Position numbers and translations under genes: made by a program | Shown: one piece after another, positions 1-64,000 of the stretch | Layout: each line of letters opens with the position of its first letter | How positions within the stretch are numbered: position 1 is the stretch's first letter | The notes under the pieces: model-generated | What the model saw: the letters and a program-made list of their open reading frames with translations, nothing else | Told to the model about the DNA's origin: nothing | Databases searched by the model: none | Assembly (NCBI GenBank): GCA_947177425.1 | Contig: CAMWUN010000018.1 | Coordinates: 1 to 64,000 of the forward strand | Length of the DNA: 64,000 nucleotides | Reading direction: 5' to 3' | Origin: an uncultured bacterium | Lineage (GTDB): Bacteria > Bacillota > Clostridia > Lachnospirales > Lachnospiraceae

Positions 1-646
1 GCGCGGCTCCTGCTGCTTTCTGTACGTTTTCCTGTTCACCCTGCGCGGCTCCTGCCGCCTTCTGTAGGGTTCCCGCGTTACTCTGCATGGCTTTCATGTC
101 CTCAAAAAGCATATCTGTAAATTCCATCTCCAGGATATGTACGGCAAGCCTGTTCCCTGCAGCTTTCTTTTGATGCCTGTGTATCATCAGACATGCGGCC
201 GCACATGACAGAATCATAACTGCCAGTGCCGCAATACAGACTTGGCTGTCACCTGTTACGCCGGCCGCCGCCGCACATCCTGCAAGAATCAATCCCAGCA
301 CAGACACAAGTATGGCATAAAAACCACTTCCATCCTCAGATGCCTTGAGATAAGCTGTATAATACTGCTCCTTCCCGGTAACTTCCGCCTTAAGCTGACT
401 GCGTATTTCTTCTATTTCCTCTCTCTTCCCACTGTCCTTCTTTTTGCTTTTTTTCTGTTCCAACAGTCCCACGCCTCTTTTCCTGTTTTCATGTATTTGG
501 GCGTATTTCCCTGAAATATGCGGATAAAAATTTCTCAGGCATGACGCCAGCCAATTAATCACATTCGTAAACAGTTCTAAAATTGCTGCAATTAAATTTA
601 TCAGTGATTTCAGGAGATTCTTAACTGCATGATACATTATGTCCAT
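1..646 (-). CDS. Hypothetical membrane protein, 3' end cut by the window edge
   Basis: An open frame of 215 codons runs off the left edge. The start is the ATG at 646, with AGGA 6-7 bases upstream. The protein begins with an amphipathic stretch (MDIMYHAVKNLLKSL), has a lysine- and glutamate-rich segment at residues 60-85, then two hydrophobic segments near 110-130 and 140-155, separated by a short loop. After these comes a soluble tail that ends in a repeated block: QKAAGAAQGEQENV is followed by QKAAGAA again, and the matching 40-bp DNA repeat is visible at 1-60. I do not recognise the family. It could be a membrane-anchored coiled-coil protein. The C-terminus is not visible. Confidence 0.6.
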   Translation of the reverse strand, partial: MDIMYHAVKNLLKSLINLIAAILELFTNVINWLASCLRNFYPHISGKYAQIHENRKRGVGLLEQKKSKKKDSGKREEIEEIRSQLKAEVTGKEQYYTAYLKASEDGSGFYAILVSVLGLILAGCAAAAGVTGDSQVCIAALAVMILSCAAACLMIHRHQKKAAGNRLAVHILEMEFTDMLFEDMKAMQSNAGTLQKAAGAAQGEQENVQKAAGAA

Positions 647-783
647 GGAAATATCCTTTCTTTTGTTTCGTTCCGCCATCAACAGGCCAGGCAGGCACAT
701 GCCTGCACGGATGCCCGGCTTGTGCCGGATGTTGGCCATAAAGCTGCTCTGCCACGAAAGGGCAGCCCTGCCCGCAGTCTATA

Positions 784-2481
784 TCAGATTTCAAATTTAA
801 CTATATATTTGTTAAGTTGTTTTGCGATATCCTTCAATTGTTTTGCATTTTCTGCTATGTCAAGGATGATTTCGCTTACCTGGTTCACAGACGCTGCCGA
901 CTGCTGGGTGCTGGCAGCATTTTCCTGTGCTACTGCTGAAAGGTTCTGCACCGTATCTGTTACGCTCACTCTCGTCTCATTGATTCCCGTGGTCTTTTCT
1001 GCCACTTTGCCAATAGCGGTAATTGCCTGTTCCACGTGCCCAAGAACCTGCCCTACCTGTTCATCCGTATTTTTCACGCTGGCATTCTGCTGGCTGATGA
1101 CCTCTTTAACCTCTTCCATGGTCTCAACAGCCTTATGTGAATCGTCCAGAAGGGAGTCTATAATCCCCTTAATCTGCCTTGCAGATTCATTTGACTGGTC
1201 TGCCAGCTTTTGAATCTGGGAAGCCACCACTGCAAAGCCCCTTCCCTGTTCTCCTGCCCTTGCCGCCTCAATGGATGCGTTCAGAGACAGAAGATTAGTT
1301 TCCTCTGCAATTTCCGTAATCAACTCTGTAGCCGCCTTAATCTTCTGGGCAGAGTTATTTGTCGTGTTGGTCTGTTCGTAAATAATGTCGATTGACTCTT
1401 TGGTTTTCTGATTAAAAGAATCCAGGCTCTTAAGTGTGTCTGCCGCCATCTCGCCTAACTTTTTGATTAACTTCGCACTTTCATTTATGTCATTAATTTC
1501 AGTGGTCAATTCCTCTATCATAGCGCCCATCTCAATGATACTTTCTGTTGCCGTCTGTGTCTCCTGCGCCTGGCTGCCGGCTCCTAATGCGATTTCTTCC
1601 ACTGCCTGCCTTACCTGGTTGATATACTCTGTACTGCTCTCTGTCTTTTCCTCGAAAAAAGCAGAAGAGGTGTCTAATACATGGCTCTGCTCCTGCATGC
1701 TGGCCACGATTTCAACCAGTTCGCTCTTTAGCAGCGAAATGGCACGGCTGATATTTCCTATCTCATCCTTGCGTTTCAATGTTCCTTCATTTATAGAAAA
1801 ATTCAGTTTTCCTTTGGAGGCCATCTCCAAAGCGTCAGTGCCCATATGCAGGGTGGCTACCATCCGGTGCACTGCCACAAACAGCAATATTGCGCACACA
1901 AACAGGAAAGCAATCATGATACCCGCTATCAGTAATATAATTCTGGAAATCTGATCTTTGGCGTCAGACTGCGGTATTCCTGCAAACACCATTCCCACCG
2001 CCTTATTTGTCCCGTCTTCAAATAAAGGAACATAATATCCATAATATGGTTTTCCCACAACATCCACATTCTGGGCAAAATAATCCTTCCCATTATTAAT
2101 TACTTCACTGACCACCTGCGCTCCCGCCGCAGTCCCAATCACACGTCTGCCATCCTCATCAATGACAGAAGTCATATATCTTGTATCTCCAAAAAAGATA
2201 GTAATATCAGTGTCCGTCGCCTTCTTAATATTGTCGGCAAGCTCTGTCGCATCGCTGATATTAAACTCCCCTTTGTATAATTTCCCTTCTTCCAGCTGAT
2301 AGCTGCCTTCTCCTGCGTGGGTCAGCGTGTCCCTGACCGAAACAGCCGTTCCCCTAAGGCCGTTCTCAATTGTACCAGCCACCACTTCACTGATTCTCAT
2401 GTTCCCAATGAGCATCGTGACTAATCCCAGGCACACCAACGGTCCCAAAGCCATAGTCAGAATCCTTGACTGCATTTTCAT
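784..2481 (-). CDS. Methyl-accepting chemotaxis protein with one Cache-type sensor
   Basis: A 565-residue chemoreceptor. An N-terminal membrane segment (about 5-30) is followed by an extracellular sensor of about 150 residues that resembles a single-Cache domain ([14 protein letters not shown]). A second membrane segment lies near 185-215, then a HAMP linker and the signalling domain. The signalling tip contains [20 protein letters not shown] and [16 protein letters not shown], the CheA/CheW-binding hallmark. An ATG at 2520 would extend the frame by 13 residues, but it lies at the predicted transcription start, whereas the ATG at 2481 has GGGGG seven bases upstream. The ligand is unknown. No che or flagellar genes are nearby, so it is an orphan receptor. 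There is no C-terminal CheR-tethering pentapeptide. Confidence 0.95.
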
Positions 2482-2524
2482 GATTGTACCCCCGTTCCAC
2501 TTATGTATTTTCTGCCTCATAGCT

Positions 2525-2554
2525 ATTATAGCATGTTAGATTTATTTTCACCAA
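2525..2554 (-). promoter_or_regulatory. Sigma-A-like promoter for the chemoreceptor
   Basis: Reading the minus strand, TTGGTG (2549-2554) and TATAAT (2525-2530) are 18 bp apart. Transcription would start near 2518, which argues for the chemoreceptor start at 2481. Confidence 0.6.
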
Positions 2555-2587
2555 CAAAAAAATCGTCGCCGCCGGCGAACAGTAACA

Positions 2588-2620
2588 CAAAAAAGCCCTA
2601 CATGTGACATGTAGGACTCT
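2588..2620 (-). terminator. Intrinsic terminator of the ribosomal operon
   Basis: On the minus strand, just after the rplQ stop codon, CCTACATG and CATGTAGG form a perfect 8-bp stem with a 3-base loop, followed by GGCTTTTTTG. It closes the long ribosomal transcript before the chemoreceptor gene. Confidence 0.85.
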
Positions 2621-2637
2621 TATCTTTTATCCGCCTG

Positions 2638-3174
2638 TTATACAAGTTCAAGAACAACTTCCATTGCTCCATCGCCTTTACGCTGGCCAATCTTTATGAT
2701 TCTTGTATAACCACCGTTACGGTTTGCATACTTAACACCGTACTCGTCAAATAACTTGGCAACCAGGTCTACCTCTTTGGTGCCTCTCTTTCTTCCTGCC
2801 TTCGTTGCAGGCACTTCCGTTACCGGATATAAAACCCGCAGAATCTGGCGTCTTGCATGCAGTCTGGAAGGCATATCTTTCTTGATTTCCTTCTCTACTG
2901 TTTCAAATTTAGTAACTCTCTTTCCGTCAACTACTTCTTTAACTCTCTTTCCGTCTTTATCCTTCACAGGAACTTTTGCGGAAACTTTAACGGTTTCAAA
3001 GTTATCCTTCTCCTTCACTGCAAGGGCAATGATTCCATCAACAATCTTCTGGACTTCCTTGGCCCTGGCCTGTGTGGTGACAATTCTCCCTCTGTAGATA
3101 AGGCTTGTTACCTGGCTTCTAAGCATTGCCTTTCTCTGACTGGATGTTCTTCCTAATTTTCTGTATTTTGCCAT
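2638..3174 (-). CDS. rplQ: 50S ribosomal protein L17, long form
   Basis: L17 of the large subunit, last gene of the operon. The N-terminus (YRKLGRTSSQRKAMLRSQVT) and C-terminus (YGVKYANRNGGYTRIIKIGQ) match the family. At 178 residues it is about 50 residues longer than the usual 120-130. The extra part, roughly residues 57-110, is charged (VPVKDKDGKRVKEVVDGKRV) and lies between the two conserved halves. Long L17 forms of this kind are, as I recall, typical of Lachnospiraceae, so this is probably a lineage trait and not a mistake. The ribosome binding site AAAGGAG precedes the ATG. Confidence 0.97.
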   Translation of the reverse strand: MAKYRKLGRTSSQRKAMLRSQVTSLIYRGRIVTTQARAKEVQKIVDGIIALAVKEKDNFETVKVSAKVPVKDKDGKRVKEVVDGKRVTKFETVEKEIKKDMPSRLHARRQILRVLYPVTEVPATKAGRKRGTKEVDLVAKLFDEYGVKYANRNGGYTRIIKIGQRKGDGAMEVVLELV

Positions 3175-3326
3175 TGTTTTGGCTCCTTTCTCAATGGGCT
3201 ATTGCCCTTCATGGTACATTCGGCCACGCTCTTTGGTCTTACTTACCGAATGCAGTTATATCCATTTATGAGGCCGCAGTGCGCACTCTTTGGGTTTACC
3301 GCCCCGCGTTTCTCAAAACAGCCGGA

Positions 3327-4286
3327 TTATGCCTCATCGCTGGGATTAAGCTGTAATCCTAATTCCTTTAATTTTGCTAAAACCTCTTCCAGCGACTTAC
3401 GTCCAAGGTTACGGACTTTCATCATATCTTCCGAAGTCTTATTGGTTAATTCTTCCACTGTATTGATACCAGCTCTCTTTAAGCAGTTATAGGAACGGAC
3501 TGACAATTCCAACTCGTCAATGCTCATTTCCAGTACCTTTTCCTTCTCATCCTCTTCCTTCTCCACCATGACTTCCGCAGTCTTGGCATTTTCGGACAGA
3601 TCAATGAACAGCATTAAATGTTCGCTAAGTACCTTTGCTGCCAGACTGACTGCCTCATCAGGTACCAGCGTACCATTTGTGTAGACATCCAGTGAAAGTT
3701 TATCAAAGTCTGTTACCTGGCCGACACGCGTATTTTCAACGGTCACATTGACCCTTTCGACAGGTGTATAGATAGAATCCACTGCGATGACGCCGATAGG
3801 CAGGTCTTCGCTCTTATTCTTATCAGCGCTTACATAACCCCTGCCTTTTGTAATAGTCAATTCCATATAAAGCTTGGTATTTTTACCATTCAAGGTCGCA
3901 ATCGTAAGATCGGGATTAAGAATCTCTATGTCCTGATCACACTGGATGTCAGATGCCTTAACTATGCCCTCGCCCTCATACTCGATATATGCGGTCTTCG
4001 GCTCATTGGTGTCGCTGTTGTTTCTAATAGCAAGGCTCTTGATATTCATGATAATTTCAGTCACATCTTCTTTGACTCCTTCGATGGAACTGAACTCATG
4101 CAATACGCCTTCAATCTTAACCTGGCTCACAGCAGCGCCAGGAAGAGAAGAAAGCATAATTCTTCTAAGTGAATTACCAAGTGTGATACCGTAGCCTCTT
4201 TCCAGAGGTTCTACGACAAATCTGCCATACTTCTTATCCTCAGAGATTTCTGCTACCTCAATATTTGGTCTTTCAAAATCAAACAC
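3327..4286 (-). CDS. rpoA: RNA polymerase alpha subunit
   Basis: A 319-residue alpha subunit. The N-terminal assembly domain (about 1-230) contains [20 protein letters not shown] and the [14 protein letters not shown] helix. After a charged linker (EKEEDEKEK), the C-terminal domain (about 250-312) carries [17 protein letters not shown] and [15 protein letters not shown], the surface that binds UP elements and activators. Length is normal. It lies between rpsD and rplQ, the standard end of the alpha operon. A 105-bp spacer with a strong RNA hairpin separates it from rpsD. Confidence 0.98.
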
Positions 4287-4330
4287 TGCAAATACCCTCC
4301 TTTACGAACATAATGAAACATCTGCGATCT

Positions 4331-4389
4331 CCACGAAACACAGAATACCCTGGGCAGTATTAAAACTGCCTTAGGGCTTCTCTTCGTGG
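4331..4389 (-). other. Structured spacer RNA between rpsD and rpoA
   Basis: In the transcript, two bases after the rpsD stop, CCACGAA pairs with TTCGTGG. Inside it CCCT-AA-GGCAGT pairs with ACTGCC-C-AGGG around a TTTAAT loop. There is no U-run, so this is not an intrinsic terminator. It may be an RNA processing or stability element, or a site that tunes rpoA expression; which one cannot be told from sequence. Confidence 0.6.
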
Positions 4390-4391
4390 CT

Positions 4392-4985
4392 TTATTTGGA
4401 ATACAATTCGACGATAAGCATTTCATTCACGGGAACATCAATCATTTCCCTTGTAGGAAGGTTCTTAATTGTTCCTTTTAATGCTTCCTGATCTACATCC
4501 ATCCATTCAGGAACCAGCCTTCCTGATGTTACTTCGAGGATATCTTTGTATCTCTGTAAAGATTTGGATTTCTCCCTTATCTCAATTACGTCTCCAGCCT
4601 TAACCAGATAGGAAGGAATCTGTACATGCTTTCCATTTACCAGAACATGCTGATGGCCTACAATCTGTCTTGCCTCTCTTCTTGTCCTTGCAAATCCCAT
4701 TCTGAAGATTACACTGTCGAGTCTGCTCTCAAGCATAACCATCAGATTTTCACCTGTCATGCCTTTCATTCTGTCCGCTTTGTTGTAATAGTTTCTGAAA
4801 GGTTTTTCAAGTACGCCGTAAATGAATTTTGCTTTCTGTTTCTCGCGAAGCTGAAGGCCATATTCACTTACTTTTTTGCCAGCCCTTGCGTTTGTCCTGT
4901 TAGACTTTTTATCGTACCCTAAAAATACCGGATCAAGACCAAGTGATCTACATCTTTTCAATACCGGAACTCTGTTTACTGCCAT
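4392..4985 (-). CDS. rpsD: 30S ribosomal protein S4
   Basis: S4 is a primary 16S rRNA-binding protein of the small subunit. Its 197 residues begin MAVNRVPVLKRCRSLG. The S4 RNA-binding domain sits near residues 90-150 (LESRLDSVIFRMGFARTRRE and VGHQHVLVNGKHVQIPSYLV). The N-terminal zinc-binding cysteines of some S4 proteins are absent: only one Cys, in KRCRS, is seen. This indicates the zinc-independent form. AGGAGG precedes the ATG. S4 represses its own synthesis in several bacteria. Confidence 0.97.
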   Translation of the reverse strand: MAVNRVPVLKRCRSLGLDPVFLGYDKKSNRTNARAGKKVSEYGLQLREKQKAKFIYGVLEKPFRNYYNKADRMKGMTGENLMVMLESRLDSVIFRMGFARTRREARQIVGHQHVLVNGKHVQIPSYLVKAGDVIEIREKSKSLQRYKDILEVTSGRLVPEWMDVDQEALKGTIKNLPTREMIDVPVNEMLIVELYSK

Positions 4986-5099
4986 TTAAATTTACCTCCT
5001 GCTGTTGTTTACAGCGCCTTAAGCGCCTTCTTCCAACCATTTACTATTATTTCTAAAGTTTAACTTTGCCAAAAAACAGTCCTAATGTGCGTTTCGTGA

Positions 5100-5498
5100 T
5101 TAGACACGACGGCGTTTGGGCGGACGGCATCCATTATGAGGAACAGGCGTCACGTCCCTGATGCTGGTAACTTCCAGCCCGCATGCGGAAAGCGCACGTA
5201 TTGCTGCCTCACGTCCTGAACCAGGTCCCTTCACCATAACATCAACTGTCTTTAAGCCGTGTACCAGAGCAGCCTTTGTTGCTGTCTCCGCCGCCATCTG
5301 AGCTGCATATGGAGTAGATTTCCTTGAACCTCTAAAACCAAGACCACCGGCGCTTGCCCAGCTAAGGGCATTTCCTTCATTGTCTGTCAGTGTAACAATC
5401 GTGTTGTTAAAAGAAGACTGGATATGTGCCTGTCCGTGTTCAACGTTTTTCTTGACACGTTTCTTTGTCACTTTTTTTGTAACTTTTTTAGCTGCCAT
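5100..5498 (-). CDS. rpsK: 30S ribosomal protein S11
   Basis: S11 lies on the platform of the small subunit at the mRNA exit. The 132 residues include the lysine-rich N-terminus ([20 protein letters not shown]), [16 protein letters not shown], the [13 protein letters not shown] loop and the C-terminal [13 protein letters not shown]. Length and order (rpsM-rpsK-rpsD-rpoA) are standard. Confidence 0.98.
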
Positions 5499-5567
5499 TT
5501 AAACTAACCTACTTTCTTCAAATCATTTACATTGTTTCTTAAATAAATCACGCTGCCCGATAATTAT

Positions 5568-5672
5568 GTTACTGTTCACAATGTTCACAGCAACACCCAC
5601 AAATCCATGAAATTTACTTCGTGAAAGGGATTTGCTCACTCCTGGATCATTTTCTTATGACCAGCGAGTTGA
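5568..5672 (-). repeat. Degenerate copy of the spacer element also found between infA and rpmJ
   Basis: This part of the rpsK-rpsM spacer begins with GTTACTGTTCAC (5568-5579). It then matches the 6488-6620 element base for base over large parts: CAAATCCAT ... GGGATTTG, then CACTC ... GGATCA and TTTTCTTATGACCAGCG. The right-hand terminal repeat is missing because the element ends at the rpsM stop codon. The inner arms can form a hairpin in the mRNA. Confidence 0.6.
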
Positions 5673-6041
5673 TTATTTCTTCTTATTGGCAACAGTTCTC
5701 TTAGGGCCTTTTCTTGTTCTGGCATTTGTCTTTGTTTTCTGTCCGCGTACAGGAAGTCCTTTCCTGTGACGGATACCTCTGTAACATCCAATTTCCTGAA
5801 GTCTCTTGATGTTCATGGCAACTTCTCTTCTAAGGTCGCCTTCCACCATGTAATCAGCGTCAATCACTTCGCTGATTCTCTTGACTTCATCATCAGTCAG
5901 CTCTCTGACACGGGTATCAGGATTGACCTGTGCTGCCTTAAGAATCTTGTTGGAACTTGCCCTGCCGATTCCATAAACATAAGTCAAACCAATTTCTACA
6001 CGTTTTTCTCTGGGTAAATCAACACCTGCAATACGAGCCAT
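5673..6041 (-). CDS. rpsM: 30S ribosomal protein S13
   Basis: S13 sits in the head of the small subunit and contacts P-site tRNA and L5. The 122 residues carry [20 protein letters not shown], the helix-two-turn-helix [31 protein letters not shown] and the basic tail [24 protein letters not shown] ribosome binding site precedes the ATG. A 229-bp spacer containing a small hairpin (6095-6114) separates it from rpmJ upstream. Confidence 0.98.
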
Positions 6042-6270
6042 TTACGTTTCCTCCATTTTCTTTGCGCACATGAAATGCGCGGATACTAATTGATTGGGGC
6101 CATTTCGGCCCAACCGGATTTTCCGATCTTACGCGAAATTCTCACGAACCAAGAAGTAATCACCAAGGCTCTTTCGTACAATTATATAAAATCAGTTCGG
6201 CGCTTAGTAAAACCGGACTGCAGCCGCTTCATAATAATTGGACAAGAACCCTCCTGCATACAGCAGCGGA

Positions 6271-6384
6271 TTATCCTTGTCTCTGTTTGTGCTTCGGATT
6301 CTCACAGATTACTCTGATACGTCCTTTTCTCTTGATGATTTTGCACTTTTCGCAAATCGGTTTTACTGATGATCTAACCTTCAT
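6271..6384 (-). CDS. rpmJ: 50S ribosomal protein L36
   Basis: A 37-residue protein: [20 protein letters not shown] at the start and [11 protein letters not shown] at the end. The zinc-binding pattern C-x2-C ... C-x4-H (CEKC, then CENPKH) is intact, so this is the zinc form of L36. AAGGAGGG lies upstream of the ATG. The position between infA and rpsM is the classical one. Confidence 0.95.
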
Positions 6385-6487
6385 GTTAAACCCTCCTTTC
6401 AAAAAAGACCGTTTTACATTATAGCATAATATATTCATAAATACAAGCATAATCTTGCATTTATTTTCTGTTCGTTGCTGTCGAATC

Positions 6488-6620
6488 GTTACTGTTCACT
6501 CCGTGACCAGTAACATGCAAAAATCCATCGAAAATTGCCTTCAGCAATGGGATTTTTGCACTCTCGAATCACTTTCTTTCGACCAGCGCAGTAAATGCGC
6601 AGGTCTGTGTGAACAGTAAC
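6488..6620. repeat. 133-bp element with perfect 12-bp terminal inverted repeats
   Basis: It starts with GTTACTGTTCAC (6488-6499) and ends with GTGAACAGTAAC (6609-6620), perfect inverted copies. The left end also folds on itself (GTTACTGTTCAC / GTGACCAGTAAC, 6488-6514). Inside, CAAAAATCC pairs with GGGATTTTTG, and TCGAATCACTTTCTTTCGA forms a second hairpin. There is no target duplication at these ends. It sits inside the essential operon, in the infA-rpmJ spacer. It is either a MITE-like insertion or a folded spacer RNA. Confidence 0.7.
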
Positions 6621-6652
6621 TTCTGTTCACTTCATACAGCAGACCGCCAGCC

Positions 6653-6731
6653 AGAAGAATTGCAACGCAATTCTTCTTAGGCCAGACATAGGACTTCTTA
6701 GATTTTGTCTTCCAAAAATCTTAGAAGTCCT
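6653..6731 (-). other. Two strong hairpins downstream of infA
   Basis: 6653-6677 is a perfect 11-bp stem (AGAAGAATTGC / GCAATTCTTCT) with a 3-base loop. 6690-6731 is a 17-bp stem (AGGACTTCTTAGATTTT against its complement) with one mismatch. Neither is followed by a U-run on the minus strand, so termination is unlikely. They may protect the 3' end of the upstream mRNA or reduce read-through into rpmJ. Confidence 0.6.
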
Positions 6732-6741
6732 TCCGGCCTTT

Positions 6742-6960
6742 TTATTTGTCACGCCAGATAATTCTTCCCTTACTTAAATCATAGGGGGACAGTTCCAAAG
6801 TAACCTTGTCACCGGGGAGAATACGGATGAAGTTCTGGCGGAGTTTTCCGCTGATATGCGCCAGTACCCTGTGGCCGTTTTCAAGTTCCACCTGAAACAT
6901 TGTGTTGGGAAGTTTCTCTACTACTGTTCCTTCAATCTCAATTACGTCAGCTTTTGACAT
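6742..6960 (-). CDS. infA: Translation initiation factor IF-1
   Basis: IF-1 binds the A site of the 30S subunit during initiation. The 72-residue OB-fold protein matches the family end to end: [38 protein letters not shown] and [25 protein letters not shown] precedes the ATG. It lies 13 bp after the KOW-domain gene, in normal Firmicutes order. Confidence 0.98.
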
Positions 6961-6973
6961 GTTTACCTCCTGA

Positions 6974-7249
6974 TCAAATCATTTCACTGGTTTGTTGTTT
7001 TGTTCTGATTTTTATGGCAGATTTAATTTGTTCATTATAAATAATCTGTCCTTTTTTCAGCTTTTCTGCCAGATCTTTGTCTATGCCGGCCTTTACTGTC
7101 TGCAGATGCTTTTTCCTTTTTTTCTTTGGGTTCTCCAGCTTTCTTACCCTGCCGTCCACCAGATAGGCGAAATCCCCTTCTTCCTTTATTATCATATACA
7201 TCTGACCTTTATCGTGCCCTGCTTTAGATGTGGCAAACATTCCTACCAT
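6974..7249 (-). CDS. KOW-domain RNA-binding protein (L14e-like)
   Basis: A 91-residue protein of the KOW family that is regularly found between map and infA in Clostridia. The start [20 protein letters not shown] is the KOW motif; a basic linker ([13 protein letters not shown]) and a short C-terminal helix follow. I prefer the ATG at 7249, which has AAGGCGGG upstream, over the ATG at 7267, which has no ribosome binding site and sits 7 bases after the map stop. The exact role is not established; a ribosome-associated RNA-binding role is inferred from the fold and the operon. Confidence 0.85.
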
Positions 7250-7273
7250 ATTTTCCCGCCTTTCCATGCAGCG

Positions 7274-8038
7274 CTAGAATTTATCCGGCATCAGTGTAAG
7301 GATTTCCGGCGCCCCTTCTGTAATCAGCACTGTATTTTCATAGTGGGCTGACAGGGAGCCGTCCTGTGTCACTACGGTCCAGCCATCCTCCAGCCATTCC
7401 ACCGGATAACCACCCATGTTAATCATAGGTTCGATTGCCAGTGTCATGCCCGGCCGGAGTTTAATGCCTCTGCGCCACTGCCTGAAATTGGGTATCTGGG
7501 GTTCCTCATGAAGACAGGTACCAACCCCGTGCCCCACCAAATCCCTCACGATGCCGTATCCAAACTGGCTGCAATATCTGTCAATTGCATTGGATATATC
7601 ATAAAGATGGCAGCCTGCCCTGGCATATTTTATTCCTTCAAAAAAACTCTGCTTTGTGACCGCAATCAGCTTTTCGGCCTCCCGGCTCACCCGGCCAACC
7701 GGGTAAGTCCTTGCCGCGTCCGAATGATAGCCTTTATAGATAAGGCCGGCATCCAGACTGACAATATCTCCTTCCTGCAAAATCCTTTCTTTGGAAGGTA
7801 TTCCATGTACGACCTCATCGTTTACAGAAACACAGATGGAGGCAGGATAGCCGTTATAATTTAAAAAATTAGGTATGCATCCATAACTGCGAATCAGCTT
7901 CTCTCCCAATGCGTCAATATCCCAGGTCGAAATTCCCGGTTCTATTGCCTCTCCAAGCTGTGCATGAACCTGTGCCAGTATACGACAGGATTCACGCATA
8001 AGTTCAATTTCTCTCTGTGATTTTATAGTGACAGCCAT
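7274..8038 (-). CDS. map: Methionine aminopeptidase, type I
   Basis: Removes the initiator Met from nascent proteins using two metal ions. The metal ligands of this family can be placed in VSLDAGLIYKGYHSDAART (two Asp), VGHGVGTCLHEEPQIPNF (His), AIEPMINMG (Glu) and HYENTVLIT (Glu). The 254-residue length fits the short type Ia form without a zinc-finger extension. It starts 5 bp after the adk stop and is probably translationally coupled to it. Confidence 0.97.
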   Translation of the reverse strand: MAVTIKSQREIELMRESCRILAQVHAQLGEAIEPGISTWDIDALGEKLIRSYGCIPNFLNYNGYPASICVSVNDEVVHGIPSKERILQEGDIVSLDAGLIYKGYHSDAARTYPVGRVSREAEKLIAVTKQSFFEGIKYARAGCHLYDISNAIDRYCSQFGYGIVRDLVGHGVGTCLHEEPQIPNFRQWRRGIKLRPGMTLAIEPMINMGGYPVEWLEDGWTVVTQDGSLSAHYENTVLITEGAPEILTLMPDKF

Positions 8039-8043
8039 GATTT

Positions 8044-8685
8044 TTAACCTAAAACAGCGTTGATTGCCGCAAATACCTCTTTCATGCCGGCTGTACCGTC
8101 TACCGTTTTCAATATGCCTTTTGCATTATAAAAATCAATTAACGGCTGGGTCTGTTTGTGGTACACATCCAGGCGGCTCCCCACTGTCTCCGGTTTGTCA
8201 TCGTCACGAAGGACAAGTTCCCTGCCGCAGGCATCACATATTCCTTCCGTTTTCGGGGGGATATACTCCACATGATATGTCGCCCCGCAGTTCAGGCATG
8301 CGCGTCTTCCGCCCATTCTCTTGATAATATTTTCATCGGGCACATCCACATTGATTGCAAAATCAATTTTGTCATTGATTTCCTTCAACGCATTGTCAAG
8401 AACCTCCGCCTGGGGAATCGTCCTTGGGAAACCATCCAGAACGTAGCCGCAACTGCAGTCCTCTTTTGCCACTCTGTCCAGAAGAATTTTGACAGTAAGT
8501 TCGTCGGGTACTAAAAGTCCCTGGTCCATATATTTTTTTGCTTCCATTCCAAGGGGTGTTCCGTTCTTGATATTTGCCCTGAAAATATCACCAGTGGAAA
8601 CATGAGGAATTCCATACTTATCCGCAATCATTTTTGCCTGTGTGCCTTTTCCTGCACCAGGTGCACCTAACATAATTATTTTCAT
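8044..8685 (-). CDS. adk: Adenylate kinase, zinc-binding LID form
   Basis: Catalyses ATP + AMP to 2 ADP. The Walker A loop is GAPGAGKGTQ (8-17), the AMP-binding part includes HVSTGDIFRANI, and DGFPRTIPQA follows. The LID carries four cysteines in two pairs (CLNCG and CDACG, about 130-153), the structural zinc site of many Gram-positive enzymes. The length of 213 residues is normal. It lies between secY and map as in other Firmicutes. Confidence 0.98.
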   Translation of the reverse strand: MKIIMLGAPGAGKGTQAKMIADKYGIPHVSTGDIFRANIKNGTPLGMEAKKYMDQGLLVPDELTVKILLDRVAKEDCSCGYVLDGFPRTIPQAEVLDNALKEINDKIDFAINVDVPDENIIKRMGGRRACLNCGATYHVEYIPPKTEGICDACGRELVLRDDDKPETVGSRLDVYHKQTQPLIDFYNAKGILKTVDGTAGMKEVFAAINAVLG

Positions 8686-8814
8686 TCTTTGCCCCCATTT
8701 CTGCGCTGCCTTTGCGCTTTCTTCCCATGCTAATATAGAGGCAAAGGAAATTTCAGGCTTTCAATGGCCTGCCGCTTCCTTTAACCTCTAGTTATTTTGC
8801 AGTCAAATGACCTT

Positions 8815-10128
8815 TCAGTCATTTAAAAAACCTTTGTAATTACGTACCAGCATCTGCGATTCAATCTGCTTCATAGTCTCAAGCACCACACTGACAATAA
8901 TAATCAGACTGGTTCCGCCGAAGGATACCTGTGCGCCGAATACGCCGTTGAAGACAAAAGGCACTACGCACACAATGGTAAGGCCTACCGCGCCGATGAA
9001 GATGATGTAATTCAGTATTTTTGTCAAATATTCGCTGGTCGGCTTTCCGGGTCTGATGCCGGGAATAAATCCGCCCTGCTTTTTCATATTTTCTGCAATC
9101 TCCATTGGGTTAAATGTAATGGATGTGTAGAAATAAGCAAAAAAGATAACCAATACGATATACACAATCAGTCCGACAGAGTAAACAGGTTCACTGGGCC
9201 TGCACCAGTTGCCGGAATTTAAACCTCTTAAAATATGCCCCCAGAAACCGCTTCCCTGATATCCGAAAAAACTGCATACTACAATCGGAAGCTGCATCAG
9301 CGAAGATGCAAAGATAATAGGAATAACGCCGGAAGTGTTTACCTTAAGGGGAATGGAAGAGGTCTGGCCTCCCACCATTTTTCTGCCCTGCACCTTTTTT
9401 GCATACTGGACAGGAATCTTACGTACACCGTCATTTAAGATGATGACCATAATTACCATCACCAGAATAATTGCAACGATAACAACTGCTGCTACCGCCC
9501 CTACCGCGATTGCCCTGCCGAACACAAACTGCTCAAAAAGCTGTGCGATATCCTGCGGGATTCTGGAAATGATGTTGATGACAAGGACAATGGAGATACC
9601 ATTTCCCACGCCCTTTTCTGTGATTCTTTCACCCACCCACATAAGAAATGCGCTGCCGGCTGTAAGAGCCGCTATTACCGTAACAACATTTAAAAAGTTA
9701 AACTGTTCCAAAAGCCCGCTGTTACCAAAGGCAAAGGCCATGGCAGAGGACTCAATAAGTGCAAGGGCAACCGTCACATACCGGGTGATGGATGCAATCT
9801 TCCGTCTTCCGTCCTCACCTTCCTTCTGCATCTCTTCCAGCTTTGGAATTGCAATAGTAAGGAGCTGCATGATAATGGAAGACGTAATATAAGGCGTAAT
9901 ATTCAGCGCCAGAATTGACATGTTAAGGAACGAACCGCCTGTAAAGGCATCAAAGAAATTGAATGCGTCCCCTGTCTGCTGTGCAAACCAGTTGGAAAAG
10001 TAATGCCGGTCCACACCGGGCACAGGAAGCTGTGACCCTAAACGGATCACAACGAGCATGCCTAGTGTAAATAATAATTTATTTCTTATCTCTTTAATCT
10101 TAAAAGCATTTTTTAAGGTTGTAAACAT
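8815..10128 (-). CDS. secY: Preprotein translocase channel subunit SecY
   Basis: The 437-residue channel of the Sec system in the cytoplasmic membrane. Ten hydrophobic segments can be followed. Family signatures include LGSQLPVPGVD near the N-terminus, the MSILALNITPYITSSIIMQL segment, and FFAYFYTSITFNPMEIAENM near the cytoplasmic loop that contacts the ribosome and SecA (GGFIPGIRPGKPT). It begins one base after the rplO stop, which suggests coupling. Confidence 0.98.
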   Translation of the reverse strand: MFTTLKNAFKIKEIRNKLLFTLGMLVVIRLGSQLPVPGVDRHYFSNWFAQQTGDAFNFFDAFTGGSFLNMSILALNITPYITSSIIMQLLTIAIPKLEEMQKEGEDGRRKIASITRYVTVALALIESSAMAFAFGNSGLLEQFNFLNVVTVIAALTAGSAFLMWVGERITEKGVGNGISIVLVINIISRIPQDIAQLFEQFVFGRAIAVGAVAAVVIVAIILVMVIMVIILNDGVRKIPVQYAKKVQGRKMVGGQTSSIPLKVNTSGVIPIIFASSLMQLPIVVCSFFGYQGSGFWGHILRGLNSGNWCRPSEPVYSVGLIVYIVLVIFFAYFYTSITFNPMEIAENMKKQGGFIPGIRPGKPTSEYLTKILNYIIFIGAVGLTIVCVVPFVFNGVFGAQVSFGGTSLIIIVSVVLETMKQIESQMLVRNYKGFLND

Positions 10129-10129
10129 A

Positions 10130-10579
10130 TTACATCACCTCTGCAGTTCCACCAGCAGCTTCAATTTTTTCTTTTGCGGATGCACTGAAAGCATTTGCTT
10201 TTACTGTAAGCTTTTTGGTGATTTCTCCATTTCCAAGAATCTTTACGCCGTCTTTGGGATTTCTTACAATGCCTGATTCAACTAATGTATCCACATCAAT
10301 GACTGCGCCGTCTTCAAATTTATCATTCAGTACTCCTAAATTAACTCCGATAATTTCCTTAGAGCTGGGGCATGTAAAGCCACGCTTGGGAATTCTCCTG
10401 TATAAAGGCATCTGACCGCCTTCAAAGCCCGGTCTGGGTGCTCCTGAACGAGCTTTCTGACCCTTGTGTCCTTTGCCGGCTGTTTTGCCGTTTCCTGAAC
10501 CGTGTCCACGGCCTCTTCTAAAATTATCACTATGCTTAGAACCTTCCGCAGGTCTTAAATTTGATAATTCAATACTCAC
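10130..10579 (-). CDS. rplO: 50S ribosomal protein L15
   Basis: L15 with 149 residues: [20 protein letters not shown], the glycine-rich [19 protein letters not shown] and [17 protein letters not shown]. The start is the GTG at 10579, eight bases after GGAGG. An in-frame GTG at 10588 overlaps that ribosome binding site and cannot be the true start. The next gene, secY, begins 1 bp after it. Confidence 0.96.
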
Positions 10580-10599
10580 TGTTGACACCTCCTTATCTT

Positions 10600-10797
10600 T
10601 TAAGCTTCTTCTACTTCTTCAACTTTAATTAAATGTCTGATCTGCTGAATCTGACCTCTTGTAGCCGCATTATCGGGCAATATGATTGACTTGTTCAGCT
10701 TTCTAAGTCCCATGGAACTTACAGTTGCTTTGTGCTTGGGAACTGCGCCGATGGGAGATTTAACCAATGTAATCTTTAACATTTTCTGCTCTGCCAT
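10600..10797 (-). CDS. rpmD: 50S ribosomal protein L30
   Basis: A 65-residue L30: [20 protein letters not shown] and [20 protein letters not shown]. Compared with the usual 58-62 residues it has a short N-terminal MAEQK and an acidic C-terminal VEEVEEA. Order rpsE-rpmD-rplO is standard. Confidence 0.96.
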
Positions 10798-10809
10798 TTC
10801 TGTTCCCTC

Positions 10810-11319
10810 CTATGCCATGATTTCTTCTACAGATTTACCACGCTTCCTTGCCACTTCCTCAGGCGTCTTAAGTGCACGTAAGCCTTCAATCGTTGCAAGC
10901 ACTACATTCTGCTTATTGTTAGAGCCAAGTGATTTAGTACGGATATTTTTAATGCCTGCAAGTTCGCAGACAACGCGGGCAGGACCGCCAGCGATGATAC
11001 CTGTACCTTCTGGAGCCTTCTTCAAAAGAACGGAAGCGGAACCAAATTTTCCTGTAAAATCATGTGTAATACTATTATTCTCATCCTTTGCAACAGAAAC
11101 CATATTCTTGATAGCATCCTCTTTACCTTTGCGGATGGCTTCAGGAATTTCCGTTGCCTTTCCAAGGCCAGCGCCTACATGGCCATTCATGTCCCCAACT
11201 ACTACCAGTGCTGTAAAACGCATATTACGACCGCCCTTAACAACCTTGGTTACTCGTTTGATGGATACCACTTTTTCTGTTAATTCCATGCCGCTGACAT
11301 CGATGATTGTACGTCTCAT
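10810..11319 (-). CDS. rpsE: 30S ribosomal protein S5
   Basis: S5 supports decoding accuracy and the mRNA entry helicase site. The 169 residues contain the double-stranded RNA-binding part ([40 protein letters not shown]) and the C-terminal TIIAGGP-like loop here written [19 protein letters not shown]. The start [20 protein letters not shown] follows AGGGAG. Confidence 0.97.
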
Positions 11320-11336
11320 GTTAAGTTTCTCCCTTC

Positions 11337-11705
11337 CTAGAATTTAAGGCCAGCTTCTCTGGCTGCATCAGCTAATGCTGCAATCTTACCATGATATAAG
11401 AACCCGCCTCTGTCAAAAACAACGGTGTCAATACCCTTTTCGATTGCCCTTTTTGCAATAACTGTTCCTAAATATGCTGCTGCATCAACGTTATTGGTCT
11501 TTTCAAGCTGCGCCTTAACTTCCTTTTCAACTGTGGAAGCTGCAACTAAAGTATTTCCAACTGTATCGTCAATAATTTGAGCATACATATGATTATTGCT
11601 TCTAAATACTGCAAGACGAGGTCTTTCAGTTGTACCGCTGAAGCGGTTACGTATTCTCATGTGCTTTTTAACACGAACTTTTTGTCTTGACTCTTTACGA
11701 ACCAT
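11337..11705 (-). CDS. rplR: 50S ribosomal protein L18
   Basis: L18 binds 5S rRNA. The 122 residues show [31 protein letters not shown] and the C-terminal [20 protein letters not shown] with REAGLKF at the very end, as in the family. It sits between rplF and rpsE. Confidence 0.97.
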
Positions 11706-11722
11706 CCCTACACTCTCCTTAT

Positions 11723-12265
11723 CTATTTCTTACCAGTCTTACCAACTTTACGTCTGATTGTTTCATCAGCATATTTGATACCTTTGCCCTTATAAGGTTC
11801 CGGTCTTCTCTTATCCCTGATTTCTGCTGCGAACTGGCCGACTTTTTCTTTGTCAATACCCTTAACGATGATAACGTTCTGCCCTTCGACAACTGTCTCA
11901 ATGCCTTCCGGGTCAATCATCTCAACCGGGTGGGAATATCCTAAAGATAAGGTTAACTTATTTCCGGATTTTGCTGCCCTGTAACCAACACCGTTTACTT
12001 CCAGTTTCTTTTCATAGCCATTTGTTACGCCGACTACCATATTGTTAACCAGCGTCCTTGTAAGGCCGTGTAAAGATTTCATTTTCTTTAAGTCATTGGG
12101 TCTTGAAACTAAAACCTCAGTTCCTTCAACCTTAATTTCCATTTCAGCTGGAAGCACTCTCTCCAGTGTTCCTTTAGGACCTTTAACAGTCACTTTATTA
12201 TTTTCTGCAACTTCTACAGTAACGCCTGCAGGAATTGCGATTGGCATTTTTCCTATACGTGACAT
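11723..12265 (-). CDS. rplF: 50S ribosomal protein L6
   Basis: L6 lies near the sarcin-ricin loop at the factor-binding site. The 180 residues contain two related RNA-binding domains: [20 protein letters not shown] at the start and the C-terminal signature [20 protein letters not shown] with KVGKTGKK. An unrelated frame of 65 codons overlaps it on the same strand and is discarded. Confidence 0.97.
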
Positions 12266-12351
12266 GCCCGTACCTCCTGTCTTATTTACAATTTATACCT
12301 ACTTTAAAGAACCGCAGGTTCTTTTAAACCTGGCCCCCGGCCAATGTTTTA

Positions 12352-12753
12352 TTACCAAACGTAAGCGAGTACTTCGCCGCCTACCTGTAATTCCCTTGCT
12401 TTCTTGTCAGTAATAACGCCCTGGTTTGTGGAAATAATTGCTATACCAAGTCCGCCAAGTACTTTAGGCAGATCTTCCTTTCCTGCGTACACACGAAGGC
12501 CGGGTTTGGAAATTCTCTTTAAGCCGCTGATAATCCTGTCGTTTCTGTCCACACCGTATTTTAAGGTGATACGAATTGTCTTGAAGCTTCCTTCATCTAT
12601 TAAATCATATTTCTTAATATAACCTTCTTCCAAAAGGATATCAGCGATAGCCAGTTTCATTTTAGAAGAGGGAACGTCTACTGTATCATGTTTTGCAGTG
12701 TTTGCATTACGGATTCTTGTAAGCATATCTGCAATAGGATCACTCATTGTCAT
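12352..12753 (-). CDS. rpsH: 30S ribosomal protein S8
   Basis: S8 binds the central domain of 16S rRNA. The 133 residues start [20 protein letters not shown], and the C-terminus has [20 protein letters not shown] with GGEVLAYVW. It follows rpsN and precedes rplF, as in the spc operon. The spacer to rplF holds a small perfect hairpin (AAAGAACC-GCA-GGTTCTTT, about 12304-12322). Confidence 0.97.
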
Positions 12754-12828
12754 TTTCTTTCCTCCTATATTTCAATGCAATATCCTTTGCACATCACATC
12801 TGCCTGCAGATGCATTGCAGTTGCAATA

Positions 12829-13014
12829 TTACCAGCTTGCCTTCCTGACACCGGGAATCTGGCCTTTGTAAGCTAATTCACGGAAACAAATTCTGCAGAT
12901 TCCGTATTTCCTAAGGACAGCATGCGGACGTCCACAAACCCTGCAACGGGTATATTCTCTTGTGGAGAATTTAGGTTTACGCTGCTGTTTGATCTTCATT
13001 GATGTTTTAGCCAT
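12829..13014 (-). CDS. rpsN: 30S ribosomal protein S14, zinc form
   Basis: A 61-residue type Z S14. Two CxxC pairs bind zinc (CRVCGRPH and CRICF, about 24-43). The start [20 protein letters not shown] and the end IPGVRKASW match the short Gram-positive form. Confidence 0.97.
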
Positions 13015-13028
13015 GAATTTACCTCCTT

Positions 13029-13568
13029 CTACTTAGCAAATGGCATATTAAACAATCTTAATAATTCACGTGCCTCTTCATCTGTCTTTGCTGTTGTAAC
13101 AAAGATTACGTCCATTCCTCTTACTTTATCCACCTTGTCATACTCAATTTCAGGGAAAATAAGCTGTTCTTTGATACCCAGGGAATAATTTCCCCTTCCG
13201 TCAAATGAGTTAGGGTTTACGCCTCTGAAGTCACGTACACGGGGCAGTGCCAGATTTACCAGACGATCCAGGAAATCATACATCTTCTCCCCACGCAGGG
13301 TTGTTTTACATCCGATAGCCATGCCTTCCCTGATTTTGAAGTTGGCAACGGACTTTTTCGCTTTGGTAAGCACTGCTTTCTGTCCAGAAATTGTCTCCAT
13401 GTCCTTAACAGCGGATTCCAATACTTTTGCATTGTCCTTGGCTTCGCCGACGCCCATGTTGATAACTATCTTGTCAAGCTTGGGTACTTCCATCACGTTT
13501 TTATATCCGAACTTTTTGATCATAGCATCTACGATCTCGTCTTTATACACAGTTTTAAGTCTACTCAC
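13029..13568 (-). CDS. rplE: 50S ribosomal protein L5
   Basis: L5 binds 5S rRNA and touches S13 across the subunit interface. The 179 residues include [40 protein letters not shown] and [20 protein letters not shown]. Length and position between rplX and rpsN are normal. Confidence 0.97.
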
Positions 13569-13591
13569 GCTTCCAGTCTCCTTTCCCAGAA

Positions 13592-13903
13592 TTAATCAAT
13601 CACGTCGCCTGTTGATTTTGCAAAACGCACTTTCTTGTCATTCTCAAATTTAAAACCAACCCTTGTGGGTTTTCCTTTGTGAACATACATTACGTTTGAA
13701 ATATCAATGGGGGCTTCTTTTTGAATAATTCCGCCATTCTGGTTAGCTGCTGAAGGTTTGGTATGCTTGGTGATCATGCCAACGCCTTCTACGATGACTT
13801 TATGCTTTTTTGCATCAACGGAAATTACCTTTCCTTCTGTTCCTTTATCTTTACCAGCGATGACCTGAACGGTATCACCCTTTTTAATTTTTAAAGTTGC
13901 CAT
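13592..13903 (-). CDS. rplX: 50S ribosomal protein L24
   Basis: A 103-residue KOW-fold protein that starts assembly of the 50S subunit. Seen are [40 protein letters not shown] and the C-terminal [20 protein letters not shown]. The start is the ATG at 13903. The GTG at 13912 lies within the GGAGGTG ribosome binding site, so the longer form is rejected. Confidence 0.97.
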
Positions 13904-13915
13904 GGTAAGCACCTC

Positions 13916-14284
13916 CTATAATACTTCGGGAGCCAGGGAAACAATTTTCATAAACTGTTTTTCACGAAGCTCTCTTGCTACCGGTCCAAAAATACGTGTT
14001 CCTCTGGGAGTCTTATCATCTTTAATGATAACAGCAGCATTTTCATCAAATTTTATATAAGAACCATCTTTGCGGCGTGCGCCTTTAACGGTACGGACAA
14101 CGACAGCCTTTACAACGTCGCCTTTTTTTACAACGCCGCCTGGCGTTGCATCTTTGACCGTAGCAACAATCACATCGCCGATGCTTGCATATCTTCTTGT
14201 AGATCCACCCATAACTCTGATGCAAAGGATTTCTTTTGCACCTGTATTGTCAGCGACTTTCAGTCTGCTTTCCTGTTGAATCAT
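13916..14284 (-). CDS. rplN: 50S ribosomal protein L14
   Basis: The 122-residue L14: [20 protein letters not shown], the [16 protein letters not shown] segment and the C-terminal [20 protein letters not shown]. It contacts the small subunit and the silencing factor RsfS in other bacteria. Confidence 0.98.
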
Positions 14285-14308
14285 GCCAATTCTCCTTCCA
14301 ATAATCTT

Positions 14309-14563
14309 CTACTTAGCTTTTTCTACGATTTCCACAAGTCTCCATCTCTTGTCTTTGGATAAAGGTCTTGTCTCCATCACTTTCACAGTATCGCCAATAC
14401 CGCACTCGTTGTTTTCATCATGCGCTTTCAGTTTATAGGTGCTCTTTACAACTTTTTTGTAAAGAGGATGCTTTACGTGTTCTTCGATTGCAACAACGAT
14501 TGTCTTATCCATTTTATCACTGACAACCTTGCCAGTACGTGTCTTTCTTAAATTTCTTTCCAC
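14309..14563 (-). CDS. rpsQ: 30S ribosomal protein S17
   Basis: An 84-residue OB-fold S17: [40 protein letters not shown] and the end [20 protein letters not shown]. Order rpmC-rpsQ-rplN is standard. Confidence 0.97.
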
Positions 14564-14643
14564 GACTTAATGTCTCCTTTCTCTGACATTCCTGCAACAT
14601 GCGCCTTCTTCACCGGAAGGCTTAAAACTCCGGGCCGTAGGCT

Positions 14644-14850
14644 TTATGCCTCTTTCTGCTTCTGAGTTATAACTGTCTGAATTCTTGCGATATTCTTTCT
14701 TACTTCTTTGATTCTAGCAGTATTATCCAACTGGTTTGTTGCATTCTGGAATCTCAAATTGAAAAGCTCCTTTTTAGCTGCTACCAGATCCTCTGCCAGG
14801 GCTGCAGCCGATTTTGCCCGTAATTCTTCTACATACTTGTTAGTTTTCAT
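14644..14850 (-). CDS. rpmC: 50S ribosomal protein L29
   Basis: A 68-residue helical L29 near the peptide exit tunnel: [40 protein letters not shown] and the tail [13 protein letters not shown]. The start is the ATG at 14850, inside the last codons of rplP (11-bp overlap), with GGTGGTG upstream. A GTG at 14862 gives a less likely longer form. Confidence 0.95.
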
Positions 14851-15277
14851 TTGATGCACCACCTTCCAAGTCTGCCTTAGAAACTATCTTGCATTTGCAA
14901 GGAAGCTTATGTGTTGCAAGACGCAACGCTTCTTTAGCGATTTCTTCGGAAACTCCTGCGATTTCAAACATTACACGTCCGGGCTTAACTACTGCTACCC
15001 AGTACTCAAGTGTACCTTTACCGGAACCCATACGTGTTTCTGCGGGTTTAGCTGTTACTGGTTTATCAGGGAAAATCTTAATCCAGACTTTACCGCCACG
15101 CTTAATGTAACGGGTCATGGCAATACGGGCAGCTTCAATCTGGTTTGATTTAATCCAACATGGTTCTGTTGCAACGATACCGTACTCACCGTAAGTAATT
15201 GTGTTACCGCGGGTTGCTTTTCCTCTCATGGTGCCACGGAACTGTTTACGACGCTTAACTCTTTTAGGCATTAACAT
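14840..15277 (-). CDS. rplP: 50S ribosomal protein L16
   Basis: L16 organises the A-site side of the 50S subunit. The 145 residues begin [20 protein letters not shown] and carry the family signature around [20 protein letters not shown] and [19 protein letters not shown]. Its ATG (15277) overlaps the rpsC stop codon as TAATG, and its 3' end overlaps rpmC, so the three genes are tightly coupled. Confidence 0.97.
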
Positions 15278-15948
15278 TATTTATCGCTCCCTTCCTGCAC
15301 TGTCTTTTCATCATTCTTTTTGGTAGGAAGTACCTCGCCTTTGTAAATCCATACCTTAACACCTACTTTGCCATAGGTTGTATCAGCTTCAGCAAAGCCA
15401 TATTCAATGTCAGCACGCAGTGTCTGAAGGGGAATAGTGCCTTCGCTGTAGAATTCTGTACGGGCCATATCTGCTCCGCCTAAACGTCCTGACACGGAGG
15501 TCTTGATTCCAAGCGCTCCTGCCTTCATGGTCCTGCCCATGCAGGATTTCATGGCGCGTCTGAAAGATACACGGTTCTCAAGCTGCTGTGCAATGTTCTC
15601 TGCAACAAGCTGTGCATCCTTGTCAGGTCTTTTGATTTCTTTGATATCTACCAATACTTTCTTTCCTGTCATTTTGGAAAGTTCTTTCTTGGTCACTTCA
15701 ATTTCAGCGCCGCCCTTGCCAATTACCACACCGGGCTTAGCTGTATAGATGATAACCTTTACTCTGTCGGAGGCTCTTTCAATCTCGATCCTGGAAACTC
15801 CGGCGCTGTATAATTTCTTTTTAAGGAATTTTCTGATGTTGTAGTCTTCTACAAGGAAATCAGAAAATTCTGCATCTGCATACCATTTAGAATCCCAATC
15901 CTTAATAATACCGACCCTTAAGCCGTGAGGATTAACTTTCTGTCCCAT
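15277..15948 (-). CDS. rpsC: 30S ribosomal protein S3
   Basis: S3 forms part of the mRNA entry tunnel. The 223 residues have the N-terminal [20 protein letters not shown], the type-2 KH domain GxxG loop ([11 protein letters not shown], about 74-84), and the C-terminal [16 protein letters not shown] followed by an acidic tail. Confidence 0.98.
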
Positions 15949-15965
15949 AAAATTTCTCTCCTCTC

Positions 15966-16370
15966 CTATCTTTCATCAAGCACGATTGTAATATGGCTCA
16001 TTCTCTTTTCGATCCTGTAAGCTCTTCCCTGTGCTCTCGGTCTTACTCTCTTCATTGTAGGCCCTTTATTTGCAAAACATTCTGCAATGTAAAGGTGCTC
16101 CGGATTCGGGTATTTCGTAGGATCCTGGCTGTGCAGATATTCTGCATTTGCACGGGCAGACTCCAGTAATTTCTTGATGATGCTGGAAGCATATCTGGGA
16201 TTGTACTCTAAAATACCCAGCGCCGTCTCAACATCTTTGCCTCTGATGGCATCTAAAACGAAACATGCTTTCTGAACAGACACTCTTGCGTAAGACAACT
16301 TAGCGGAAGGTCTGGTATCTTTCTGCGCATTTCTCTCTCTCTTAATTTGGGATCTATGTCCTTTTGCCAT
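15966..16370 (-). CDS. rplV: 50S ribosomal protein L22
   Basis: L22 lines the peptide exit tunnel. The 134 residues include [20 protein letters not shown], the tunnel hairpin region around [20 protein letters not shown] and the end [12 protein letters not shown]. It is about 20 residues longer at the N-terminus than many L22 proteins ([17 protein letters not shown]), a basic extension. Confidence 0.96.
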
Positions 16371-16382
16371 GATAAAACCTCC

Positions 16383-16664
16383 TTATCTTACTTTAGACTT
16401 CTTCTCGTCTTTGCCGTGTCCTCTATAAGTCCTGGTTGCGACAAACTCACCTAATTTATGTCCAACCATATCTTCCGTCACATACACAGGCACATGCTTT
16501 CTCCCGTCGTGCACTGCAAACGTGTGTCCCACAAAAGAGGGGAAGATTGTAGAACGACGAGACCAGGTCTTGATAACCTGTTTCTGTCCTGATGCATTCA
16601 GTGCATCTACTTTTTTAAGCAGACTCGCATCTGCGAAAGGTCCTTTTTTCAGTGATCTAGCCAT
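16383..16664 (-). CDS. rpsS: 30S ribosomal protein S19
   Basis: A 93-residue S19 of the small-subunit head: [40 protein letters not shown] and the C-terminal [15 protein letters not shown]. Standard place between rplB and rplV. Confidence 0.98.
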
Positions 16665-16683
16665 TTTCTTCTCTCCTCCTTAA

Positions 16684-17526
16684 TTATTTGATGGCTCTGC
16701 CGTCTCTTCTTCTTACGATCAGCTTATTGGAAGCTTTTTTCTTCTTACGCGTCTTAAGTCCAAGAGCAGGCTTGCCCCAAGGTGTAGAAGGACCCGGACG
16801 TCCGATACCGGTCTTGCCTTCACCACCGCCGTGAGGATGGTCGTTAGGGTTCATAACAGAGCCGCGCACTGTAGGACGGATACCCATATGGCGCTTACGT
16901 CCTGCCTTACCAATCTTAATCAGATTGTGATCCCCATTGCCGACAACACCAATAGTTGCACGACAGGTGATAGGCACCATTCTCATTTCTCCTGAAGGGA
17001 GACGTAAGGTTGCATACTTTCCTTCTTTCGCCATAAGCTGTGCGCTGTTTCCGGCGGAACGTACCATCTGGCCGCCCTTTCCGGGATATAATTCAACGTT
17101 GTGCACCTGGGTACCAACAGGAATTTGTGCTAAAGGAAGACAGTTGCCCACTCTCACTTCGGCTTCCGGCCCGTTCATGACCTTCATTCCGTCTTTCAGT
17201 CCTTCCGGCGCAAGGATATAAGCTTTCTCGCCGTCCGCATAACAGATAAGCGCAATGTTTGCCGATCTGTTGGGATCATATTCGATTCCCTTAACTGTTG
17301 CGGGAACGCCTTCTTTGTTCCTCTTAAAATCTACGATTCTATATTTTCTTTTTGCGCCGCCTCCGCGGTGTCTTACTGTAATTTTACCCTGATTATTACG
17401 ACCGGAATTTTTCTTCAAAGATACCACCAGTGATTTCTCCGGTGTGTGCTTTGTGATTTCAGCGAAATCAGAACCAGTCATATGTCTTCTGGAAGGTGTA
17501 TATGGGTTATATGTCTTAATTCCCAT
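16684..17526 (-). CDS. rplB: 50S ribosomal protein L2
   Basis: L2 helps form the peptidyl-transferase centre. The 280 residues begin [20 protein letters not shown] and contain [20 protein letters not shown] and the C-terminal [20 protein letters not shown] with the conserved His. The start is the ATG at 17526 with GAAAGGAG upstream; a TTG at 17544 overlaps that site and is rejected. Confidence 0.97.
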
Positions 17527-17579
17527 GTTTCTTTCTCCTTTCAAACCTCATTTCATATCGCACTTTTATTGTGCATAGT

Positions 17580-17825
17580 TATTGCGGCACCGTGCTGCGG
17601 CCCTCCGCACATTGGAAGAACGCCCCGCGTTCTACCCGGCCAAATCTAGTTATTCTCAGCCGTGGGCCTCCATGCATCGGAAAAACGCCCCACGTTCTCC
17701 CCGGCCAAATTTAATTATTCTCAGCCGCGGGCCTCCGTGCACCGGAAGAACGCCCTGCGTTCTTCCCGGCCAGACTTAGCTGTTCTTAGCTGCGGTTCTT
17801 TCGCAGCTTAGAACTCCTTCTGGCC
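17580..17825. repeat. Three to four tandem 65-bp hairpin units between rplW and rplB
   Basis: The 284-bp rplW-rplB spacer is mostly repeat. A hairpin core such as GGAAGAACGCCCTGCGTTCTTC starts at 17614, 17679 and 17744, exactly 65 bp apart, each followed by CCCGGCCA. A fourth, degraded unit ends at about 17825. In the mRNA each unit gives a short stem (AAGAACGC / GCGTTCTT in the third copy) with changes between copies. There is no U-run. Confidence 0.8.
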
Positions 17826-17828
17826 GTA

Positions 17829-18128
17829 TTACAAACCGGCAAAGATTTCAATTTCTTTACTATCTTCTGTCAGCCACACGATTGCCTTTTTTGTCTTTGC
17901 TGTCTTGCCAGAAGTCATGCCGCGTCTCTTAGTCTTTCCATCCATGTTCATGGTGTTGACTCTTGCGACTTTCGTGCCTTCAAACATTTTTTCAACAGCT
18001 TCTTTAATCATTATCTTATTTGCCTCGGGATGAACCAAAAAAGTATATTTCTTTTCGCTCATTCCGGCCATACTCTTTTCTGTGATAACCGGTTTGAGGA
18101 TTACATCATAATACTGAATTGCTGCCAT
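17829..18128 (-). CDS. rplW: 50S ribosomal protein L23
   Basis: A 99-residue L23, the docking site for trigger factor and SRP at the tunnel exit: [40 protein letters not shown] and [20 protein letters not shown]. Its first base overlaps the rplD stop codon by one. Confidence 0.97.
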
Positions 18129-18748
18129 TATGCATACACCTCCTCAATCTTTGCCACTGCGTCTTTGGTAAGAACCAGTGTATCGCCTTTCATGATATCG
18201 TAAACGCTGATTGTATCAACCTGTGTGGTCATGATTGTGGGAAGATTTCTTGCGGACATAACTACCTTTTCATCATTGTCGGATATTACCACCAATGCTT
18301 TATTTACTTTTAAGTTGTCCATAACCGCTTTGAACTTCTTTGTTTTAATTTCGTCAAATTTCAGTTCATCCACAACAATCAGCTTACTGTCCTGCACCCT
18401 GCTTGTAAGGGCGGACTTAAGGGCTGCTCTCTTTTCTTTCTTATTTAACTTAAATGAATAATCTCTCGGAACGGGAGCGAATACAACGCCGCCGCCTTTC
18501 CACTGGGGAGCTCTCGTCGAACCCTGTCTTGCATGACCGGTTCCTTTCTGCCTCCAGGGCTTTCTGCCGCCGCCGGAAACCTCAGAACGCGTTTTTGCTT
18601 TCTGCGTTCCCTGACGCTTATTGGCAAGATGCTGTACAACTGCCATGTGTACCAGATGCTCGTTAACAGGAGCGCCGAATACTGCATCGTTTAATTCAAT
18701 TGTGCCAACTTCTTTGCCTTCCATATTATAAACAGATACGTTTGCCAT
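18128..18748 (-). CDS. rplD: 50S ribosomal protein L4
   Basis: L4 has a globular domain and a long loop that reaches the exit tunnel. The 206 residues start [20 protein letters not shown]. The loop is [20 protein letters not shown] with [21 protein letters not shown]4 represses the S10 operon through its leader in several bacteria, and a structured leader is present here (19945-20230). Confidence 0.97.
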
Positions 18749-18776
18749 CTGAATGATCCTCCTTTCATTTACCAGC

Positions 18777-19460
18777 TTAAGCCTGGCCCTTAACAGCTTC
18801 TTTGATTGTGATCAAGGCTTTCTTCGGGCCGGGTACAGATCCCTTTACAAGAAGCAGATTCCTCTCGGCATCTACCCTTACCACTTCAAGATTCTGCACT
18901 GTCACCTTCACACATCCCATATGGCCGGGCATCCCTTTTCCCTTGAAAACGCGGCTGGGTGAAGAACATGCACCGTTGGAACCCTGATGACGGTGGAATT
19001 TGGAACCATGGGTCATGGGGCCTCTGTGCTGACCGTGTCTCTTGATAGCGCCCTGGAATCCTTTACCTTTGGAAATGGCAGATGCATCGACCTTGTCCCC
19101 TGCTGCAAACATGTCAGCCTTAATTTCACTTCCAAGAGTATAGTCCTGTGCGTTTTCAAACTTGAACTCCCTGACAAATCTCTTGCAGGGAACGCCTGCC
19201 TTGTCAAAGTGTCCTTTCATTGCCTTGTTTACGCCGTGTCTGTGGATGATTTCTTTCTTTCCGCTCTTGTCCTTATTGACAATTCTTTCTTTCTTGTCAA
19301 CAAACCCAACCTGCACTGCGCTATAGCCGTCGTTTTCCACTGTCTTAATCTGTGTTACCACACAGGGTCCGGCCTGAAGCACAGTTACGGGAACCAGTGT
19401 TCCGTCCTCGCTGAAAATCTGAGTCATTCCGATTTTGGTAGCTAAAATACCTTTCTTCAT
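18777..19460 (-). CDS. rplC: 50S ribosomal protein L3
   Basis: A 227-residue L3, an early assembly protein near the peptidyl-transferase centre: [40 protein letters not shown] and [20 protein letters not shown]. The start is the ATG at 19460, five bases after GGAGG. A longer frame up to 19505 has no ribosome binding site. Confidence 0.97.
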
Positions 19461-19520
19461 TTCTTTACCTCCATTTGCTTCTACAGCGGGCCCATATCGG
19501 GCCATCCTAGTATAATGGTT

Positions 19521-19622
19521 TACAAGTGTTTTTTACTTGCTGCAAGTGTTTTTTACTTGTTACAAGTGTTTTTTTTACTTGTTGCAAGTGTTCTTTACTT
19601 GTTACAAGTGTTTTTTACTTGT
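19521..19622 (-). repeat. Five tandem 20-bp hairpins at the rpsJ 3' end
   Basis: Units begin at 19521, 19541, 19561, 19583 and 19603; four are 20 bp and one is 22 bp. In the mRNA sense each reads ACAAGTAAAAAACACTTG plus two bases, so ACAAGT can pair with ACTTGT around an A-rich loop. Units alternate between TA and TG at the joint, which points to an older 40-bp duplication. The last unit supplies the final two codons and the stop codon of rpsJ. Confidence 0.85.
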
Positions 19623-19932
19623 TTTTCATCTTGATATCAATATACACACCGGCAGGCATCTCCAGTCTCTGGAGCGCATCCACTGTCTTGGGTGTGGGTG
19701 TGATGATATCAATCAGTCTCTTGTGCGTCCTCTGTTCGAACTGCTCTCTGGAATCTTTGTATTTGTGGACTGCCCTTAAGATAGTGACTACTTCCTTCTT
19801 GGTTGGAAGGGGCACTGGTCCGCTCACCTGTGATCCATTCTTCTTGACTGTTTCGATAATTTTCTTGGCAGATGCATCAACCAACTGATGATCATAAGCC
19901 TTGAGTGTGATTCTCATTACTTGACTTGCCAT
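19615..19932 (-). CDS. rpsJ: 30S ribosomal protein S10
   Basis: The first gene of the operon. S10 is also the NusG/NusE partner in transcription-translation coupling. The 105 residues include [40 protein letters not shown] and [20 protein letters not shown]. It ends [10 protein letters not shown], where the last two codons and the TAA are part of the first tandem hairpin unit. The ribosome binding site is AAGGAGG, with an 11-base spacer that contains a run of seven T. Confidence 0.97.
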
Positions 19933-19944
19933 AAAAAAAGCCGC

Positions 19945-20230
19945 CTCCTTTTCGCACTTTTATGATGAATTAAGTACGACAAGCGGTGACTGTACACTCC
20001 CCCGTGCGTGTCCTGCTTATTTTCCCCGGCGGATTCCTCCGCGGTTTTACCAAGCACGCTTAACGCCCGTGTTCCTGCCTTCTGGCAGGCTATATGTCTG
20101 TACAGTGACTTGCCGTCAGGTTCTTTGGTCTGGCTGATATGCCAGCCCCTTGACATTCGCTCCACGGAAAACCTGCAGTGCCTTTCGGCAGGGCAGCAAC
20201 CTCACGCTTCATCGCTATCATGTCACAGCA
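19945..20230 (-). promoter_or_regulatory. Long structured leader of the S10 operon
   Basis: About 290 bases separate the promoter from rpsJ, with no gene. In the transcript, ACTGTACA (about 20100) can pair with TGTACAGT (about 19990), closing a domain of about 110 nt. That domain contains the perfect hairpin CCTGCC-AGAA-GGCAGG and GCGGAGGAATCCGC. An upstream hairpin (CTGGCATATCAGCCAG) is also present. There is no clear terminator. By analogy with known S10 leaders it may bind L4, but the fold here was only judged by eye. Confidence 0.55.
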
Positions 20231-20236
20231 CTTGAT

Positions 20237-20265
20237 AGTATACATGATGATTTCCTTTTATGCAA
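20237..20265 (-). promoter_or_regulatory. Strong promoter of the ribosomal operon
   Basis: Minus strand: TTGCAT (20260-20265), 17-bp spacer, TATACT (20237-20242). It is the only good promoter upstream of rpsJ and points to a transcript starting near 20230. Confidence 0.75.
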
Positions 20266-20498
20266 GTAATTTTTGAAAAAAAATTGCGAATTTGCGTTGA
20301 TATGTTATATTTCAGCGTTCAGCCGGCGACAGGCACAACCCTTTACCGCAAGGAAGAAATCCGGGGAGCTGAAAGAATAAGTCATTTAGCAGGAGAAAAT
20401 GGAATAGCCTGTTATGCACATTCCCATAATGCCGACGACGGCGGAATCCCACCCATTCATTTTATATAACATGACATTTTGTTGACAGGTTTATGTGT

Positions 20499-20504
20499 TA
20501 TAAT
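20499..20504 (+). promoter_or_regulatory. Extended -10 promoter for the WYL regulator
   Basis: TGTTATAAT gives a TG-N-TATAAT extended -10. A TTGACA at about 20481 is only 11 bp away, too close for a normal pair. The transcript would start near 20511, giving a very short leader that still holds GAGGTG before the ATG at 20523. The stretch 20270-20498 shows no other feature. Confidence 0.45.
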
Positions 20505-20522
20505 GTATGAGAGGTGATGAAA

Positions 20523-21422
20523 ATGCAGGAAAGCAGATTATTTCGAATTGTGTACTATCTTCTGGAGAACGGAAAAGCAACCGCTCCCGAACTTGCTCAA
20601 AAATTTGAAGTATCAATCAGAACTATTTACAGAGATATTGACGCTATAAGCAGTGCAGGAATTCCTATTTATGCGACGCAGGGAAAGGGGGGAGGTATTT
20701 TTATTCTTAATGACAATATATTGGATAAATCCTTGCTTTCTGAACAAGAACAGGAGCAAATGCTAACAGCATTACAAGGAATGGCTGCAACTACAGGTAA
20801 AAATTCTGATGAATTACTTACAAAGTTAAGCGGTCTATTTCAGTTAAAATCCGCAAATTGGATTGAAGTTGATTTCTCGGACTGGGTGCATGGTAATCCA
20901 CAACAAGATACGTTTAATATCCTCAAAGAAGCCATTTTCCAAAAGAAAGTTGTTTCTCTTTGCTATTTTAGTGGTAATGGAAATAAGGAAAAGAGAAATG
21001 TCAGACCTATTCGCTTAGTATTTAAGAGCAAAGATTGGTATCTATATGCCTTTTGCTTATTAAGAAATGATTATCGTTTCTTTAAGCTGACAAGAATAAA
21101 AGAACTTGAAATGCTGTCTGAAACTTTTACACAAGATTTAACACCGGCCAAGATTGAAAAACAAATCCAAGTTGAAAAGACTGTAGCTGTAAGTTTGAAA
21201 TTTGATAAGAAAATAGCTTTTCGCGTTTATGACGAATTTGCGGATAAAATAACAGAGGATTCACAGGGGAATTTGTATGTCCAAGTAGATTTACCCGACA
21301 ATGAGATTTTGTATTCTTATGTAATGTCTTTTTCTAATTGTGTTGAAATAATAGAACCGCAGTATATACGGGAACAAATGAAAAAAAGATTGCAGGAAAT
21401 ACAAGAAAAATATAGAACATGA
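20523..21422 (+). CDS. YafY-type HTH-WYL transcriptional regulator
   Basis: A 299-residue regulator. The N-terminal winged helix (about 1-60) has RLFRIVYYLLENGKATAPEL and VSIRTIYRDIDAISSAGIPI, typical of the DeoR-like HTH_11 group. The WYL domain spans about 140-215 (ILKEAIFQKKVVSLCYFSGN; the usual WYL triplet appears as DWYLYAFCLLR) and is a ligand-sensing fold in this family. The start is the ATG at 20523 behind GAGGTG. A GyrI-like ligand-binding gene starts 52 bp downstream, so the two probably form one unit that senses a small molecule. The region is more AT-rich than the ribosomal operon. Confidence 0.88.
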   Translation: MQESRLFRIVYYLLENGKATAPELAQKFEVSIRTIYRDIDAISSAGIPIYATQGKGGGIFILNDNILDKSLLSEQEQEQMLTALQGMAATTGKNSDELLTKLSGLFQLKSANWIEVDFSDWVHGNPQQDTFNILKEAIFQKKVVSLCYFSGNGNKEKRNVRPIRLVFKSKDWYLYAFCLLRNDYRFFKLTRIKELEMLSETFTQDLTPAKIEKQIQVEKTVAVSLKFDKKIAFRVYDEFADKITEDSQGNLYVQVDLPDNEILYSYVMSFSNCVEIIEPQYIREQMKKRLQEIQEKYRT

Positions 21423-21474
21423 CTTTAGGTGTCAGGTTATGTTTGATACACTGTTGCCTATAGGAGGTGCTGAT

Positions 21475-22110
21475 ATGAAATTTGAATGGAAAAAGCACGA
21501 AAAGGCTCTATATGGAGCAAAAAGTTTACCTGCTTTAGTAGATATACCCAGGCAAAATTTTATTATGATTAAGGGAAGTGGAAATCCTAATGATACTGAT
21601 TTTTCAGATAAGGTAGCTGCTCTCTACTCATTAGCGTATGCTATTAAAACGGGCTATAAATCTATCGCAGTCAACAACATTATATCAAACAAAATTCACG
21701 ACTTTACCGTTTATCCTTTGGAGGGTATCTGGAAACAGAAAAATGTTGATAAGGAATCTGCTGCTGGCATACTTATAAAAGAGAATTTGGAATATACCAT
21801 TATGATACGCCAGCCGGATTTTATTACAGCGGAAATGGTATGTGCTGCCCTGGAAAGGGTAAAAGTCAAAAAGCCTAATCTACTGTATGAAGATATTTAT
21901 TTTGACACAATACATGACGGAAAATGCGTTGAAATTCTTCATATCGGCTCATATGACAATGAACCGTTTTCATTTGAACAAATGGATAAATTTGCAGCAG
22001 AAAACAGTTTGCAACGCATATCAGATTGTCATAGAGAAATCTATTTAAGCAATGCTAATAGAACAAAGGCGGATAATCTCAAAACTATTTTAAGGTATAA
22101 GGTAAATTAA
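21475..22110 (+). CDS. GyrI-like small-molecule-binding protein
   Basis: A 211-residue soluble protein: MKFEWKKHEKALYGAKSLPA, PRQNFIMIKGSGNPNDTDFS, VYPLEGIWKQKN and ILHIGSYDNEPFSFEQMDKF. This is the pattern of stand-alone GyrI-like (SOUL-related) proteins, which bind hydrophobic ligands and sometimes sequester drugs. There is no DNA-binding domain. The start is ATG 21475 with TAGGAGGTG upstream; a longer frame from 21439 lacks a ribosome binding site. It follows the WYL regulator and probably acts with it. The ligand is unknown. Confidence 0.85.
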   Translation: MKFEWKKHEKALYGAKSLPALVDIPRQNFIMIKGSGNPNDTDFSDKVAALYSLAYAIKTGYKSIAVNNIISNKIHDFTVYPLEGIWKQKNVDKESAAGILIKENLEYTIMIRQPDFITAEMVCAALERVKVKKPNLLYEDIYFDTIHDGKCVEILHIGSYDNEPFSFEQMDKFAAENSLQRISDCHREIYLSNANRTKADNLKTILRYKVN

Positions 22111-22155
22111 TGAATTATAAATGTAATGGTAAACCATGCCCATGTGAGAGAAAGG

Positions 22156-22188
22156 GGGACTGCCACACTTAAACCTGTGGGCAGTCCC
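22156..22188. terminator. Hairpin between convergent genes
   Basis: GGGACTGCC-ACA pairs with TGT-GGGCAGTCCC (12 bp with one bulge). It lies between the GyrI-like gene (+) and putP (-) and could end both transcripts, but the T-runs on both sides are short. Confidence 0.55.
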
Positions 22189-22219
22189 TTGTAAACATAT
22201 AAATATGCTAATATATTCT

Positions 22220-23770
22220 TTATTCTTCATCAAAATTGATTCTGTTCAGGCTCACGTCGTCAAACTCTTCCATCATTTCAGCCGAAGGCTCCGGTGTCAG
22301 AAGACTCACTGCCACGATTGCAAGAAGGCTCACTGCAAATCCCACTGCCAGCGAGTAAAGCCCCGTAACGCTTCCAAGGGTTGCGCCGGAAACAAGGGGG
22401 ATATAATCCCAGACCAGTACAGTCAATGCGCCTGCCAGAATACCTGCCACTGCCCCCTGGAAGTTCGTCCGCTTCCAGTAAAGGGAAAGGAGCACCGTAG
22501 GTCCGAAAGCAGCGCCCAGCCCTGCCCAGGCATTGGAAACAAGTCCCATGATAGAACTGTTGGGATTAAGGGCAATCAGATAGGCAAGCACTGCAATGGC
22601 AAGCACGGTGATACGGCTGATTCTGAACACGGTCTTTTCCGTAGCATCTTTTTTAATGATGCCCTTTACAATATCTTCCGCCACGCTGGATGCGCTGACA
22701 AGAAGCTGGGAATCCGCCGTTGACATGATAGCCGCCAGTATACCGCACAGGAAAATACCTGCAATAACGGGCACTTTAATGTCCTGTGTAAAAAGCTTGA
22801 TAATCATATTGATAAAGACTTTTTCCTCTTCTCCCCCGGCAAGAATTTCAGGGTAAAGATAAGCACGCCCCACAACGCCTATCACGCAGGCAAGTATCAG
22901 GGAAAGAAATACCCAGATAATTGCAATCCCTTTGGATTTGCTTAATTCTTTCTCATTCTTAACCGCCATAAAACGGACCAGAATATGAGGCATACCGCAG
23001 TAGCCAAGCCCCCACGCCAGACCGGAAATAATGTCCACTGCACGGTAAGGCTCGCCGCCATTACTGAAAAGGCTTAAATAAGCTGCTGAACCTCCGGCCA
23101 CACCGCTCATGTCTATATTGTTCATGACGTTTCCGGCCCCCACGATTCCCAGGGCGGCAATAGGCGCTGCCAGAAGAGCCACCAGCATCAGGGTTCCCTG
23201 TATAAAATCAGTGGTACATACGGCCAGAAAGCCGCCCATAAAAGTATATACCAGAATTACGATTGCCCCGATGGTAAGAGCAATTTTATAATCTACGTTA
23301 AATACGGAATTGAAAAGCTTGCCCCCTGCTGCCAGCGCCGACGCCGTATACACCAGAAAAAATACAACTATCGTCACCGACGAAATAAAAAGCAGCACTC
23401 TCTTTTTATCATGAAATCTGTTCTCAAAATACGTAGGCAGCGTCAGAGAATTGTTGGCCCGGATCGTGTACCTGCGCAGGCGCCCCGAAATGCACAGCCA
23501 GTTCAGCACCGTTCCTATAAAAAGACCTATTGCTATCCATGCCTGTCCGGTTCCCAACGCATATATTGAACCGGGAAGCCCCATAAGAAGCCATCCGCTC
23601 ATATCCGATGCCTGTGCCGACAAGGCCGCAACCCATCCTCCAAGCTTCCTGCCTCCAAGGAAATAATCCTCTGTACTGTTATTTTTCTTTGCATACATTG
23701 CGCCGACTCCGACCATAACCAGAAGATACAGCGCAAATGCTACCACAATCCATCCTATAGAATCGCTCAT
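22220..23770 (-). CDS. putP: Sodium/proline symporter
   Basis: A 516-residue solute:sodium symporter of the cytoplasmic membrane with about 13 hydrophobic segments. Typical PutP features are MSDSIGWIVVAFALYLLVMV, DYFLGGRKLGGWVAALSAQA followed by SDMSGWLLMGLPG, and the Na-site region ILAAIMSTADSQLLVSASSV. The start is the ATG at 23770, behind GGAGGAG; the frame continues 60 codons upstream without a ribosome binding site and that part is leader. Proline uptake fits with proB 3.4 kb away, but the two are not in one operon. Confidence 0.93.
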   Translation of the reverse strand: MSDSIGWIVVAFALYLLVMVGVGAMYAKKNNSTEDYFLGGRKLGGWVAALSAQASDMSGWLLMGLPGSIYALGTGQAWIAIGLFIGTVLNWLCISGRLRRYTIRANNSLTLPTYFENRFHDKKRVLLFISSVTIVVFFLVYTASALAAGGKLFNSVFNVDYKIALTIGAIVILVYTFMGGFLAVCTTDFIQGTLMLVALLAAPIAALGIVGAGNVMNNIDMSGVAGGSAAYLSLFSNGGEPYRAVDIISGLAWGLGYCGMPHILVRFMAVKNEKELSKSKGIAIIWVFLSLILACVIGVVGRAYLYPEILAGGEEEKVFINMIIKLFTQDIKVPVIAGIFLCGILAAIMSTADSQLLVSASSVAEDIVKGIIKKDATEKTVFRISRITVLAIAVLAYLIALNPNSSIMGLVSNAWAGLGAAFGPTVLLSLYWKRTNFQGAVAGILAGALTVLVWDYIPLVSGATLGSVTGLYSLAVGFAVSLLAIVAVSLLTPEPSAEMMEEFDDVSLNRINFDEE

Positions 23771-24009
23771 TTTCTCCTCCTCATCCTGCCGTCCAGAACG
23801 TATTTGAAAAATGCTTTCTGCAAGTTCGTGCTCCATTTTTACGCAAATACCGCGCAACCCGGGACATGCAGAATGCGGGAAAATTTTCCAGCACACTCTG
23901 GCGGCATGTATGTATTTCATTACGCAATGGCACCGGCCGGATATTTTCACCCCGGAATTTCCCTATGGAGCTCTGTCGCTATCCGCCCTGTATTTACCCA
24001 CTTCTATAT

Positions 24010-24039
24010 ACTATATATGAGTTATCCCTTACCAGTCAA
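24010..24039 (-). promoter_or_regulatory. Likely putP promoter with a long leader
   Basis: Minus strand: TTGACT (24034-24039), 18 bp, TATAGT (24010-24015). The leader to the putP start is about 235 bases; no known riboswitch pattern was recognised in it. The 664-bp gap between putP and the DUF1015 gene therefore holds this promoter and leader plus the 37-bp array. Confidence 0.55.
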
Positions 24040-24162
24040 CTAGAAATTCACCCAATTAATGTATTAAATTAATTCCAGGAACATGAATCCGTTACCGATT
24101 GACACGCCTGCGGCCGCAACGTATAATCATAGTTGTTGCATCCTGGCCCGCAGAGGCGCATA

Positions 24163-24385
24163 TTATTACCAACAAACGCTGCCACGCTTTGCGAGCCAGC
24201 TTATTGTAACAAACGCTGCCACGTTTCGCGGGCCAGCTTATTGTAACAAACGATGCCACGTTTCGCGGGCCAGCTTATTGTAACAAACGCTGCCATGTTT
24301 CGTGGGCCAGTTTATTGTTACAAACGCTGCCACGTTTCGTGAGTCAGTTTATTGTAACAACGGACAGCACGCTTTGCGAACTGTT
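24163..24385. repeat. Tandem array of about six 37-bp units
   Basis: Units containing AAACGCTGCCACGTTTCGCG, GGCCAGC and TTATTGTAAC repeat with an exact period of 37 (TTATTG at 24201, 24238, 24275, 24312 and 24349; a first weaker unit near 24163). Units differ by 1-5 bases. Each can form an imperfect hairpin. A single unit of the same sequence lies at 52486-52522. There are no unique spacers between units. Confidence 0.85.
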
Positions 24386-24396
24386 CTTATGTTAAC
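24359..24396. repeat. 38-bp hairpin repeat, copy 1
   Basis: AACGGACAGCACGCTTTGCG followed by AACTGTTCTTATGTTAAC. It matches 51705-51742 at 34 of 38 positions and closes the 37-bp array. The arms GGACAG and CTGTTC, plus CGC-TTT-GCG, can pair; in the other copy the loop region changes but pairing is kept. Confidence 0.7.
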
Positions 24397-24434
24397 AGAG
24401 TTACGTTTTACAGATAAATAATGGAGGACTATTT

Positions 24435-25676
24435 ATGCCAAAAGTCACACCTTTCCAGTGTATCAGACCTGTTCCCATGCTGGCCGCAAGGGTTGCGGCC
24501 CTGCCTTACGATGTTTATAACCGCAAGGAAGCGCTTGCGGAGGTCAACAGAGAACCTCTCTCTTTCCTTCGGGTTGACAGAGCGGAAACCCAGTTTGCCG
24601 ATGATGTGGATACCTATGACCCGCGGGTGTACGCCAAGGCAAGGGAACTTCTGGATTCCATGATTGCAGAAGGCACCTTTATAATGGAAGATACTCCCTG
24701 CTACTATCTTTATGAGTTGACCATGGACGGCCGTTCCCAGACAGGCCTTGTGGCATGTTCTTCTGTGGACGATTACCAGAGCCAGATTATTAAAAAACAT
24801 GAAAACACCAGAGCGGACAAGGAACTTGACCGCATCCGCCATGTAGACGCCACGGATGCCCACACAGGCCCTATTTTTCTGGTATACCGCTCCCAAAAAG
24901 AAATCAGGGAAATTGTAGAGAACGTTAAAAAGCAGACGCCCCTTTATGATTTTGTTTCGACAGACAGTATTACACACAGGGTATGGCGCATTGCAGACCC
25001 GGACAGAACTGCCCGGCTGGAAAAGCTGTTTGGCGAAATTCCCTGTACTTACATAGCAGACGGCCACCACCGCTGCGCTTCCGCTGTAAAGGTGGGACTG
25101 AACAGGCGGCAAATGCATCCCGGTTACACGGGCAGGGAAGAATACAACCGATTTCTCTCCGTGCTGTTCCCTGACGACCAGCTTTATATTATGCCTTACA
25201 ACCGGGTAGTAAAAGATTTGAACCAGATGACGGCCGGGGAATTCTTAAAAGCTGTGGAAAAGGCCGGCTTTTCCATAGAATGTAAAGGAAAAGAACCTGT
25301 TTCCCCCGCAAAGAAAGGAACTTTCGGCCTGTACCTGTCCGGCTGCTGGTATCTCCTTACCGCCGACAGTTCCCTGCTTTCCCCGGATCCTGTAAAAGGA
25401 CTGGATGTGTCCATTCTGCAGGATAATCTTTTAGGCCCTGTTTTGAATATCAACGACCCCAGAACTGACAGCCGGATTGATTTCGTAGGGGGCATCCGGG
25501 GCCTTGCCGAACTGGAGCGGCGGGTTGGCGACGATATGGCGGCTGCCTTTTCCATGTATGCCACCTCCATACCGGAACTTCTTGCAGTGGCTGATGCCGG
25601 ACTCCTCATGCCGCCCAAATCCACCTGGTTTGAGCCAAAACTGCGGAGCGGACTGTTTATCCACCGGCTGTCCTGA
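24435..25676 (+). CDS. DUF1015 family protein
   Basis: A 413-residue soluble protein of a widespread family without a settled function. Recognisable parts are FQCIRPVPMLAARVAALPYD at the start, HENTRADKELDRIRHVDATD, YIADGHHRCASAVKVG (a conserved ADGHHR motif) and the end IPELLAVADAGLLMPPKSTW. A strong ATGGAGG site lies nine bases before the ATG. In related genomes this family often stands beside serine biosynthesis genes; none are visible here. It has its own terminator downstream. Confidence 0.9.
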   Translation: MPKVTPFQCIRPVPMLAARVAALPYDVYNRKEALAEVNREPLSFLRVDRAETQFADDVDTYDPRVYAKARELLDSMIAEGTFIMEDTPCYYLYELTMDGRSQTGLVACSSVDDYQSQIIKKHENTRADKELDRIRHVDATDAHTGPIFLVYRSQKEIREIVENVKKQTPLYDFVSTDSITHRVWRIADPDRTARLEKLFGEIPCTYIADGHHRCASAVKVGLNRRQMHPGYTGREEYNRFLSVLFPDDQLYIMPYNRVVKDLNQMTAGEFLKAVEKAGFSIECKGKEPVSPAKKGTFGLYLSGCWYLLTADSSLLSPDPVKGLDVSILQDNLLGPVLNINDPRTDSRIDFVGGIRGLAELERRVGDDMAAAFSMYATSIPELLAVADAGLLMPPKSTWFEPKLRSGLFIHRLS

Positions 25677-25744
25677 ACTGCGCACGTAAACCTTCCGAAT
25701 CATTACCTGATGTGCGAAAGTGTCACAGCACAAAACTGGTTTTT

Positions 25745-25778
25745 AAAAAATAGCAGGCGTACCGCCTGCTATTTTTTT
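25745..25778. terminator. Bidirectional-type intrinsic terminator after the DUF1015 gene
   Basis: A-run, ATAGCAGGCG, loop TAC, CGCCTGCTAT, T-run. It is a perfect stem flanked by A and T runs, so it can work on both strands; here it ends the DUF1015 transcript. Confidence 0.9.
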
Positions 25779-25821
25779 ACAAAAGACTTTCCTTTATGCC
25801 AGGAGTATGTTATTATTTACA

Positions 25822-25839
25822 TACTATATATATATAGTA
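25822..25839. promoter_or_regulatory. Perfect 18-bp palindrome upstream of padR
   Basis: TACTATATATATATAGTA is a perfect dyad 33 bp before the PadR start codon, in the promoter region. PadR proteins usually repress their own promoter through such dyads, so it is a candidate operator. Confidence 0.5.
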
Positions 25840-25871
25840 CTTTATATATGAACTAATTAGGAGGAAAAGAA

Positions 25872-26399
25872 ATGTTGTCAAAACCAGCTACTTTGCTTAT
25901 GGGAATCATTTATGAAAAGCCAGTCAATGCATATGAAATTACAAAATTATTAGATTATATGAATATCAGGTGGTGGTTTCATATTGCAGATTCAACCGTT
26001 TACGCAACTTTAAAGACTTTAGAGAGAAAGGGATTGATTGATGGCACTGTTGAAAGGACAGGCAACATGCCCGACAGGACAATCTATTCATTAACCGGAA
26101 AAGGGGAGAGCGAGTTGAAGGATACCATCAGGAAATCCCTTGTGCAGATAAATTATGACACCAATATTTTTACAATAGCCGCCTTTTTTATGGACATTCT
26201 GGAATCGGAAGAAAAGAAAGATTTGCTGGAAAGGCGTCTGACCGCCCTGCAATCTTACCTTGCCGGAATCAGCAGGCAGAATAGTGTAGCATGGAAGCAG
26301 GAAGTGCCTCCCCCACATGCGGCAAATCTGGAACGCATGATAGATATTGTAAACGCTGAGATATCTGGCACCAAAAGGTTATTATCTGTATACCTGTAA
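25872..26399 (+). CDS. PadR family transcriptional regulator
   Basis: A 175-residue regulator. The N-terminal winged helix has LLMGIIYEKPVNAYEITKLL, IADSTVYATLKTLERKGLID and DRTIYSLTGKGESELK; a helical C-terminal dimerisation part follows (about 100-175). AGGAGG precedes the ATG. The CPBP-like membrane gene begins 10 bp after its stop, so the pair is an operon, and the palindrome in front may be its operator. Ligand unknown. Confidence 0.9.
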   Translation: MLSKPATLLMGIIYEKPVNAYEITKLLDYMNIRWWFHIADSTVYATLKTLERKGLIDGTVERTGNMPDRTIYSLTGKGESELKDTIRKSLVQINYDTNIFTIAAFFMDILESEEKKDLLERRLTALQSYLAGISRQNSVAWKQEVPPPHAANLERMIDIVNAEISGTKRLLSVYL

Positions 26400-26409
26400 G
26401 GAGAAATTG

Positions 26410-27141
26410 ATGAAAAATAAATGGATACACATAGATATTGATAAAGAAAACATATTTGGTCTGGCCTGCGGTTTCACTATGATTTTGTTAAGCGCCGCCA
26501 TGGCATTATTTAACCATGAGATTTCCAATATTTTATTAAGAGATGTTCTGATGATTTTGCTTTTAGGATTTTTTCTGCCTTTATACTACCTTCTGGTTAT
26601 ACAAAAAAAGAGCCTGGCTGTTTTGGGATTCCATAAAGAAAAACTGGCTGTCAGTCTGGCTGTTAATGTAACTGCAGGCGCCGGATTGCTGGCTGTGTTC
26701 GCTGGTAAAAGTACAGAAACTCTAATTTTTGACAAATATTCCTTTTATGCAATTGCATATATTTTTGCCGCCGGAATATTTGAAATGGTTTTTATATATG
26801 GTTTTTTGCGCTATGAATTTGAACGGGCTTTCGGAATACTTCCCGCCATCTTTATGACCGCAGTATTTTACAGCCTGCACCACGCAGGTTTCCAGCCGGA
26901 ATTTAAAAAATTGTTTTTTGTCGGCATCATGTATGTTACCGTATTTTATCTTACTAAGAATATTTTCTGTATCTTTCCATTCTTCTGGGGCGCCGGGGCC
27001 ATCTGGGATGTTTTGGTAAATTCAGAGGCTGGCAGTTCGATTAAAAACGAAACATCTTTTATCATAGCAGTACTGCTATGGATTGCCATGGTTGTAATCA
27101 GCATTTTTCTGGCGGTCAGAGTCAGACGCTGTGCCGGCTAA
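26410..27141 (+). CDS. Degenerate CPBP-type membrane protein
   Basis: A 243-residue protein with about eight hydrophobic segments. It resembles CPBP (Abi) intramembrane proteases: FEMVFIYGFLRYEFER stands where the family has EExxxR, and FYSLHHAGF where it has FxxxH. The second Glu of the first motif is missing and the third motif (HxxxN/D) is replaced by IWDVLVN, so proteolytic activity is doubtful. The ATG at 26410 has AAGGAG upstream. It is cotranscribed with padR. Confidence 0.6.
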   Translation: MKNKWIHIDIDKENIFGLACGFTMILLSAAMALFNHEISNILLRDVLMILLLGFFLPLYYLLVIQKKSLAVLGFHKEKLAVSLAVNVTAGAGLLAVFAGKSTETLIFDKYSFYAIAYIFAAGIFEMVFIYGFLRYEFERAFGILPAIFMTAVFYSLHHAGFQPEFKKLFFVGIMYVTVFYLTKNIFCIFPFFWGAGAIWDVLVNSEAGSSIKNETSFIIAVLLWIAMVVISIFLAVRVRRCAG

Positions 27142-27155
27142 AGGGCGGCAGGTTT

Positions 27156-27971
27156 TTACCCTGCTGTCTCCTTTGCCTTAAACAGCGTCCCTATTTCTTT
27201 CCCCTCAAGTATCCTGCTGATATTCACCACATCGTCCCCATTGGCAATGACCATATCCACTCCCACGCCATTGGCAACCTTGGCGGCCATAATCTTGGAG
27301 GCCATGCCGCCTGTCCCAAAGGTAGTGCCTGCGCCCTTGGCGCAGGCAATCAGTTTATCGTCAATGGTTTCCACACAGCTTATAAATTCTGCCTTATTAT
27401 TATTTCTCGGATCATCCGTATAAAGCCCGTCTATGTCCGACAAAAGAATCAGCATATCCGCATGTACCATCTGGGCCACCGTGGCGGAAAGGGTATCATT
27501 ATCTCCGAAATTTTCGTCCTGAATCTGATCTGTGGAAACTGTGTCGTTTTCGTTGACAATAGGGATAACTCCAAACTTAAGCAGCTCCCGGAAGGTATTT
27601 TCCGCATTCTTCCGGCTCACCTCATTGACCATGGTCCGCTTGGTAATCAGAATCTGGGCAATGGTCTGATTATATTCTGAAAAAAGTTTCTGGTATATCA
27701 TCATAAGCCTTGCCTGCCCCACTGCCGCACATGCCTGCTTTTCTGAAAGGCTCCGGGGCTTTTCCGTAATTCCCAGCGCTTTTCTTCCTGCCCCGATAGC
27801 CCCGGAGGAAATCACAATGATTTCTTTATCCTGGTTCTTGATATCCGTCAGAACCCTTGCCAGCTTTTCCATCTTAATAAGATTCAGATGCCCTGTATCT
27901 ACATGGGTAATTGTGGAAGTGCCTATTTTCACCACAATCCGCTTTTTATCCCTCAAAAAATCCCTGTTCAT
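27156..27971 (-). CDS. proB: Glutamate 5-kinase, short form
   Basis: First step of proline synthesis: phosphorylation of glutamate by ATP. The 271 residues form one amino acid kinase domain: KKRIVVKIGTSTITH, VISSGAIGAGRKALG, IPIVNENDTVSTDQI, FGDNDTLSATVAQMVHADML and GTGGMASKIMAAKVA. The C-terminal PUA domain of the longer enzymes is absent. The start is the ATG at 27971; a TTG at 27992 would give a longer form. proA is not in the window. Confidence 0.95.
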   Translation of the reverse strand: MNRDFLRDKKRIVVKIGTSTITHVDTGHLNLIKMEKLARVLTDIKNQDKEIIVISSGAIGAGRKALGITEKPRSLSEKQACAAVGQARLMMIYQKLFSEYNQTIAQILITKRTMVNEVSRKNAENTFRELLKFGVIPIVNENDTVSTDQIQDENFGDNDTLSATVAQMVHADMLILLSDIDGLYTDDPRNNNKAEFISCVETIDDKLIACAKGAGTTFGTGGMASKIMAAKVANGVGVDMVIANGDDVVNISRILEGKEIGTLFKAKETAG

Positions 27972-28040
27972 TTCCTTTGTTTCCTTTCCCAATCATTGCT
28001 ACCCAAATCTGTGTGGAGAACAGTCTGGGCAACAGATTAT

Positions 28041-28092
28041 AGTACTTCTTAAACTCACCGTCATGGCCCTTACCGTGAACTTTAGAAGTGCT
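28041..28092. other. Imperfect hairpin between proB and the RACo-like gene
   Basis: AGTACTTCTTAAACTCACCG on the left pairs with the complementary segment ending in AGAAGTGCT at 28092 (about 16 of 21 pairs). It lies upstream of proB and downstream of the RACo-like gene; there is no clear T-run. Confidence 0.45.
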
Positions 28093-28117
28093 CCTCACGC
28101 TATCATACCATGGATTT

Positions 28118-29602
28118 TTAAAATTTCAACGGAAAATTCATATGAACAAGGAACCGTTCTTTGAAAGTCTCCTCCCCGGCAAGCTCCACATGGATAATTC
28201 TCCTGCATTCTTCTTCCATAATTTTTAGGGCATCTCCGGAAAGCAGCGCCATAGCCGCTCCCATTCCCGCAAGATTCCCGGCCTGATAGATTTTTTCTTT
28301 GGGAACATGAGGGAAAAGCCCTACGGCAAGGCCGCTCTCTATTCCTATATAACATCCAAAAGCCCCGGCAAGATAAATCCTGTCAAGTTGTTCCGCTTTC
28401 ATCCCTGCTTTTTCCAAAAGCGTCTCCGCGCCGGACCGTATGGCACTGACCGACAATTGAAGCTGACGCACATCCCCGGCTGTCAGAAATACCGGATTTT
28501 TCTCATCTGTCAGCAGAAATCTGCGGCCCCTCTCATCTTCCTTTATGCGCTTTGCTATCCGTCCGGGAACGCCGTTTTTTTTGGCTTCCATGCCATCGCG
28601 CATATATCCCGTATGGTCTATGACCCCTGTCCGGTAAAGACAGGCAAGGCTGTCCACAAGGCCCGAACCACAGATGCCTCTCCCGGCTCCGCCCCCAATA
28701 ACCCGGCTGGTCAAATCCTCCATGGGAAATCTCCCTGCCAGAGAAACCATGTCCACGGCTCCCTGTGCGGCGCGCATCCCCTGGCTGACTGCCCCGCCTT
28801 CCAGCGCAGGCCCCGCCGCCGTAGAGCAGGCGAATCTTTTTTTGCCGCACTGCAAAAGAATTTCCCCGTTTGTCCCTATATCTATGGAAAGAATTCTTCT
28901 GCCCGTCTCCTCCATGCTTACATAACCGTGGACTGCCAGGGCATCGGCGCCCACATAGCCCCCTATTGGCGGCAGAATTATAATATCGGCTTCCTGCAAA
29001 AAACGGAAACCAAGTTCGCTTCCTTTCAGATAAACTGTATTTTCATAATCGGGGGAAAAAGGCGCCTTGGACAACTGTAAGGGTACGGTTCCCAGAAGGA
29101 TTTCGCTCATGGCGGTATTGCCTGCCACGGTGACTTTCCTTATGATTCCGTTTCTTTCCCCTTCGGCATTTCCTCCCGCCCGGTTTCCTTTCTTAATCGT
29201 ATCCTGCCCATATACACCGATGTCCCTGCTGCCTGCCAGCCGCACTGTCATCTCTGATGCCATCTCATCCAGCTTTTCCACCAGCATTTCCTGCATCTTC
29301 TTAAGATGCCCGCTGTCCTGCGCAGCAGCCTGAATCCTGCTGATTACATCAGCGCCAAACACAGTCTGGGGATTGGCGTCTGTTTCCGCTTCCAGAAGGG
29401 TTCCCTCTTTTAAATCCCACAGCATCCCTGCCAGAGTCGTGGTTCCTATGTCAAAGGAAATCCCAAGTCCGTTCCCCGGCTGCACTTTAAATCCCTTGGG
29501 AAAGCTTATCCTTACCTGTTTATTTGTGTTTAACTTCCGGTAAATTCCGCATCCATCGCACACCGTCCGTCTGCATCCCGGACACCTGTTTTCTGACACC
29601 AT
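28118..29602 (-). CDS. RACo-like ASKHA protein with an N-terminal cysteine cluster
   Basis: A 494-residue member of the ASKHA (actin/Hsp70 ATPase) group that includes RACo, the reductive activator of corrinoid methyltransferases. ATP-binding motifs are GISFDIGTTTLAGMLWDL, LSIDIGTNGEILLQ and IGGGAGRGICGSGLVDSLA; the C-terminal part (LDRIYLAGAFGCYIGIESGL) is typical. RACo proteins carry a 2Fe-2S ferredoxin domain in front. Here it is replaced by about 20 residues with CPGC-x4-CDGC. This may bind iron-sulfur or zinc. No corrinoid protein or methyltransferase gene is adjacent, so the partner is unknown. The ATG has no obvious strong ribosome binding site. Confidence 0.85.
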   Translation of the reverse strand: MVSENRCPGCRRTVCDGCGIYRKLNTNKQVRISFPKGFKVQPGNGLGISFDIGTTTLAGMLWDLKEGTLLEAETDANPQTVFGADVISRIQAAAQDSGHLKKMQEMLVEKLDEMASEMTVRLAGSRDIGVYGQDTIKKGNRAGGNAEGERNGIIRKVTVAGNTAMSEILLGTVPLQLSKAPFSPDYENTVYLKGSELGFRFLQEADIIILPPIGGYVGADALAVHGYVSMEETGRRILSIDIGTNGEILLQCGKKRFACSTAAGPALEGGAVSQGMRAAQGAVDMVSLAGRFPMEDLTSRVIGGGAGRGICGSGLVDSLACLYRTGVIDHTGYMRDGMEAKKNGVPGRIAKRIKEDERGRRFLLTDEKNPVFLTAGDVRQLQLSVSAIRSGAETLLEKAGMKAEQLDRIYLAGAFGCYIGIESGLAVGLFPHVPKEKIYQAGNLAGMGAAMALLSGDALKIMEEECRRIIHVELAGEETFKERFLVHMNFPLKF

Positions 29603-29706
29603 ATCCGCCCCCGCAAAACCTCATCTTTTTTATTTACATTATACACAGCGGCCACCGTTTGTACAACCGCCGGATGTTGGATAGTGCGGAGCAGAGAGAA
29701 CGGGTA

Positions 29707-29850
29707 GTTACTTTTCACGGGTCAGGAATGCGCATTTACTGCGCATTCCGTGAGAACATGATTCAGGTGTGAGGGGCGATCTTTGCGAAGCAAACTTTAA
29801 ATATCGCCCCGAATGTTACTATGAGCGGCTCCCAAGCCGTGAATAGTAAC
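29707..29850 (+). mobile_element. 144-bp MITE with 8-bp target duplication
   Basis: Terminal inverted repeats GTTACTTTTCACGG and CCGTGAATAGTAAC (13 of 14 pair). It is flanked by the direct repeat AACGGGTA at 29699-29706 and 29851-29858. Internal palindromes are GAATGCGCA / TGCGCATTC and GGGGCGAT / ATCGCCCC. It encodes no protein. A second copy in the opposite orientation lies at 40044-40166. The rest of the 386-bp gap (29603-29988) shows nothing else except the promoter region of the next gene. Confidence 0.85.
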
Positions 29851-29988
29851 AACGGGTAAGGCAGATGATGATTGCTAATAATAAGGCAAAGGGAGATTAA
29901 GGAAAATTTAATGGAATTGTGTGTCCGGTTGTGGTAAATTAACAGCGTTGAACAATTTAATCAGAATTTACAGAGAGGAGTTAATCAA

Positions 29989-30822
29989 ATGGGAAATAAA
30001 AAGAAATTATTCTTATCTATTTTCATTGCTGTAATCATAATTCTTGTTTATGCCGTTTTTGTTAACGTATGCATAGCACCATTAATTAAAAATAAATCAA
30101 GCTTCTTAGCAGCAGGCATAATACAAGCTGTTGCAAGATTAGTATTATCAGTAATTTTGTGGATATCAATAAATAGACTTTTTAATATTAAAATAGAAAT
30201 AAAGAAAGCGGGATTTATAAAAGGATTTTTATGGTATGGATTCATTTTAATTATTGCAATTTTATTTCAACTTGCCAGCAATTATCAACCACCAGAAAAA
30301 AATTTTCCAGAAGCATTACCAATGATTGTTTATTTTTTCATAGTAACACTTGCAATTGGGATATATGAAGAATTGTTGTGTAGAGGTTTATTATTTAATT
30401 CATTTGAAAATTATTTTGGAGATACCAAAAAAGGGATATATATATCAGCCATTTTTTCATCGTTAGTATTTGGAATCATGCATCTGATGAATCTTATATG
30501 GTCTCCTTCATTGATAATATCAACAACGTGTCAGGTAATATATGCAACATTCGTTGGCTTTCTATTTTGTGTTATATATTATCGTTCTAAAAACTTAATT
30601 TCATGTGTGTTGTTGCATGGAATATTTGATTTTACGGCTTATTTTTGGTTTGCATTCTCTGATAATTTGTTTCAACAAACACTAGATTCTAATTCTGTAG
30701 ATATCTCAATTGGAAATGGGGTTTTGTTGATATTGTTATCATCAACTTTTGTTATATCAGGAATATTGCAATTAAGAAAAGAATTTAGTAATAAAACTTT
30801 AGATATGAAAAATAATAAATAA
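29989..30822 (+). CDS. CPBP family intramembrane metalloprotease
   Basis: A 277-residue membrane protein with seven to eight hydrophobic segments. All three CPBP motifs are present: YEELLCRG (EExxxR), FGIMHL (FxxxH) and HGIFDF (HxxxD), which together bind the catalytic metal. CPBP proteins process prenylated proteins in eukaryotes and serve in bacteriocin self-immunity or maturation in Gram-positives. AGAGGAG precedes the ATG. It is the first gene of an AT-rich island with two further relatives downstream. Confidence 0.88.
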   Translation: MGNKKKLFLSIFIAVIIILVYAVFVNVCIAPLIKNKSSFLAAGIIQAVARLVLSVILWISINRLFNIKIEIKKAGFIKGFLWYGFILIIAILFQLASNYQPPEKNFPEALPMIVYFFIVTLAIGIYEELLCRGLLFNSFENYFGDTKKGIYISAIFSSLVFGIMHLMNLIWSPSLIISTTCQVIYATFVGFLFCVIYYRSKNLISCVLLHGIFDFTAYFWFAFSDNLFQQTLDSNSVDISIGNGVLLILLSSTFVISGILQLRKEFSNKTLDMKNNK

Positions 30823-31030
30823 TTAAATAAATTGCCAATTGTCAGAAAAATCAAGGCAATAATCAGCTACAACAAAACGAACCTTGCGAGGAAACTTCAG
30901 AACGAGAGCCGACAGTATAACATACAACACAACAAGACTAAGCGGAGGGAGGAAGAGATTTGATAGAAATATAAATGTGATTGTGGTATTATGTCAGAGA
31001 TACAAATTGGATTTTTTTAGAGGTGGTATT

Positions 31031-31633
31031 ATGAAAAAAACAATTTTATATATTCATGGAAAGGGTGGAAGCCATTTGGAAGCTGAACAGTACAAGAAAA
31101 ATTGTTCAGGTTTTGATATGATTGGTATAGAGTACAATGACTATCTTCCGTGGATTGTTCAAAATCAAATTAAAGTTGCTTACGACAGCGCACATAAAAG
31201 ATATGACCATATTTATGTGCTTGCAAATAGTATTGGCGCTTACTTTGCAATGCACACATTACAAACTTGTAATATTAAAAAGGCTTTATTTATTTCGCCT
31301 GTACTTGATATGGAAAGGCTTATATTGGATATGATGAGTTGGGCGAATGTATCAGAAACAGATTTGCATGAGAAAAGAGAAATTTCCACGGATTTTGGAG
31401 AAACACTGTCATGGGAATATTTATGCTTTGTTAGGGAGAACCCCATAACCTGGAACGTTCCTACTGAAATTTTATATGCTGGAAACGATAATCTCATATC
31501 ACGCCAAACAATAAATAAGTTTATTAGCAACCATAATGCAAATCTAACAGTAATGGAAAAGGGAGAGCATTGGTTTCATACAGACGAACAGCTTGCCTTT
31601 TTAGATAGTTGGATGAAAAAAGCAATACAATAA
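31031..31633 (+). CDS. Small alpha/beta hydrolase
   Basis: A 200-residue hydrolase of the short RBBP9/YdeN-like size class. It starts MKKTILYIHGKGGSHLEAEQ (oxyanion-hole HG). The nucleophile elbow is LANSIGAYF, the acid is in LYAGNDNL and the His in KGEHWFH. The start is ATG 31031 behind AGAGGTGG; a frame extending upstream to 30884 has no ribosome binding site. The substrate is unknown. It is in a row of AT-rich genes of one orientation but with its own spacer of 208 bp. Confidence 0.8.
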   Translation: MKKTILYIHGKGGSHLEAEQYKKNCSGFDMIGIEYNDYLPWIVQNQIKVAYDSAHKRYDHIYVLANSIGAYFAMHTLQTCNIKKALFISPVLDMERLILDMMSWANVSETDLHEKREISTDFGETLSWEYLCFVRENPITWNVPTEILYAGNDNLISRQTINKFISNHNANLTVMEKGEHWFHTDEQLAFLDSWMKKAIQ

Positions 31634-31692
31634 CTTCCGGTTGTCGGAAAGTTGCAGAAAGTGCAAAATCGGAATTTCATAAGGAGAGGAGA

Positions 31693-32364
31693 ATGGTTAG
31701 AGAAGTAAAATGGACAAAATATTTATGGCTGAGTTTACTCTCATTTGGAGCATTTATGCTTGAATATCTGTCAATATTCGTAATTGAAGTTATAATTCTG
31801 CATGCAGATATACAGAATTATACAACGTACCAAAGAAACATTCATTGTATCATAATGGTTTTTATGTGGGCGTTTTTCATTGGTGTTCTCTTGATTTTTT
31901 CAAGGAAACATTATCATTTTCCATCAAGCGGAAACAAAAGAGAGAGGATTTCTTTGAAAAATTGGATAGTAATGCTTGCTTGCTTCATTGGCTGTAAAAT
32001 TATCACTTTCATTGATTGGCATACATTAAAGTTCATCGGAGAAGCACAGGGTAAAACCGTATTCCAATTTTGTGTGCAATATTTATACTATATATTTGAG
32101 GTAATGCTTGTAATTCTAATCATAATATATGGACAAAAAGCGATTGAAACCTTGTTGAAAAAAGAAAGTCCAATTCCTTTTGGCGGTATTATATTGGCTG
32201 TGACATGGGGAGCGTTTCATTTCGTATCAAGAGGAGTAGGACTTGAAATATGGAACGGAATTTCTACTATGATATTTTCTGTTCTTAGTGGTGTAATGTA
32301 TTTAAGATTAAACAGGAAATGCTTGTATAGCTATTTTTTCATCGCTATAGGTTATTTACTATAA
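31693..32364 (+). CDS. CPBP-like membrane protein, motifs incomplete
   Basis: A 223-residue protein with about six hydrophobic segments (WLSLLSFGAFMLEYLSIFVI at the start). The segment ILAVTWGAFHFVSRG resembles the FxxxH motif of CPBP proteins, but no EExxxR motif is present (YYIFEVMLVI at that place), so it is probably not a protease. The ATG at 31693 follows AAGGAGAGGAG. Between CPBP genes, it may be a paralogue that lost activity. Confidence 0.6.
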   Translation: MVREVKWTKYLWLSLLSFGAFMLEYLSIFVIEVIILHADIQNYTTYQRNIHCIIMVFMWAFFIGVLLIFSRKHYHFPSSGNKRERISLKNWIVMLACFIGCKIITFIDWHTLKFIGEAQGKTVFQFCVQYLYYIFEVMLVILIIIYGQKAIETLLKKESPIPFGGIILAVTWGAFHFVSRGVGLEIWNGISTMIFSVLSGVMYLRLNRKCLYSYFFIAIGYLL

Positions 32365-32590
32365 TTTCCAGTTTATCGGGAAAAATCAAGACAGAAAAAT
32401 GATATGAAAACTGAATATTGTTTACCTTTAGGTTAGTGAGCTTCATACTTCCTAAAATTAAACGATTATTATGAAATTCTGTTGAAATTCGTGGGACAAA
32501 GGTTGCTGTATTAATTTACTTAAATAACTATTATCACAATCATAATTGAATAAATCTATGCGCTCTATTTTATTGTAAAGGAGCAGTTTC

Positions 32591-32647
32591 ATGAGCAAAG
32601 ACAGCAAGACCGGACAAAGAGCCAGCCGACAGTGGAGGGGCATATGA
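32591..32647 (+). CDS. Possible 18-residue upstream ORF
   Basis: ATG with AAAGGAG upstream encodes MSKDSKTGQRASRQWRGI, and its stop overlaps the start of the next CPBP gene (ATATGA). This arrangement would give translational coupling. It may also be the degraded start of another gene. The rest of the 280-bp spacer shows no clear feature. Confidence 0.35.
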   Translation: MSKDSKTGQRASRQWRGI

Positions 32648-33366
32648 ATAAGATAGATGCCAAAGGACTTATATTAAGAATTTTTACGCCCACAATAGTT
32701 TTAAGTTTGAGTTATTTATTATTGGGGAATTTTTGCAATATACCGCATATACTACTATTTTGCATTTTGGGAACGGTTATATTGGTGCCAATGGAATTAG
32801 GCGTAATTTTTTCTGCAAGCAAAAGAGAAAATGGAGTGTATTCACTTAAAAGTGCATTTATCGGGCAAGAGAAATTGCCGCTATGGAAAATACTAATAAT
32901 TGCATTTGTTTTCTTCGGAGTGGCAGGATTGCTTTCGGCATTTGTTGCACCTTTAGAAAATCAGATTTTCGCTCAAACGAGAGTTACTTTACTTAATAAT
33001 TTACCGATAGGTTTTGATTGGACAAATTATGAATACATGAAATCATTTTCAAAACCAATACTGATATTGACTTGCATATATTATGGTGCTTTTAATGTAT
33101 TAATTGCACCCATAACAGAAGAATTATTTTTTAGAGGATATTTAACTTCACACTATAAAAAGCAAAGCTCGTTTCTCCCAATAGTTATAGCTGTTTTGTT
33201 TTCACTTTATCATTTCTGGCTGCCTTTTAATAATATATTTCGTATATTAGCGTTTGCACCAGTGGCATATGTGGCATATAAGGAAAAGAATTTGTATATA
33301 AGTATATGTTTTCATTGCTTATGCAATCTATTCTCGGTAGTTAGTTTTGTAATGGCGACATTGTGA
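32644..33366 (+). CDS. CPBP family intramembrane metalloprotease
   Basis: A 240-residue membrane protein with all CPBP motifs: TEELFFRG (EExxxR), FSLYHFW (FxxxH) and HCLCNLF (HxxxN). The ATG at 32644 follows GGAGGGG and overlaps the stop of an 18-codon upstream ORF. It is the best-conserved CPBP protein of the island together with the one at 29989. Possible roles are immunity to, or export of, a peptide; no bacteriocin precursor was seen nearby. Confidence 0.88.
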   Translation: MNKIDAKGLILRIFTPTIVLSLSYLLLGNFCNIPHILLFCILGTVILVPMELGVIFSASKRENGVYSLKSAFIGQEKLPLWKILIIAFVFFGVAGLLSAFVAPLENQIFAQTRVTLLNNLPIGFDWTNYEYMKSFSKPILILTCIYYGAFNVLIAPITEELFFRGYLTSHYKKQSSFLPIVIAVLFSLYHFWLPFNNIFRILAFAPVAYVAYKEKNLYISICFHCLCNLFSVVSFVMATL

Positions 33367-33403
33367 TAAATGATTCGATACCTAATTTGGAGGAAAATTA
33401 AAA

Positions 33404-33487
33404 ATGTTTTTATACCACTATTATGATGCTTCCATGAAACCATTCCAAAATTTATCATATGTTTCTATTGAAGAAGCAAAAAAATAA
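33404..33487 (+). pseudogene. Truncated start of a lost gene (27 codons)
   Basis: TTGGAGG precedes an ATG that encodes MFLYHYYDASMKPFQNLSYV, SIEEAKK, then stop. The pattern looks like the N-terminus of a longer Lachnospiraceae protein. Adding one base near the A-run at 33478-33484 would continue the frame as IIKDIEHG, so a frameshift or deletion removed the rest. I cannot name the family. Confidence 0.4.
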
Positions 33488-33517
33488 TAAAGGATATTGA
33501 ACACGGAGGTAATAGGT

Positions 33518-33970
33518 ATGGTTATACAATATAAGAAATTAACGGAAAAAGAACTGGATACATTCATAGAAATGAGAATCTGCCAACTGCGGGAAGAAGG
33601 AGCAACAGAAGATCTGGATTTAAAGTCTGCCTTAAGGGATTATTACAATCGGCATATGGCAGATGGCACTTTTGTCTCTTGGCTGGCTGTTGATGGAGAC
33701 AAAATTGTAGGAACAAGTGGAATGTCATTCATTGAAAAACCGCCATATTTTGGATGCCCTAATGGAAAAATAGGATTACTGTCCAGCATGTATACTTCTA
33801 ATGATTATCGCAGGCGGGGAATTGCAAAAGAATTGTTATCACGAGTTGTAAATGAGGCAAAAGAATATGGGTGTAGCAGCGTCCAAATTACAGCTTCAGA
33901 TATGGGTGTTTTATTGTATACTGATTTTGGTTTTATGAAAAATGGAAATTTTATGCAATACCAATTGTAG
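33518..33970 (+). CDS. GNAT family N-acetyltransferase
   Basis: A 150-residue acetyltransferase. The acetyl-CoA loop is DYRRRGIAKELLSRVVNEAK (about 100-118, matching R/Q-x-x-G-x-A), preceded by IGLLSSMYTSNDY. A late beta-bulge segment (VQITASDMGVLLYTDFGFM) completes the fold. GGAGG lies eight bases before the ATG at 33518. The acceptor substrate is unknown. It is the last gene of the AT-rich island. Confidence 0.87.
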   Translation: MVIQYKKLTEKELDTFIEMRICQLREEGATEDLDLKSALRDYYNRHMADGTFVSWLAVDGDKIVGTSGMSFIEKPPYFGCPNGKIGLLSSMYTSNDYRRRGIAKELLSRVVNEAKEYGCSSVQITASDMGVLLYTDFGFMKNGNFMQYQL

Positions 33971-34020
33971 GTATGTAAATATTTCCGAAAAGTCATTGAA
34001 ATATTTTACAGGAGATTTTT

Positions 34021-34101
34021 ATGACAGCTAATATCTTCCTTGAAAAGCAGCGCTTTCCCCGGAGGGTTATCACTGGCGGCAAATCTATTTGCCGCTTATG
34101 A
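34021..34101 (+). CDS. Possible 26-residue upstream ORF
   Basis: ATG behind AGGAG encodes MTANIFLEKQRFPRRVITGG and KSICRL. It ends 15 bases before the next gene. Its 3' part contains the palindrome GCGGCAAATCTATTTGCCGC. It may be a leader ORF or a gene remnant. Confidence 0.3.
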   Translation: MTANIFLEKQRFPRRVITGGKSICRL

Positions 34102-34116
34102 CAGAAAGGAAAATTT

Positions 34117-34977
34117 ATGTGGACAGCAGATAATTGGAAAGACTATGAAGTAATAGATACCTCCTGTGGGGAAAAGCTGGAGCGTTGGGGAAAATATATC
34201 CTCCTGCGCCCCGACCCGCAGGTCATCTGGGACACGCCCAAAAAGGCGCGGGAATGGAAGCAGTTAAACGGCCATTACCACAGAAGTTCCAAGGGCGGCG
34301 GGGAATGGGAATTTTTCAGCCTGCCGGAAGAATGGAATATTCATTACCGGAAGCTGACCTTCCGGCTGAAACCTTTCAGTTTCAAGCACACCGGACTTTT
34401 TCCCGAACAGGCGGTAAACTGGGACTGGTTTTCCGAAATAATCAAGAAAGCCGGCCGCCCCGTAAAAATCTTAAATCTGTTTGCCTACACAGGCGGCGCA
34501 ACCCTGTCCGCCGCGGCCGCCGGCGCCAGCGTCACCCATGTGGACGCCTCCAAAGGCATGGTGGCATGGGCAAAAGAAAACGCTGCCGTATCCGGGCTTG
34601 GGGAGGCTCCCATCCGCTATCTGGTAGACGACTGCGTAAAATTTGCAGAACGCGAAATCCGCCGGGGCAATACCTACGACGGCATTATTATGGATCCCCC
34701 TTCTTATGGCAGAGGCCCCAAAGGTGAAATATGGAAAATGGAAGACAGCATCTACCCTTTCATTGAGCTGACCTCAAAGCTCCTTAGCAAAGACGCCCTG
34801 TTTTTCCTAATCAACTCCTACACCACCGGCCTGCAGCCTGCCGTGCTTACCTATATGCTGAGTTCTGCCATTGCCAAAAAAATGGGAGGACAGGTTATGT
34901 CCTCCGAGATTGGTATTCCTGTGAAGGAAAGCGGGCTGATACTTCCCTGCGGGGCTTCGGGGCGGTGGATGAAATAA
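34117..34977 (+). CDS. RlmI-like class I methyltransferase
   Basis: A 286-residue SAM-dependent methyltransferase of the group related to 23S rRNA cytosine-C5 methyltransferases. The SAM-binding motif I is ILNLFAYTGGATLSAAAAG (about 120-138), followed by VTHVDASKGMVAWAKENA; the catalytic-region motif is IIMDPPSYGRGPKGEIW (about 190-206). The N-terminal PUA domain of E. coli RlmI is absent, so the target may differ. GC content rises here relative to the island upstream. GAAAGGA precedes the ATG. Confidence 0.87.
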   Translation: MWTADNWKDYEVIDTSCGEKLERWGKYILLRPDPQVIWDTPKKAREWKQLNGHYHRSSKGGGEWEFFSLPEEWNIHYRKLTFRLKPFSFKHTGLFPEQAVNWDWFSEIIKKAGRPVKILNLFAYTGGATLSAAAAGASVTHVDASKGMVAWAKENAAVSGLGEAPIRYLVDDCVKFAEREIRRGNTYDGIIMDPPSYGRGPKGEIWKMEDSIYPFIELTSKLLSKDALFFLINSYTTGLQPAVLTYMLSSAIAKKMGGQVMSSEIGIPVKESGLILPCGASGRWMK

Positions 34978-35023
34978 ACACCGCCCTTTCATGACAACCT
35001 TATAAAATATTTTCAGCCCCCAG

Positions 35024-35164
35024 TCATTTGCTTTCTCCCGTTTCATCAACCAGCCGTGATTTCGTATACATTATATTGCCAATCACCTGGCCGTCCAGTT
35101 CCACGACAAAATCCAGCTCAGGTATAAAATCCTCGTGTCCGCCCAGCCGGCAATCCATGGGCAT
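35024..35164 (-). pseudogene. Remnant of a GNAT acetyltransferase
   Basis: 46 codons read MPMDCRLGGHEDFIPELDFV, VELDGQVIGNIMYTK, then SRLVDETGESK and a stop. GEDFIPELDFV and VIGNIMYTKA are hallmark segments of a common Clostridial GNAT enzyme. The N-terminal part and the whole acetyl-CoA-binding half are missing, so this is a fragment. Confidence 0.7.
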
Positions 35165-35201
35165 TGATTTTCATTCCGCCAAAAAAGCGCTCTGGTAAAC
35201 A

Positions 35202-35687
35202 TCATCCCCGTGCATCACGTATGGCGGACAGCGCTCTTCCCACCCACTGGTCATACTCTGGAATCCATCTGGCCGCTATATTATTGCTCTGATACACATA
35301 GGGCGCCCTTTCCGGGAAATAGAAATACATCCTGCTGCCATAAACCACAAGCATCCCGGCCACCAGCAGGCCAAGGGCCAGACCGGGCCTTTTCACCTTT
35401 ACGCCCCTGATATAGCGGAAATATCCGCAGTACAGCAGGAAAATCACAATTAAAAAAATGGACGGATTGATATGGGCCGCCCTTGCCGCTTCTCCCTGTA
35501 GCAGGTAAAGGGCTGCTCTGGTCAGCCCGCATCCCGCGCAGGGAATCCCTGTGAGCACCAGCAGCGGGCAGAATGCGCCGAACACAGAATGTACAATTTG
35601 ATAGTAAACCAGAAAAACCGCCCCTGCCAGCCCGGCCGCTTTCATGTCAGGCCAGACCCTGTCTGCGACTTTTTTTATTCTTGTCAT
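35202..35687 (-). CDS. DUF2752 membrane protein
   Basis: A 161-residue membrane protein of the DUF2752 family. The hallmark GIPCAGCGLTRAALYLLQG lies near residues 45-65, with three to four hydrophobic segments around it. Function unknown; the conserved cysteines may bind a metal. The start is probably the ATG at 35687, which overlaps the 3' end of ktrA by 41 bp; an ATG at 35723 would overlap by 77 bp. It likely belongs to the ktr operon. Confidence 0.82.
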   Translation of the reverse strand: MTRIKKVADRVWPDMKAAGLAGAVFLVYYQIVHSVFGAFCPLLVLTGIPCAGCGLTRAALYLLQGEAARAAHINPSIFLIVIFLLYCGYFRYIRGVKVKRPGLALGLLVAGMLVVYGSRMYFYFPERAPYVYQSNNIAARWIPEYDQWVGRALSAIRDARG

Positions 35688-36339
35688 TGTCGAATCTCTT
35701 AAGAAGCCGGTCCACGTCTTCAATCCTGCCCACCACCATCAGATGTTCCTTCTCATCAAACTCATGCTCCGCCATGGGCAGAAGCTTGGTGCTTTCGCCC
35801 TTTTTAATCCCCAGAATGCTCACCTTATATTTTGCCCGGAAATTTACCTCTTTAATGGATTTGCCCACCCATTCTTCTGCTACCGGAATTTCATAAATGG
35901 AATATTCATCATTTAATTCAATATAGTCAAACACATGGCTGGAACTGTAACGGATTGCTGCCTTCTCTGCAATATCCCGGTCAGGATAAATCACCTCGTC
36001 CGCACCGTTGCGAAGAAGGAATTTGGCCTGTATATCCCTGGTGGCCTTGCTGACCACATACTTTGCACCGTTTTCTTTTAACAGGGAGGTAATCTCTAAA
36101 CTGCTCTGGAAATTCGTTCCGATACAGACAAAACAAATATCAAAATTGTTGACGCCGATGCTCTTTAAGACCTCCACATTGGTGCAGTCCCCAATCTGGG
36201 CATTGGTGACAATCGGCATCATTGCCTCCACATTGTCTTCCTTTACATCCACCACCATCACTTCATTTTTCATTTCCACCATGTTCCTGCAGAGATGCTG
36301 CCCAAACCTCCCAAGCCCTATAATCAAAACCGACCTCAT
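35647..36339 (-). CDS. ktrA: Potassium uptake regulatory subunit (KtrA/TrkA type)
   Basis: A 230-residue cytoplasmic RCK protein that gates the KtrB channel by nucleotide binding. The Rossmann start is MRSVLIIGLGRFGQHLCRNM with the GxGxxG loop and VVDVKEDNVE after beta-2; an RCK_C domain spans about 140-220. A single RCK unit marks the Ktr type, not the double TrkA. AAGGAG precedes the ATG at 36339. ktrB lies 61 bp upstream in the same direction. Confidence 0.93.
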   Translation of the reverse strand: MRSVLIIGLGRFGQHLCRNMVEMKNEVMVVDVKEDNVEAMMPIVTNAQIGDCTNVEVLKSIGVNNFDICFVCIGTNFQSSLEITSLLKENGAKYVVSKATRDIQAKFLLRNGADEVIYPDRDIAEKAAIRYSSSHVFDYIELNDEYSIYEIPVAEEWVGKSIKEVNFRAKYKVSILGIKKGESTKLLPMAEHEFDEKEHLMVVGRIEDVDRLLKRFDNDKNKKSRRQGLA

Positions 36340-36400
36340 TTCTGTCTCCTTCCTATCCACACATATATACAATTTTTATCATCTTTCATCCATGCAGCAG

Positions 36401-37765
36401 TTAACCAATCATAATTTTTTCAACAGGCATCTGAACCGGAGGAACCTTCTTCCGTTCCGTAAAGGAAAGGGCAAAGGACATGCTTCCAATACGCCCGCAA
36501 TACATCAGCAGAATCACCACAATCCGGGAACTGGTGGATAAATCTCTGGTAAGTCCAGTGCTCATCCCTACCGTACCAATTGCAGAGAACACTTCAAACA
36601 TCACGTCCTCCACCGGAAGCGAGGGCTGCTTAAAACAGATAAAAATAATTGACGCCACCGCCAGCAAAAGGCTGATGACCACCACGTTGCTGGCCTTGCG
36701 TATCACATCGTCATCCAGACGCCTGTGAAAAATATTAACGCCTTTGCTCTCCCTTAAGTTTGACCACACATAAATCACCAGCACCAGCATCGTCACGGTT
36801 TTAATCCCCCCTGCTGTGGAGCCGGGGCTTCCCCCGATAAACATCAGCACCATGGTCAGCAGCTTCGAGGCATTGGTCAGTGCTCCTGTGTCAATGGTAT
36901 TAAATCCTGCCGTCCTGGCAGTCACAGAACTGAACGCGCTGGCAAGCAGCTTATCCCCTCCGCTCATACCTGCCAGCAGGTTGTCTTTTTCAAACAGGTA
37001 GTATAAAGCGATCCCGCCTATGAGAAGTACAGCAGTTACCAACAACGTAATTTTCGTGTGCAGCATATATTTTTTGAAATGGAACTTATTCTGCCTTAAA
37101 TCGCTCCACACAAAGAACCCGATGCCGCCCAGAATAATCAGCGCCATCAGCACCAGATTAATCAGGATATCTCCGTAAAATTCCACAAAAGAAGAATACT
37201 CTCCCGAATATCCCCCCATCAGGTCAAAGCCTGCGTTGCAGAATGCGGATATAGAGTGAAAAAGCCCATAGAGTATTCCCCGTCCCACACCAAATACCGG
37301 AATAAAGCGTGCCGCCAGAAGTACGGCTCCCGCTCCCTCAAATAAAAGCGTCCCCAGAAAAGCAGTTTTTACCAGACGGATAATACCTCCCATCTGCATA
37401 TAATTCATGCTTTCCTGCAAAAGCCCCCTGGCCCGCAGGGATATTCTCTTTTTCAGAGCCATGGCAAGGAGAATTCCCATGGTCATAAAGCCAAGGCCGC
37501 CTATCTGTATCATGGTAATGATAATCAGATGCCCCGCAGCCGTCCAGTGGGTGCCCGTATCCACTACCACCAGCCCTGTCACGCAGGTAGCGCTTGCCGC
37601 CGTAAAAAGCGCTGTGAGAAACCCCGTCTTTCCTCCCTCCGCCGTGGATATTGGGAGCATAAGGAGAAGCGTCCCTGCCAGTATTACCATAAGATATCCC
37701 ATGGCAATAATACGCACATACGTAAGCTTTATAAATTTACTGTGTATCTTATTTAATATTTTCAT
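36401..37765 (-). CDS. ktrB: Potassium uptake channel subunit (KtrB/TrkH type)
   Basis: A 454-residue ion-conducting subunit with four membrane-pore-membrane repeats. The four selectivity-loop segments can be seen as SATCVTGL, SAFCNAGF, ARTAGFNT and GTVGMSTGL. The length fits KtrB. It forms an operon with ktrA and probably imports potassium in exchange for or together with sodium. No strong promoter was identified in the 170 bp to the divergent trpS. Confidence 0.95.
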   Translation of the reverse strand: MKILNKIHSKFIKLTYVRIIAMGYLMVILAGTLLLMLPISTAEGGKTGFLTALFTAASATCVTGLVVVDTGTHWTAAGHLIIITMIQIGGLGFMTMGILLAMALKKRISLRARGLLQESMNYMQMGGIIRLVKTAFLGTLLFEGAGAVLLAARFIPVFGVGRGILYGLFHSISAFCNAGFDLMGGYSGEYSSFVEFYGDILINLVLMALIILGGIGFFVWSDLRQNKFHFKKYMLHTKITLLVTAVLLIGGIALYYLFEKDNLLAGMSGGDKLLASAFSSVTARTAGFNTIDTGALTNASKLLTMVLMFIGGSPGSTAGGIKTVTMLVLVIYVWSNLRESKGVNIFHRRLDDDVIRKASNVVVISLLLAVASIIFICFKQPSLPVEDVMFEVFSAIGTVGMSTGLTRDLSTSSRIVVILLMYCGRIGSMSFALSFTERKKVPPVQMPVEKIMIG

Positions 37766-37938
37766 TTTGGCCGCTCCAGAATTCTTTTCTTACATTTTTC
37801 TATTTTATACCATCTCACCTCCAAAATCCACATTAAAAAAATTGATAGGAAATTCTTCTCAGATAGTGTATAATAAAGCCGACAGGCATTTTGCCCAAAG
37901 ACAATATTTGTTAAAAATCAACAAAAGGAGTATCAGAC

Positions 37939-39021
37939 ATGTCAAAAATTATTTTAACCGGTGACAGACCTACCGGACGTCTTCATGTAGGACATTACGC
38001 AGGTTCCCTTAAACGCAGGGTGGAACTGCAGAACTCCGGTATATACGATAAAATCTTTATAATGATTGCCGATGCCCAGGCACTTACGGACAATGCGGAA
38101 CAGCCTGAGAAAGTACGGCAGAACATCATTGAGGTGGCGCTGGATTACTTATCCTGCGGTCTTGACCCAGCCCTTTCCACCCTGCTTATCCAGTCCCAGA
38201 TTCCCGAACTCTGCGAACTTTCCTTTTACTACATGAACCTTGTGACAGTATCCAGACTGCAGAGAAACCCTACCGTAAAGTCCGAAATCCAGATGCGCAA
38301 CTTTGAGGCCAGCATCCCGGTAGGCTTCTTTACCTATCCCATCAGTCAGGCAGCGGATATCACTGCTTTCAAAGCCACCACCGTCCCTGTAGGCGAAGAC
38401 CAGCTCCCCATGATAGAGCAGACCCGGGAAATCGTACGCAAATTCAATTCCATTTACGGTGATGCACTAGTAGAGCCCGATGTGCTCCTTCCCGACAACA
38501 AAGCCTGCCAGCGGCTCCCGGGCATTGACGGCAAGGCTAAGATGAGCAAATCCTTAAATAACTGTATCTACCTTTCCGACACGGAAGAAGATGTGCGCAA
38601 AAAGGTAATGTCCATGTTTACCGACCCCAACCATCTCCAGGTCTCCGACCCCGGACAGGTAGAGGGCAACCCTGTGTTTATTTATCTGGACGCTTTCTGC
38701 AGGGATGACATGTTTGCGGAATACCTTCCCGAATATGCAAATCTGGAAGAACTGAAAGCCCATTACACCAGAGGCGGGCTTGGCGACGTAAAAGTGAAGA
38801 AATTCCTTAATAAGGTGCTTCAGGAAGAACTTGCTCCCATCCGCGCCAAAAGAAAAGAATGGGAAAAAGATATCCCCGGCGTCTATGAGATTCTCCGCAA
38901 GGGCAGCATGGAAGCACAGGAAACCGCGTCCAGAACCCTTGACGATGTGAAAAAAGCCATGAAAATCAACTACTTTGATGACCATGCACTGATTGCGGAA
39001 CAGGCCCAGAAATATTCTTAA
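37939..39021 (+). CDS. trpS: Tryptophanyl-tRNA synthetase
   Basis: Charges tRNA-Trp. The 360-residue class I enzyme has the HIGH-type motif [15 protein letters not shown] (10-24) and the KMSKS motif [11 protein letters not shown] (about 200). AAAGGAG precedes the ATG. A TATAAT lies at 37869-37874, which gives a leader of only about 60 bases, too short for a T-box. Some genomes carry two trpS genes of different type; the second, if any, is not in the window. Confidence 0.95.
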
Positions 39022-39032
39022 TTCCTGTTTCC

Positions 39033-39094
39033 ATTCTGGAACTGCAAATCGGTAATCCCATTCGTGGAATCTGATTTGCGGTTCCGTTCAGAAT
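39033..39094 (+). other. Strong hairpin after trpS
   Basis: ATTCTGGAACTGCAAATC pairs with GATTTGCGGTTCCGTTCAGAAT (about 16 pairs, small bulge). Only a short A-rich sequence follows, so it is not a classical terminator; it may stabilise the trpS mRNA or be a dispersed palindrome. Confidence 0.5.
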
Positions 39095-39156
39095 AACAAA
39101 CCATGCGGTCAGAAGATGCCGTCTTTCCAATGGCATCAAACCGATAATCCCTGTAT

Positions 39157-39429
39157 CTAAAATAGATATCCCTGTATACAAGTCCATGTACCCATGCCTG
39201 ACAGCAATGCGGCTACAGCCCTGCGGCTTTTTTCATAAGCAAGCGCGGACTTAAGATTCCCTTTATTCAGTTCCGGAACAAATACTGGAGAACCGCATTC
39301 AGCGCAATAGGCTTCTTTACCCGTATAGCAATATTCCCCACCTTTAATGGTTCCTGCCATTGGAACAGTACTGACAATATACGCAACATCATCGCTACAT
39401 TCTTCACAAAATGTCTCATTTTTGTTCAT
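39157..39429 (-). pseudogene. Truncated MqsA-like antitoxin
   Basis: 90 codons beginning MNKNETFCEECSDDVAYIVS, with a second zinc pair in YCAECGSPVFVPELNKGNLK. This is the N-terminal zinc-binding part found in MqsA-type and related antitoxins of type II toxin-antitoxin systems. The helix-turn-helix domain that should follow is missing: after about residue 55 the sequence departs from the family and stops at residue 90. No toxin gene is adjacent. GGAGG precedes the ATG. Confidence 0.5.
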
Positions 39430-39571
39430 GGCAGCGCCTCCTTATGCTTCTCAAATTATCGGAATAAGTACTCTATGGGTTTATTTCTCCTGTGGAATGA
39501 AATAACCACTGTCCTGTCGGTCTGCTTCCCGGCATAAGTACACAGACACTGCGCCAGCTTCCGTGTCGCGC

Positions 39572-40024
39572 TCACAGCATCTTCTCATAAATCACCCATT
39601 CTTCGTCCATTTTTGCCCCGATATGTTCATAAAAGGAACGGGAATTTTGATTCCACCCAAGGCACTTCCATGACATTTTCAGGCAGTCATTCTCCCTTGC
39701 AATTTCCTCAAGCCTATCCAGAAAGCGGTTGCCAATCCCCTTTCCCCTGTATGCTTTCTGCACATAAATATCTTCCAGATAAAGCACTTTTTTTGCCGGA
39801 AAAGAAACCACCTGATAATAATATGCCGCAAATCCTACAATCTGCCCATCCATTTCCGCTTTCAGCATATGAAGCAGATTGTCCTTAAAAATAAGCTTGC
39901 CCATCTCCTCCATAGACGCGGAGAAATAGTCCTCCAGCTTTTCATAAGCCGCAAACTCACCATAGAGACGGTAAATCTCCTCCATGTCTTTTTCTTCCAC
40001 CGGTTTGATTTTTACATCACTCAT
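39572..40024 (-). CDS. GNAT family N-acetyltransferase
   Basis: A 150-residue acetyltransferase similar in pattern to the diamine acetyltransferase branch: KKVLYLEDIYVQKAYRGKGI with GNRFLDRLEEIARE forms the acetyl-CoA loop (about 84-110), and CLGWNQNSRSFYEHIGAKMD is the C-terminal signature with Asn and Tyr. The start is the ATG at 40024 behind GGGGGC; an ATG at 40036 overlaps that site. Substrate not known. Confidence 0.87.
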   Translation of the reverse strand: MSDVKIKPVEEKDMEEIYRLYGEFAAYEKLEDYFSASMEEMGKLIFKDNLLHMLKAEMDGQIVGFAAYYYQVVSFPAKKVLYLEDIYVQKAYRGKGIGNRFLDRLEEIARENDCLKMSWKCLGWNQNSRSFYEHIGAKMDEEWVIYEKML

Positions 40025-40043
40025 AATTGCCCCCATTTCTTTT

Positions 40044-40166
40044 GTTGGTATTCATGGTCTAAAGACCGCTCATAGCAACGATTCGGGGCGATAATACCCC
40101 TCACACCTGAATCAGGTTCTCACGGAATGCGCAGCCCGTGCGCATTTCTGAGCCATAAATAGTAAC
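40044..40166 (-). mobile_element. Second copy of the MITE, inverted
   Basis: Reverse complement of the 29707-29850 element: shared blocks include TGCGCATTCCGTGAGAAC, GATTCAGGTGTGAGGGG and ATCGCCCCGAAT. Ends are GTTGGTATTCATGG and AGTAAC. Flanks TTTCTTTT (40036-40043) and TTTCTTTG (40167-40174) agree at 7 of 8 positions, again an 8-bp target duplication. It is 123 bp because part of the inner loop is missing. Confidence 0.8.
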
Positions 40167-40261
40167 TTTCTTTGCAAAAACCAATTTCCACTTGCAATTT
40201 ACCGCAGAAACTTTATACTGATAGTATCATTGTTACAAATTATAACAAAACAGGAGCGTCT

Positions 40262-40765
40262 ATGAAAGCGTATCAGATAAAAGATATCAAAAACTTTATG
40301 ACCAGGTTACTTGGTTCGGACTCTTTTGACAGTTTTCTCCTTGCGGAAGCTTCCATCACAACTTACAATACTTTCATAATCGACGGCCATATAGAGAAAG
40401 CATTTTTTACAGGGGATGTCAACGATGACAACATCCTGCCGCCTTATGAATTTTCCCAATGGAAAAATATGCGTTCGGTCTGCTTTGACTTGATTAAAGG
40501 GAAGCGGACGCCTGTGGGTTTCAAGCTGGTGCTTCATTTAAAGCCTGAACTCATCGCACAGATACTTGAGCAGGGAAACGCTTCTGTCACCCTGGCCGAT
40601 ATCAAAGCCTTTGTTTTGAATATAAAATACGATGGCAGTATGCTCACCTGCATCACTGCCACCGCTTTTCATGCATTTCTTCCTGATAAGACTCCCGATA
40701 AACTCTGGGATGGATATTTCACCCATTTTCTTTCGGAAAAAGAGATTATGTTTGAGGAGGGTTAA
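40262..40765 (+). CDS. DUF5721 family protein
   Basis: A 167-residue soluble protein: MKAYQIKDIKNFMTRLLGSD, SFDSFLLAEASITTYNTFII and CFDLIKGKRTPVGFKLVLHL. This pattern is the DUF5721 family, common in Lachnospiraceae, with no known function. AGGAGCG lies before the ATG at 40262; the frame extends upstream to 40172 without a ribosome binding site. It converges on the coiled-coil gene with an 18-bp gap and no terminator in between. Confidence 0.8.
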   Translation: MKAYQIKDIKNFMTRLLGSDSFDSFLLAEASITTYNTFIIDGHIEKAFFTGDVNDDNILPPYEFSQWKNMRSVCFDLIKGKRTPVGFKLVLHLKPELIAQILEQGNASVTLADIKAFVLNIKYDGSMLTCITATAFHAFLPDKTPDKLWDGYFTHFLSEKEIMFEEG

Positions 40766-40783
40766 ATCACCAAACTGTAGATA

Positions 40784-41743
40784 TTACATAAGCGTATCTA
40801 CTGCGGCTCCTTTGATATCCTCTTCCACCAGTTTCATCTTGTCCATAATCTTCTTGATTTCCCTCTGGACATCCTCCATGGTGTTCTCTGCCTCTACCAT
40901 AAAGTCGGTAGCGGCTTCTGCTACTTCCTCGGCAAATTCTTCTTTTTCTTCCTTTTCCTCTTTTCTCTTCTCGACCTTTTCCTCTTCTTCTTTTTCCTTT
41001 TCTGCCTTCTCCGCTGCTTCTTCCTTCTTTTCTTCCATTTCTTCGTCGATATGGTCTTTGGCTTCTTCAAACAGCATACCAATAATGTCCTTGCTGGCCG
41101 CCTTAAGAATATCCTCCGCGGCGTTGGAAGCTTTCAGCATGGTCTGGGATTTTAGCTGCGCACTTTTCAAATCAGAAATGGCATGATTTTCCGCTTCTAT
41201 TCCCGTCTTGGCCTCTTCTATCTCCTTTTCAAAGGTGCTGCCGCTGGCCCGCATATCTAAGGAACGCTGCTGGTATTCGGTAGGGCCGCCTGCCTCTGAG
41301 ATTTCCTTAAGGCGCTGCTGTTCCTCTTTGGTCAACTGTTCCGCCCCCGGCTTAAATGCGTCCGCCGCTTTCTCAAGCAGACGCAGATCCTTTTCTTCCT
41401 GGGAATCCGCATCAACGCCATACTGGTCACGCAGGGCTTCCCTCTCTTCACCAATCCGTTTCAGTTCCTCATTGGCCCTGCCGATAACATCTTTGTATTC
41501 CTTCATCTTGTCTCTTCTTGCCGCAAGGTCATCGTCAAGCTTCCGGTCACTTGCCCATGCATCCCCGATAACCTTCATGGCCTGCTTCTGCGCATCCTGC
41601 TTTTTCTTTGCAATCGGATCAAAAGCTTTATTTAAATTTCCTGCATAAACATTACTTTGTCCGGATTTGTCTTCCTGCACACCATTATTTCGCTCCCGCC
41701 GGGTGTTGTCACCCATAAAAATTGCCGTGTTCTGTACTTTCAT
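40784..41743 (-). CDS. Charged coiled-coil protein of unknown function
   Basis: 319 residues, nearly all predicted helix. The N-terminal part (about 1-60) is polar (MKVQNTAIFMGDNTRRERNN). Long coiled-coil segments lie at about 60-120 and 145-215. At about 230-275 there is a very charged stretch (EKEKEEEEKVEKRKEEKEEK), then a last amphipathic helix. No signal peptide or membrane segment. AAGGAGG precedes the ATG. Not recognised; such genes occur in Lachnospiraceae. A TATAAT with a sigma-D-like ACGATAT lies about 130 bp upstream, but this is weak evidence for motility control. Confidence 0.75.
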   Translation of the reverse strand: MKVQNTAIFMGDNTRRERNNGVQEDKSGQSNVYAGNLNKAFDPIAKKKQDAQKQAMKVIGDAWASDRKLDDDLAARRDKMKEYKDVIGRANEELKRIGEEREALRDQYGVDADSQEEKDLRLLEKAADAFKPGAEQLTKEEQQRLKEISEAGGPTEYQQRSLDMRASGSTFEKEIEEAKTGIEAENHAISDLKSAQLKSQTMLKASNAAEDILKAASKDIIGMLFEEAKDHIDEEMEEKKEEAAEKAEKEKEEEEKVEKRKEEKEEKEEFAEEVAEAATDFMVEAENTMEDVQREIKKIMDKMKLVEEDIKGAAVDTLM

Positions 41744-42013
41744 AGTTCCATCTACCTCCTTAATCAGGGTATTCCTTTACCCCCATTTCTTCTGCCGCAC
41801 TGACAGCAGATTTTCCAGCAAAGCCTGCTGTAAACCCTATAGACAGACTTTGTATGCAAACTTTAATATTATATCGTCATTTTCCCTAAAGGTGCTTAGC
41901 CTGCATAGGGCAAATGTAACGAATTGTACAAAATTATGTGTGAACTGACTTCTGCTCCAAAGCCTGCTTGTCAGAGGTGATTGTGAATATGATGCATGTT
42001 TACATGGTGCATA

Positions 42014-44269
42014 TTATCTGACCTGCTCGTCAAGATACAGTTTTACCCTGCTCTGTATAATTCCGGCGACTTCGTCTATGGGTTTTTGATCTTTAAAGTA
42101 TGCGTCAGCTTCTTCATTAATGATCCCAAGAATATCTGTATTGTACTTATAGCGGTTGCCGGCATCAGCAACTAAATTTCTGACCGCTTCCACGTCGGCA
42201 GGCTCAGCGTTAAAAACTTCAAAATAATGATTGCCCTCAGAAAAATATCCCTTAGGAAGTTCATATGTGACGCCATCCACCGTTTCCATATCTTTTTGCC
42301 GGGCCTTTTCCATGGCTTCATCAAACTTGTCTTGAAAGACAGGGAATCCCTGGCCATCCCAGCCATTTTGCATATAATACTTCACAAATTCCCATGCATC
42401 GCCTTTATCATCCGAATAATTTGATATGGCAAGCTGGCTTCCTCTGTATCCAATTGCTGTACCGCTTCCGCCTGCTGTAGGATATCCGACAAAAGTAAGC
42501 TCACCGCCGTATAATTCTGACTGAATCTGATAATCCGCCACACTGGAAATAACTCCTATAGACAAAAGAATATTACCTTCTGCAATTGCCTGCGACACAC
42601 CTGTCTGGGTATATCCGCCGGAATACTCTTTGGCAAACCGAAGCAGGTCTTTAAAGTAATCGCCTGTAAACTCACATTCTCCGGTTTCCCAGTTAATAAA
42701 CTCATCCATGCCAAAAGTGCATAATGTAGTCAGCACAGGTTCATCCATGGAAAACCCGTAAATTGCATCAATTGTCTTTCCGTTTTCCCCTAATATCTGC
42801 ATCAGTTCATTTAATGTAACGCCTTTATGATTACCTATCTTATTCCTGTTTCCCCATACTGTGTATAATTGGAAACCCGGCGCCATATTCAGGAGTTGTC
42901 CGTCTATCTCATACGCTTCTCTGACAGAGGGCAGTATTTTATCCTGACTTAAGTCCCTATCATCCTGCATGAATTTATATAAATCGGCAAATACCCCTTT
43001 ATCCGCCAGCATTTCATAATTAATCATGGATACTTCCATGATATCCGGCGCACTGCCCGTAACCACATCCAGCTTCAACCTTTCAACACTCTGCTCAAAA
43101 TCTCCGTCTTCCTGATAGTACGTCTTTATATTTATCATGACATCAGGATTACTGCGGTTAAAATCAATGACCGCTTTCTGGATATCCTGTGTCAGTTGAA
43201 TCAGACCCAGGGTTATCACCGTCTTATTTACTTCTCCTTTAGAAAGATTCACATATCCTGACACGCCCTCATGGGTGTCAATTACTTCTATGGAGTTATT
43301 ATTTTCGCCTATATACAAAATGTCAGACTGTTCAATGCCATATGTTGCCCAGCAAAGAATGTTGTCTGTTTTATTACTGTCCAGATTATACATATACAAT
43401 GTTCCATTGCGGCTAAATAAAAGCCCGTCTTCCGTTACAGCCACTGTTTCAATTTCTCCCTCATCAGAATCTGCAATCTGCTTTGTCTCATCACCAAAAG
43501 CCCTTTTCTCCAAGTCTATTTCACGAATGTATATGCCTTCATCATCAGAGGTGACAGCAACAGGCTTTCCCCTTTTACTGACATAAAAGTACTTAAGTTT
43601 AGAGCCGCCTATTGCCGGTACCTGGGTATAAAACAGAGTATTTAACTCCGTATTTTTAACATATATTCTGTCCACCATTACATATACATCCGCATCAATT
43701 TCGTAAGGGAGATTCTCTATTTCGGCCGCAGGAATGCCCATTTCACACCACAGGTAAAGATTCCCATCGGTTCCTGCCGCTATCTTTTTAATTGACTGGG
43801 ACTGTGCATTCATGGTATCTTCCAGTACCATATTATTCATTTCATGTAACGTCCCGGCCATATCTATTTTCCACACAATGGTACCATTATCCATATAATT
43901 GCATACAACCAGATAAATATTTCCCTCATTGTCAGATGTCAGACTCTGTATCCCCAACGCTTCGCCTGACATGGGCACGGTTATTTCATTTATTATTTTT
44001 CCTGTATTTTTATCCTGCACTGTAACCACAGGCGAGGAATCGGTTATGGCTCCGCCATAGACAACATCTCCCACAATCTCTGCCGCGCTGTGCTCTTTGT
44101 TCAGGGAAATGATATTTGTCTGGTATATGCTCTCTGCCTCTGGTATGGGTTCAATATTCACCATGTCCTGGATATCATTACCGGCTGACTCTGCTTCTGT
44201 GTTTTTACAACTACATAAAAAGAGACAGGAAATTATTAATGCTATCGTATAAATCAAATGTTTTTTCAT
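42014..44269 (-). CDS. Large lipoprotein: repeat region joined to a solute-binding-protein domain
   Basis: 751 residues. A lipoprotein signal peptide (IALIISCLFLCSCKN, lipid-modified Cys about 21) anchors it outside the membrane. Residues about 35-370 contain repeated short strand patterns with conserved Gly and Asn (LTSDNEGNIYLVVCNYMDNG, IAAGTDGNLYLWCEMG, VAVTSDDEGIYIREID), like a beta-propeller. Residues about 380-750 look like a family 1 extracellular solute-binding protein (VIDFNRSNPDVMINIKTYYQ, SAPDIMEVSMINYEMLADKG, GDAWEFVKYYMQNGWDG). No ABC permease is adjacent, so it may act as a sensor. GAGG precedes the ATG. It lies downstream of the BlaR1/BlaI pair in the same direction. Confidence 0.8.
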   Translation of the reverse strand: MKKHLIYTIALIISCLFLCSCKNTEAESAGNDIQDMVNIEPIPEAESIYQTNIISLNKEHSAAEIVGDVVYGGAITDSSPVVTVQDKNTGKIINEITVPMSGEALGIQSLTSDNEGNIYLVVCNYMDNGTIVWKIDMAGTLHEMNNMVLEDTMNAQSQSIKKIAAGTDGNLYLWCEMGIPAAEIENLPYEIDADVYVMVDRIYVKNTELNTLFYTQVPAIGGSKLKYFYVSKRGKPVAVTSDDEGIYIREIDLEKRAFGDETKQIADSDEGEIETVAVTEDGLLFSRNGTLYMYNLDSNKTDNILCWATYGIEQSDILYIGENNNSIEVIDTHEGVSGYVNLSKGEVNKTVITLGLIQLTQDIQKAVIDFNRSNPDVMINIKTYYQEDGDFEQSVERLKLDVVTGSAPDIMEVSMINYEMLADKGVFADLYKFMQDDRDLSQDKILPSVREAYEIDGQLLNMAPGFQLYTVWGNRNKIGNHKGVTLNELMQILGENGKTIDAIYGFSMDEPVLTTLCTFGMDEFINWETGECEFTGDYFKDLLRFAKEYSGGYTQTGVSQAIAEGNILLSIGVISSVADYQIQSELYGGELTFVGYPTAGGSGTAIGYRGSQLAISNYSDDKGDAWEFVKYYMQNGWDGQGFPVFQDKFDEAMEKARQKDMETVDGVTYELPKGYFSEGNHYFEVFNAEPADVEAVRNLVADAGNRYKYNTDILGIINEEADAYFKDQKPIDEVAGIIQSRVKLYLDEQVR

Positions 44270-44318
44270 TGGTATCCTCTTTTTACTACAATCACTTATT
44301 CATGGCATTTCAACCGTT

Positions 44319-44438
44319 TTACAGCATGGGTAAGAAAACAAAATATTGATAATTTAAATGATTATCTGCATCTTTTGTAAATCCTAAAAAACCTAAAAGC
44401 GAAAGTATCGGTAGAAATTTTAAATGAATCTTTCTCAA
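44319..44438 (-). CDS. Small protein of 39 residues, TTG start
   Basis: AAGGAAGG precedes a TTG that encodes MRKIHLKFLPILSLLGFLGF, then TKDADNHLNYQYFVFLPML. The LPILSLLGFLGF segment resembles the start of small Lachnospiraceae membrane proteins (DUF3796-like), which are longer. It may be a short form or a truncated gene. It lies 50 bp before the large lipoprotein. Confidence 0.45.
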   Translation of the reverse strand: MRKIHLKFLPILSLLGFLGFTKDADNHLNYQYFVFLPML

Positions 44439-44496
44439 TGGTATCACCTTCCTTTTAAAGCTGATAAAATAAATCTTTCCAATATTATTTTTCAAA

Positions 44497-44901
44497 TCAC
44501 CTCTTGATATTTCTTAGCTGAACTTTATTTTGAAAAAGAAAATATAAGTTAATTCCAATGAAAATAAGTATATGATTTTCACTATTAGCTAAATAACTGA
44601 AAAGTGCTACATTTATATATGGCAAAGCAACTATCAGTAAAAGAACACATAAATTTATGAATGTAAGTGTTTTAACTGATTTACTTTGTATAGACTTAAG
44701 GTGGCTAATATATATTACAGTAAAAATTCCTGTAAGTATATTTATTAGTAAACGGGCAATATAAATACAACCAATACGATTTACAGAATAAGTATATACA
44801 TTTTTATATGCTATATCAAAACATACCAAACATACAATATCTAAATAAGGAATTAGAAATTTTAGTGTTGGTGAAAGCTTAATTCTTTTTAAAGTTGTCA
44901 A
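44497..44901 (-). CDS. Hypothetical membrane protein, TTG start
   Basis: A 134-residue protein with four hydrophobic segments (LKFLIPYLDIVCLVCFDIAY, IYIARLLINILTGIFTVIYI, LTFINLCVLLLIVALPYINV, HILIFIGINLYFLFQNK). It starts with TTG at 44901, nine bases after GGAGG. AT-rich compared with its neighbours. I do not recognise the family. It stands between the BlaR1-like receptor and the small 39-residue ORF. Confidence 0.65.
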   Translation of the reverse strand: MTTLKRIKLSPTLKFLIPYLDIVCLVCFDIAYKNVYTYSVNRIGCIYIARLLINILTGIFTVIYISHLKSIQSKSVKTLTFINLCVLLLIVALPYINVALFSYLANSENHILIFIGINLYFLFQNKVQLRNIKR

Positions 44902-45044
44902 TTTTTATTACCTCCTATATAAAGTGCCTGAATGATATGTCCATATTGTTTTGGTTCTCTTTATGTGTATCTGGTTTTAATAAGTATATGATATTAAATG
45001 CGTCTCCAATTAATTACACAAACGGTTCTCACCACAAAATTTTA

Positions 45045-46388
45045 TCAATGCGGACAAACCTCATAGATATGCGTTTCTTTTTTTGAACCTATTTTTAAAT
45101 CTCCGCATTCGGAACATCTCTCAGCATTATAAACAATCACCACACAGCCGCCATCGCTTTTGATATTATGCCCCGAATATGTTCCCACCTGATACGTATG
45201 CTGGCAGGCCGCCCGCATCTGATTCCCCTCATACAGTTGATTGTAAAAGTATGTTTCTCCAGCTTCACTGACAAACACGCCATCGTTTAAGCCAAACTCT
45301 ATGCTTATTTCTTCATGCCTATCAGTTCCTTCCAGAGCAAATTCCATCTTATCAGTTTGAGTCCAGTCTTTTGAAACATCAATCACATCATAGGCATGAG
45401 TCCTTGGCTCTTTATATGCCAGCGCCGGAATACTGCTGGCAATAAAACACAATATTAATATGCCTGCCGCCAAACTTCTTTTCCAAATCTTTTTCTCATT
45501 TTTTCCCATAATCATTTTCATCCTCCTTTTTGAAAGTTCCTTTGGCGCTCCCAGTGTCATGATCAGGGTCTCCGAAATTTTCGTTTTTTCAACGGCGTCA
45601 ATAATGCATCTCATATAACACGTTTTCTCGTCTTTCGTCATCCCCTCTGTCGCCGCTTTATCACACAGCAGTTCACCGACGGCTATATTTTCCTGCAGTA
45701 AATAGTAAGCCAGCGGATTGTACCACTGCATTGCTACAATAACAAAAGTAAGAAAGCGGAATAAAGTATCTAAATTCCCAATATGTGTCAATTCATGCTG
45801 GATAATCCCTTCCACTGCGGCTTCATAATTCTCTCTGTTCGCTGGAAATATGATAGTCGGTCTTAGAAGTCCTATCGTGACTGGCGAAGCAACATGTTCA
45901 GAAACGCTGATATGTATCCGTTTCCACCATCTCATATTTTTCAAATATTCATCGGTTTTCAGATTAGTAATGTCTCTTTTATAACGATGGCATATCATAA
46001 AATATGCCATCACCCATCCTGCGGTCAATAGCAGGAATATGCCCGACATTACCGCAATAGCGGGCAACAGTTTCTGATACCCTGTTATATATAAAATCCT
46101 GCCCTCTGCATTTTTTATTACAACACTTTCCCATACGTTTTTTGCATTTACCACGTCCGGTATTTTGCCTGAAGGCAGATATATTCCCACCCTCTTCAGC
46201 CATATCCTTAAGTTTCCTTTCACCCTGGACATTATAAAGGGAAGGGGCAGTAAGTAGAACATAATATTGATTTTAATAAATATACTTTTCCACTTTAAGC
46301 CAAACTCATAAGGCAAAACGCAATTAAAAAAAATATATAAGAGTGTACCTATACTTCCTCCCAGCACCATACATACATATAATTTCAT
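45045..46388 (-). CDS. BlaR1/MecR1-type M56 metallopeptidase receptor
   Basis: A 447-residue membrane receptor with about four N-terminal membrane segments. The M56 zinc protease motif is IIQHELTHIGNLDTLFRFL (about 195-213), with the downstream AVGELLCDKAA providing the third ligand. Past a further membrane segment (LAAGILILCFIASSIPALAY, about 310-330) follows an extracellular tail of about 110 residues. It has no penicillin-binding SxxK domain. Its end is rich in Cys and His (RAACQHTYQVGTYSGHNIKS, AERCSECGD, EVCPH). The start is the ATG at 46388, which overlaps the blaI stop as ATGA. It probably cleaves the BlaI-type repressor when its tail senses a signal. Confidence 0.87.
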   Translation of the reverse strand: MKLYVCMVLGGSIGTLLYIFFNCVLPYEFGLKWKSIFIKINIMFYLLPLPFIMSRVKGNLRIWLKRVGIYLPSGKIPDVVNAKNVWESVVIKNAEGRILYITGYQKLLPAIAVMSGIFLLLTAGWVMAYFMICHRYKRDITNLKTDEYLKNMRWWKRIHISVSEHVASPVTIGLLRPTIIFPANRENYEAAVEGIIQHELTHIGNLDTLFRFLTFVIVAMQWYNPLAYYLLQENIAVGELLCDKAATEGMTKDEKTCYMRCIIDAVEKTKISETLIMTLGAPKELSKRRMKMIMGKNEKKIWKRSLAAGILILCFIASSIPALAYKEPRTHAYDVIDVSKDWTQTDKMEFALEGTDRHEEISIEFGLNDGVFVSEAGETYFYNQLYEGNQMRAACQHTYQVGTYSGHNIKSDGGCVVIVYNAERCSECGDLKIGSKKETHIYEVCPH

Positions 46389-46768
46389 TGGTTTTCCCAT
46401 TCCTCCAACAGTCGTTTCAGTTCGTCAATTTCCCTTTTCTCCAGTTTTTCCCCGCCGCCAAATGCTGTAAGCATCTTTACAATAGACCCTTCATAATTTT
46501 TCTTTAAAAAGGCTTTGGATGCAGACAGTCTGTATTCCTCCCTTGTGATAGCGGGAAAATATTTCTTATATCTTCCTCCCTCCATAACCTGCAGCAGTTT
46601 TTTCTGCTGCATTCTGAATAAAAAAGTATTCAGCGTCTGCTTTTTCCAGCTTTTATCCGTACAGGTATCAAAATAATCCAGCAGTTCGCCAAAAGTTAAG
46701 GGTTCGCCCTTTTTCCAAAGCACTTCCATGACTTCCAATTCGGAGTCAGATAATTCTAAAAATTTCAT
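46385..46768 (-). CDS. BlaI/MecI-type transcriptional repressor
   Basis: A 127-residue winged-helix repressor: LSDSELEVMEVLWKKGEPLT, KQTLNTFLFRMQQKKLLQVM and the C-terminal dimerisation helices (EIDELKRLLEEWENQ). It overlaps the receptor gene by 4 bp. The upstream region (46770-46820) has several TTGTA/TACAA half sites, as in BlaI operators, but a full dyad is not clear. No beta-lactamase is nearby, so the regulated genes are probably this operon itself. Confidence 0.92.
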   Translation of the reverse strand: MKFLELSDSELEVMEVLWKKGEPLTFGELLDYFDTCTDKSWKKQTLNTFLFRMQQKKLLQVMEGGRYKKYFPAITREEYRLSASKAFLKKNYEGSIVKMLTAFGGGEKLEKREIDELKRLLEEWENQ

Positions 46769-46852
46769 TCCACACCCCTTGTACTACTTCTTGTAATATT
46801 GCTGTAAGTATATCATTTACCACTCTCCCCGTCAACCCACTAAAAGTCTAAT

Positions 46853-46922
46853 CGTAACAGTTCGGTCCACTACAGGCCGGTTGTCCGGGGCGCGCCGGCC
46901 TGTAGTTGGCTGAACTGTTACG
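46853..46922. repeat. 70-bp long palindrome
   Basis: Arms of 28 bp (starting CGTAACAGTTC, ending ACTACAGGCCGG) pair at 25 of 28 positions around a 14-base GC-rich loop. No clear target duplication. It sits between divergent blaI and the ABC operon and may also end stray transcripts. Confidence 0.75.
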
Positions 46923-46951
46923 TCTATTCAATGCTGTCATGAATTGGGTGG

Positions 46952-46980
46952 TTGACACTTAATAATAATTGTGCTATTCT
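46952..46980 (+). promoter_or_regulatory. Strong promoter of the ABC exporter operon
   Basis: TTGACA (46952-46957), 17-bp spacer, TATTCT (46975-46980). The leader to the ATG at 47183 is about 195 bases and contains two hairpins (CTGAAAACT / AGTTTTCAG and CTCTGG-CAAATC-CCCAGAG). No known riboswitch was recognised. Confidence 0.7.
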
Positions 46981-47182
46981 TATATTCCTTTCGCTTCTTT
47001 GCTATCAACCTGAAAACTTTACTTTTATTCATTTCTATTTACAGAAACAGTTTTCAGGCATGGCACAAAAGCGGAACACAACTTCATACTTACCTGCGGT
47101 AATTCTCTGGCAAATCCCCAGAGAGGGCAGACCGGCTTGGCAAGTTATAAACGTTTATAAAACTACCAGGAGGAAGCAGAAC

Positions 47183-47971
47183 ATGATTACATTTACCCAT
47201 GTATGCAAGACCTACAAGGTCTCAAAACGCGATGCCGGGTTTTCTTCGGCATTTAAAGCTCTCTTCCACAAGGAATACGAGCATGTCACCGCTCTTGACG
47301 ACGTTTCTTTCACCATTTCCGACGGTGAAATGGTTGGCTACATAGGGCCTAACGGCGCTGGCAAGAGTTCTACCATCAAAATCTTAAGCGGTATCCTTAC
47401 CCCGGAAAAAGGCACCTGTCTCATTAACGGACTTATTCCCTGGAAAAACCGAATTGAACATGTTAAAAACATCGGCGTAGTTTTCGGCCAGCGCACCCAG
47501 CTCTGGTGGGATGTTCCTGTGCTGGACTCTTTTGAACTGCTAAAAGAGATTTACCGCATTGACGAACACTCCTACCGCCAAAATTTAGAACAGCTTAGTG
47601 AAATGCTGAACCTTTCCGGCCTTTTGAAGACGCCTGTGCGACAGCTTTCCTTAGGCCAGCGGATGCGCTGTGAAATTGCGGCCTCCCTCCTGCACAATCC
47701 CAAAATTCTTTTTCTGGACGAGCCAACCATCGGCCTGGACGCTGTCTCCAAGCTGGCGGTCCGGGACTTCATACTGAAACTGAATAAGGAAAAGAATACC
47801 ACGGTTATTCTGACCACCCATGACATGCAGGATATTGAAGCACTCACAAACAGAATTATTTTGATTGGAAAAGGCAGGATTCTTTTAGACGGTTCCATTG
47901 ATGACATAAAAGAAGGCTGCGACTGTACGGAGGAAGCCCTTGCCGCTTTTTACCGCAGCCACAACATTTAA
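47183..47971 (+). CDS. ABC transporter ATP-binding protein
   Basis: A 262-residue ATPase. Walker A is GYIGPNGAGKSSTIKILSG (about 55-73), the signature is RQLSLGQRMRCEIAASLL, Walker B is ILFLDEPTIGLD and the switch His is in TTHDMQDIE. It begins MITFTHVCKTYKVSKRD. AGGAGGA precedes the ATG; a frame extending upstream to 46952 is not translated, as the promoter lies there. The two ABC2_membrane_6 permeases downstream show it drives an exporter of the NatA/YbhF-like group. Substrate unknown. Confidence 0.93.
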   Translation: MITFTHVCKTYKVSKRDAGFSSAFKALFHKEYEHVTALDDVSFTISDGEMVGYIGPNGAGKSSTIKILSGILTPEKGTCLINGLIPWKNRIEHVKNIGVVFGQRTQLWWDVPVLDSFELLKEIYRIDEHSYRQNLEQLSEMLNLSGLLKTPVRQLSLGQRMRCEIAASLLHNPKILFLDEPTIGLDAVSKLAVRDFILKLNKEKNTTVILTTHDMQDIEALTNRIILIGKGRILLDGSIDDIKEGCDCTEEALAAFYRSHNI

Positions 47972-47981
47972 GGAGGTACCT

Positions 47982-48785
47982 ATGCGTAAATATATTGCTT
48001 TTTTCAGACTTCGTTTCAGTATGGGACTTCAATACCGGGCAGCGGCCCTGGCCGGAATCGTCACACAGTTTGTCTGGGGAGCCATGGAGATATTAATGTT
48101 CCGTGCTTTTTACCAGGCGGATGCTTCGGCCTTTCCCATGACTTTTCAGGCCACCTGTGCCTATGTGTGGATGCAGCAGGCTTTTCTGGCGCTATTCATG
48201 GCGTGGATGATGGAAAACGAAATATTTGACTCCATAGTTAACGGAAATATTTCTTATGAATTATGCCGTCCCATTAATGTTTACAATATGTGGTTTTCCA
48301 GAAGCCTTGCCAACCGTCTGTCGAAAGCTGTGCTCCGGTCTATGCCGATTTTGCTGGCAGCCGTTTTCCTTCCTGCCCCTTACGGCCTGATGCCCCCTGT
48401 CAGCCTTCCCGCCTTTTTACTTTTCCTCATTACGTTGTTTCTTGGGCTGGGAGTGACGGTTGCTTTTTGTATGCTTGTCTACATGGTTTCCTTTTTTACC
48501 ATATCCTCCACCGGAGTCCGTATGGTAGCTGTATCCGTGGTGGAATTTTTATCGGGAGGCGTCATTCCGCTGCCTTTTTTTCCCGACCCGGTCCGGCAGG
48601 TTATGGAACTACTGCCTTTTGCCTCCATGCAGAACGTGCCCTTAAGGATTTACAGCGGCGACCTTTCGGGCCCCCCTATGAGACACGCTGTTTTCCTCCA
48701 GATATTCTGGCTCTTTGCCCTGATAGCCCTTGGCAGGTGTCTCGATGTGCTTGCAATGAAAAAGATAACCATACAGGGCGGATGA
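47982..48785 (+). CDS. ABC exporter permease 1 (DUF990/ABC2_membrane_6-like)
   Basis: A 267-residue permease with six hydrophobic segments: MRKYIAFFRLRFSMGLQYRA at the start, GNISYELCRPINVYNMWFSR in the first cytoplasmic loop and VVEFLSGGVIPLPFFPDPVR before the last membrane segment. This arrangement is typical of the paired permeases with the ATPase upstream. It starts 10 bp after the ATPase stop, behind AAGGAGG. Confidence 0.87.
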   Translation: MRKYIAFFRLRFSMGLQYRAAALAGIVTQFVWGAMEILMFRAFYQADASAFPMTFQATCAYVWMQQAFLALFMAWMMENEIFDSIVNGNISYELCRPINVYNMWFSRSLANRLSKAVLRSMPILLAAVFLPAPYGLMPPVSLPAFLLFLITLFLGLGVTVAFCMLVYMVSFFTISSTGVRMVAVSVVEFLSGGVIPLPFFPDPVRQVMELLPFASMQNVPLRIYSGDLSGPPMRHAVFLQIFWLFALIALGRCLDVLAMKKITIQGG

Positions 48786-48806
48786 CCCGGAAAGGAATGA
48801 TACGAA

Positions 48807-49580
48807 ATGAAATTATACGGAAAATTTTTTATGATACACTTAAAAAGCATTATGGAGTATAAGACCTCCTTTATCCTCTCATGCATCGGTCAGTTTCTGG
48901 TATCTTTCAATGTATTTCTTGGCATGTATTTCATGTTCCGGAGATTTTCCAATGTGGAGGGCTTTACGTATAACGATGTGCTGCTGTGCTTCGGCATTAC
49001 CCTTATGGAATTTTCGCTGGCCGAATCCTTTGCCAGAAGATTTGACACTTTTCCTTCCGTTATAAGAAACGGCGAATTTGACCGCATCATGGTCCGTCCC
49101 AGAAACGAGATTCTCCAGGTTCTTGGCAGCCGTGTGGAATTCAGCCGTATCGGCCGCATCCTGCAGGCTCTGGTTATGTTTACTTATGGATTTGCGGTGA
49201 GCGGCATCCGCTGGACTTTCGGAAAAATCGTCACTATAATTTTTATGCTCATTGGCGGTACCGCTGTGTTTTCTGGTCTTTTCCTCATCTACGCCGCTAT
49301 CTGCTTCTTCACCCTTGAAGGACTGGAATTCATGAATATTTTCACAGACGGGGCAAGGGAATACGGGAAATATCCGGTCAGTATCTACGGCAAAACCGTG
49401 TTCCAGCTCTGCACCTTCGTGGTGCCTTACGCACTGATTCAGTACTATCCCCTGCTTGTCCTCTTAGACCGGGGCAAGCCATATTACAGTCTGCTGCCCC
49501 TGGCCGCCTGCCTGTTTCTCATTCCCTGTCTTTTGCTGTGGAAGACAGGTGTACGTCATTATAGTTCTGCAGGCTCCTGA
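48807..49580 (+). CDS. ABC exporter permease 2 (DUF990/ABC2_membrane_6-like)
   Basis: A 257-residue permease with six hydrophobic segments, a paralogue of the first: MIHLKSIMEYKTSFILSCIG, NGEFDRIMVRPRNEILQVLG in the loop that corresponds to the coupling region, and FVVPYALIQYYPLLVLLDRG near the end. It lies 21 bp after permease 1, behind GGAAAGGAATG. The two probably form a heterodimer with the ATPase. Confidence 0.87.
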   Translation: MKLYGKFFMIHLKSIMEYKTSFILSCIGQFLVSFNVFLGMYFMFRRFSNVEGFTYNDVLLCFGITLMEFSLAESFARRFDTFPSVIRNGEFDRIMVRPRNEILQVLGSRVEFSRIGRILQALVMFTYGFAVSGIRWTFGKIVTIIFMLIGGTAVFSGLFLIYAAICFFTLEGLEFMNIFTDGAREYGKYPVSIYGKTVFQLCTFVVPYALIQYYPLLVLLDRGKPYYSLLPLAACLFLIPCLLLWKTGVRHYSSAGS

Positions 49581-49663
49581 TAAAAATGCTTTACCGTCCG
49601 TAAATCTGATGACAGGTTTTCTGCACGGTCAATATTTAAGAAGCGACAGGACCCGGATGCCCG

Positions 49664-49700
49664 GCTTCCCATAAGGTCCCCGCCGGATCTTATGGGAAGC
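49664..49700. terminator. Perfect hairpin between convergent genes
   Basis: GCTTCCCATAAG pairs perfectly (12 bp) with CTTATGGGAAGC around a 13-base loop, between the ABC operon (+) and the MutS2-like gene (-). There is no long T-run, so termination would be partial or factor-dependent. Confidence 0.55.
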
Positions 49701-49713
49701 GGTCAGAAAGGAT

Positions 49714-51672
49714 TCAGCTTTCTTCACTGACAATAACATCTTCCATATATTTCCTCTCCATCTGGTGTCTCTTTTTCCGGTTTTCCACTGTGTCAAAAAT
49801 AATGGAAAAATCATAGTCTTCGGGATAAAGCTCCCGGGCCGGCACATGAAGTTTTACCCGTTTATGGTTAATGTAGATTTTCTTGTCCTGCATTTGAACG
49901 CGCAGTACACCTTTTTCATTGACTGTCTCACAGACAATGCCTATTTTCCGGTCGGGATAAACCATGACGCTGTCGCCGCGTTTGAATTTATCCGCAAGGG
50001 ATACACCGGGGCAGGCGGTCTTCTGTTTTTTGATACGGGCATTCTTCTCCAAGGCGTCATAAACTGCCTCACCTTTCTTTGAGTTATTTTTCATTGTCCC
50101 GTAAGACGCCATTTCCGCTTCTTTCAGCATATAGTCCGGCATTCCCAGTTTCTTTGCTATATAAAGGGCGCAGCTTTCCCCGGCCTCCCCGATAACCAGT
50201 TGGTACAGGGGCCTTAGACTTTCTTTGTCAAAAGTCATTCTTGCATTGACAACGCCTTCTTCTTTTTCCGCATAAGTCTTCACTTCGGGATAATGGGTCG
50301 TCACCAGATACAGGGCGCCGCTTCTCTTTAATTCCTTTAAAATTGCTATGGCAATCCCCATCCCTTCCGTGGGGTCTGTTCCCGAGCCTAATTCATCCAT
50401 GACCACAAGGCTTTCACTGTCTGCTTTCCGCAGAATATCCAGCACATTGGTAATATGGGCGGAGAAAGTAGATAAATTTTCCGACAGGTTTTGTCCGTCC
50501 CCAATATCACAGAGGATAAGATTGTTCATGCATATTTCCGCTTTTTCCCCTGCCACGTGCAGGCCGCACTGGGCCATCATGCAGCTAAGGGCCGCGGTCT
50601 TAATGGCTACGGTTTTGCCGCCTGTGTTAGGCCCTGTGATAACTACCCCGTTTATACCGTTTCCAAGTTCAAAATTCAAGGGTACATTTATGCTCTTTTC
50701 CATCAGCGGATGTCTGCCGTTTACCAGCCTGATATGCCGCATCGTATTTATTTCCGGCTCTGTCCCTTCATATGACAGGCTCAGCTTTCCCTTTGCAAAA
50801 ATAAAATCCAGCTTCTCTATCGTCCGGGTGTTCTGGTCAATCGTCTCCCCGTGTTCAGCCAGCATACCGGTAAGGGTATAAAGAATGCGCCTTTCCTCAT
50901 TTTCTTCATCTATCGTAAGTTCCTGCAGTTCTTCGTACAGCTTAGATACAGCGGCCGGCTCCATAAACAGTGTATTCCCTGTAGATGACTTGTCAATCAC
51001 ACTGCCGCTTATCCTGAATTTATACTCCTTCTTTACGGGGATGCAAATATGCCCGTTCCTCAAAGTGCTGAAACTGTCCGACATACACTCCTTATTGGCC
51101 CGCAAAATACTGTCCGCTTTCTCATGCATCCGCTCTTTCGTCCTGTCAATTCCTTCCCGCAGGGATTTCAGCGTCTTAGTGGCATAATCATCCACCCTTC
51201 CGCTCCTGATTTTGCTGTTTAATTCTTCCCTGACATGGTCAAGCGGGTCTAAATTTTCTTCATAATAGGGCAGACTCAAATCCTGGCCTTTGCCCTTTCT
51301 AAGATAGTCCTTCAGTCTTCTCACTGCCGTCAGCATAAAGGCCGCTTTCTCAAGCTGGGGAGCGCTGAGGCAGGCGCCTTTTTCCGCCCCTTCCATCAGT
51401 TCTTTCATGCCCTCCAATGCTGTGACGGGAGGATTTCCACATCTCTCCATCATAATTCTTGCCTCGGAAGTCTCCCTGATGGCCGCCCTGACTTCTGTCT
51501 CAGACAGACTGGGCGCTAATTTTCTGATTCTGTCCTTTGCCCCCTGCGTACAGGCTTCCCCTTCCAGACGGTCTATCATTTTATCGAATTCCAGCATCTT
51601 TGCTGATGATGTTTCACAAAAATATTGTGGTTTCATGGTGCTATTATCCATTACTATCTTCATTCCTTTCAT
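49714..51672 (-). CDS. MutS2-like ATPase without Smr domain
   Basis: About 652 residues. The MutS core and clamp helices occupy about 20-310, then the ATPase: Walker A GVVITGPNTGGKTVAIKTA (about 340), CDIGDGQNLSENLSTFSAH, Walker B SLVVMDELGSGTDPTEGMGI and the LVTTHYPEVKTYAEKEEG switch, as in MutS2. MutS2 proteins are about 780 residues and end in a Smr nuclease domain. Here the C-terminus is instead about 60 residues with a KOW-like part (FKRGDSVMVYPDRKIGIVCE) and a short helix. So it may bind branched DNA or collided ribosomes without cutting. Several ATGs are possible (51702, 51672, 51651); 51672 has AAGGA at a good distance. Confidence 0.85.
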   Translation of the reverse strand: MKGMKIVMDNSTMKPQYFCETSSAKMLEFDKMIDRLEGEACTQGAKDRIRKLAPSLSETEVRAAIRETSEARIMMERCGNPPVTALEGMKELMEGAEKGACLSAPQLEKAAFMLTAVRRLKDYLRKGKGQDLSLPYYEENLDPLDHVREELNSKIRSGRVDDYATKTLKSLREGIDRTKERMHEKADSILRANKECMSDSFSTLRNGHICIPVKKEYKFRISGSVIDKSSTGNTLFMEPAAVSKLYEELQELTIDEENEERRILYTLTGMLAEHGETIDQNTRTIEKLDFIFAKGKLSLSYEGTEPEINTMRHIRLVNGRHPLMEKSINVPLNFELGNGINGVVITGPNTGGKTVAIKTAALSCMMAQCGLHVAGEKAEICMNNLILCDIGDGQNLSENLSTFSAHITNVLDILRKADSESLVVMDELGSGTDPTEGMGIAIAILKELKRSGALYLVTTHYPEVKTYAEKEEGVVNARMTFDKESLRPLYQLVIGEAGESCALYIAKKLGMPDYMLKEAEMASYGTMKNNSKKGEAVYDALEKNARIKKQKTACPGVSLADKFKRGDSVMVYPDRKIGIVCETVNEKGVLRVQMQDKKIYINHKRVKLHVPARELYPEDYDFSIIFDTVENRKKRHQMERKYMEDVIVSEES

Positions 51673-51704
51673 TTTTACTTTTTCCTTATCCAAAATTTGC
51701 AAAC

Positions 51705-51742
51705 AACGGACAGCACGCTCCGTGAACTGTCCTTATGTTAAC
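51705..51742. repeat. 38-bp hairpin repeat, copy 2
   Basis: AACGGACAGCACGCTCCGTG then AACTGTCCTTATGTTAAC, 34 of 38 identical to 24359-24396. GGACAG pairs with CTGTCC and CACG with CGTG, better than in copy 1. It lies in the leader of the MutS2-like gene, 33 bp before its start. Confidence 0.7.
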
Positions 51743-51744
51743 TA

Positions 51745-51890
51745 AAAAACCGCACAAGCACTGTCCTGCTGTCAGGACATATCTGAACTCCAGACATGCC
51801 CCAGGCACACTACTTCCGCGGTTCCGGTTTATGACGAAAAGAATCCTGCTATCTTTTTGCCAAAAAAAGCACAGCCAAACGGCTATGCTT
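51745..51890 (-). ncRNA. Structured leader or small RNA with two terminator-like hairpins
   Basis: Reading the minus strand: first AAGCATAGCC-GTTT-GGCTGTGC followed by TTTTTTT (51862-51890), an intrinsic terminator. Then AACCGC (about 51825) pairs with GCGGTT followed by TTTT (about 51746). That stem encloses GCC-TGG-GGC, TCTG-GAGTT-CAGA and the perfect TGTCCTG-ACAG-CAGGACA. This gives a multi-arm fold whose closing stem is itself a terminator. It lies upstream of the MutS2-like gene. It is either an attenuated leader or a separate small RNA; no known class was recognised. The other part of the 570-bp gap (51890-52243) shows only the promoter region of the next gene. Confidence 0.45.
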
Positions 51891-52243
51891 CTAAAATCCA
51901 TCTTCCCTTCCGGGGATATATTGAAGTATATGTTAAGCATACAGCAAGGCAGATAAAAGGATAAAACTATAGCGCAATTGCGTCTACAGCCAATCCCTGC
52001 AACGGTTTAGTTGTCTGATTTCTCCACTTCTGCTACCCTTAACATACACTACCTCTTTTCTTTATTGATGAAATTACTATACTTCATTGCCACAGGACTG
52101 TCAAGAGATTTTTTGTATAATATTGATACTTTGCCCTGGAAATCCCTGCAAAATTCCGCACTATTGACATTGTCTGCCAAATACAATGTTGATAAAATAA
52201 GGGCGAACTCAAATAAGAAGAAAAGAAACGAGGAGGAAACGAT

Positions 52244-52483
52244 ATGAAGATTTATAACGTAAATGATGTAGAAAAATTCCTAGACACGATTAAACAATGC
52301 AAAGGCTCTGTAGAACTGGTTTCCCAGCAGGGCGACCGTCTCAACCTGAAATCCGAACTTACAAAGTATCTTGCTATTACAAAACTTTTTAACGATGACA
52401 CATTTATCAACGAAATGGAACTGATTGCCTCTGATCCCGATGATGTAAAACTTCTTGTAGATTACATGATGATGGGCGAGTAA
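52244..52483 (+). CDS. Small conserved-looking protein, unknown
   Basis: A 79-residue acidic protein: MKIYNVNDVEKFLDTIKQCK, VSQQGDRLNLKSELTKYLAI and LIASDPDDVKLLVDYMMMGE. It has helix-strand pattern without membrane segments or cysteines pairs. A strong GAGGAGG site and its own terminator show it is a real gene. Family not recognised; an upstream TTGACA is present near 52167 but the -10 is unclear. Confidence 0.75.
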   Translation: MKIYNVNDVEKFLDTIKQCKGSVELVSQQGDRLNLKSELTKYLAITKLFNDDTFINEMELIASDPDDVKLLVDYMMMGE

Positions 52484-52485
52484 AT

Positions 52486-52522
52486 CAAACGCCGGCATGC
52501 TTCGCGAGCCAGCTTATTGTAA
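52486..52522. repeat. Single unit of the 37-bp repeat
   Basis: CAAACGCCGGCATGCTTCGC, GAGCCAGCTTATTGTAA: same length and order as the units at 24163-24385, here alone directly after the stop codon of the 79-residue protein gene. Confidence 0.75.
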
Positions 52523-52529
52523 TAACATT

Positions 52530-52563
52530 CCCCCGGATAGATACACATCCGGGGGATTTTTTA
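52530..52563 (+). terminator. Intrinsic terminator of the 79-residue protein gene
   Basis: CCCCCGGAT, 8-base loop, ATCCGGGGG, then ATTTTTTATT. Perfect 9-bp GC-rich stem with T-run on the plus strand. Confidence 0.9.
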
Positions 52564-52599
52564 TTCAATAAGCCGTCTGCTGTACTGCAGGTTTATCAT

Positions 52600-54936
52600 C
52601 TATATTCCGTCTGCGTCAATAAAATACAGTTGCATAGCCCCATACTCGCCTAATTCCATAGGAACCGGAATACCTGCGTGCATCAGGGAACTCCCGTCAA
52701 ATATACGCCCTTCCAGTTCCTTTTTGTCCATACGCGGTCCCTCCCCATTCCAGGTTCTGACTTCCCGTTTTTCTTCCACACAGCGGTACTTTTTCTCCGG
52801 ACACAGCCCCTTGCACCGAATATAGGAAAGAGGCGCGTTGCCATGAGCATCCAGAGATACAATATTTAAAAGCGCTTCCTTCCGGTCTTCGGAGACAAAG
52901 CACCATGCCGCAGTCTCCCCGTCCGTCTCCGGGTTGTGGAGCCGGTAGTAATTTCCTTGCTGAATCAAGTTCCAGTACTTTTTATAGTCCTGGATTTGCT
53001 GCCTGACCTCATCCTTTTCCTCTTCGGTAAGCAGGTTCAAATCCAGTTCATAGCCAAAAGTCCCCGCCATTGCCACCACGCTTCGGGTCTGAAGTTTTGT
53101 CTCCCTTCCCGTCTGATGGTTGGGTGATGCTGACACATGGGATCCTATCGACGAAATGGGATAGCCAAAGGATGTGCCATGCTGAATCTTAATCCGCTCT
53201 ATGGCATCTGTATTGTCGCTGCACCAAATCTGCGGTGTATAGTAGAGCATACCTGCGTCAAACCTTCCGCCTCCCCCGCTGCATCCTTCAATCAGAATAT
53301 AAGGATAGCGCCTGGCCAGCCGTTCCAGAAAATCATATACGCCCAACACATACTTATGCATGATTTTCCCATAATTCTGATATTTATGGTCTTTCTTTCT
53401 CCCATCGCTTTCCGGCCCAAAATCCTGTGAGGCGCTATAGACATCGCATATGCTTCTGTTCATATCCATTTTAATATATTCAATGTTGGCAGAGTCAATT
53501 ACCTTTACAATTTGGGAAAATACATAATCCACAACTTCTTTTCTGGAGAAATCAAGAACAAGCTGGTTCCTGCACCTGCATGGGAGCCGCCCCGGGATAA
53601 CGAAAGCCCAGTCCGGGTGTTCCCTGTATAGATCACTGTCTTCATTTACCATCTCCGGCTCAATCCAAAGGCCGAATTTCATGCCCATATCATTTATCTG
53701 CCCGGCAAGTTCTGCAATTGTGCCGCCCAGCTTCTTTTCATTGACATACCAGTCGCCCAGACCGCTGTTGTCGTCGTCCCGCTTTCCAAACCAGCCGTCG
53801 TCCAGCACCAGCATTTCCACACCCAGTTCCTCCGCCTGCTTTGCAATCTCAAGTATCTTCTCCCCTGTAAAGTCAAAATAAGTGGCTTCCCAGTTATTAA
53901 TCAGCACAGGTCTGCGCGCTTTTTTATAATATCCCCGGCACACATGCTCCCGAATCATTTTATGAAAAAGATGGGACAAGGTGGACAACCCCCTGGCACT
54001 ATATGCCATGGCCGCCTCAGGCACATAGAGACACTCTTCTGGCTCCAGCGGATAATCCATCATTTCATCCAGCATACCCATCTGAATCCGTACCTGACGG
54101 TACTGGTCCTGCTCCACTTCAAAGCTGAAATTTCCACTGTATAGGAGCATCATCCCGTAACATCCGCCATGGTCCTCCGTTGTCTCCCGTTCTGCCAGAA
54201 TTGCAAAGGGATTATGCTGATGGCTGGAAGTTCCCCTTCTGCTGCCAAACCCCTGCTTTCCATGCATGAGAGGAATCCTTTCCAGATTCCTCTCCATGGT
54301 ATGACGTCCATGAAAATGCAGTAAATCATAATCTCCTGTCAGAAAATCCAGTGTGCTGCTGAACACTTTATTGATATATATATTCTTCGGTCCAGTGTTC
54401 CTCACAACGGCGCTTCTTGTAATCACATCCAGTTCTGGCAGCACACCGTATTTTAAAACAACCTCAACGCCCACAGCCTGGTCCGCAAGGGTCACTTCCA
54501 CCGTGTAAGAGCCTCCCTCTCCTGTACAGAGCGCCTCCTGTCCCGGTTCACAGTTCCTTTCCTCTTTGCTCAGTTTCTCCTCGTCCTCATATACAGCGGG
54601 CATACCCGGTATGTAGTACTTGCCCGACTTCACACAATGCCCCTGATAGCGTAAATCCACACCTGAAATGCCTTCCCCGTTCCGCACACGAAAGGCCGCG
54701 CTGCGGAAGTCCCCCGTCCCATAGCAGGGGAACTCTTGGGGCAGCACATCCAGCGACAGGGTGCGGTCTTTTCCTGCATCGTAAGGATTTCCCGCAAATC
54801 CCCGGTCATAGCCCTGTAAAAGATAGCTCATGTCATTTTCCGTTTTTGCCCCATAATATAGATGAAGCAGAAAACCAAGACGATTGATTCCCATCTGGTA
54901 AGTGGTGTTCTTTGTTTGCAATGTAATCAGTTTCAC
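52600..54936 (-). CDS. Alpha-galactosidase, glycoside hydrolase family 36
   Basis: 778 residues, GTG start behind GGAGG. A beta-sandwich N-terminal domain (about 1-330) precedes the catalytic barrel: INNWEATYFDFTGEKILEIA, VLDDGWFG, FGLWIEPEMVNEDSDLY, the nucleophile Asp in YIKMDMNRS, ILIEGCSGGGGRFDAGMLYY and the acid/base Asp in QIWCSDNTDAIER. No signal peptide: it is cytoplasmic and hydrolyses imported alpha-galactosides such as raffinose or melibiose. The loop before the family RNQ motif reads PGRLPCRCRNQLVLD, with unusual cysteines. It starts one base after the permease stop, so the operon order is lipoprotein, two permeases, enzyme. Confidence 0.95.
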   Translation of the reverse strand: MKLITLQTKNTTYQMGINRLGFLLHLYYGAKTENDMSYLLQGYDRGFAGNPYDAGKDRTLSLDVLPQEFPCYGTGDFRSAAFRVRNGEGISGVDLRYQGHCVKSGKYYIPGMPAVYEDEEKLSKEERNCEPGQEALCTGEGGSYTVEVTLADQAVGVEVVLKYGVLPELDVITRSAVVRNTGPKNIYINKVFSSTLDFLTGDYDLLHFHGRHTMERNLERIPLMHGKQGFGSRRGTSSHQHNPFAILAERETTEDHGGCYGMMLLYSGNFSFEVEQDQYRQVRIQMGMLDEMMDYPLEPEECLYVPEAAMAYSARGLSTLSHLFHKMIREHVCRGYYKKARRPVLINNWEATYFDFTGEKILEIAKQAEELGVEMLVLDDGWFGKRDDDNSGLGDWYVNEKKLGGTIAELAGQINDMGMKFGLWIEPEMVNEDSDLYREHPDWAFVIPGRLPCRCRNQLVLDFSRKEVVDYVFSQIVKVIDSANIEYIKMDMNRSICDVYSASQDFGPESDGRKKDHKYQNYGKIMHKYVLGVYDFLERLARRYPYILIEGCSGGGGRFDAGMLYYTPQIWCSDNTDAIERIKIQHGTSFGYPISSIGSHVSASPNHQTGRETKLQTRSVVAMAGTFGYELDLNLLTEEEKDEVRQQIQDYKKYWNLIQQGNYYRLHNPETDGETAAWCFVSEDRKEALLNIVSLDAHGNAPLSYIRCKGLCPEKKYRCVEEKREVRTWNGEGPRMDKKELEGRIFDGSSLMHAGIPVPMELGEYGAMQLYFIDADGI

Positions 54937-54937
54937 T

Positions 54938-55762
54938 TTACTTTCCTCCAGTCATCGCCACTCCTTCAATAAACTGTTTCTGGAATATCAGATACAGTAC
55001 CACCATGGGAAGCATTGCCAGCAGGGAACCTGCCATCAACACCGGATAATTCGTGCTGAACTGTCCGTTTAAGCTGGAAAGTCCGGCCGATAGTGTGGTC
55101 GCATTAATATCCGTATTTACAATCATGGGCCACATCAAATCTGTATAGGCAAACACTGCGGTAAAAACTGCCAGTGCCGCAACGGACGCTCCTGTTAAGG
55201 GGAACATGACCTTGGTAAATGTCTGCCAGCGGTTGCAGCCATCCAGATAGGCCGCCTCCCCAATTTCATTGGGAATCCCCATATAACTCTGCCTTAAGAA
55301 AAATGTTCCGAATGCGCTGACAATTCCGGGGAAAATCAATGCAAAAAACGAATTGCCTGCCCCCAGTCTCGCAATCATCTGGTATTGGGGAATGATAAAA
55401 ATCTGTCCCGGTATCATCTGCTGAACAATCACCAAGGTAAACAGGAAATTCTTGCCCCTGAAATTCAGCTTTGCAAAAGCATATCCCGCCATGGAACAGA
55501 AGGCAACCGCGCATATCACGCGTCCCGCAATCATCAGGATTGTATTCATATATAATTTCCCGAAAGGCAGAAGGTCCATTACCCTCGTAAAAGAATCCAG
55601 TTTCCATTCAGCAGGCAGTATCGTCGGGGGAATCTGCATGACTTCCGCATTAGTTTTAAACGCCGTAAGCAGCATCCAGATAAATGGGAAAACCATAATG
55701 ACTGCACCGATTGTCAACGCCGCATATGTTAAAAATGTTGTCATTCCCTTCTTTTTCTTCAT
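54938..55762 (-). CDS. Carbohydrate ABC permease, MalG type
   Basis: A 274-residue membrane protein with six segments. The EAA loop that contacts the ATPase is EIGEAAYLDGCNRWQTFTKV with MFPLTG (about 180-205). The end has VMAGSLLAMLPMVVLYLIFQ and KQFIEGVAMTGGK, standard for MalG. No ATPase gene is in the operon, so a shared MsmK-type ATPase encoded elsewhere probably powers it. Confidence 0.95.
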   Translation of the reverse strand: MKKKKGMTTFLTYAALTIGAVIMVFPFIWMLLTAFKTNAEVMQIPPTILPAEWKLDSFTRVMDLLPFGKLYMNTILMIAGRVICAVAFCSMAGYAFAKLNFRGKNFLFTLVIVQQMIPGQIFIIPQYQMIARLGAGNSFFALIFPGIVSAFGTFFLRQSYMGIPNEIGEAAYLDGCNRWQTFTKVMFPLTGASVAALAVFTAVFAYTDLMWPMIVNTDINATTLSAGLSSLNGQFSTNYPVLMAGSLLAMLPMVVLYLIFQKQFIEGVAMTGGK

Positions 55763-55773
55763 CTCATGCCCTC

Positions 55774-56655
55774 CTATACTTCATAGTTAACCCACTTCTT
55801 CTGTCCCAGGAACTGAAGCAGTGTCACAACACCGATAAGCAGTACTGTCCAGATTACGATTGCCGATGCATATCCCCGGTTTCCTGAGATGAAGGATTCC
55901 CGGTAGAACAGATAAATCAGCGACTGGGCTTTGCCTAGGGCCGGATTTCCTTCTCCAACCATCATATACAGCAGGTCGTAAACTTTCAGTGAAGCCATCA
56001 GACGCATAATCAGCACCACAAACAATGTAGGGGAAACCATGGGCAGGGTAATATACCAGAACTGCTGCAGCTTACTGCACCCGTCCAGACCAGCCGCCTC
56101 ATAATAACTCCTGGATATATTCTGGATACCCGAAAGCAGAAGCACTGCATCGTACCCAAGAGCGCTCCACACAGCCACAATTGCCACCGTAATAATCACC
56201 ACATTGGGATTTGTAATCCAATCTATATTTGTATGTAAAATCGTGTTTACAATTCCATATTCCGAATTGAACATCCATTTCCACACCATTGCAACTGCTG
56301 CCGGAGCCACTACCATGGGCAGGAAGAAGATTGCCCGGAATACCACTTTGCCCCTGATTTTCGCATTCAGCAGGACTGCAACCACCAACGCCAGCAAAAC
56401 GCCTACTGGTACTGTCAGGATACAGAACAAAATGGTATTCCATGTAGCCCGTAAAAATTCTTCACTGTTTATCATTTTTACATAATTGTCCATTCCCACA
56501 AACTTATGTGCCCCAAACACTTTCGCGTTGGTAAAACTTAAGTAAATCGTCTGCAGAAACGGATATACGTTTAGTACCAGCAATCCGATAATGGTAGGCG
56601 ATACCAGAAGATATCCCCAGATATGATCCTGATCAAGTTTCCCTTTTTTCTTCAT
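55774..56655 (-). CDS. Carbohydrate ABC permease, MalF type
   Basis: A 293-residue membrane protein with six segments: GYLLVSPTIIGLLVLNVYPF near the start and the EAA loop SYYEAAGLDGCSKLQQFWYI with TLPMVSP (about 200-225). The start is the ATG at 56655, eight bases after GGAGG; a longer frame from 56700 contains that ribosome binding site. It pairs with the MalG-type permease 11 bp downstream. Confidence 0.94.
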   Translation of the reverse strand: MKKKGKLDQDHIWGYLLVSPTIIGLLVLNVYPFLQTIYLSFTNAKVFGAHKFVGMDNYVKMINSEEFLRATWNTILFCILTVPVGVLLALVVAVLLNAKIRGKVVFRAIFFLPMVVAPAAVAMVWKWMFNSEYGIVNTILHTNIDWITNPNVVIITVAIVAVWSALGYDAVLLLSGIQNISRSYYEAAGLDGCSKLQQFWYITLPMVSPTLFVVLIMRLMASLKVYDLLYMMVGEGNPALGKAQSLIYLFYRESFISGNRGYASAIVIWTVLLIGVVTLLQFLGQKKWVNYEV

Positions 56656-56731
56656 CAAGAAATCCTCCATTTCTATGTCTCTTTTATCCTTAATATGCAT
56701 CTATCTTTTTTTGCAGTGCCGAAACTTACGC

Positions 56732-58012
56732 TTAATATTCTTCAATCGCCTCTGTGACCTGTGTCTGCATTTTCTGTATGCCTTCCTCTACCGTCACGTT
56801 TCCGGCGTAAATATCAAGCATTATCTGCTCTACTTTCGGCTCCCATGAAGCCCTGGACGGATTATTCACATACTTCACGCTGTAATCAAACGCCGGAATC
56901 AGCTTTTCCACATGAATCTGATAACCGTTTTCCTCAAATGTATGTACCCATGTCTCTTCCAGCCCGTTATATGCCGGAATTGCTACACCTGATTCCCCCT
57001 GTATCTTCTGTCCTTCTTCCGACCCGAGAAATGCCAGGAAATCCATTGCCTGCTCTTTATTTTTTCCTTTTTCAGCAGTTGCATAAGATACACTGTTGGA
57101 AATCACTGCGCGCCCGTCTCCGCTCACAGGATTTGGACATTTGGGAAGCACTGCAACATCCCACTTTCCGTTCATATCCGGATAAGTCTTGCACAGGTTT
57201 ACAAAATCCCAGTTTCCCGCATAGTACATAGCTCCTTCCCCGGAGAAAAACAGTTCAGCGGCTCCCGTATTGGCAAACTGTGCCTGTGTGGGACACCATG
57301 CATTATTCTGAATGTTGATGTAGTAGGAAATCGCATCAGCAGTTGCTTTTTCTGTATATTCCGCTTTTGTTCCGTCCTCATTTAATATTTGTCCGCCATT
57401 CTGATATACGAAATTCCAGTAACCAATCTGGTCATGTGAAAATGCCATGTAACCATATTTCCCTGTCTTTTCATTGATTTGCACGGAGGCCGCCTCCATG
57501 TCTTCCCAAGTCCATGTATCATCCGGATAAGAAACCCCTGCCGCATCGAACAGTTCCTTATTGTAAAGTAGTGCAATCATGTCTTTGTCCTTGGGTACAC
57601 CGTAAAGCTTCCCGTCGCTTCCCTTGGCGTTTTCCGCAGAAATACTGGAGTAATCGGACTCATTGATAATCCCGGAACAGTCTGCCAGATATCCATTATC
57701 CGCATATTTAAACATTTGATTAGAATGCATCCAAAAAATATCCGGCATTGTATTGCTGGCAGCCGCCCCTTCCAACTTTGCCCAGTACTCATCCCAGCCT
57801 GTCGCCTGCACCTCAATCTCCACTTCCGGGTGTTCCTCCATATACGCCTGTGCCATCTTCTCCATACCGGCTTTCTGCCCCGGATCCCAGATCAAAAAAA
57901 TCAGACTGCTGCCGGAACCGCCGCTTTTACTGGACCCGCACCCGGCCAGACTTCCCGTAATTATCCCTGCCATGCACAAAACTAAAATCAGTTTTTTAAG
58001 TTTTTTGTTCAT
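56732..58012 (-). CDS. Sugar-binding lipoprotein of the ABC importer
   Basis: A 426-residue family 1 solute-binding protein. Signal peptide KKLILVLCMAGIITGSLAGC with lipobox LAGC (Cys about 26), then a Gly/Ser linker. Conserved parts: DPGQKAGMEKMAQAYMEEHP, TMPDIFWMHSNQMFKYADNG and AEKGKNKEQAMDFLAFLGSE. The start is the ATG at 58012 behind GGGAGG; a GTG at 58027 lies in the same site. First gene of the alpha-galactoside operon. Confidence 0.95.
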   Translation of the reverse strand: MNKKLKKLILVLCMAGIITGSLAGCGSSKSGGSGSSLIFLIWDPGQKAGMEKMAQAYMEEHPEVEIEVQATGWDEYWAKLEGAAASNTMPDIFWMHSNQMFKYADNGYLADCSGIINESDYSSISAENAKGSDGKLYGVPKDKDMIALLYNKELFDAAGVSYPDDTWTWEDMEAASVQINEKTGKYGYMAFSHDQIGYWNFVYQNGGQILNEDGTKAEYTEKATADAISYYINIQNNAWCPTQAQFANTGAAELFFSGEGAMYYAGNWDFVNLCKTYPDMNGKWDVAVLPKCPNPVSGDGRAVISNSVSYATAEKGKNKEQAMDFLAFLGSEEGQKIQGESGVAIPAYNGLEETWVHTFEENGYQIHVEKLIPAFDYSVKYVNNPSRASWEPKVEQIMLDIYAGNVTVEEGIQKMQTQVTEAIEEY

Positions 58013-58321
58013 TTTCTTTCCTCCCACTCCTTAAAGGCGTCACTAAATATACCCAAATCACACATTCTTAAAATTTGAGTTTTCATACATATGAAATTAA
58101 TCTTTAAAATTGGTTTTTACAAGAATCGGCCGAATTTACTTGATTCCCGCCAGCAACGAGCCAGTCTGATGTGTTGCGTACAGCATATAATTGGCGTCTG
58201 CCGCGAGGGTCACATACTCCACAGCTTATTGTGGGGTTGTTGACTTGCGTCCATGTATCCCGGACTAAAATAATTATATTTAAAAATAAATTCTTTTAAA
58301 ATATCAAGTGCAATCAACTTA

Positions 58322-58379
58322 TATACCATTATGCAACATTTTTTACCACCTATTGCATATCTGTGTGCATTTTGGTATA
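58322..58379. promoter_or_regulatory. Inverted operator-like dyad in the divergent region
   Basis: TATACCA-N3-TGCA (58322-58335) and TGCA-N3-TGGTATA (58366-58379) are perfect inverted copies at 11 defined positions, 30 bp apart. The right half lies on the -10/-35 spacer of the AraC gene promoter. It is a candidate binding site for the AraC regulator itself. The other part of the 428-bp gap (58013-58321) has a TATAAT for the minus strand at 58273-58278 without a good -35, as expected for an activated promoter. Confidence 0.5.
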
Positions 58380-58381
58380 TT
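58353..58381 (+). promoter_or_regulatory. Promoter of the AraC-type regulator gene
   Basis: TTGCAT (58353-58358), 17-bp spacer, TATATT (58376-58381), giving a transcript start near 58388 and a leader of about 53 bases. Confidence 0.65.
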
Positions 58382-58440
58382 TAAAGAAATACCATAACAG
58401 GATTTGGGTCTATATTATTAGAACAGAAAGGAAACAAATT

Positions 58441-59283
58441 ATGGACTATAAATATAATGTTCTGGAAAATCAAAGTTTCATTGATTTATGTATGTACCAA
58501 TATGGCTACACACAAAACAAGCCTCTCTCCTCCTTTGGCCCACATATCCGGAGCCATTATTTATTTCATTATGTGATTTCTGGCTGTGGCACGCTGCGCG
58601 CCCATGATGCCAAAGGGGTTGACCACACTTACCACATCCGCAGCGGACAGGGCTTTCTGATTGTCCCCGGCCAGGTTACTACTTATATGGCCGATGAACA
58701 GCACCCGTGGGAATACACATGGGTGGAATTCAACGGTATGCACGTTAAAGAAGCCCTGATGACTTCCGGTCTATCTGCCGATAATCCGGTTTACCGCTCC
58801 TCCGATAAATTTTATACCGCCAGGATGAAAGACACTATGCTCTACATGGCAAACCACCCCGACGAAACTATTTTTAACCTGATGTCCCACTTATACATGT
58901 TCCTGGACTGTCTCACACGCTCCTCTGCCAGCCGTGTAGTTCCCTCCAGCAACAGTATGAGCCGGTATTATCTGGAATGGGCCTTTACCTACATAGATCA
59001 GAATTTTCAAAACGACATATCCATTGCTGATATTGCAGCCTCCTGCAAAATCCACCGTAATTACCTGGGCAGGATTTTCCGGGAACAGTTGGGCACCAGC
59101 CCCCAGGAATTCCTGATTACCTACAGAATGAATAAGGCCGTCCAGCTTCTGCGGACGACCAAATTATCCATCAAAGATATCGGAAACGCGGTAGGATACC
59201 CTAACCAACTTCATTTTTCAAGAGCTTTCAAGAATGTATACGGAACGCCTCCCAGCCAGTGGCGTAAAAATCCGCGGCTCTGA
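58441..59283 (+). CDS. AraC family regulator of the alpha-galactoside operon
   Basis: A 280-residue regulator. The N-terminal cupin sensor (about 20-150) includes HYLFHYVISGCGTLRAHDAK and SGQGFLIVPGQVTTYMADEQ. The C-terminal DNA-binding domain has two helix-turn-helix units: DISIADIAASCKIHRNYLGR and KLSIKDIGNAVGYPNQLHFS with RAFKNVYGTPPSQWR. It is divergent from the sugar operon, as MsmR/RafR-type activators are. GAAAGGA precedes the ATG at 58441. Its last 56 bases overlap the 3' end of the convergent rsmH-like gene. Confidence 0.9.
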   Translation: MDYKYNVLENQSFIDLCMYQYGYTQNKPLSSFGPHIRSHYLFHYVISGCGTLRAHDAKGVDHTYHIRSGQGFLIVPGQVTTYMADEQHPWEYTWVEFNGMHVKEALMTSGLSADNPVYRSSDKFYTARMKDTMLYMANHPDETIFNLMSHLYMFLDCLTRSSASRVVPSSNSMSRYYLEWAFTYIDQNFQNDISIADIAASCKIHRNYLGRIFREQLGTSPQEFLITYRMNKAVQLLRTTKLSIKDIGNAVGYPNQLHFSRAFKNVYGTPPSQWRKNPRL

Positions 59284-60331
59284 CTGCCCAACGCAGCTTA
59301 GCGGATTTTGCCCTGCTGTTCCTTGCACATTCTTCCGCAGAAGGCCGGATGACTTCCGCCGCAACATCGCTGTAAATTCCGGCCCTACGCAGTTCCTTAA
59401 AGGATTTTTTCACAAGGCGGTCTTCCCCTGAATGAAACGTCAGAATCGCGATCCTGCCTCCCGGAGCCATAACCGAAGGAAGTTTCTCCAAAAAGGCTTC
59501 CAGCACTTCAAACTCACTGTTTACATCTATCCGCAGGGCCTGGAACACTCTGGCGCAGGACTTTTTCACCGCATCCTTCCGCTCATTTTCCGGCAGAAAG
59601 GACAGGGCGCCGGCAACCACCTCCGCCAGCCTTGTTGTAGTCTCAATCTTTCTGCCTTTCCTGCGTTCACTTATAACTGCCCTTGCAATCTCCTGGGCAT
59701 ACGGCTCATCAGAATTTTCTTTCAACATCCACGTCAGTTCATCCCTGCCCATCTCCCGCAGACGCTCAGCGGCGGAAACTCCTGCGCGGGGATTAAGCCG
59801 CAGGTCAAGAGGACCCTCATTTTTATAAGAAAATCCCCTCTCTGGATTGTCTATCTGCATGGAGGACACACCCAAATCCGCCAGCAGGAATTGAAAAGGT
59901 CCATATTCCTGCGCCACCTCGTCAACATGTAAAAAGTTCCTGTGGAGAACTGTCAGAATATCCTCCCCGTAGCCCAAATCATTCAGCCGGCTCTTAGTTT
60001 TTATAATTTCAATGGGATCCACATCCAGGGCATACAGATGCCCCTGGCCGTCCAGACATTTTAACATCTCACGACTGTGCCCTCCATACCCTAAAGTGGC
60101 GTCCACCCCTTTCATCCCCGGCTGTATCTGCAAAAAGTCAAGAATCTCTTTTACGCAAATTGGAATATGCATCCCTGCAGGCGTACTGCCCTTCTGAATG
60201 ACCTTTTCCACTGTATCTTTGTATTTTTCGGGATTCAATTCCTTATATTTCTCACTATACTTTCTCGGGTGGGTTCCCTTATATCTCACCCGTCTGTGGT
60301 GAGGCTGCTCCCCCTGCGTCTGCTTTTCCAT
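59228..60331 (-). CDS. RsmH-like 16S rRNA methyltransferase paralogue
   Basis: A 367-residue SAM-dependent enzyme of the RsmH (MraW) family, which methylates N4 of C1402. Motifs: KGVDATLGYGGHSREMLKCL, FLLADLGVSSMQIDNPERGF, SYKNEGPLDLRLNP, and the end VIRPSAEECARNSRAKSAKL. It differs from cell-division-cluster RsmH: a basic N-terminal extension of about 50 residues (HRRVRYKGTHPRKYSEKYKE), LDLRLNP where LDMRMD is usual, and no mraZ/ftsL neighbours. So it is probably a second paralogue. GGAGGG precedes the ATG at 60331. Confidence 0.85.
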   Translation of the reverse strand: MEKQTQGEQPHHRRVRYKGTHPRKYSEKYKELNPEKYKDTVEKVIQKGSTPAGMHIPICVKEILDFLQIQPGMKGVDATLGYGGHSREMLKCLDGQGHLYALDVDPIEIIKTKSRLNDLGYGEDILTVLHRNFLHVDEVAQEYGPFQFLLADLGVSSMQIDNPERGFSYKNEGPLDLRLNPRAGVSAAERLREMGRDELTWMLKENSDEPYAQEIARAVISERRKGRKIETTTRLAEVVAGALSFLPENERKDAVKKSCARVFQALRIDVNSEFEVLEAFLEKLPSVMAPGGRIAILTFHSGEDRLVKKSFKELRRAGIYSDVAAEVIRPSAEECARNSRAKSAKLRWAVRAADFYATGWEAFRIHS

Positions 60332-60409
60332 TTTCCCTCCATTGCCAGGCTTCCTGCCTGTTTCGGAGGAAACCCTTTTTGTACCTTTACATCTCACTGT
60401 TTATATCTT

Positions 60410-60574
60410 CTAGTACAACGAAAATTAAGTTTCTGATACATTGACGCAGAATGATTGCTTCATATGCAAGGCGGAGGAATGAGTCGTAGCGGTGGCTACG
60501 GCGATTGACGACAACGCCGCAGATGAACAATCAGGCAAGTCAAGGTATCAGTTACTTAATATTCGTTGTACTAG
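60410..60574. mobile_element. 165-bp MITE with about 36-bp terminal inverted repeats
   Basis: Left end CTAGTACAACGAAAATTAAG continues to CTGATACATTGAC; the right end is its inverted copy with about 4 mismatches. The middle holds GTAGCGGTGGCTAC and GGCGTTGTCGTCAATCGCC-type palindromes on the minus strand. No protein is encoded and a target duplication was not clear. It occupies most of the 304-bp gap between the rsmH-like gene and the deacetylase fragment. Confidence 0.75.
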
Positions 60575-60635
60575 TTTCCATTATACACAAAAATACCAGT
60601 ATTTAAATGATGAAAAAGGAATTTGCAAATGCATA

Positions 60636-61148
60636 TTAATTCTTTATCTGCCGCCCTTCATGATTCATGTGGTAATTATCTTTGTAAATCAGTTGGGAAA
60701 TGGGCACAAATGTGTATCCCTCATTTTTCAGTGTGGCAATCAGCGTATCCAGCGCCTGCGCTGTATATTTTGCTCCATTATGGCAGAGAATTATACTCCC
60801 GTTTCCAAGATGCTTATGCTGTGTCACTGTTTTGATAATGGCATCCACACCGTAGTCCTTCCAGTCTAATGAGTCAACATCCCACTGGATAGTAAAATAT
60901 CCGCAGTCCTTTGCCGTCTTCACCACTGCGTTATCGTAATCCCCATAAGGCGGCCTGAACAGAAACATATCATATCCTGTCAGTTCCTGTACTTTGGTAT
61001 GTACTTTCATTAACTCTTCCTTCTTCTCTTCATCGGAGAGCTGGCTCATGTTTTTGTGGTTTTCACTGTGGTTGCCAAGATCGTGTCCTGCTGCCAGAAT
61101 TGCCTTCACATCGTCCGGGTAACTCTCCACCCACCCAAATGGGCATAT
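60636..61148 (-). pseudogene. 3' part of a polysaccharide deacetylase gene, split by the prophage-like element
   Basis: The frame reads GWVESYPDDVKAILAAGHDL, then GNHSENHKNMSQLSDEEKKE, FRPPYGDYDNAVVKTAKDCG, IQWDVDSLDWKDYGVDAI and GSIILCHNGAKYTAQALDTL. These are the NodB domain motifs: the HSxxH metal site, RPPYG and the late IxLxH motif. The N-terminal part with the first Asp motif and any signal peptide is missing: upstream of about 61148 a stop appears and the DNA belongs to the inserted element. The 5' part should lie beyond the right edge. Such deacetylases act on peptidoglycan, in spore formers also in the cortex. Confidence 0.85.
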
Positions 61149-62703
61149 CTAAAATATTTTTTCGTTGTTTTTTATTATAATTTATGGATAATCCGTCAGC
61201 ATTCTTTAAAAAATCCAGATATATGTCCAGTCTCTTTTCATAAACCTTAATCTGTTCAATATGAGAACACATTAACGGAACTTCTATTCCTTTTTCAGTT
61301 CCACTTTCAAATAATGCCCTCACGCTATTCAGCCTGTCAAACAACTCATTATCCTCTTCTTTCTTTCCCTGTATCTTAATTTCCTTTTCATTGAGAGTTG
61401 CAAGCTGCTTTGCAATATCACTCATTTTAGATGAGTAGTCTGATTTTGCAATTGTTCCATCTAATAATAAATCCATAAGAGTATCTTTTCTTTTATGTAA
61501 TTTCTTTTTTTGCATTTGGATATCTTCTAAATTTTCTCCGCTATTAGAATTAGCTAATCCTTCATAAATTTTTCTGATGGCATTACTCAATACTTCGTCT
61601 GTCTTTTCTTTCGCAATCAACTGCATTCCTAAGTGCTCAATCAAAGATAATACTTCATCTTCTTTTAGATTCAGCGAAACACACTTCATTCCTGTTTTTT
61701 CCCTTACTTTTCCAGAACGTGCACCCTCACTACAATACCAGTAAACACCCTGCGCTCTTTTATTTCTCCAATACTTAGCGTCACATTCGCCACAAATAAT
61801 TTTAGATGATAAAAGCGTATTTCCTTTATTTATACCAACATTATGTATCCTGTCTATGGTTTTTCTGCTGTTAATCTGCGCATTCGCTCTTTCCCATAAA
61901 TCATCATCAACAATCTGCGGTACAATACCTTCTCTGTAAATCCATTCACTTTCAGGATTCTTGATAATCTTCTTTGCTTCAAAGTCAAAATGCTCTTTAT
62001 TCATGACTGCAACGCCTTTATACAACGGATTCTTCACAATATCACGAATCGTATTTTCTGATAATGTCTTACCATTCCGATTTCTAATACCTTCATCCCT
62101 TAACATTCTTGCAACCACACGCCCGCCAAAACCATCAGCAAACATCTTGTAAATACGCATTACAAGTTTCGCTTCTTCTTCGTCAATCAGAATTTCGCCA
62201 TTAACATTTTTGAACCCCCATGTACGATTTGTAATAATTGGCCTGCCTTTTTCCTGTCTTCTTCTTTTAGCGGCATTACCCTTCTTACTCAAATCACGGC
62301 TATACTCTTCTGCCATCATTGCTTTAATACCAAATATGAACTTATCTTTTGAATCAAAAAATGTATTTTCTAAATACAAGTATAGTTTTTTTTGATTCTG
62401 CACAATCTCATTAAGAAAAATATACCAGTCCATTGTGTTGCGCTGTAAACGTGACTGATCCTTAACTACGATAATATCAAATTTATTTTTCCTGATATCA
62501 TCAAGCATTCTCATGTATTCATTTCTTTTCTTGGTTTGTGTCCCCGTGATTCCTTTATCTATATATTCATCAACCAGAATCCATCCTTTGGTGCTGATAA
62601 CATCCCGGTTTTCTTCGATCTGTTTTTCGATTGCGTTTAACTGTTCTTCTTCCTCTGTGCTTACTCTTGCATAGAATACGGCTCTTAATTTCTTCTCTTC
62701 CAT
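61063..62703 (-). CDS. Large serine recombinase of the inserted element
   Basis: A 546-residue site-specific recombinase. The resolvase domain (about 5-150) has AVFYARVSTEEEEQLNAIEK with the catalytic Ser and DIIVVKDQSRLQRNTMDWYI. The recombinase domain covers about 165-275. A zinc ribbon follows (CGECDAKYWRN ... WYCSEG ... MKC, about 300-345), then a coiled coil (about 385-460). The last residues, about 23 (GGELPGRCEGNSGSRTRSWQ), are encoded by host DNA in another frame than the deacetylase, because the frame crosses the attachment site near 61130-61145. It would catalyse integration and, with a directionality factor, excision. Confidence 0.93.
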   Translation of the reverse strand: MEEKKLRAVFYARVSTEEEEQLNAIEKQIEENRDVISTKGWILVDEYIDKGITGTQTKKRNEYMRMLDDIRKNKFDIIVVKDQSRLQRNTMDWYIFLNEIVQNQKKLYLYLENTFFDSKDKFIFGIKAMMAEEYSRDLSKKGNAAKRRRQEKGRPIITNRTWGFKNVNGEILIDEEEAKLVMRIYKMFADGFGGRVVARMLRDEGIRNRNGKTLSENTIRDIVKNPLYKGVAVMNKEHFDFEAKKIIKNPESEWIYREGIVPQIVDDDLWERANAQINSRKTIDRIHNVGINKGNTLLSSKIICGECDAKYWRNKRAQGVYWYCSEGARSGKVREKTGMKCVSLNLKEDEVLSLIEHLGMQLIAKEKTDEVLSNAIRKIYEGLANSNSGENLEDIQMQKKKLHKRKDTLMDLLLDGTIAKSDYSSKMSDIAKQLATLNEKEIKIQGKKEEDNELFDRLNSVRALFESGTEKGIEVPLMCSHIEQIKVYEKRLDIYLDFLKNADGLSINYNKKQRKNILDMPIWVGGELPGRCEGNSGSRTRSWQPQ

Positions 62704-62716
62704 CTATCCGCACCTC

Positions 62717-62956
62717 TTAGTAATATTTGTATAAAACTGACTGATATTCTTCCTCTGTAATTATATCATGTCCCCTCATAATATCCAATAAATACTTAAT
62801 GGCAACAATTTCATCTTCCTGTGTAATATTTGATAGTTCTTCTTTCACACACGGTTCCCCATTTAAAGAAGAATTACTACTAATATATTCAGATAAATAT
62901 GATTTATCAATCATAAAAGAAAAATATTGATTATAATTTTGTGTTTTAATCGGCAT
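62717..62956 (-). CDS. Small SHOCT-like protein before the recombinase
   Basis: A 79-residue protein. Its end (EIVAIKYLLDIMRGHDIITE followed by EEYQSVLYKYY) has the pattern of the SHOCT domain, often found beside mobile-element recombinases. It lies 13 bp upstream of the recombinase gene in one operon. A role as recombination directionality factor is possible but not shown by the sequence. Confidence 0.65.
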   Translation of the reverse strand: MPIKTQNYNQYFSFMIDKSYLSEYISSNSSLNGEPCVKEELSNITQEDEIVAIKYLLDIMRGHDIITEEEYQSVLYKYY

Positions 62957-62994
62957 AACTGTATTGATAATATCAGTTCCTTTCGCATTAAAGT

Positions 62995-63033
62995 TTATTT
63001 AAAAAGGTACTGCCATAACCACAACAGTACCTT
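62995..63033 (-). terminator. Intrinsic terminator upstream of the recombinase operon
   Basis: Minus strand: AAGGTACTG, 12-base loop, CAGTACCTT, then TTTAAAT. It ends the phage-structural transcript before the SHOCT-like gene. Confidence 0.75.
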
Positions 63034-63178
63034 ACATCATATCTCTATATTCAATTTTCCCATAATTTATTATCCATTCAATATAAGGAACCTGATTCTC
63101 CATACGCTGCAAATCTGGTTCACATCGGCTTTGTTTATAGTTACATGTTTTATTTAAACGGCTAAAATCACGCTGGTT

Positions 63179-63352
63179 TCATTTTTTCATTATTTCTATC
63201 TTGCGGTAATATTTCAATACTTCTTCCAGTCCATAGGCCGGGGTATCATTTACATCAGCAAAAGGCTTCACATATACCACGCTGCCCAGCACACAAAGTA
63301 CAGCGAATATTATTTCGCCATCTTTTATTAAATCATTTTTATTTAACTGCAT
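63179..63352 (-). CDS. Small phage protein of 57 residues, frame continues past the stop
   Basis: MQLNKNDLIKDGEIIFAVLC, VLGSVVYVKPFADVNDTPAY, GLEEVLKYYRKIEIMKK, then TGA. After the TGA the same frame stays open for 44 codons (NQRDFSRLNKTCNYKQSRCE and VPYIEWIINYGKIEYRDMM). So the original gene may have been about 102 codons with an in-frame stop mutation. Unknown family; typical of short genes after tail genes. Confidence 0.5.
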   Translation of the reverse strand: MQLNKNDLIKDGEIIFAVLCVLGSVVYVKPFADVNDTPAYGLEEVLKYYRKIEIMKK

Positions 63353-63418
63353 TTTTTTTCACCACTTTTTAACCGCACCCATATTCCAGAGTGCGGTTCT
63401 TACTTCATATTTATTCAA

Positions 63419-64000
63419 TTAATATATTCCATATTTCAGAGTCATGTTTGCATCTTTCCAGCTTTTCTTAATAGCATCCTGCGCTACTGTTTTCATGTCA
63501 TTCAAAAAGTGTTTTGTGTCATTCACATCGCCATTAATTGTAACAAGACTGTCATAATGTACGTTCACATTATTATTCATTGCATTTGCTTTTGCTATTT
63601 CAGGATGTTTTGCCAGAGAACCAAGATTCCATAAAGATTGGTCTAAAGCCCCCGGGTTGATTGCTTCAATAGCTGTATGCTGTATTGGCAGGTCACTATT
63701 GTTTTTTATAAGCCCGGGTTTCCCTTCTTTTCCCCAGCTAAAAACAATATCTCCGTTTTCATCCAGACCTCCACCAACGCTTTCTGCTAATTTTATAAGG
63801 GCTTCTGTCTGTTTTTTGGTAAGGACACCTTCACCTTCCTTTGCTGCTATCAGGGTATCCTCACCTACAGCTTCTGCCATGGAATTTAACGGATTGTTTT
63901 TATCTTTTGTGACAATGCCGCCTTTTGCCATGCGCTTGACTTCATACATCCTGCCAGTGTTTTTCCGCTGTTTTTCTTCTGCAGCTTCCTTACTCAGCCC
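63419..64000 (-). CDS. Phage tail tape-measure protein, C-terminal end
   Basis: 193 codons, open to the right edge of the window. MAKGGIVTKDKNNPLNSMAE and EDTLIAAKEGEGVLTKKQTE are typical of the last part of tape-measure proteins, and the helical tail NMKTVA-like region (DTKHFLNDMKTVAQDAIKKS) fits. It shows the element is phage-derived. The minus-strand frame continues upstream as GLSKEAAEEKQRKNTGR, so the gene is larger than seen here. A hairpin AACCGCAC / GGTGCGGTT lies right after the stop. Confidence 0.75.
   Translation of the reverse strand, partial: GLSKEAAEEKQRKNTGRMYEVKRMAKGGIVTKDKNNPLNSMAEAVGEDTLIAAKEGEGVLTKKQTEALIKLAESVGGGLDENGDIVFSWGKEGKPGLIKNNSDLPIQHTAIEAINPGALDQSLWNLGSLAKHPEIAKANAMNNNVNVHYDSLVTINGDVNDTKHFLNDMKTVAQDAIKKSWKDANMTLKYGIY

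Follow-up and report, generated by a model that had tools for sequence, protein, structure and literature searches.

A PdaB-like deacetylase gene of Lachnospiraceae split by a serine recombinase element, a probable member of the skin-type intervening elements

The Split Gene and Its Junction

The window, the whole stretch of 64,000 nucleotides that was analysed, belongs to contig C18 (64,137 bp) of an uncultured Lachnospiraceae genome, and the contig stops within the element described here. The following features were placed in it:

60636..61130, minus strand: PdaB-like deacetylase gene, 3′ part without a start of its own (residues 119-282, counted on the intact homologue L057)
61128..61136, minus strand: 9-bp core GGGTGGGTG of insertion site B, present in both junction sequences and thus also on the 5′ part on contig C128
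61137..61150, minus strand: element-side attachment arm with a TATGCC repeat, with a similar arm in relatives
61063..62703, minus strand: large serine recombinase (LSR), 546-aa frame; Pfam Resolvase, Recombinase and Zn-ribbon, phrog_95 integrase
62717..62956, minus strand: 79-aa ORF just upstream of the LSR, candidate recombination directionality factor, present in close relatives
62882..62910, minus strand: sigma-A-like promoter motif TTGATA-N17-TATATT, inside the 79-aa ORF and ahead of the LSR, from the alignment
63419..64000, minus strand: end of a phage-type protein, probably a tail tape measure protein, running past the window edge

The minus-strand stretch 60636-61130 covers the C-terminal 164 residues of a NodB-type deacetylase (PF01522 positions 43-121, 75.5 bits). 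The initial annotation had described the 3′ half of such a gene joined to an LSR gene, with the recombinase frame running into host DNA and phage genes following, and this description is borne out: the pieces match PF01522 and the Resolvase, Recombinase and Zn-ribbon families, respectively, the frame at 61063-62703 (minus strand) crosses the junction, and the DNA behind it is of phage type, with 63419-64000 resembling a protein of locus L012 that matches a tail tape measure family. The frame runs on through the junction, and the true C-terminus of the LSR is uncertain.

The missing 5′ part, which had been expected beyond the window, indeed exists on contig C128 (4,859 bp) of the same genome (L010 1423-1797, minus strand; PF01522 positions 3-44, 40.2 bits), beside phage-like genes in the first kilobase of that contig, where the products of L010 105-1068 are a protein of the HU type, one that weakly matches a virion protein (E 8e-4) and a small one resembling cold-shock proteins. 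With 75.5 and 40.2 bits both pieces exceed the PF01522 gathering cut-off of 23.1 and are assigned to the NodB/CE4 polysaccharide deacetylases. C18 and C128 are separate contigs that presumably carry the two ends of one element; the intervening DNA is absent from the assembly. A short core shared by the two sides had been predicted near 61128, and 9 bp are in fact common to both: read on the plus strand, CACCCACCC lies at window 61128-61136 and at L010 1432-1440, and the core stands in one codon register on the 5′ and 3′ sides of the split gene. Beyond it, a GGCATA arm on L010 pairs with the TATGCC arm of the window, forming an imperfect inverted repeat that flanks the core. Imperfect inverted-repeat arms of this kind are usual for LSR attachment sites.

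Unbroken homologues, whose existence had also been anticipated, were found, the nearest being L057 (282 aa; 85% identity to the 5′ part and 95% to the 3′ part). The best NCBIfam family of the deacetylase is PdaB (TIGR02764), for which the 3′ part in the window scores 164.9 bits. Since three intact homologues reach 218-223 bits and stay below the cut-off of 237.4, the protein is called PdaB-like only.

The Recombinase and Its Relatives

In a scan of species genomes the window LSR had relatives at 21 loci, 19 of them close (67-98% identity) and two distant (36-37%). All 19 close relatives adjoin the same gene at the same place, site B; in 18 the LSR meets the 3′ part, and in L028 it meets the 5′ part in the opposite orientation. 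A search among related genomes covered 60 of them, 36 belonging to the same genus, and the three genus genomes with the window LSR (E up to 1e-150) are exactly those split at site B. Element sizes at this site, where both ends lie on the locus, are 2.35 kb (L017), 3.25 kb (L020 and L025), 3.4 kb (L029) and 5.7 kb (L016), and all 20 site-B LSRs are full length (521-546 aa), including those of the 2.35-3.4 kb elements.

The 79-aa ORF is present in all 19 close relatives, displaced and inverted in two of them (L020, L030), and was not found at the 15 loci of other sites; it has no match in Pfam or PHROGs and no relative among viral contigs. Because it accompanies all 19 close relatives, and because the 2.35-kb L017 element carries little besides the LSR and this ORF, we infer that it is a candidate directionality factor of the site-B elements. 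The sigma-A-like motif ahead of the LSR recurs in 10 of the 21 relatives' loci. A CATA-type promoter was found in none of the 21 loci within 300 bases ahead of the LSR, one pattern having been tried.

The element in the window is phage-like. By eye, 63419-64000 resembles the end of a 471-aa protein (L012 3674-5089) that matches the tail tape measure family phrog_4211 (E 4.5e-8); taken by itself, the stretch in the window matches nothing significantly in PHROGs. A free phage of the window LSR lineage was looked for and not found: IMG/VR gave only LSR relatives of 35% identity; against phage records the LSR has 488 matches, all below 60% identity. The joined attachment-site pattern has no match in IMG/VR, which is uninformative for an event at a stage of the cell.

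Six Insertion Sites in One Gene

The initial annotation described a single element at this gene. The element is real, but recombinases of several lineages use this gene. Their insertion sites number six, of which one is at GGWV and the other five fall on or next to conserved motifs of the deacetylase (positions are L057 residues):

Site A: ~93, FDAAWGNED
Site B: 118, GGWV
Site C: ~132, AGHDLGNH
Site F: ~180, RPPYGDY
Site D: ~204, DVDSLDW
Site E: 238, ILCHNGAKY

We take sites A, F, D and E to lie inside NodB motifs 1, 3, 4 and 5, respectively, and site C just before motif 2.

Of the 37 genomes in the window's genus, 21 have the gene in pieces and 14 have it whole; two were left unclassed, G037 (second paralogue only) and G041 (neither copy). 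In the family sample of 150 genomes, one per genus, 62 have a homologue at 43% identity or more, and in nine of these it is split. The split genomes are distributed as follows:

Genus, site A only: G019, G020, G022 (judged from the 5′ side alone), G024, G030, G044, G045, G048, G051
Genus, site B only: G000
Genus, site C only: G021, G039, G050
Genus, site D only: G032, G034, G036
Genus, site E only: G029, G052
Genus, double splits: G026 A+B; G038 B+C; G040 A+D (G026 and G038 also carry the labels G003 and G005)
Family sample, split: G000, G161, G111 (3′ side alone present on the contig), G083, G070, G178, G080, G136, G159

In G024 the two gene pieces face opposite directions.

At the expected register, 4 to ~10 contiguous bases are common to both sides in all 11 A pairs and in 11 of 13 B pairs, the remaining B pairs (G014 and G002) being shifted by the alignment. 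Four C pairs have 5-6 bases in common, four D pairs 3-5 with mismatches between, and the two E pairs 3 and 9. The junctions of six A, two D and two F pairs from other genera were also read, and in several of them the core has 4-5 bases. Runs of 3-4 common bases are weak evidence alone; the argument is carried by the constant codon position and the arms, and the short D and E cores slightly lower the overall confidence. Several of the assemblies are fragmented, and the two gene pieces of the window lie on separate contigs, as would be the case if assembly or binning had joined unrelated pieces. However, many separate assemblies agree in their junction codons, have arms that resemble one another and carry the matching type of recombinase, and several elements have both ends on one contig, which makes such an artefact very improbable.

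Pfam recognises Resolvase and Recombinase domains in the LSRs chosen to represent each site; a zinc ribbon was not found in the site-D representative. In a tree of 47 LSR sequences the clades are largely linked to the sites: A1 and A2 are sisters (43-48% identity between them), identity is 61-98% within clade B and 46-93% within D, and further groups are formed by three tandem C recombinases, an E clade and a single F sequence. Between different sites identity is 15-37%. Exceptions to this linkage are a recombinase near the C site of G021, which groups with a G015 recombinase, and the one beside the F junction of G159, which is closest to A2. Besides G136, the F type occurs in G022, where it lies in the second paralogue and only one side was seen. 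The distance from recombinase to junction ranges from tens of bases to ~2.4 kb.

Two elements occupy one gene copy in ten genomes, with G015 as a likely eleventh:

A+B: G026, G017
B+C: G038, L012
A+D: G040, G080
B+D: G001, G004 (D-type recombinase confirmed, last gene piece left unsought)
A+F: G136, G159 (no recombinase found at site A of G159)

The Target Gene and Its Expression

The initial annotation regarded a cell-wall deacetylase as a fitting target for control during sporulation. What speaks for this is that the protein is closest to PdaB, a family of sporulation deacetylases, and that its gene carries a mother-cell-type promoter motif in most genomes of the genus; the score below the PdaB cut-off speaks against it. 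In C. difficile, sigma-E controls three polysaccharide deacetylases, and the -10 box recognised by mother-cell sigma factors is described as beginning canonically with CATA (PMC3789822). Of 35 genus genomes examined, 24 have ATA-N16-18-CATA within 110 bases ahead of the gene, against a mean of 1.2 and a maximum of 4 after shuffling, and 28 have CATA[ACT]ACT there, against 0.35 and 3, the counts being non-independent through shared ancestry. Neither motif was found in these 110 bases in G019 and G043. The window's own gene has ATA-N17-CATAAACT upstream, on L010. The gene is probably used in spore formation.

Splitting is concentrated in the PdaB-like gene among the deacetylase and sigma genes that were looked at. 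The more distant deacetylases of the genus are mostly continuous; of the nearer second paralogue, 12 genomes have an unbroken copy and G022 a cut one. Within the 37 genus genomes a sigK-like frame is unbroken in 34 and a sigE-like frame in 35, the rest being without a full match; no sigK-like match passes the sigK cut-off, and K and E were assigned by rank. G044 has one extra partial sigK-like match.

Selection, Movement and Alternative Readings

The pieces of the split gene are conserved. Residues 134-280 are free of stops over their full extent in all 14 split genomes examined, and residues 45-92 in all 19 examined. The median dN/dS of the 3′ part is 0.025 for intact, 0.026 for mixed and 0.027 for split pairs, values that are rough in that synonymous sites are near saturation. 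For the site-B LSR the median is 0.061 with and 0.054 without a small element (58 pairs with usable synonymous distance), and for the closest pair, that of the window with L012, the value is 0.43, calculated from few differences. Distances of the LSR and the host are not significantly correlated at site B (Mantel r 0.06 with 17 genomes, -0.09 with 15) or at site A (0.01 with eight genomes, -0.07 with 10), and synonymous divergence of the LSR is clearly below that of the host in 6 of 11 pairs. A long vertical residence of the elements is thus unsupported. Instead, the missing correlation and the low synonymous divergence indicate that the elements move horizontally, so that the conserved gene halves may partly reflect recent insertion.

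This mobility fits ordinary lysogeny or transposition, in which attB would lie in a conserved but dispensable gene that is inactivated by insertion, with excision only upon induction or transfer. Distant LSRs are described, in the excerpts of PMC10083194, as converging on one gene without a link to sporulation; moreover, no mother-cell promoter was found ahead of the LSR here, and a second paralogue is kept in some split genomes. As a general backup this paralogue was rejected, since it is intact in only 5 of 21 split genomes, and the 16 without an intact copy speak against a dispensable target. Likewise, no decayed piece was seen among the 14 and 19 stop-free examples, the target carries a mother-cell-type promoter motif, and a full-length LSR is kept in elements of a few kilobases. 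On balance we regard plain lysogeny or transposition as unlikely.

Excision could also be real but non-developmental, a reversible switch that keeps the population mixed in the manner of active lysogeny. A precedent is the yin element of yabG, which at every time point is present both in its excised and in its integrated form (PMC10747680), and the vegetative-type promoter motif that precedes the LSR at 10 of 21 loci would suit such a switch. Yet vegetative switching of a gene with a mother-cell-type promoter motif would presumably affect the product little, and we give such a switch only a slim chance.

A Probable Skin-Type Intervening Element

The reading that we prefer, with a probability of roughly 0.6, is that the elements at this gene, among them the site-B element of the window, are skin-type intervening elements and would be removed from the PdaB-like gene in the mother cell. 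A circular element would be inserted by its LSR, through attP x attB recombination, at a short attB inside the gene, which would then stay split in vegetative cells and spores. In the sporulating mother cell, precise excision of the element by the LSR, together with a directionality factor (the candidate being the 79-aa ORF), would rejoin the deacetylase gene, and the element would stay in the forespore genome. We infer the excision, its timing and its cell, and the rejoined protein would then be the target of selection. Arguing for this are sequence features of the locus and its relatives: the two pieces and their common register, the site-linked LSRs, the several sites, the double insertions, the promoter motif, the conservation of the pieces, the full length of the site-B LSRs and the retention of spore sigma-like genes. 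Several observations stand against it: gene pieces or the LSR are inverted in G024 and G016, an orientation that simple excision leaves unexplained; no CATA-type promoter was found ahead of the LSR in the 21 loci; no joined attachment site was found in IMG/VR; intact homologues stay below the PdaB cut-off; five of the 21 split genomes have an intact second paralogue; and many insertions may be recent, which weakens the conservation of the pieces as evidence.

More tentatively, at about even odds, the sporulation deacetylase of Lachnospiraceae may be a rearrangement hub with several locks, in which recombinase lineages independently came to use the codons of conserved motifs as attB because a gene required solely by the doomed mother cell offers mobile DNA a safe harbour, and in which each element sharing a copy needs removal by its own recombinase before any protein is produced.

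Comparison With Known Systems

Searches of open-licence PMC papers turned up no earlier report of a split PdaB/NodB-type deacetylase. The sporulation intervening elements described in the excerpts of PMC4191935, PMC5595907 and PMC10747680 are isolated cases in which each gene has a single site. A gene that is invaded in more than half of a genus, at six places and by unrelated LSRs, would make the tolerance of split genes directly testable and raises the question whether expression in the mother cell alone gives a safe harbour that shapes recombinase specificity. The set also supplies natural recombinases with matching occupied and empty sites.

As far as these excerpts describe them, the known elements comprise skin in sigK of B. 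subtilis and C. difficile, SP-beta in spsM, vfbin in spoVFB, vrin in spoVR and yin in yabG (PMC4191935, PMC5595907, PMC10747680), and gin in gerE of B. cereus, with 28.6 kb and one site (PMC5595907). As with skin, a serine recombinase element here splits a probable mother-cell sporulation gene at a short core, but the gene is a different one, the sigK-like genes are unbroken, several sites are used and excision is predicted. Like SP-beta, vfbin, vrin and yin, whose target genes are joined precisely, it places a prophage or prophage-like element in a probable sporulation gene; unlike these, with one site per gene in the text available, it offers six sites, and one gene can take as many as two elements. 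Three serine recombinase genes are present in the G039 element at site C, as in gin, although this element is only ~6.9 kb instead of 28.6 kb and carries them in tandem. Finally, the convergence of distantly related LSRs on one target gene parallels the case excerpted from PMC10083194; there, however, the prolyl isomerase gene offers a single conserved site, whereas the lineages found here use different motifs and can share one gene copy.

Recombinase frame and gene neighbourhood

At 61063-61136 of the window, the reading frame of the large serine recombinase runs over the attachment core at site B, and therefore its C-terminal residues are host-encoded in the integrated state and would differ in the excised circle. 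Since recombinase lengths differ among the relatives, this host-encoded C-terminus may be of no consequence. The split PdaB-like deacetylase gene is adjoined in the window by the following gene:

59228-60397, RsmH-type methyltransferase gene (TIGR00006, 236 bits, above the cut-off)

Displaced, inverted and duplicated deacetylase sequences

Site D, at approximately residue 204 of the deacetylase, is the starting point of displaced extra 3' ends of the gene in two relatives, G155 and G078. In G155 the intact gene is followed downstream by two such ends (locus L170, 4795-5085 and 11279-11605), with a third located on a separate contig (L174), while G078 carries a single one downstream of its intact gene (L171, 2018-2254). 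Perhaps these were carried in by elements as a replacement 3' end, or they are scars of past insertions.

Inverted arrangements were also seen: the 5' and 3' pieces of the gene lie in opposite orientations in G024 (L088, 2513-5401), the 5' part is adjoined by a recombinase end in G016 (L028, 6740-7051), and the recombinase of site-A elements is found in either orientation. The second paralogue of G022 (~74% identical) is split at approximately residue 180, adjoining another serine recombinase (L156, 737-2665), so insertions can strike this paralogue as well. In G027 (contig C19, 65106-68004) a tandem second copy of the main deacetylase gene contains one stop codon and lies ~2 kb from the intact copy.

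The site-C element of G039 (L151, 2549-7637) encodes three serine recombinases in tandem and is in this respect reminiscent of the gin element in gerE of B. cereus, which also has three serine recombinase genes.
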